From assembly GCA_000998805.1 (NCBI GenBank), contig LCFC01000003.1:1-39136 (forward strand): a DNA stretch of 39,136 bases, in the 5' to 3' direction. The notes beneath the pieces are model-generated. The model was not told where the DNA came from. It searched no databases and saw only the letters and a list, made by a program, of their open reading frames with translations. How positions within the stretch are numbered: position 1 is the first letter of the stretch; each line of letters opens with the position of its first letter. Shown here piece by piece: positions 1 to 39,136 of this stretch. The position numbers were made by a program, and so were the translations under genes. The DNA comes from Parcubacteria group bacterium GW2011_GWA2_43_11 (GTDB taxonomy: Bacteria; Patescibacteriota; Minisyncoccia; Phycocordibacterales; UBA12088).

Positions 1-8804: not shown

Positions 8805-9677
8805 ATGCATACTTCACTTATACTCATTTCAGCAATCTTTATTATGCTCGCCTCACTCAGCGGAGCTGTTTTTGCATGGAAAACCCTTGGTGACTGGTTA
8901 ACACCACGGTTACGATACTTAATAGCCCTTGCTGCTGGAGTGTTCGTGGTAATTATTTATGGATTACTCACTGAAGTATTTCATGAGAGCGGAATTACTT
9001 ACACAACAGTATTGGCGTTTATACTTGGAGCAGTACTCCTTGAAGGCGTTATAAGACTCATGCCAGAAAACACTCACCACCACCACGAGGTAAATTGTGA
9101 TCATCCACACGGTTTCCTCGATGCTCGAAGAATGATGATGGTAGATGCGGTGCATAACATACATGATGGACTCACCCTTGTACCTGCTTTTTTAGTTTCT
9201 CCTGTTGTGGGCTTTGGTACCGCAACAGGTATTCTTCTACATGAAATAGTTCAGGAGATATCAGAATTTTTTATACTAAAAGAAGCTGGGTATCCTGCAC
9301 GAAAAGCACTCCTATGGAATTTTGCTGTTTCATCAACTATTCTTATTGGAATATTATTTGCAATGATACTTGTTGCAACTGAACGTTTTTCTGGACCGCT
9401 CATTGCTTTTTCTGCTGGTGGTTTCTTATACGTACTTTTTCGTGATCTTGGTCCTAGTATTATTTCGCATGCTCATGCAGAAAAAAAATACCTGCAGTAT
9501 GGTATTTCTTTTTGCATCGGCTTTTTACTGATGCTTAGTGTAAACTTGCTTGTTCCGCATGAATTCAACTATGAGGATGAACTACCTCTTCCAGAAGGAT
9601 TTGGCCTCGCCCGCACACTTACATTCACATCGCACACCGCGGTGTGCGTGTTGCAAGGCAACACAATGCGAATGTGA
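8805..9677 (+). CDS. ZIP family metal transporter-like membrane protein
   Basis: Eight-TM-like; His-rich loop ENTHHHHEVNCDHPHG; VDAVHNIHDGLTL and GILLHEIVQEISEF match ZIP TM4/TM5 HN..DG and HE signatures. Start chosen at MHTSLILIS. Confidence 0.85.
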   Translation: MHTSLILISAIFIMLASLSGAVFAWKTLGDWLTPRLRYLIALAAGVFVVIIYGLLTEVFHESGITYTTVLAFILGAVLLEGVIRLMPENTHHHHEVNCDHPHGFLDARRMMMVDAVHNIHDGLTLVPAFLVSPVVGFGTATGILLHEIVQEISEFFILKEAGYPARKALLWNFAVSSTILIGILFAMILVATERFSGPLIAFSAGGFLYVLFRDLGPSIISHAHAEKKYLQYGISFCIGFLLMLSVNLLVPHEFNYEDELPLPEGFGLARTLTFTSHTAVCVLQGNTMRM

Positions 9678-9687
9678 GTGTGCGGGC
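9609..9687. repeat. Nested palindromic element (family 4) overlapping the 3' end of the ZIP gene
   Basis: GCCCGCACACTTACATTCACATCG ... CGAATGTGAGTGTGCGGGC, with internal GCACACCGCGGTGTGC. Confidence 0.7.
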
Positions 9688-9724
9688 TTGCACATGGTAC
9701 CAAGTTCATGTCTTTGTTATGGTT

Positions 9725-9753
9725 AAAACATCACTTTTAAGAAGTGATGTTTT
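9725..9753. terminator. Rho-independent-type hairpin
   Basis: AAAACATCACTT TTAAG AAGTGATGTTTT. Confidence 0.7.
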
Positions 9754-9839
9754 GCTTACGCGCTATGCGCAAGGTCGTTGTGTGTGCGGGCTCGCGTACC
9801 AACACTAGCTTGGAAGTCCGAGCACTCACCAGTCGTTTC

Positions 9840-10451
9840 TCAGTCTACAAGTATCTCTGTGGACTGCGGAAGTCGCTCACGAATAATTTCAATATCATTT
9901 TGGGAAACCGCTGTATTACCTCGAAGATCAAGTTGTGTGAGATTCTGAAGATTACCTATTTCGTAAGGCAAACCTGTAAGGTTGTTATTGGAAAGATTTA
10001 AAACCTCTAGTTTGGTCAGTTGACCTATCTCTGCGGGAACTCCAGTAAACGCATTATATGAAAGGTCAAGCACTACTAATTCTGAGAGATGTCGAATCTC
10101 TGCTTGAAGCGCCCCCTCAAGAATATTGTGAGACAAGTCAAGTTTTTCTATCCCAAGACGTTGAAACACATACTGTGGCACCTCTTGCAAGTTTTGTCCG
10201 CGTAGATTTAGTGTCGCTCCGGCACGAATAGCATCCTCAACGAGTGGCGCTTTTTCTTCCAACCCCTCAGGTGAACTTTGGACGTCCGGCGGAGAAGTTT
10301 GGTCAGTGGTTACCGGTATACGATTTTTTGTATTTTTTTCTACTTCCTGTTCAGGTGGAACTATCTGAGTATTTGCAATATATACCATCCCCACAATTCC
10401 AAGGAGTGCGATTCCGCTTGCTACTGCTAATGTTACGTGTGTGAGTCTCAT
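9840..10451 (-). CDS. Membrane-anchored leucine-rich-repeat protein
   Basis: N-terminal TM; LRRs IEKLDLSHNIL..., LVVLDLSYNAFTGVPAEIGQLTKLEVLNLSNNNLTGLPYEIGNLQNLTQLDLRGN. Confidence 0.88.
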   Translation of the reverse strand: MRLTHVTLAVASGIALLGIVGMVYIANTQIVPPEQEVEKNTKNRIPVTTDQTSPPDVQSSPEGLEEKAPLVEDAIRAGATLNLRGQNLQEVPQYVFQRLGIEKLDLSHNILEGALQAEIRHLSELVVLDLSYNAFTGVPAEIGQLTKLEVLNLSNNNLTGLPYEIGNLQNLTQLDLRGNTAVSQNDIEIIRERLPQSTEILVD

Positions 10452-10490
10452 TACAAGAATTCTATCACGTATACAGTTTATTTGCAGAAC

Positions 10491-11834
10491 TTACTGTTGT
10501 GAAGCAAGGAAGTCAACAGCAGCATCCACCCAAGGGTCACTTGATGTTGCTGAGTTGGGATCGACTCGTATATCAGGCGTCAATCCCCCGTTCGAGATAG
10601 AGACACCATCCGGTGTATACCAACGTGCTACGGTCACCTTGAGCGAAAGTTCGTCGGTAATACTTACCAATTCTTGCACTGAACCTTTTCCAAAAGTATT
10701 GGTTCCTATCAGTGTCGCAACACCATGCTCTTGTAATGCTCCAGCAAGAATTTCAGAAGCAGAAGCACTTCCTTGGTCAACCAATATCGCTATACGCGGA
10801 ACCGATTCTTTAAATAGCATCCTTCCGTGCGAGGTGTGCACAATCTCTTTCTTTTCCGGACCACTGTACTCACGCACTACGACTGCGCCCTCAGGTAAAA
10901 ACCAACTTGCTATCTGTATGGCTGATTCGATGTACCCGCCAGGATTTCCCCGTAAGTCCAGAATAAGTGATGGTGCGCCACTTTCTACAAAAGACATGAG
11001 CTCTCGCTCAAAAGAAGCAATCGATGTTTGAGAAAAACTAAAGAGTTGCAAGATATAGAAATCCTGCACTTCTGTTTCAATGGGTTCAAGAGAAGGTTCT
11101 GAAGAAACTGGAGTACCATCTGATGTTGCAATAGTTGAAGCTACGGCGATTACAGGCACTTCACGTTCTATCACCGTATGGGCTGTTGAAGGTATCTCAA
11201 TCGTTCCCCGAACTATGGAAACATCGCGAGGTTCTTGCACTTCACTCTGTATAGAGAGCACCACTTGGGTACCACCCTCCCCGCGTATAAGCTTAACCGC
11301 ATCGTCAACAAGCATGCCACCTGTCTCCACCCCATCTATCTTGAGTATTTTGTCCCCCGAAACAAGTCCCGCAGACTCGGCGGGTGATCCCGCAAGTGGA
11401 CCCACCACCACGAGTCCACCATCCCGCTCGCCTATAACTGCACCGATACCTTCGAGTGATCCCTTTGTTGCAATCTTAAAATCTTCTGAAACTTGAGGTC
11501 GCATAAAAACAGTGTATGGGTCATTATAGCTCGCAACCAAGCCCTCTATAGAGCGATACACCCTATCCTCAGCAGGAATTTCTTCCGCAGTACTCGTTCC
11601 GAAAGGAATAAATTTTCGCTCAAGCGTATTCCACACTCTCCAGTAAGGTGTGAAGTCAAACTTTTCACCAGTGCTTCCTATTTGCGCAGTCAACACATCA
11701 CCTTGAATATTGTCAAGAGTTAAAACTTTTTCTGACTCAGCAAGTTGGTTCTGTCCTACATATATACCACCTACAAAAACTGCTCCTAGTGCAACAACGA
11801 AAACACCGAGTAAACTAGCTTTATTCCCATTCAT
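10491..11834 (-). CDS. S41 family C-terminal processing peptidase with PDZ domain
   Basis: PDZ GLVVVGPLAGSPAESAGLVSGDKILKIDG; catalytic region LDLRGNPGGYIESAIQIASWFLPEG and LVDQGSASASEILAGALQEH...GKGSVQ. Confidence 0.95.
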   Translation of the reverse strand: MNGNKASLLGVFVVALGAVFVGGIYVGQNQLAESEKVLTLDNIQGDVLTAQIGSTGEKFDFTPYWRVWNTLERKFIPFGTSTAEEIPAEDRVYRSIEGLVASYNDPYTVFMRPQVSEDFKIATKGSLEGIGAVIGERDGGLVVVGPLAGSPAESAGLVSGDKILKIDGVETGGMLVDDAVKLIRGEGGTQVVLSIQSEVQEPRDVSIVRGTIEIPSTAHTVIEREVPVIAVASTIATSDGTPVSSEPSLEPIETEVQDFYILQLFSFSQTSIASFERELMSFVESGAPSLILDLRGNPGGYIESAIQIASWFLPEGAVVVREYSGPEKKEIVHTSHGRMLFKESVPRIAILVDQGSASASEILAGALQEHGVATLIGTNTFGKGSVQELVSITDELSLKVTVARWYTPDGVSISNGGLTPDIRVDPNSATSSDPWVDAAVDFLASQQ

Positions 11835-11871
11835 GGGTATCAGTATACACGTGTACTCCATTAAAACCCAC

Positions 11872-11945
11872 CCCGCACACTAACTTTGTCCCTGTGCCTC
11901 TGGCACGCACCGCAAAGCAGTGTAGGGACAAAGTAAGTGTGTGGG
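11872..11945. repeat. Palindromic element (family 4)
   Basis: CCCGCACACTAACTTTGTCCCT ... AGGGACAAAGTAAGTGTGTGGG; ends match the 9.6 kb element. Confidence 0.65.
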
Positions 11946-12009
11946 CAAGCCCTGCACCATGTAAGATGCAGGGTACCCTAAACCCCACATGGTTTAAGGG
12001 TGTCTATCG

Positions 12010-12267
12010 TAGGACCTACGCAAGCGGATGCGACCAATTTTTCTTACGACCAAAGGGAGTTAGAAAAATGAAGTACTCTTGTGGTGTAGTTCGAGGCGCG
12101 CAAACAAAATACTACGAGGCGTATTAGGTATACGGTGAGTAGTATTTTGTGTAGCACAACGATGAAATGCGACCAATTTTTCTTATGATTCGCCATTCGC
12201 CATCTGGCGAAGGCGGAGAATTAGAAAAATGAAGTACTCTTGTGGTGCGTCGTTTGCGTAGGTCCTA
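12010..12267. mobile_element. MITE-like element, family 1 copy A, with TIRs and 5-bp target-site duplication
   Basis: TAGGACCTACGCAAGCG ... CGTTTGCGTAGGTCCTA; flanked by TATCG (12005-12009) and TATCG (12268-12272). Confidence 0.75.
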
Positions 12268-12309
12268 TATCGTGAAAACATTGATATACCATGGTAGTAT
12301 TAGGTCCAC

Positions 12310-13776
12310 ATGGGACGATGCGCCACAATTCAAACCGCAACCGCATTTATCCTGCTTGGGGCAACAGGTGATTTGGCTCAAAAGAAACTTTTACCTGCTC
12401 TCATTGATTTATTCGAAAAAGGTGTCCTTCCAAAACATTTTTACATACTCGCCTTCTCAAGAAGTTCTCTTGATACAGCAGGGTATCGAGAATTCGTAAG
12501 AAAACATATTGAAGCAAAAGGTAAGCAGTACACGCAAAAAAATATTGAGGATTTCCTAGAACTTATTGAATACACCCAAGGAAATTTTGATGAACCTGCA
12601 GCATTTGAGCGCACAAAAGAAATCCTAGAAGTCTACGATGAGCGTATCGGCACCTGTTCAAGCAAGCTTTTTTACCTCGCCGTACCTCCACAGTTTTATG
12701 ATACTATTTTTGAACAGTTGGCCAGAGTCAAACTTGAACAAGCATGTATGGTTGGAGATGGGTGGACACGCATCTTGGTTGAAAAGCCTTTCGGTAGCAA
12801 CCTCGAAAACGCCCAGTACCTTGATGAGAAACTAAACAAACTTTTTCACGAAGAACAAATCTATCGTATCGACCACTACCTAGCTAAAAGTGCACTCCAA
12901 AATATCATTGCTTTCCGTTTTTCAAATGTTCTCTTTGAGGATAAGTGGAACAATGAGTATATAGAGGCTGTCTATATTACCCTTTCTGAAACCATCGACG
13001 TCACTACCCGAGGAGCTTTTTTTGACAAAGTTGGTGCACTTAGAGATGTTGGACAAAATCACATTCTTCAAATGCTCACACTCATAGCCATGGACCATCC
13101 AGAAAAGCTTGAAGCTTCAAATCTACGTCAGAAACGCGCAGAGATTTTAGAAGCATTGCGCATACCAACACACAGCGAGAGTGCGACTGATATTGTGAAG
13201 GGGCAATACGAAGGTTACCAGTATGTGAAAGATGTAGAAAAAGCATCAAAAACTGAAACATATTTTTTGGTAAAAGCGTTCCTTGATACACCACGATGGC
13301 AAGGGGTCCCCTTCTATCTAGAGCACGGCAAATCACTTTCAAAAAGCGAAACAGCAATAACGGTGCGATTTCGTTCAGCAAAAAATTGTGTATGCAATGA
13401 GGGAGAAAAACATAACCATCAAAATATTGTCCGCTTCACTATCTCACCGGAACAAAAAATTTCTGTACAATTCTGGGTTCGCAAGCAGGGCCTTAAGTAC
13501 GAATTGCAACCAAGAGAATTGCTCTTTGACCGTACCACGATACCTCAGGAAGACCGAAAACTTATTTCAGACCCATATGAAGAAGTACTTTTTGACGCCC
13601 TTTGTGGCGACCAAACCTTGTTTGTGAGCAACAAAGAACAGCACGCGGCTTGGAAGTACATTACTGCTATACTCGAACTATGGGAGGATGTCGTGCCACT
13701 CTCGTACGCATCTGGAAGTTTTGGACCAGAATCAAATCTTAAAAAAGAGATTGAGGAATCATTATTATTAACGTAA
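12310..13776 (+). CDS. zwf: Glucose-6-phosphate 1-dehydrogenase
   Basis: LLGATGDLAQKKLLPAL; VEKPFGSNLENA; RIDHYLAKSALQNIIAFRFSN; GALRDVGQNHILQMLTLIAM. Confidence 0.95.
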   Translation: MGRCATIQTATAFILLGATGDLAQKKLLPALIDLFEKGVLPKHFYILAFSRSSLDTAGYREFVRKHIEAKGKQYTQKNIEDFLELIEYTQGNFDEPAAFERTKEILEVYDERIGTCSSKLFYLAVPPQFYDTIFEQLARVKLEQACMVGDGWTRILVEKPFGSNLENAQYLDEKLNKLFHEEQIYRIDHYLAKSALQNIIAFRFSNVLFEDKWNNEYIEAVYITLSETIDVTTRGAFFDKVGALRDVGQNHILQMLTLIAMDHPEKLEASNLRQKRAEILEALRIPTHSESATDIVKGQYEGYQYVKDVEKASKTETYFLVKAFLDTPRWQGVPFYLEHGKSLSKSETAITVRFRSAKNCVCNEGEKHNHQNIVRFTISPEQKISVQFWVRKQGLKYELQPRELLFDRTTIPQEDRKLISDPYEEVLFDALCGDQTLFVSNKEQHAAWKYITAILELWEDVVPLSYASGSFGPESNLKKEIEESLLLT

Positions 13777-13779
13777 CAT

Positions 13780-13931
13780 GGGACTTACGCAAACGTATGC
13801 AGTTCGACTTGTCCGCCGTAGCTATAGCGAAGGTGGAGGCGCGCACGCAAAATTCTACGAAACGTATGAAAAATACGGTGAGTAGTATTTTGCGTAGTGC
13901 AACGAAGAAATGCGCCGTTTTCGTAAGTCCC
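13780..13931. mobile_element. MITE-like element, family 1 copy B
   Basis: GGGACTTACGCAAACG ... CGTTTTCGTAAGTCCC; shares TTCGACTTGTCCGCCGTAGC...GCGAAGGTGGAGGCG with copy C. Confidence 0.65.
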
Positions 13932-13942
13932 TAATTGACACT

Positions 13943-14866
13943 ATGAACATAGCATATATAGGACTCGGCAAGATGGGACGAAACATGGTAGAACGACTTA
14001 TCACTCGAGGGTATACCGTCATTGCTTATGATAGTAACCCTGAAGCACGAGTACTAACAGAAAAACTGGGCGCAACCGTAGTGGATACCATAGGCGCACT
14101 TATAAAAAACACCTCCACACCCAGAACTATATGGGTCATGGTACCACATCATGTCGTTGAAACGGTACTTGGAGAATTAAAACCACACCTTGGAAAAGGC
14201 GATACCATTATTGAAGGCGGTAACTCCCCGTTTAAAGAATCGATACGTCGCCACAAAGAGTTTGCGGCCATGGGTGTTGCATTTTTAGACGCGGGAATAA
14301 GTGGCGGACCTGGAGGTGCAAAAGATGGAGCATGTATTATGGTGGGAGGAACACAAGAGCACTACGAAATTCATGAACCTCTTTTTAAAGATCTTGCAGT
14401 TCTCAATGGCTACGCCTACGTTGGGAGCACTGGTGCAGGACATTTTGTAAAAATGGTACACAACGGTATCGAATACGGAATGATGCAAGCACTTGCGGAA
14501 GGTTTTGATATGCTACAGCAAGCCCAGTTTGAAAAGCCACTTCCACTTACTGCCATTGCAAACCTCTACAACCATGGCAGTGTCATAGAGTCACGCCTTG
14601 TTCTTTGGCTCTTGAAGGGATTCGAAACGTACGGAGAAGACTTACGGACGATTACCGGAAGCGCACAAGCAAGCGGAGAGGGTCTCTGGACTGTCAAGAC
14701 AGCAAAAGATATGGGGATTCCGGTTGATGTCATCGAGGGCGCACTTACCGCCCGAAAAAAAAGTCTCACAAGTCCAAGTTATCAAGGTCAACTTATCTCA
14801 GTTATGCGTAACCAGTTTGGTGGACACGATGCGACCTCCCTGCCGGCGGGTAGGAAACACTCATAG
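13943..14866 (+). CDS. gnd: 6-phosphogluconate dehydrogenase (decarboxylating), short form
   Basis: MNIAYIGLGKMGRNMVERLITRGYTVIAYD; FLDAGISGGPGGAKDGACIMVGG; GAGHFVKMVHNGIEYGMMQALAEGF. Confidence 0.93.
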   Translation: MNIAYIGLGKMGRNMVERLITRGYTVIAYDSNPEARVLTEKLGATVVDTIGALIKNTSTPRTIWVMVPHHVVETVLGELKPHLGKGDTIIEGGNSPFKESIRRHKEFAAMGVAFLDAGISGGPGGAKDGACIMVGGTQEHYEIHEPLFKDLAVLNGYAYVGSTGAGHFVKMVHNGIEYGMMQALAEGFDMLQQAQFEKPLPLTAIANLYNHGSVIESRLVLWLLKGFETYGEDLRTITGSAQASGEGLWTVKTAKDMGIPVDVIEGALTARKKSLTSPSYQGQLISVMRNQFGGHDATSLPAGRKHS

Positions 14867-14867
14867 T

Positions 14868-15584
14868 ATGTTGTCACTACATGTAAGCGAGTCGCCTATG
14901 GACGAAGCAGGAGACGCACTTGAAAAAGCCCTTCAAGAACACAAAGGAAAACACATTCTACTTCTTTTCTCGGGGGGTAGCGCACTAGCACTTGTAAACT
15001 ACCTGCATGTCAAACTTCTTTCCTCCCTTCACACCATTTCGGTCCTTGATGAACGATATACCTTTGATGATGATGAAAGTAATTTTTCAACGCTGGAACG
15101 AACATCCCTTTTTGTGCAAGCACAAGAACTCGGAACGCATTTTCTTGATCCACGTCCACGTGAGAACGAAACACTCGAAGACACCGCAAAACGTTTTGAC
15201 CTTGCTTTGAAACATTGGCATGTTATTCACCGAGATGGCGTTGTACTCACCACTATGGGTATTGGACCTGATGGCCACACGTCAGGAATTCTCCCCATGC
15301 CTGAATATACCAAGGATTTTGAAAAACTATTCCTTGATGAAAAAAAATGTGCAGTTGGGTATGAAGTACACCCTGAAAAAAATCCGTATACAAAGAGAAT
15401 TACGACAACAGTCACGTACCTTACACGACATGTCGAACATGCAATCGTTTTTGCTTCGGGTATACCCAAACGAGATGTCCTTCGTAAAATTGTTGCGGGA
15501 GAAGAAGATATTGCTTCTGTACCAGCTATGGTTCTACAACAAATGAAGCATGTTGATCTGTATACAGATCTGTCACTGATATAA
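14868..15584 (+). CDS. pgl: 6-phosphogluconolactonase
   Basis: LLLFSGGSALALVNYL; SVLDERYTFDDDESNF; TTMGIGPDGHTSGILP. Confidence 0.88.
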   Translation: MLSLHVSESPMDEAGDALEKALQEHKGKHILLLFSGGSALALVNYLHVKLLSSLHTISVLDERYTFDDDESNFSTLERTSLFVQAQELGTHFLDPRPRENETLEDTAKRFDLALKHWHVIHRDGVVLTTMGIGPDGHTSGILPMPEYTKDFEKLFLDEKKCAVGYEVHPEKNPYTKRITTTVTYLTRHVEHAIVFASGIPKRDVLRKIVAGEEDIASVPAMVLQQMKHVDLYTDLSLI

Positions 15585-16434
15585 GATGTTGCTGATATTT
15601 TCTTTGTATCATCTCACAAATTGCACCTGCCACATTAATCTGTGTCACTCTTTCAAAGGTGCGAAATTGCGGGGACATATTTACCTCTATTCGGTAGTAC
15701 ATACCTTCATGCTCCAGTAAATCAACACCAGCAACTGAGAGTCCCGCTACCTGTGTCGCATGTACTGCCAGATCAAGAGCTTGCTGTGGGAGCACCACTG
15801 CCTCTCGTTTTCCTCCAGCACGCACAGTAAGAAAATCTTCACCTTCGTTGTACCGCTTCATCACGCCAAGAGGAATCCCATCAATCACTATAACTCGGAA
15901 ATCAAACCGAATGGGAATATATTTTTGTAACACTACAGGAAAATCAAATTCCTGAATAAAATTATCAAGCTCACCTCTGTTGTGTAGCAACCGCACCTTT
16001 ATCCCCTTACTACCCTCAAGACTTTTAGCAATGATTGGATATTCTACAGCATTGAGTACATTTCGGTGAGAAGAAAAAATAAGCCGGTAGTCCAGAACTG
16101 GTATCCCTTCATCCACTATGGTCGGTGAAAATTTATCAAAATAGGTTGTGTGAGTCGCAAACACGTCTTCAACAATCACTTTATCGTGCTGACGTAGATA
16201 ATTTGCAATAACCGCCATTTCCCTCGCAAGGTCCCCCAAACCACGAAAAAAATACACATCGTACGCAAGAATATCTCTACCATCATTTGCGGTTATCGAA
16301 GTTTGATTGTCAGTAACGGAAAAAACTACATCGGTCGGGGACACCATATCAAGCTGCAAATCTCTCTTTAAAAATTCCTCCTGCAGTCTTGTAGCTGCAT
16401 GACATTTGGTGTTACCCACAAGAAGTGTCCTCAT
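15526..16434 (-). CDS. RimK-like ATP-grasp ligase
   Basis: PIIAKSLEGSKGIKVRLLHNRGEL; VVLQKYIPIRFDFRVIVIDGIPLGVMKRY; YRIEVNMSPQFRTFE; convergent overlap with pgl. Confidence 0.85.
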   Translation of the reverse strand: MRTLLVGNTKCHAATRLQEEFLKRDLQLDMVSPTDVVFSVTDNQTSITANDGRDILAYDVYFFRGLGDLAREMAVIANYLRQHDKVIVEDVFATHTTYFDKFSPTIVDEGIPVLDYRLIFSSHRNVLNAVEYPIIAKSLEGSKGIKVRLLHNRGELDNFIQEFDFPVVLQKYIPIRFDFRVIVIDGIPLGVMKRYNEGEDFLTVRAGGKREAVVLPQQALDLAVHATQVAGLSVAGVDLLEHEGMYYRIEVNMSPQFRTFERVTQINVAGAICEMIQRKYQQHLISVTDLYTDQHASFVVEP

Positions 16435-16558
16435 CCCGTTAGAGACAGCCCCGCCTTGGCGGGACGTCGGTTAAATTAATAATATTGTTTTGCGTGCCAG
16501 CATTCATACTATTCTCTACCGTCAAAATATACCACAAGTCAAGTATCGTCTCTAACGG
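16435..16558. mobile_element. Family 2 non-coding element abutting the ATP-grasp start codon
   Basis: CCCGTTAGAGACAGCCCCGCCTTGGCGGGACGTCGGTTAAATTAATAAT ... GTCTCTAACGG. Confidence 0.65.
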
Positions 16559-16570
16559 AACGAGCTACTT

Positions 16571-16975
16571 TTATTCGTAACAACTTCGTGACGCAAACAC
16601 TTCTTGAGGCGTGGGGCTTACCCCTCCTTTGATTTCAGCTACGCGTGCTTGACCAAGTGTCGCAACAAAACAAGCTTCCATTTCAGGGGTGAGAGTACTT
16701 GGAAGTGATTCAGGGTTAACCCCTATTGCCTTAAGGGCGGATTCTTGCTCTGGGGAAAGCTTTGAATTTTTGTCAGTTGGAGACGTTTCTGAGCTATCAC
16801 CAATAGGCCGAGCTTGCTGTTCTACCTCCCCCGCAACTTCCGAGTCAGCCGTCATAAGTGAAATAAGTGGGCGAACATTAAAGGGGTCTGCAAACCACAC
16901 GTAGGCAAGACCCCAGAGGACAACAAAAAAGATGACGCCAAGGGTTACAAAAAAGTATGTGAGGAAATTTTTCAT
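16571..16975 (-). CDS. Single-pass membrane protein, hypothetical
   Basis: MKNFLTYFFVTLGVIFFVVLWGLAYVWF then Cys-containing extracytoplasmic region. Confidence 0.6.
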   Translation of the reverse strand: MKNFLTYFFVTLGVIFFVVLWGLAYVWFADPFNVRPLISLMTADSEVAGEVEQQARPIGDSSETSPTDKNSKLSPEQESALKAIGVNPESLPSTLTPEMEACFVATLGQARVAEIKGGVSPTPQEVFASRSCYE

Positions 16976-17001
16976 CGTAGACTGAATAAAAAAGACAGTC
17001 C

Positions 17002-17760
17002 CTATACTGTACCACGCTTTTTGGTATGGTACGATTTCCATGCATAAAATACCACCGCAGAACTTGAGGCAACGTTCAGAGATTCTACCTCTTTCTCTAT
17101 TGGTATAGAAAGCTGAAAATCACACACTTCTTCCGTTTTTTCACGAAGCCCCCTCCCTTCGTTTCCAAGTACAAACACGGATGGTTTTGTGAATGCTTCG
17201 TCCGGGATACTGGTATCACCATCTCCTGCAAGACCATAAATCCAGAAACCTCGTTCCTTCAAATCACGCAATGTTGTGTTGACGTTTCCTATAGTCACCA
17301 ACGGTATAGCAAACGCCATACCCGCGGAAACTTTTACAACAGTTCCCGTCACCGGTGCTTGTCGATACTCAGGAATCAAAACGCCAGAAATACCAAAAGC
17401 GGCAGCGTTCCGAATCACAGCTCCGACATTATGGGGATCGGTCAGCTCGTTAAGAACGACAAGTGCGGTAGTATCCGTAACTGTAAGACCCTCAATAAAA
17501 GGTTTATAGGGCTTCAGTATTTTATTGGGAGAAACACGAGCCACCACACCTTGGTGTACAGAGTCTTTGCCAACATCTCTTGGAAGATGGTCTTCATCAC
17601 ATCGGTCAAAAGCAACCCCTAGTTCTTCAACCTTCGTTCTGATTTTTTCTGCCTCGCGTCCACCGACAAAGTAAACATGTTGCACAGTCTCTGGTGCTCG
17701 GGTAAGTGCCTCAAAAACAGCGTGCGTACCGAATATATAGGTCTGATCTTTATTTTTCAT
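17002..17760 (-). CDS. SpoU/TrmH family RNA 2'-O-methyltransferase (RlmB-like)
   Basis: YIFGTHAVFEALTRAPETVQHVYFV; LVVLNELTDPHNVGAVIRNAAAFG; VFVLGNEGRGLREKTEEVCDFQLSIPIEKEVESLNVASSSAVVFY. Confidence 0.93.
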   Translation of the reverse strand: MKNKDQTYIFGTHAVFEALTRAPETVQHVYFVGGREAEKIRTKVEELGVAFDRCDEDHLPRDVGKDSVHQGVVARVSPNKILKPYKPFIEGLTVTDTTALVVLNELTDPHNVGAVIRNAAAFGISGVLIPEYRQAPVTGTVVKVSAGMAFAIPLVTIGNVNTTLRDLKERGFWIYGLAGDGDTSIPDEAFTKPSVFVLGNEGRGLREKTEEVCDFQLSIPIEKEVESLNVASSSAVVFYAWKSYHTKKRGTV

Positions 17761-17877
17761 CCCGTTAGAGACAGGTCACGAAGTGACCGTCGATTAGATT
17801 AGTAATGTTTTGTATTTTTATCATATTCTTTATTTTGAAGTACACCTAGAAACATTGCTGTTTTGGTCTTTAACGGG
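17761..17877. mobile_element. Family 2 non-coding element, first of tandem pair
   Basis: CCCGTTAGAGACAGGTCACGAAGTGACCGTCG ... TTTTGGTCTTTAACGGG; left end abuts CAT start codon at 17758-17760; followed by ATTCAT. Confidence 0.75.
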
Positions 17878-17883
17878 ATTCAT

Positions 17884-26488: not shown

Positions 26489-27639
26489 GATACGGTACTT
26501 CGAGGGGGAGTTGTGGGTACAACGGTTGGGGTTGGTTTCGGGGTTGGTTTGGGAGTTGGAACGACCACCGGTTTGGGTATTACCACAGGAGATGGTGCAG
26601 ATGTTGCTACAGGATCCATACGTGCCGGAACATACACGACAGGAGTAGGGTTTGGTATGTAGGTAATGACAGGTTCTTGTGTAATGTTGGTATCTACTTG
26701 TGGTTTTACACTATTTACGTTTTCAAGTAAATCTCCTTGTTGTGCCACTAAGACACTGGTGATGTCTGATGGTGTGGTGATATTTAGCGCGGTAAGTTTG
26801 GGAAGTGTCTTGTTAAAGTCACTTGTAAGGACGTACCCCAAAGCGAGCAGAAAAAATACTCCTGTCAGTGCGTACACATTGAGTGGCCAATTCATGAGTT
26901 TGTTGTTGTACTCTGAGGGACCTTGACTGAACGCTTCAGTGAGAATACTACTACTAGCAACGTTTCTTTTTTTAAGAAGCGTCTCCACTTTTTTCATATA
27001 CATTGATGGTCCGCACACCATGTATGTTTCCTTACCATACGCAAGCCCGAGTTGATCTAGTATTTCGTCGTTGAGAGAACCACCGAAAACGTTCCGACCT
27101 TGCAAACGATGTATCTGACCTTCTCCAACAATGTACGTGACAAGAAGGTTTGGATTATGTTGTTCAAGGTCTTGTAACTCTTCAAGAAAAGGAACATCTT
27201 TTTCATTGCGTATGCTGTACACCAAATGAATTTTACTATTCGCTTGTATGTCTCCCGCATATCGCAACATACTTATAAAAGGAGAAATCCCTATACCACC
27301 CGCAAAAAAGGTTACATCTGTGTCAGCATGTTCGTTAAAAATAAAACTGCCAAACGAACCTCGTACAACAACATGGTCACCACTTTTTAGACGTTCAAGG
27401 GCGGAAGTGTATTTTCCTTTTACACGGATACCAAACTGTATAAAAGTGCCTTGTGTTGGAGACGAGGTAAGTGAAAAACATCGTGTCGTAGTGGGTCGTA
27501 ATTTGTCATGCAGACTGATAGCCACATATTGTCCCGGTCGATAGAGTAAGGGTTTGCTCGTGACATTTTTTTGTACCAAAGTGAGCAAGCGTACACTTGG
27601 TGTTATAAGCTTATTTTCAGCAACTTGATACCGGTACAT
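26485..27639 (-). CDS. FAD/NAD(P)-binding oxidoreductase (ferredoxin reductase-like) with C-terminal TM and Pro-rich tail
   Basis: YRPGQYVAISLHD, TRCFSLTSSP, FFAGGIGISPFISMLRYA, YMVCGPSMYMKKVETLL; TM NVYALTGVFFLLALGYVLT; tail PVVVPTPKPTPKPTPTVVPTTPP. Confidence 0.9.
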   Translation of the reverse strand: MYRYQVAENKLITPSVRLLTLVQKNVTSKPLLYRPGQYVAISLHDKLRPTTTRCFSLTSSPTQGTFIQFGIRVKGKYTSALERLKSGDHVVVRGSFGSFIFNEHADTDVTFFAGGIGISPFISMLRYAGDIQANSKIHLVYSIRNEKDVPFLEELQDLEQHNPNLLVTYIVGEGQIHRLQGRNVFGGSLNDEILDQLGLAYGKETYMVCGPSMYMKKVETLLKKRNVASSSILTEAFSQGPSEYNNKLMNWPLNVYALTGVFFLLALGYVLTSDFNKTLPKLTALNITTPSDITSVLVAQQGDLLENVNSVKPQVDTNITQEPVITYIPNPTPVVYVPARMDPVATSAPSPVVIPKPVVVPTPKPTPKPTPTVVPTTPPRSTVS

Positions 27640-27680
27640 ACATATTATGGTATCACAAAATTGTGAACGTAGAGCTGAGT

Positions 27681-27837
27681 GCTTGCCCCGTAGTGAAAAT
27701 TGACGATGCTCGACCTGTGGTCGAGCGCGCGAAGCGCATCGTCAATTTCTACTACGGGGCTTGCCCTGTACTAGAGCAAAGCCCTGTACTAGAGCCGAGC
27801 TTCAGTACGGGGCAAAGCTTCAGTACGAGGCTTGCCT
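27681..27837. repeat. Cluster of palindromic repeats (family 3), overlapping the 3' end of the VKOR-like gene
   Basis: GCCCCGTAGTGAAAATTGACGATGC ... GCATCGTCAATTTCTACTACGGGGC, then GTACTAGAGC repeats. Confidence 0.65.
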
Positions 27838-28241
27838 ATTTTTTCTTGAGCTTTCACCTTTGAGGCAACAAAAATAAGTGCGAGGTACATAAAGAGTCCA
27901 AACGCGCATGTAGGTAGACCAAGTAAATACGCACTCAAGCCTTGAGCAAAAAGTAGTGGTAATTCTTTTACGGTAAAATATCCTGCAAAAAGCACTCCGA
28001 GCAAAGAAACCCACAAAACAATATGCAGTGCACAACGCTTTTTACCTACGTCAAAAAAAAGCATTCCCGCACCAATCGTGATAGCGAGAAACATAAAGAA
28101 ACCATAGAAACATGCAGGGTAGCCTAAAAAGTTAGGGCACGATTCATTTAATGCGCATGTTCCCGTAAGCAACTTTGTTCCTCCCAAGTATCCTGAAAAG
28201 ATTAGCCCTGCTATCGAAATAGCAAACAGTGTTTTTTTCAT
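27789..28241 (-). CDS. Four-TM VKOR-like membrane protein
   Basis: Four TM; two similar segments NFLGYPACFYGFFMFLAI and YLLGLPTCAFGLFMYLAL; several membrane-adjacent Cys. C-term PRTEALPRTEARL is repeat-encoded. Confidence 0.6.
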   Translation of the reverse strand: MKKTLFAISIAGLIFSGYLGGTKLLTGTCALNESCPNFLGYPACFYGFFMFLAITIGAGMLFFDVGKKRCALHIVLWVSLLGVLFAGYFTVKELPLLFAQGLSAYLLGLPTCAFGLFMYLALIFVASKVKAQEKIGKPRTEALPRTEARL

Positions 28242-28410
28242 AATGTGTGCTTAAAGTTATACCTCATAGTATATCGCATCAAAAACATTTGAGGTACTGT
28301 AAAAAAGAACATACACACCACACTTGTTCTAGTTGTGTTACCTATTTTACTGCGTATTCTTAAGTAAGAAAATGAATTTCAACACTAACCTTTCTTAGGG
28401 AGAAAACATA

Positions 28411-28932
28411 ATGAAAACTGAAAAAGAAAAAATTCTTAAACAGGCAACGGTTTGTTTTTTGTACAAAAACGAGCAAATTCTCTTTGCATGGAAAACTGAA
28501 AAAATTGCAAAAGATTTCTGGAACGGCTACGGAGGAGGGATTGAACCAGGTGAGACAATTAAAGAGTGCGCCCTGCGCGAACTTGAAGAAGAGACAGATG
28601 GTGTTATTGCGCGGGAAGAAGATATTGAAAAAATTGCAGTAGTTCACTGTCACAACACTACCTCAACAGGTGAGCAGTTCACCTGTACCGTACATTTCTA
28701 TCTTGTGTATCAATGGGAAGGAGAACCGCAAGGAACAGATACGATGATTACACCTACATGGTTCCCCATAAATGAACTTCCTTTTCATGCGATGGTGCCG
28801 TCTGATATTGATTGGCTACCTCAAGCTTTTAGTGGGAGAAAACTCGTCGCACATGTATATCTTGGTCCTTTTCAGAGAACGAAAACCGCCCCAACTACAA
28901 TCAAGTACGTTACGTCGTTCTCGGAAGAGTAG
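28411..28932 (+). CDS. NUDIX hydrolase (MutT/8-oxo-dGTPase-like)
   Basis: Nudix box GGGIEPGETIKECALRELEEETDG; AGGGAG upstream of ATG. Confidence 0.92.
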   Translation: MKTEKEKILKQATVCFLYKNEQILFAWKTEKIAKDFWNGYGGGIEPGETIKECALRELEEETDGVIAREEDIEKIAVVHCHNTTSTGEQFTCTVHFYLVYQWEGEPQGTDTMITPTWFPINELPFHAMVPSDIDWLPQAFSGRKLVAHVYLGPFQRTKTAPTTIKYVTSFSEE

Positions 28933-28988
28933 AACCCGTCTCAAGCGGGTTCCCGAGTCGACATGTGGAGTGTTTTTAGTAAATAAAC

Positions 28989-29015
28989 CAGCCGAATCTG
29001 CAAAAGGTTCGGCTG
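28989..29015. terminator. Hairpin downstream of NUDIX gene
   Basis: CAGCCGAA tctgcaaaagg TTCGGCTG; preceded by AACCCG...CGGGTT at 28933-28951. Confidence 0.55.
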
Positions 29016-29144
29016 TACTAGTATACGCAATGAGTTTTTCACAATGGTGGAGTAAGAGAGTTATACAAAATAAGGTCTTTGAACCAAACACAAGCTCATG
29101 TATTATAGATATACCATATTTATTTGCACTAACCTCAACACATA

Positions 29145-29615
29145 ATGAACGTAGTACCTGCACAACGTGTCAAAGGATTCACCTTGATTGAAATACTACT
29201 TGTTATTGCGCTTATAGCCATTCTCGCTACTGCAATCATCGTAGCATTAAATCCAAAACGTCAAATCAGCGAAGCGAATAATACTACCCGAGCATCACAT
29301 ATAAATGCGATTCTGAGTGCTGTAAATCAGTACACAGTCCAAAACAAAGGTGTGCTTCCAGACACGATTCCAACTACGGTAACGTGCAATGAATCTGGTA
29401 GTAACCAAATCTGCCAAACTGGCGTTGATTGTCAGACAGGTGTTGATTTGTCGGCACTCACCGACGATGAGCTCTATATGGTAGCCTTACCTGTTGACCC
29501 ACTATGTGAAGACGCTGAATTAACATGCTACTTTATTTCACAATCAGCTAACGGTCGTGTCACCGTCTGCGCGCCTGAAGCCGAAAACGACGAGGTTATT
29601 TCTACAACAATGTAA
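29145..29615 (+). CDS. Type IV pilin-like protein (prepilin N-terminal methylation motif)
   Basis: RVKGFTLIEILLVIALIAILATAIIVALNPKRQISEANNTTR. Confidence 0.9.
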   Translation: MNVVPAQRVKGFTLIEILLVIALIAILATAIIVALNPKRQISEANNTTRASHINAILSAVNQYTVQNKGVLPDTIPTTVTCNESGSNQICQTGVDCQTGVDLSALTDDELYMVALPVDPLCEDAELTCYFISQSANGRVTVCAPEAENDEVISTTM

Positions 29616-29621
29616 ATTTCT

Positions 29622-29871
29622 TAGGACCTACACAAACGGCGCACCACCCCAGTACCACAAAGCTTCGCAATGGGTACGGGGCAGGCAAGAGTACTTCATT
29701 TTATACCCAAGGGCACAAGAACCATGCGCACGCGCAGGTAACGCCTTCGGCTAACAAAAATTGGTCGCATTTCGTTGTCAAACTTCACAAAATGTCGTTC
29801 AATGTACGGTGTGTACAGCTCACTCCATTTTGTTCGTTTTCCTAGAACTGCGCTCGCTTGCGTAAGTCCTA
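29622..29871. mobile_element. MITE-like element, family 1 copy D, inverted internal modules
   Basis: TAGGACCTACACAAACGGCGC ... GCGCTCGCTTGCGTAAGTCCTA; internal AGTACTTCATTTTATA and ACAAAAATTGGTCGCATTTCGTTG are reverse complements of copy A modules. Confidence 0.65.
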
Positions 29872-29918
29872 CTTTATATAAAAACTCCATTTTAAAACTG
29901 AAAGGGGAGTTTTTTGAG

Positions 29919-30146
29919 TTATAAAACGATGCAAGTACATTTCTCCTCCGCTTGAGAACACTTTTGACACTGTGCTTGCATCTTTCTCCTAGAACTACAG
30001 GTACGCCAATGCATAGGGTCATAGACTTTGGCGCCCATACCACACCCTGGACACTTCCAGTCTGGTGCAGGACCTCCGCAAACACTGCACGTAGAACTCG
30101 AAATATGTGCGACAATGTGTGTACCAATATGTTGATTGTTTTCCAT
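29919..30146 (-). CDS. Small zinc-ribbon protein
   Basis: MENNQHIGTHIVAHISSSTCSVCGGPAPDWKCPGCGMGAKVYDPMHWRTCSSRRKMQAQCQKCSQAEEKCTC; three CxxC pairs. Confidence 0.7.
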   Translation of the reverse strand: MENNQHIGTHIVAHISSSTCSVCGGPAPDWKCPGCGMGAKVYDPMHWRTCSSRRKMQAQCQKCSQAEEKCTCIVL

Positions 30147-30262
30147 ATATTTACTATATACAACTTTGAACACATACACTACAGGTAAAAAGTAAGTTGA
30201 GTGCAAAACTTCTATAGGTCTTATAAAAACAAGAGAGGGTACACACCCCTCTTGAAACTCAA

Positions 30263-30325
30263 TTATGCTTTTTTGTCTTTCTTTGGTTTCTTTTTCTCTT
30301 TTCGCGCATCTTTACCTTTGGCCAT
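30263..30325 (-). CDS. 20-aa Lys-rich small protein MAKGKDARKEKKKPKKDKKA
   Basis: Complete ATG-TAA ORF below the ORF-track size cut-off; composition like small basic MxKGKDxxK proteins; followed by hairpin 30228-30250. Confidence 0.55.
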   Translation of the reverse strand: MAKGKDARKEKKKPKKDKKA

Positions 30326-30481
30326 ATTTGTTATGAACTTATGAGTACACTTGTATTCTACCTCACATCACCAGTAATAAACTAGTGGAGGAAAGTATTC
30401 CGTGTTAATTCTCATAACTCACTTTTCAAACACACCTACTCAGTCTACTATTTAGTATATACGTTACTAATTACATACTCA

Positions 30482-31675
30482 ATGACTAGAATAAAAATTA
30501 TTGGTATCACCATAGTAAGCATCCTGCTTTTAACTGGCACGTTGTATATAGTATCTAACAAAATACTTTTAGACAGTTACCGAAATATTGAACACGACCA
30601 GATGGTACAACATCTCATTCGCGTAGATAGTGCTGTTAAGAATTTTCAATCTAACCTCGGTATAAAGCTTCGAGATTGGTCACAATGGGACGATACCTTT
30701 CAGTTTGTTTCTGACCGAAATGAAGAATATGTTACATCAAACTTGGCTGTAACAACACTCCAAAATCTGGAAATAAACTTCATAGGTTTTTTTGACATAC
30801 AAGGAGGACTTATATTTTCAGTGGGAACTTCGCTAACTGAAGAACAGGAAATTCCTTCTGAGTCCATAATGCGTGAAGTTGCTTCAAAAGTACTCACACC
30901 ACCATCACCTTCGGAATTCAGTGGTGTACTTGAAGTACAAGGCAAAATACTCTTTATCGAAGTACAGACAATTAAAAAAACCTCAGGTGAGGGTTACGTC
31001 GGAAACATGCTGTTTGGCCGTTATCTTGATGAATCGGTAGTGACGGAACTAGGGGAACTAACACAGCTTGATTTAACGTTCACACAATTGCATGGTCAGG
31101 ATCTTCTTTCTCAAGATCTTACGGAAATTATCGAAGATATTTCAGCTAACAAAGGATACCACATACACGAATTTTCAGAACAGAATATTGCAGGATATAC
31201 TGTAATTACCAGCACACAAAAGGAAGTTCTTGGAATTTTTAAGGTTCTTAGAGAACGTCAAGTGTATCTGCAAGGTAAAAACACCGTATTCACGTTTGTG
31301 ATAATTGCAAGCTGTGCCATACTTCTTTTTGGTATCGTTATTCTTATCTTCTTTGAGTATCTCCTTTTGCATCGTCTATCGGTCTTGAGTAAAGAGGTAA
31401 AAGAAATCTCAATACGTGATTTGCAAAACACTCGTGTACACGAACACGGAAATGATGAAATAGGCACATTAGCGACAAGCATAAACGACTTACTACAAGA
31501 AGTAACTCGGGCCCAAGAAGATGAAAAAAAGGCGCAAGAACTTGAAAAGGAAGTCAGTATAAAGCTACAAAAAAGTCTTGAGGAAACACAGGAAATGAAC
31601 AGATTGATGGTTGGTCGTGAACTAAAAATGATAGAGCTAAAAAAAGAACTCGAACAAGCACAAAAAAAATCATAG
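30482..31675 (+). CDS. CHASE4-like sensor protein with HAMP and coiled-coil, no output domain
   Basis: TM, extracytoplasmic LRDWSQWDDTFQFVSDRNEEYVTSNL (CHASE4-like), second TM, HAMP LSKEVKEISIRDLQNTRVHEHGNDEIGTLATSINDLLQEV, then coil to stop. Confidence 0.8.
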   Translation: MTRIKIIGITIVSILLLTGTLYIVSNKILLDSYRNIEHDQMVQHLIRVDSAVKNFQSNLGIKLRDWSQWDDTFQFVSDRNEEYVTSNLAVTTLQNLEINFIGFFDIQGGLIFSVGTSLTEEQEIPSESIMREVASKVLTPPSPSEFSGVLEVQGKILFIEVQTIKKTSGEGYVGNMLFGRYLDESVVTELGELTQLDLTFTQLHGQDLLSQDLTEIIEDISANKGYHIHEFSEQNIAGYTVITSTQKEVLGIFKVLRERQVYLQGKNTVFTFVIIASCAILLFGIVILIFFEYLLLHRLSVLSKEVKEISIRDLQNTRVHEHGNDEIGTLATSINDLLQEVTRAQEDEKKAQELEKEVSIKLQKSLEETQEMNRLMVGRELKMIELKKELEQAQKKS

Positions 31676-31732
31676 TCTTGAACTCAGAGGGTACTTACTC
31701 AAAACTTCATACTTCTTTGTTACAGTCAGAAG

Positions 31733-32101
31733 ATGAAGCTCACAAGATATTCTGTTTCTACCCTTCTCATCTTTTCAGTTAATGGTATGTTCGTGGTAGC
31801 TGCCTGCTATGCACTCATCTACGCCCAGTGGTCAACATTGTTTATTGTGGCGCAAGGGACCGTCTTAAATTACGCACCATTTTTTCTTGAAAAAAAGTAT
31901 TCCCTTCACACCCCTCGTGAAATTCATGCAAGTATTTCACTTTTTGTATTTGGCTCCTTTATCCTCGGTGAGGTGCAGAACTTTTATAATACGATATGGT
32001 GGTGGGATGCTCTTCTGCACTTTAGTGCTGGATACATGCTCACTGTCATTGCACTCATTATGCTTTCTGTCGTATTTACCTACCGAACGTTTGGTTACTA
32101 A
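31733..32101 (+). pseudogene. Multi-TM membrane protein gene apparently interrupted by an inverted copy of a creD segment
   Basis: MKLTRYSVSTLLIFSVNGMFV...WWWDALLHFSAGYMLTVIALIMLSVVF then 79-bp foreign segment with stop; ASLLASFHGWNYFKKKTKPSALIEKIIRDG may be the displaced 3' end. Confidence 0.55.
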
Positions 32102-32149
32102 AGAAGGATTTGAGGCAACGTGGAATGTGTCTTCTTTTGGAAGGAGTTA
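32071..32149 (+). repeat. 79-bp perfect inverted repeat, copy 1
   Basis: CGTATTTACCTACCGAACGTTTGG...CTTCTTTTGGAAGGAGTTA, reverse complement of 32834-32912. Confidence 0.95.
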
Positions 32150-32268
32150 GCTTCCCTTCTCGCATCATTTCATGGATGGAATTACTTCAAAAAGAAAACC
32201 AAACCAAGCGCGTTGATAGAAAAAATAATTAGAGATGGTGTTCAAAAAAATCAGATGTACTCTTAAAT

Positions 32269-33567
32269 TTATTTCCACAAATTACTACTATCATCAGTTG
32301 CGGAAAGTTTCGGTGCTGTATTGGTAAACCAATCAATGTCTCGAGTGAGGTACATGACACCTGCGATAAGCAAAAAGATGAGGGCCGAACCAAAGAGAAG
32401 GGCGTAATCTTCAAGTTTAAGCACTACATACATAAAACCATAGAGCACACAGAGAAGTGCGGCAACATACCCCGCCCGTGCCCTTTCTTTAAGAATGTTC
32501 ATGCTGTATGTGGTGATGAGTATTATGGTCAGCACGGTTGCAAGTATGTAAGCGTACAAGAATCCAATATGCTCTGTGAGTGACAAGAGAAGGAGATAAA
32601 ACAATGCAAGAGACGCACCAACAAGTAAGTACTGTACGGGATGAAGACGAATCTTGGTTAATGTTTCAAAAAGAAAAAATGCTGTAAATGTGATGAGAAT
32701 AAAAAGTACCGCGTACTTAACGCTTCTGAAAACTTGTGTGTACATGCCTACCCCTTCATAAAGCCCTACCCCAAACTGTGAGTTCATAAGCATGTCTATG
32801 TTTACTCCCCCATCACTTTGCCAGTGTTGCGGATAACTCCTTCCAAAAGAAGACACATTCCACGTTGCCTCAAATCCTTCTTTAGTAACCAAACGTTCGG
32901 TAGGTAAATACGCACCCACAAACTCAGGACTATCCCATACGGAAGATGCTCGTACCACCGTCTCACTTCCTACAGGGACAAATAGAGCACGGTCACTTCC
33001 CTTTACCTCAAGTTCAAAAGAAAATGGATACTCTGTGGCGCTTTTCGACAATGGGACAAACGCATGGACGCCGAAACTTTCAAAAAAATCAACCATAGTC
33101 CCTGGGTAAAATGACGTATTGAGATTGTTCCAAGAAAGAGCCAGTTGTTTTTCAATACTTCGTGTATCTGACAATGAGACGACCAGTTTTGGTTGCACTG
33201 TTAGTAGGTTTTTGGGAATATCCGAGGCAGAGAATGATCCATGTACGGTGATTTTTTCTGTATACACCACAGAATCAAAAATACCTCTGCTTCGAATCTC
33301 AGGAACTAAAAAACTTTCGATTTCCAAATCTTTCGGAAGTACGTACGTAACCAAAGATTCTTTTTCTTTTTGCGGAGTCTCAAACACGAGCACTGGGCCA
33401 AGCATCGTTTGAGAACTCCCCCAACTCTGCGCTATCTCTTGCAGAACTTGTGTGTAACGATGTTCACGTTCCATTACCAAACCAAGCACAAGGTAGCTTG
33501 CAACAAGACAGATAATGGCAATAAAGCCAATGCCAAATAGTTTTTTTGAGACGCTGTGTGTATTCAT
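32269..33567 (-). CDS. creD: CreD-like inner membrane protein
   Basis: ORF 483 aa, likely start MNTHSVSKKLFGIGF; PTERLVTKEGFEATWNVSSFGRSYPQ; C-terminal TM block HPVQYLLVGASLALFYLLLLSLTEHIGFLYAYILA. Confidence 0.88.
   Translation of the reverse strand: MNTHSVSKKLFGIGFIAIICLVASYLVLGLVMEREHRYTQVLQEIAQSWGSSQTMLGPVLVFETPQKEKESLVTYVLPKDLEIESFLVPEIRSRGIFDSVVYTEKITVHGSFSASDIPKNLLTVQPKLVVSLSDTRSIEKQLALSWNNLNTSFYPGTMVDFFESFGVHAFVPLSKSATEYPFSFELEVKGSDRALFVPVGSETVVRASSVWDSPEFVGAYLPTERLVTKEGFEATWNVSSFGRSYPQHWQSDGGVNIDMLMNSQFGVGLYEGVGMYTQVFRSVKYAVLFILITFTAFFLFETLTKIRLHPVQYLLVGASLALFYLLLLSLTEHIGFLYAYILATVLTIILITTYSMNILKERARAGYVAALLCVLYGFMYVVLKLEDYALLFGSALIFLLIAGVMYLTRDIDWFTNTAPKLSATDDSSNLWK
32834..32912 (-). 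repeat. 79-bp perfect inverted repeat, copy 2 (inside creD)
   Basis: Encodes AYLPTERLVTKEGFEATWNVSSFGRSY of CreD. Confidence 0.95.
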
Positions 33568-33758
33568 AAAATTGTTATATAAGATGTGTATAGAATGTAA
33601 CCGTTGTTTCAGTGCAGAAGTTGCACTATGCACATCCCTAAAATACCACAAATTTCTCACCGTGGTATACAACGTGGCAATTAGAACACATTTCCCTATT
33701 CTATACGTACAGAAACGCACCGTATTACTCTACGGTGCGCTATATACAACACAAACCA

Positions 33759-34091
33759 TTAGTTGTTTAAGAGTCGAATCATTTTTTTGATTCGATGTAC
33801 GTACTCATTTTTTGTTGGTTTTCGAGAATATTGCTCGCCTTTGTTTGGGCCACTTGAAAAACCGACTGCAAGCGCATCGTAGTTACTTATTTCACACTCC
33901 TCAAGTAGATAGGTTAAGTACGCAACTCCGACCTTGATATTATTACCAGGGTTAAAAAGATTGTTACTAAACTTCTCATGAGGGTATGCCTCTCGAACTT
34001 GTTCAAGAGCAATTTGCCTTATCTGCATAAGACCTGCTGCTCTAGACTTTTCGTTGAAGGCTCGCGGTTTTCCACTTGATTCAACTTGCAT
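33759..34091 (-). CDS. SLT-type lytic transglycosylase domain protein, possibly frameshifted
   Basis: QVESSGKPRAFNEKSRAAGLMQIRQIA...NPGNNIKVGVAYLTYLLEE. Signal peptide VKILIVLLVSLIFICFSYTTGNAS* upstream from GTG 34155 in another frame. Confidence 0.75.
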   Translation of the reverse strand: MQVESSGKPRAFNEKSRAAGLMQIRQIALEQVREAYPHEKFSNNLFNPGNNIKVGVAYLTYLLEECEISNYDALAVGFSSGPNKGEQYSRKPTKNEYVHRIKKMIRLLNN

Positions 34092-34277
34092 TACCTGTCG
34101 TGTATGAGAAACAAATAAAAATGAGACTTACTAAAAGAACAATTAGAATTTTCACTGTACCATCCTCTGTTAAGTTTAAACTTCAGTAGTATGTGACCTG
34201 TCTAACTCCTCATGTAGTATATCAAACGAAAACGAGTATGCAAATTTTAAGGCTCAAAATATACATAATTTAGAAAA

Positions 34278-34781
34278 TCATTTTTTAGAATTAAGAAGTC
34301 GATTCTGTCCGTTAGGACCAAAGAACTCTCGTTTGGATTTTTTATACTCCTCTAGGGACTTGCCTTCAAACTGACTTTTGAGGGTATTGTATTTTTCAAG
34401 CATATCTTTATCTTTCTTCAATAAATCTCGAGTTTTATAAAACTCATCAAATCTCGTATCGATGATCGTAACCATGATACTCATTGGCATATCAGGGTGA
34501 TCTTTTTTGTGAAAAAGTGCAAATTCGCTCGTCCAGAGATATGGATGGTTCTCATAGTATATGCTCTTTATTTTCTCACATGTAGATTGAAAATCTTGTG
34601 CGGTAACACGTATTTGAATATCCAAATCACCCAAGGTAAGCGAACCTGGGATGGACGTTGCACCAACATGCTCAACGAGAGCATTCGGACATAAGGTCAG
34701 AATATGATCTTTTTCTTCTTTGAAAAGCCGATAAGCGGTCGGTAACAACTCTTCTGTTTTGTAGAAATGTATTGGTGACAT
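34278..34781 (-). CDS. GrpB/UPF0157 family nucleotidyltransferase-like protein
   Basis: LVEHVGATSIPGSLTLGDLDIQIRV; YNTLKSQFEGKSLEEYKKSKREF. Confidence 0.85.
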   Translation of the reverse strand: MSPIHFYKTEELLPTAYRLFKEEKDHILTLCPNALVEHVGATSIPGSLTLGDLDIQIRVTAQDFQSTCEKIKSIYYENHPYLWTSEFALFHKKDHPDMPMSIMVTIIDTRFDEFYKTRDLLKKDKDMLEKYNTLKSQFEGKSLEEYKKSKREFFGPNGQNRLLNSKK

Positions 34782-34868
34782 TATGAAATAGTACTCTACC
34801 TTGTGAGTAAGTATAAGTTTATACCATCTTTAAGTCGTTTTACTTTCTACTTTATAAACATTCAACTT

Positions 34869-39136: not shown

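Follow-up and report, generated by a model that had tools for sequence, protein, structure and literature searches.

What kind of repeat lies at positions 12005-12272 of the window, and what moves it? The window, the whole stretch of DNA that was analysed, is 39,136 nt long and constitutes contig C3 of the Parcubacteria group bacterium GW2011_GWA2_43_11 assembly (G000; a 929-kb genome in 47 contigs, estimated 77% complete). A first-pass annotation had described this repeat, copy A, as a MITE-like element with TIRs and a 5-bp target duplication, belonging to a family whose mobiliser it could not name. We confirmed the layout of copy A, in which TATCG and a 17-bp TIR are followed at the other end by the inverted TIR and a second TATCG. 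The right TIR reads CGTTTGCGTAGGTCCTA on the plus strand and differs from the left one by a single transition. No open reading frame of at least 80 aa lies inside. Copy A is not homogeneous. It is a composite of a 124-nt core and two copies of a separate hairpin of ~56 nt (CGACC...GTGGTG), which we call hairpin A. The further copies that had been placed near 13780, 24569 and 29622 are real. The window copies sit at gene borders, the second of them starting 2 nt past the stop codon that closes the 12310-13776 reading frame. No recognisable 5-bp duplication was seen at the three copies other than copy A. The features are as follows.

12005..12009, no strand: target duplication, left copy, TATCG (sequence and flank-pairing statistics)
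12010..12026, plus strand: left TIR, TAGGACCTACGCAAGCG (sequence and genome-wide TIR scan)
12031..12086, plus strand: first inserted hairpin A, 56 nt (top-scoring hairpin A copy of the genome)
12087..12169, plus strand: inner part of the 124-nt core, with the GGCGCGC stem of sequence type 1
12170..12247, plus strand: second inserted hairpin A, 78 nt, with enlarged loop (partial model match at 12218-12247)
12251..12267, minus strand: right TIR, TAGGACCTACGCAAACG on the minus strand (sequence and genome-wide TIR scan)
12268..12272, no strand: target duplication, right copy, TATCG (sequence and flank-pairing statistics)
13779..13932, plus strand: second copy, 154 nt, type 1 core
13808..13837, plus strand: hairpin CTTGTCCGCCGTAGC...GAAGGTGGA, distinct from hairpin A, lying between GTTCGA and GGCGC of the second copy's core
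24569..24781, plus strand: third copy, 213 nt, type 2 core
24590-24643 and 24652-24687: inserts of the third copy, hairpin A and a CTTGTCCGCC hairpin, respectively
29622..29871, minus strand: fourth copy, 250 nt, type 3 core, hairpin A interrupted

The TIR consensus TAGGACTTACGCAAACG, with up to 3 mismatches allowed, gave 74 forward and 68 reverse matches in G000, compared with 1 and 0 for a control in which the pattern was read backwards. The copy number is ~70 in G000 and ~48 in its closest relative with many copies, the congeneric MAG Parcubacteria group bacterium GW2011_GWD2_42_14 (G002; 94% complete), where up to 2 mismatches gave 49 and 47 TIR matches. Match numbers were at chance level in the remaining four congeners and in four further members of the family, the exact TIR occurred in the window genome only within a 380-genome sample of the phylum, and viral contigs yielded a single, unpaired TIR match. 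Since high copy number was confined to G000 and G002, the family expanded in one lineage. Pairing of TIRs on the fetched stretches, which cover roughly one third of G000 and one quarter of G002, produced 82 elements (47 and 35, respectively) of 81-321 nt. Their lengths are stepped, with 42 of the 82 at 119-126 nt and longer ones clustering near 180, 210-260 and 276-321 nt, and the core comes in three interior types (10, 20 and 11 of 42). Relatives of the core occur in other families as well (G051, G187, G090). Elements with the same TIR were found in G071 (L204, L213, L219), G289 (L202, L211, L220) and G267 (L196, L201), with GTCATTCC...GGAATGAC or GTCTTTGC...GCAAAGAC palindromes as interiors and, in most, a 5-bp duplication. 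At position 16654 of L112 lies a short remnant with little beyond two TIRs.

Exact 5-bp flank matches were present in 14 of the 82 paired copies, compared with 0.47 expected from re-pairing the flanks and a maximum of 4 in 2000 re-pairings, which bears out the proposed 5-bp duplication. Other match lengths showed no comparable excess. The duplicated sequences include TATCG, TTATG, TGATA, TGAGT, TATCA, TCTTA, TGTTA and, twice, TAACA, and the preferred target is TNNNA (on the left side, T first in 54/82 and A fifth in 42/82). Of 23 elements that share these ends but come from cyanobacteria or from other families of the order, 14 had a 5-bp duplication (0.72 expected). An exact duplication survives in just 14 of the 82 paired copies, so most are old. 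Alignment of flanks revealed G002 loci lacking the element at several G000 sites, for example C8:23816, C47:1836 and C4:20808; flank identity at these empty sites is ~80-90%, too diverged for any single target to be read letter by letter. Short, gene-less, bounded by TIRs and target duplications, dispersed in ~70 copies that the TIR search recovered genome-wide, and missing from corresponding sites of a congener, the elements are MITE-like and non-autonomous, as had been suggested. The outcomes named beforehand as refuting this, a lack of further copies and of empty sites, did not materialise. The family is a real and new MITE family and is well supported; it was not found in the literature searched, in which subscription journals were poorly covered.

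Shared sites gave a view of how the elements change once in place. One insertion common to both species (G000 C33:9156 and G002 C18:31192) has TGATA on both sides in both, and the G000 copy is 233 nt long with two hairpin-A type inserts while the G002 copy is 156 nt long with a different hairpin. At a second shared site (G000 C23:11767 and G002 C7:27995), G000 has two extra hairpins and the core type also differs. Since the hairpins differ at sites that are shared, their gain, or their exchange among copies, came later than insertion of the element itself. Such before-and-after pairs, in which hairpins enter an already inserted element, make hairpin movement open to study. G000 C2:36035 and G002 C12:7075 are also a shared site. 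The differences in core type or orientation in this pair and at C23:11767/C7:27995 may reflect gene conversion, inversion between TIRs or repeated insertion.

The mobiliser, which had been called unknown, can be named at family level from the ends, the duplication length and the target as IS701, in its ISAba11-like branch. In cyanobacteria and Moraxellaceae, transposases of the IS701 family (NCBIfam NF049921) are bounded by TAGGACYTACGCA ends. Scanning the genome collection for exact matches to TAGGACTTACGCAAACGG returned G002, many Hymenobacter piscis contig ends and several cyanobacteria. The H. piscis stretch matches the TIR in 18/18 letters and runs from it into MKVTAQLYGQFLLSSQVNYTGTYLAEHLAG, and among its plasmid-borne relatives are transposases of Nodularia, Nostoc, Acinetobacter and Moraxella. 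The three that were scanned, from Nodularia, Acinetobacter and Nostoc, match the IS701 family transposase entry NF049921 with E values of 7e-106 to 2e-125. These three IS701_2 elements carry TAGGACTTACGCA at both ends (CAGGACTTACGCA in Nostoc), and in Moraxella and Hymenobacter, where the copies are truncated or lie at contig ends, the TIR stands at one end. A TIR of 13-14 nt is common to the MITE and IS701_2 across four phyla. The Nostoc element has an ATAGT duplication, and a characteristic 5-bp repeat has been reported for ISAba11 (PMC7885321). Counting against the assignment, the duplication of the Acinetobacter IS701_2 element, which we do not equate with ISAba11, looks like 4 bp, and 4 bp is the usual IS701 duplication according to a survey of the IS4 family (PMC2266710).

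Two patescibacterial homologues, both cut by contig ends or masked, bring the comparison into the same order. G197 has an IS701_2-like gene (N-terminal match, E 1.5e-30) a few tens of bp after TAGGACCTACGCAATC, and TAGGACCTACGCAATCG also ends short elements in G267, G289 and G244. G168 has a multi-copy IS with the TIR TAGTACCTACGCAAA, represented by 18 left ends (TAGTACCTACGCAAAC...MTKTFNLETYTNFLIANGNRY) and 9 right ends that carry the transposase C-terminus. Its flanks come from separate contig ends, so that a given left end may belong with any of the right ends; left and right flanks agreed at exactly 5 bp for 8 of 18, compared with 0.55 expected, and for none at 3 or 4 bp. The targets (TCTTA, TAATA, TAATG, TATTA) follow the same TNNNA preference as the MITE. 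What the MITE has in common with the ISAba11-like branch is the terminal TAGGACTTACGCA, a 5-bp duplication as in ISAba11 and the G168 IS and, with the latter, TNNNA-like targets, whereas the window element is gene-less, 124-321 nt long and unrelated in its interior. Judged by ends, duplication and target, the MITE would be IS701-mobilised, an assignment supported at family level. By such a three-way match an abundant repeat of a reduced, uncultured genome is given a mobiliser family, and the same ends in cyanobacterial and Bacteroidota elements suggest an IS family that crosses phyla.

We then looked for the transposase itself. As had been stated, the window contains none: contig C3 has no match to PF01797, PF01609 or NF049921. 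No NF049921-type transposase was found in G000 or G002 as assembled, and no autonomous IS701_2 partner in these two or in 8 other family genomes. The curated NF049921 cut-off was exceeded in 0 of 297 genomes of the order and 0 of 10 of the family, which counts against an IS701 mobiliser. Since G000 is incomplete, the missing partner is not decisive; it may be unassembled or lost. No autonomous copy hid among the unpaired TIRs, each of which was truncated, divergent, deleted or interrupted, and no transposase was found among multi-copy ORFs in ~540 kb of fetched DNA. In L093 (G000:C47:1-4000), below 1503, an element adjoining an intact copy is interrupted by a gene that was judged by eye to be IS110-family-like. 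The MITE copies are non-autonomous and possibly stranded, and the partner IS either lies in the missing part of the genome or has left these copies as relics of a lost or visiting IS.

The best explanation, and in our judgement a highly probable one, is a non-autonomous MITE moved in trans by an IS701-family (ISAba11-like) transposase, with hairpins entering after insertion. A DDE transposase of this family (NF049921), supplied by an IS outside the available assembly, would recognise the ends and act on them in trans. It would carry the 124-nt unit, bounded by TAGGACYTACGCAA ends, to TNNNA targets through presumed excision and copying steps, and filling-in of a cut staggered by 5 nt would leave the 5-bp duplication. 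Short independent hairpins, chiefly hairpin A, would afterwards enter fixed positions of the element and so produce the stepped lengths of 124, ~180, ~210-260 and ~280-320 nt.

The alternative that survives best is that the element is a domesticated structured repeat, an ERIC-like RNA or DNA hairpin under selection for a function in mRNA or the chromosome. All three core types fold as a single long hairpin from end to end, copy A has a fold z-score of -10.7, and the position of the window copies at gene borders would suit such a role. In 12 core representatives, hand-picked to cover the types and used both to derive the structure and to score it, two-sided compensatory changes were found in 23/43 pairs, compared with a mean of 9.0 for shuffled and 4-7 for slid controls. 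Outside the outermost helix, 15 of 20 pairs had two-sided changes, and 95% of alignment cells pair. This covariation reflects either selection on a folded strand or quasi-palindrome correction during replication, which can also create paired changes. The core has no match in Rfam, and the target duplications, the empty sites and an expansion confined to two congeners argue against domestication as the main explanation. We regard it as unlikely, while noting that domestication can be compatible with a transposon origin.

A second alternative is that a DDE transposase of another family, for example an IS1634- or ISH3-like one, moves the MITE and that its ends resemble those of IS701 by chance. 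Duplications of IS1634- and ISH3-like elements are likewise ~5 bp, and DDE_Tnp_1 (PF01609) transposases are resident in G000 and G002, where the IS701_2 gene is not. Three of the resident elements, however, have unrelated inverted repeats (TGTCCGATAAACATTC, CCTGAATCCATAAACT, CCCTGACCCGCCCGC), while at the ends of the remaining two no such TIR was seen. Together with the TIR common to IS701_2 in four phyla, this makes a chance resemblance very improbable. Finally, the idea that a Y1 (IS200/REP-associated) transposase moves the whole element in the form of single-stranded hairpin DNA is scarcely credible: the hairpin shape and the Y1 genes of G000 and G002 would fit, but Y1 elements leave no target duplication, which the clear 5-bp duplication contradicts, and TIR and hairpin A are absent from all Y1 loci examined.

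With an IS701-family transposase as the preferred mobiliser of the MITE, the nested hairpins are the more interesting residue. Hairpin A was found in 34/118 genomes and 27/98 genera, in up to 47 copies and mostly in genomes without the MITE, using a model (R1) that is mostly a sequence model since the RNAalifold structure from the MAFFT alignment misplaced the stem. Of the 47 well-scored copies in G000 and G002, 31 fall within paired elements, usually directly behind an ATG or GTG that in the plain core is followed by CAGTTC or CGCCG. Other hairpins sit between GTTCGA and GGCGC, between GCAACG and AAGAA, or at the foot of hairpin A, and in L039 one hairpin is nested in another. We tentatively suggest, as one possibility, that hairpin A, like several other short palindromes of these genomes, is a mobile unit in its own right. 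Such units would enter hairpins at fixed unpaired positions (after ATG in the core, and at the loop or the foot in other hairpins) with no visible duplication, moved by a non-Y1 activity that recognises folded single strands. Small elements nested in one another have a precedent in BOX, RUP and SPRITE (PMC10969869). An assignment of hairpin A to the REP/RAYT or IS200/IS605 hairpins was not supported, as 8 Y1 loci lacked it and G001 and G004 have hairpin A and no Y1 match. In L049 (G003:C7) a hairpin A lies immediately 3' of an apparent tRNA gene.

Among known systems, RUP of Streptococcus pneumoniae, an intergenic MITE of ~107 bp in ~100 copies, resembles the window family; it was assigned to IS630-Spn1 by matching TIR and target, the logic followed here, and its interinsertion with BOX and SPRITE resembles the nested hairpins (PMC2229807, PMC10969869). 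RUP differs in its TA target duplication and resident IS, compared with 5 bp and no resident IS found here. By analogy, the MITE may work as RUP does with IS630-Spn1, through a different IS family. ERIC/IRU, a near-palindrome of ~127 bp, also lies at gene borders (PMC2229807), a likeness by description, whereas the duplication here is 5 bp and of TNNNA type. MITEAba12 of Acinetobacter (113 bp) was likewise assigned an IS by TIR and duplication length with a dissimilar interior, but its IS and TIR (GGCTTTGTTGCACAAA) are unrelated and its duplication is 9 bp (PMC6382973).

The window holds further repeats. A second family with GTCTCTAACGGGATG / CATCCCGTTAGAGACAG ends occurs at 8364-8393, 8633-8666, 16419-16448, 16525-16558, 17745-17774, 17852-17897 and 18002-18035, and probably represents a further MITE-like family that has a mobiliser of its own. 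The inverted repeat at 32071-32149 and 32834-32912 (79 nt, perfect, arms 684 nt apart), with one arm within a long reading frame, is either a recent inverted duplication or an assembly error. A 300-nt direct repeat of 87% identity (343-642 and 2125-2424) lies within a very long ORF that encodes a protein with long internal repeats.

Follow-up and report, generated by a model that had tools for sequence, protein, structure and literature searches.

The closest described systems are mutations in which a strand leaves its template, copies nearby sequence in inverted orientation, and then returns. The four-point model of template switching follows the pattern L->1, 2->3 (inverted) and 4->R, and perfect inverted repeats often result; in the great-ape set of such events, the copied tract has a median length of 12 and a maximum of 128 (PMC7954356). 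Work in E. coli describes inverted template switches that come in pairs and show microhomology, as well as inversions that carry small losses or gains at their ends; these events have been read as switches inside one fork in which one to two kb of single strand is exposed (PMC3161906). A second group of E. coli events perfects an existing imperfect hairpin (PMC7202029). In yeast, the templated insertions described in an excerpt of PMC11724301 are mostly foldback copies of about 5-34 bp.

We analyzed a stretch of 39,136 nucleotides (the window) from Parcubacteria group bacterium GW2011_GWA2_43_11 (contig LCFC01000003.1) in which a segment of a creD-like gene recurs, inverted, in the membrane-protein gene that faces it (named 31733 after its first position). 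We consider it very probable that a single local templated-replacement mutation, a template switch, wrecked the membrane-protein gene. The features of the locus are as follows.

31733 to 32080, plus strand: surviving 5' part of the broken membrane-protein gene (116 codons, 91% identical to residues 1-116 of the orthologue in the sister species, G002).
32071 to 32080, plus strand: left junction zone, CGTATTTACC, with TTTACC common to the sister's intact gene and the donor in the window (6 nt, up to 10).
32071 to 32149, plus strand: inverted copy of the creD segment on the recipient side, matching the reverse complement of 32834-32912 at every position; the sister species lacks it and has 57 codons there instead.
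32150 to 32266, plus strand: surviving 3' remnant in the original frame, with its own stop (90% identical to residues 172-211 of the orthologue).
32150 to 32833, no strand: spacer of 684 bp, in which the membrane gene's 3' remnant is followed by the 3' half of creD, in the ancestral orientation and collinear with the sister species.
32269 to 33567, minus strand: intact creD-like gene that converges on the broken one (432 aa from ATG, PF06123, 89% identical to the sister's gene over its full length).
32834 to 32912, minus strand: donor segment within creD, found at the same place in the sister's creD with 91% identity.

The first-pass annotation had reported a perfect 79-bp inverted duplication with sharp edges and a 684-bp spacing. 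Indeed, the two arms are complementary at 79 of 79 nucleotides, and the first bases past each edge differ between them. No inverted repeat in the window is longer than this pair, the runner-up being a 20-nt hairpin, and by our own arithmetic (about 7.7e8 position pairs times 4^-79 per pair) the chance expectation for a 79-nt match is about 1e-39. In the draft assembly (47 contigs, 929 kb, 77% complete), the 79-mer occurs twice, both times at the creD/31733 locus. Elsewhere in the window, and in a sample of about 236 kb drawn from 10 further contigs, no second spaced inverted duplication of comparable length turned up; spaced inverted matches in these sequences reach 26 nt at most.

The creD copy of the segment had been described as in frame, and it is: creD reads through 32834-32912 without interruption (YLPTERLVTKEGFEATWNVSSFGRS). 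The gene matches the Pfam CreD family (PF06123) with an E-value of 5.2e-127 and 424.7 bits (gathering cut-off 23) over profile positions 2-427 of 428, and its longest reading frame, from GTG 33720, has 483 aa. Outside the genus, relatives of this CreD are mostly from Verrucomicrobia, Lentisphaerae, and Proteobacteria (creD loci L060-L121), and of 35 genomes sampled from the rest of the order, only 1 gave a creD match; this suggests that creD may have entered the present Parcubacteria genus by horizontal transfer.

The direction of the change comes from the sister species, Parcubacteria group bacterium GW2011_GWD2_42_14 (contig LCCS01000007.1; about 89% protein identity). Its creD lies in the same place and orientation and is 89% identical over 432 residues, and its convergent membrane gene is intact (212 codons) and carries no inverted creD copy. 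The flanking DNA on both sides of the altered block is collinear between the two genomes at about 86% identity, and the difference is a single block: 171 nt in the sister (65717-65887, 57 codons) against 69 nt in the window (32081-32149) plus the shared zone at 32071-32080. Because the donor segment sits at the same place in the sister's creD, the creD copy is ancestral; because the sister has an unbroken membrane gene and a creD without the inverted copy, the alignment identifies creD as the donor and the membrane gene as the recipient damaged by replacement. We rejected the reverse direction, with the membrane gene as donor to creD, since the sister's creD has the segment and its membrane gene does not. 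The two 79-nt copies in the window are 100% identical, whereas the same segment differs by about 9% between the two genomes, and the alignment places the event after the split of the window species and its sister. In this way the donor, the recipient, the boundaries and sizes of the exchanged pieces, the direction, and the recency relative to the sister split are all established. The first-pass annotation had offered a recent template switch with gene damage as one of its readings and had called for comparison of the locus in related genomes. The unmutated sister locus, with 171 nt removed and 69-79 nt put in on the window side, supports that reading; it lacks the inverted arrangement, and we met no orthologue that combines the same arrangement with an intact short gene. 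The ancestral state is read from this sister, the sole close relative with the gene, together with distant homologues, and the dependence on one close relative and the draft state of the genome count against the template-switch explanation.

The damage to the membrane-protein gene is of two kinds: two stops lie within the inserted piece, and 57 codons are gone. The first-pass annotation had the 31733 gene losing its frame at its copy of the segment. It is true that the gene runs into the copy in another frame and there meets a stop, TAA 32099-32101, so that the present reading frame encodes 122 aa; the shift is not lasting, as the remnant at 32150-32266 returns to the N-terminal frame, where it translates as ASLLASFHGWNYFKKKTKPSALIEKIIRDGVQKNQMYS* with its stop codon at 32264-32266. 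Judging from the intact orthologue, the full-length product is a membrane protein some 212 residues long; the same taxonomic order contains about ten homologues of full length, at 27-38% identity. Neither Pfam nor NCBIfam names a family for the broken gene: the 31733-32101 reading frame has no match above cut-off, and the intact orthologue has no match to DUF2238 (PF09997) at the Pfam gathering score. Two distant homologues match DUF2238 weakly, below the cut-off, so the family would be at most a distant relative of DUF2238.

Of the 13 columns that are nearly invariant in the family alignment, 10 fall within the missing 57 codons (F134, W142, E143, E146, D150, Q158, D163, T164, M165, and D167 in the sister's numbering), so the loss is damaging. 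In the surviving 5' part, 27 synonymous and 11 non-synonymous codon changes separate the window from the sister, which suggests that the gene was constrained until recently. Neither remnant carries further stops or frameshifts, as would be expected for a young event. These observations are consistent with 31733 being a recently broken, formerly constrained gene.

The junctions bear on how the replacement arose. At the left junction (marked by a slash), the window gene reads CTGTCGTATTTACC/TACCG, the creD strand reads GGTGCGTATTTACC/TACCG, and the sister gene reads CTGTTGTGTTTACC/GGCAA. The microhomology here is at least 6 nt (TTTACC), and it is 10 nt if the ancestor of the window already carried CGTATTTACC. 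At the right junction, the window reads GGAGTTA/GCTTCCC, the donor GGAGTTA/TCCGC, and the sister AGTATT/GCTTCCC, a microhomology of 0-3 nt at most, as judged on the sister sequence and not on the exact ancestor of the window. This scarcity or lack of right-hand microhomology with the sister sequence counts against a template switch, as does the 79-nt tract, which is long for short-range switches; given the maximum of 128 in the great-ape set (PMC7954356), the tract is long yet within range.

In the mechanism that we favor, synthesis during copying or repair of the membrane gene would have left its template at about 32071-32080, where the gene and the creD strand share TTTACC, and jumped about 0.7-0.9 kb onto the opposite strand within the adjacent creD. 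There 69-79 nt of creD would have been copied inverted before a return to the original template 171 nt further along (now 32150). The outcome would be what we see: creD unharmed as the donor, the membrane-protein gene destroyed, and a perfect inverted repeat of 79 bp linking the two. Judged on its junctions and alignment, the product is of the type left by two template switches at short range (the four-point or FoSTeS/MMBIR class) or by templated break repair. At the level of the polymerase, the mechanism would be either a template switch at a fork or an MMBIR-like break repair with a templated insert; break repair of this kind would leave the same product.

The locus agrees closely with the four-point switches of Loytynoja and Goldman, as described in PMC7954356, in which outer sequence is followed by an inverted nearby copy and then by outer sequence again, and in which a perfect inverted repeat accompanies a block replacement. 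The tract is an exact reverse complement of nearby sequence (79/79, 684 bp away), the donor is unchanged and the recipient is collinear with its ancestor on both sides in the alignment with the sister, and the sister lineage, with its gene intact, has no inverted copy. Compared with that catalogue (PMC7954356), the present case comes from a Parcubacteria draft and, with 79 nt and a jump of about 0.7-0.9 kb, is bigger than most, and we saw no pre-existing quasipalindrome beyond the shared TTTACC. Like FoSTeS/MMBIR in starving E. coli (PMC3161906), it would involve two inverted switches and small deletions or insertions at the ends, with microhomology seen at the left junction, and the jump of 0.7-0.9 kb would fit the one to two kb over which single strand is exposed in that model. 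In contrast to the events in starving cells (PMC3161906), there is no amplification, there are no REP sequences at the junctions, and only the product is seen. As in the hairpin-perfecting E. coli events (PMC7202029), a nascent strand that copies in inverted orientation gives a perfect inverted repeat; here, however, the copy took the place of unrelated coding sequence. At double-strand breaks, templated inverted insertions, as far as the excerpt of PMC11724301 describes them, likewise copy nearby DNA inverted into the repaired site; compared with the short foldback copies that predominate there, 79 bp came here from about 0.7 kb away and 171 nt were lost.

We infer that the sequence occurs in living cells and not in the assembly alone. 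If the arrangement came instead from a chimera or from a wrong join in the assembly graph, the living genome would keep an intact gene. The assembly is a draft of 47 contigs, sequence by itself cannot separate a mutation in a single genome from a chimera, and chimeric by-products are a known problem of strand-displacement amplification, according to an excerpt of PMC9484634. An artefact of this kind would need two independent, precise junctions within 79 bp of one consensus, along with the removal of 171 nt, and it would have to leave flanks that are collinear with the sister genome on both sides. It would also have to be the only one of its kind in the window and the roughly 236 kb sampled from 10 other contigs, and we found no second intact copy of the membrane gene, or of the lost segment, elsewhere in the draft genome. 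Taken together, these points make an assembly or library artefact unlikely.

In principle, a perfect inverted repeat of 79 bp would suffice for homologous inversion to happen occasionally. The first-pass annotation had accordingly raised the idea of an invertible, phase-variable segment, in which the arms recombine, 32150-32833 flips, and the 3' ends of the two genes alternate. We simulated this flip. The 31733 reading frame stays at 122 aa, since the repeat contains its stop whichever way the segment lies, and the longest creD reading frame (from GTG 33720) falls from 483 to 295 codons. The only new long reading frame is a 275-codon fusion in which an unrelated, out-of-frame start is joined to the C-terminus of creD. 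Inversion thus cuts creD and neither exchanges nor restores a functional gene. Nor did a Pfam scan of 24 genes in the window turn up a recombinase domain, the remaining reading frames of the 39-kb contig having been judged by reading, and the sister species lacks the repeat. The flip simulation and the lack of recombinase domains in the scanned proteins led us to reject an invertible switch, which we regard as very improbable; we see no sign of a designed switch, though homologous flips may occur at a low rate. A related idea, that the repeat born from a template switch now recombines in the population and reversibly truncates creD (295 of 483 codons) as a form of phase variation, strikes us as very improbable too.

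We also asked whether a mobile or repeated element had transposed or inserted at 32071-32149, given that the genome carries a high-copy element of about 125 bp. The 79-mer, with its two genomic copies both at this locus, does not behave as such an element; the target was replaced rather than interrupted, with no target duplication at 32071-32149, and the 79-nt piece is creD coding sequence that is found in the sister's creD. We rejected this explanation on the copy number of the 79-mer and give it almost no credence. A structured-RNA reading was dropped as well, since no Rfam family occurs anywhere in the window.

The window holds several other repeats and further differences from the sister species. 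One copy of the element of about 125 bp lies at 29766-29872 (flanks about 29740-29890). It has terminal inverted repeats (TAGGACTTACGNAAACGG ... CCGTTTNCGTAAGTCCTA), and inside it is a long hairpin whose two arms both carry compensatory changes (10 of 28 pairs). The element has about 40 matches each in this genome (G000) and in the sister, no match above 30 bp in the four other genomes of the genus that we searched, and no match in Rfam; several copies are flanked by TA on each side, which suggests a MITE-like element. The copy at 29786-29871 and its counterpart in the sister locus (L014, 1567-1652) lie in opposite orientation at different places in the same intergenic region, where the element appears to have moved or been gained independently. 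An open-ended repetitive protein of 1061 aa is encoded at 2-3184 on the minus strand (positions 1-925 and 1783-2707 are 72.6% identical in DNA). Further repeats with 76-95% identity lie between genes or at gene edges (17788-17883 with 17938-18033; 8642-8723; 12093-12171; 13800-13929; 24644-24778) and perhaps represent other small repeat families. Upstream of the broken gene lies a gene for a CHASE4-HAMP protein (30482-31675) that has no counterpart at the sister locus; the flanks there meet within about 20 bp, and from this alignment, it is a lineage-specific gain or loss.

The mutation is of a known, ordinary kind, a new instance that reveals no new system. As a natural case it is unusually clean: the donor, the recipient, and the ancestral state of a complex one-step mutation are all known, here in an uncultured member of the Parcubacteria. 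It also carries a warning for annotators: one copying error can yield both a short 'gene' and a perfect inverted repeat.
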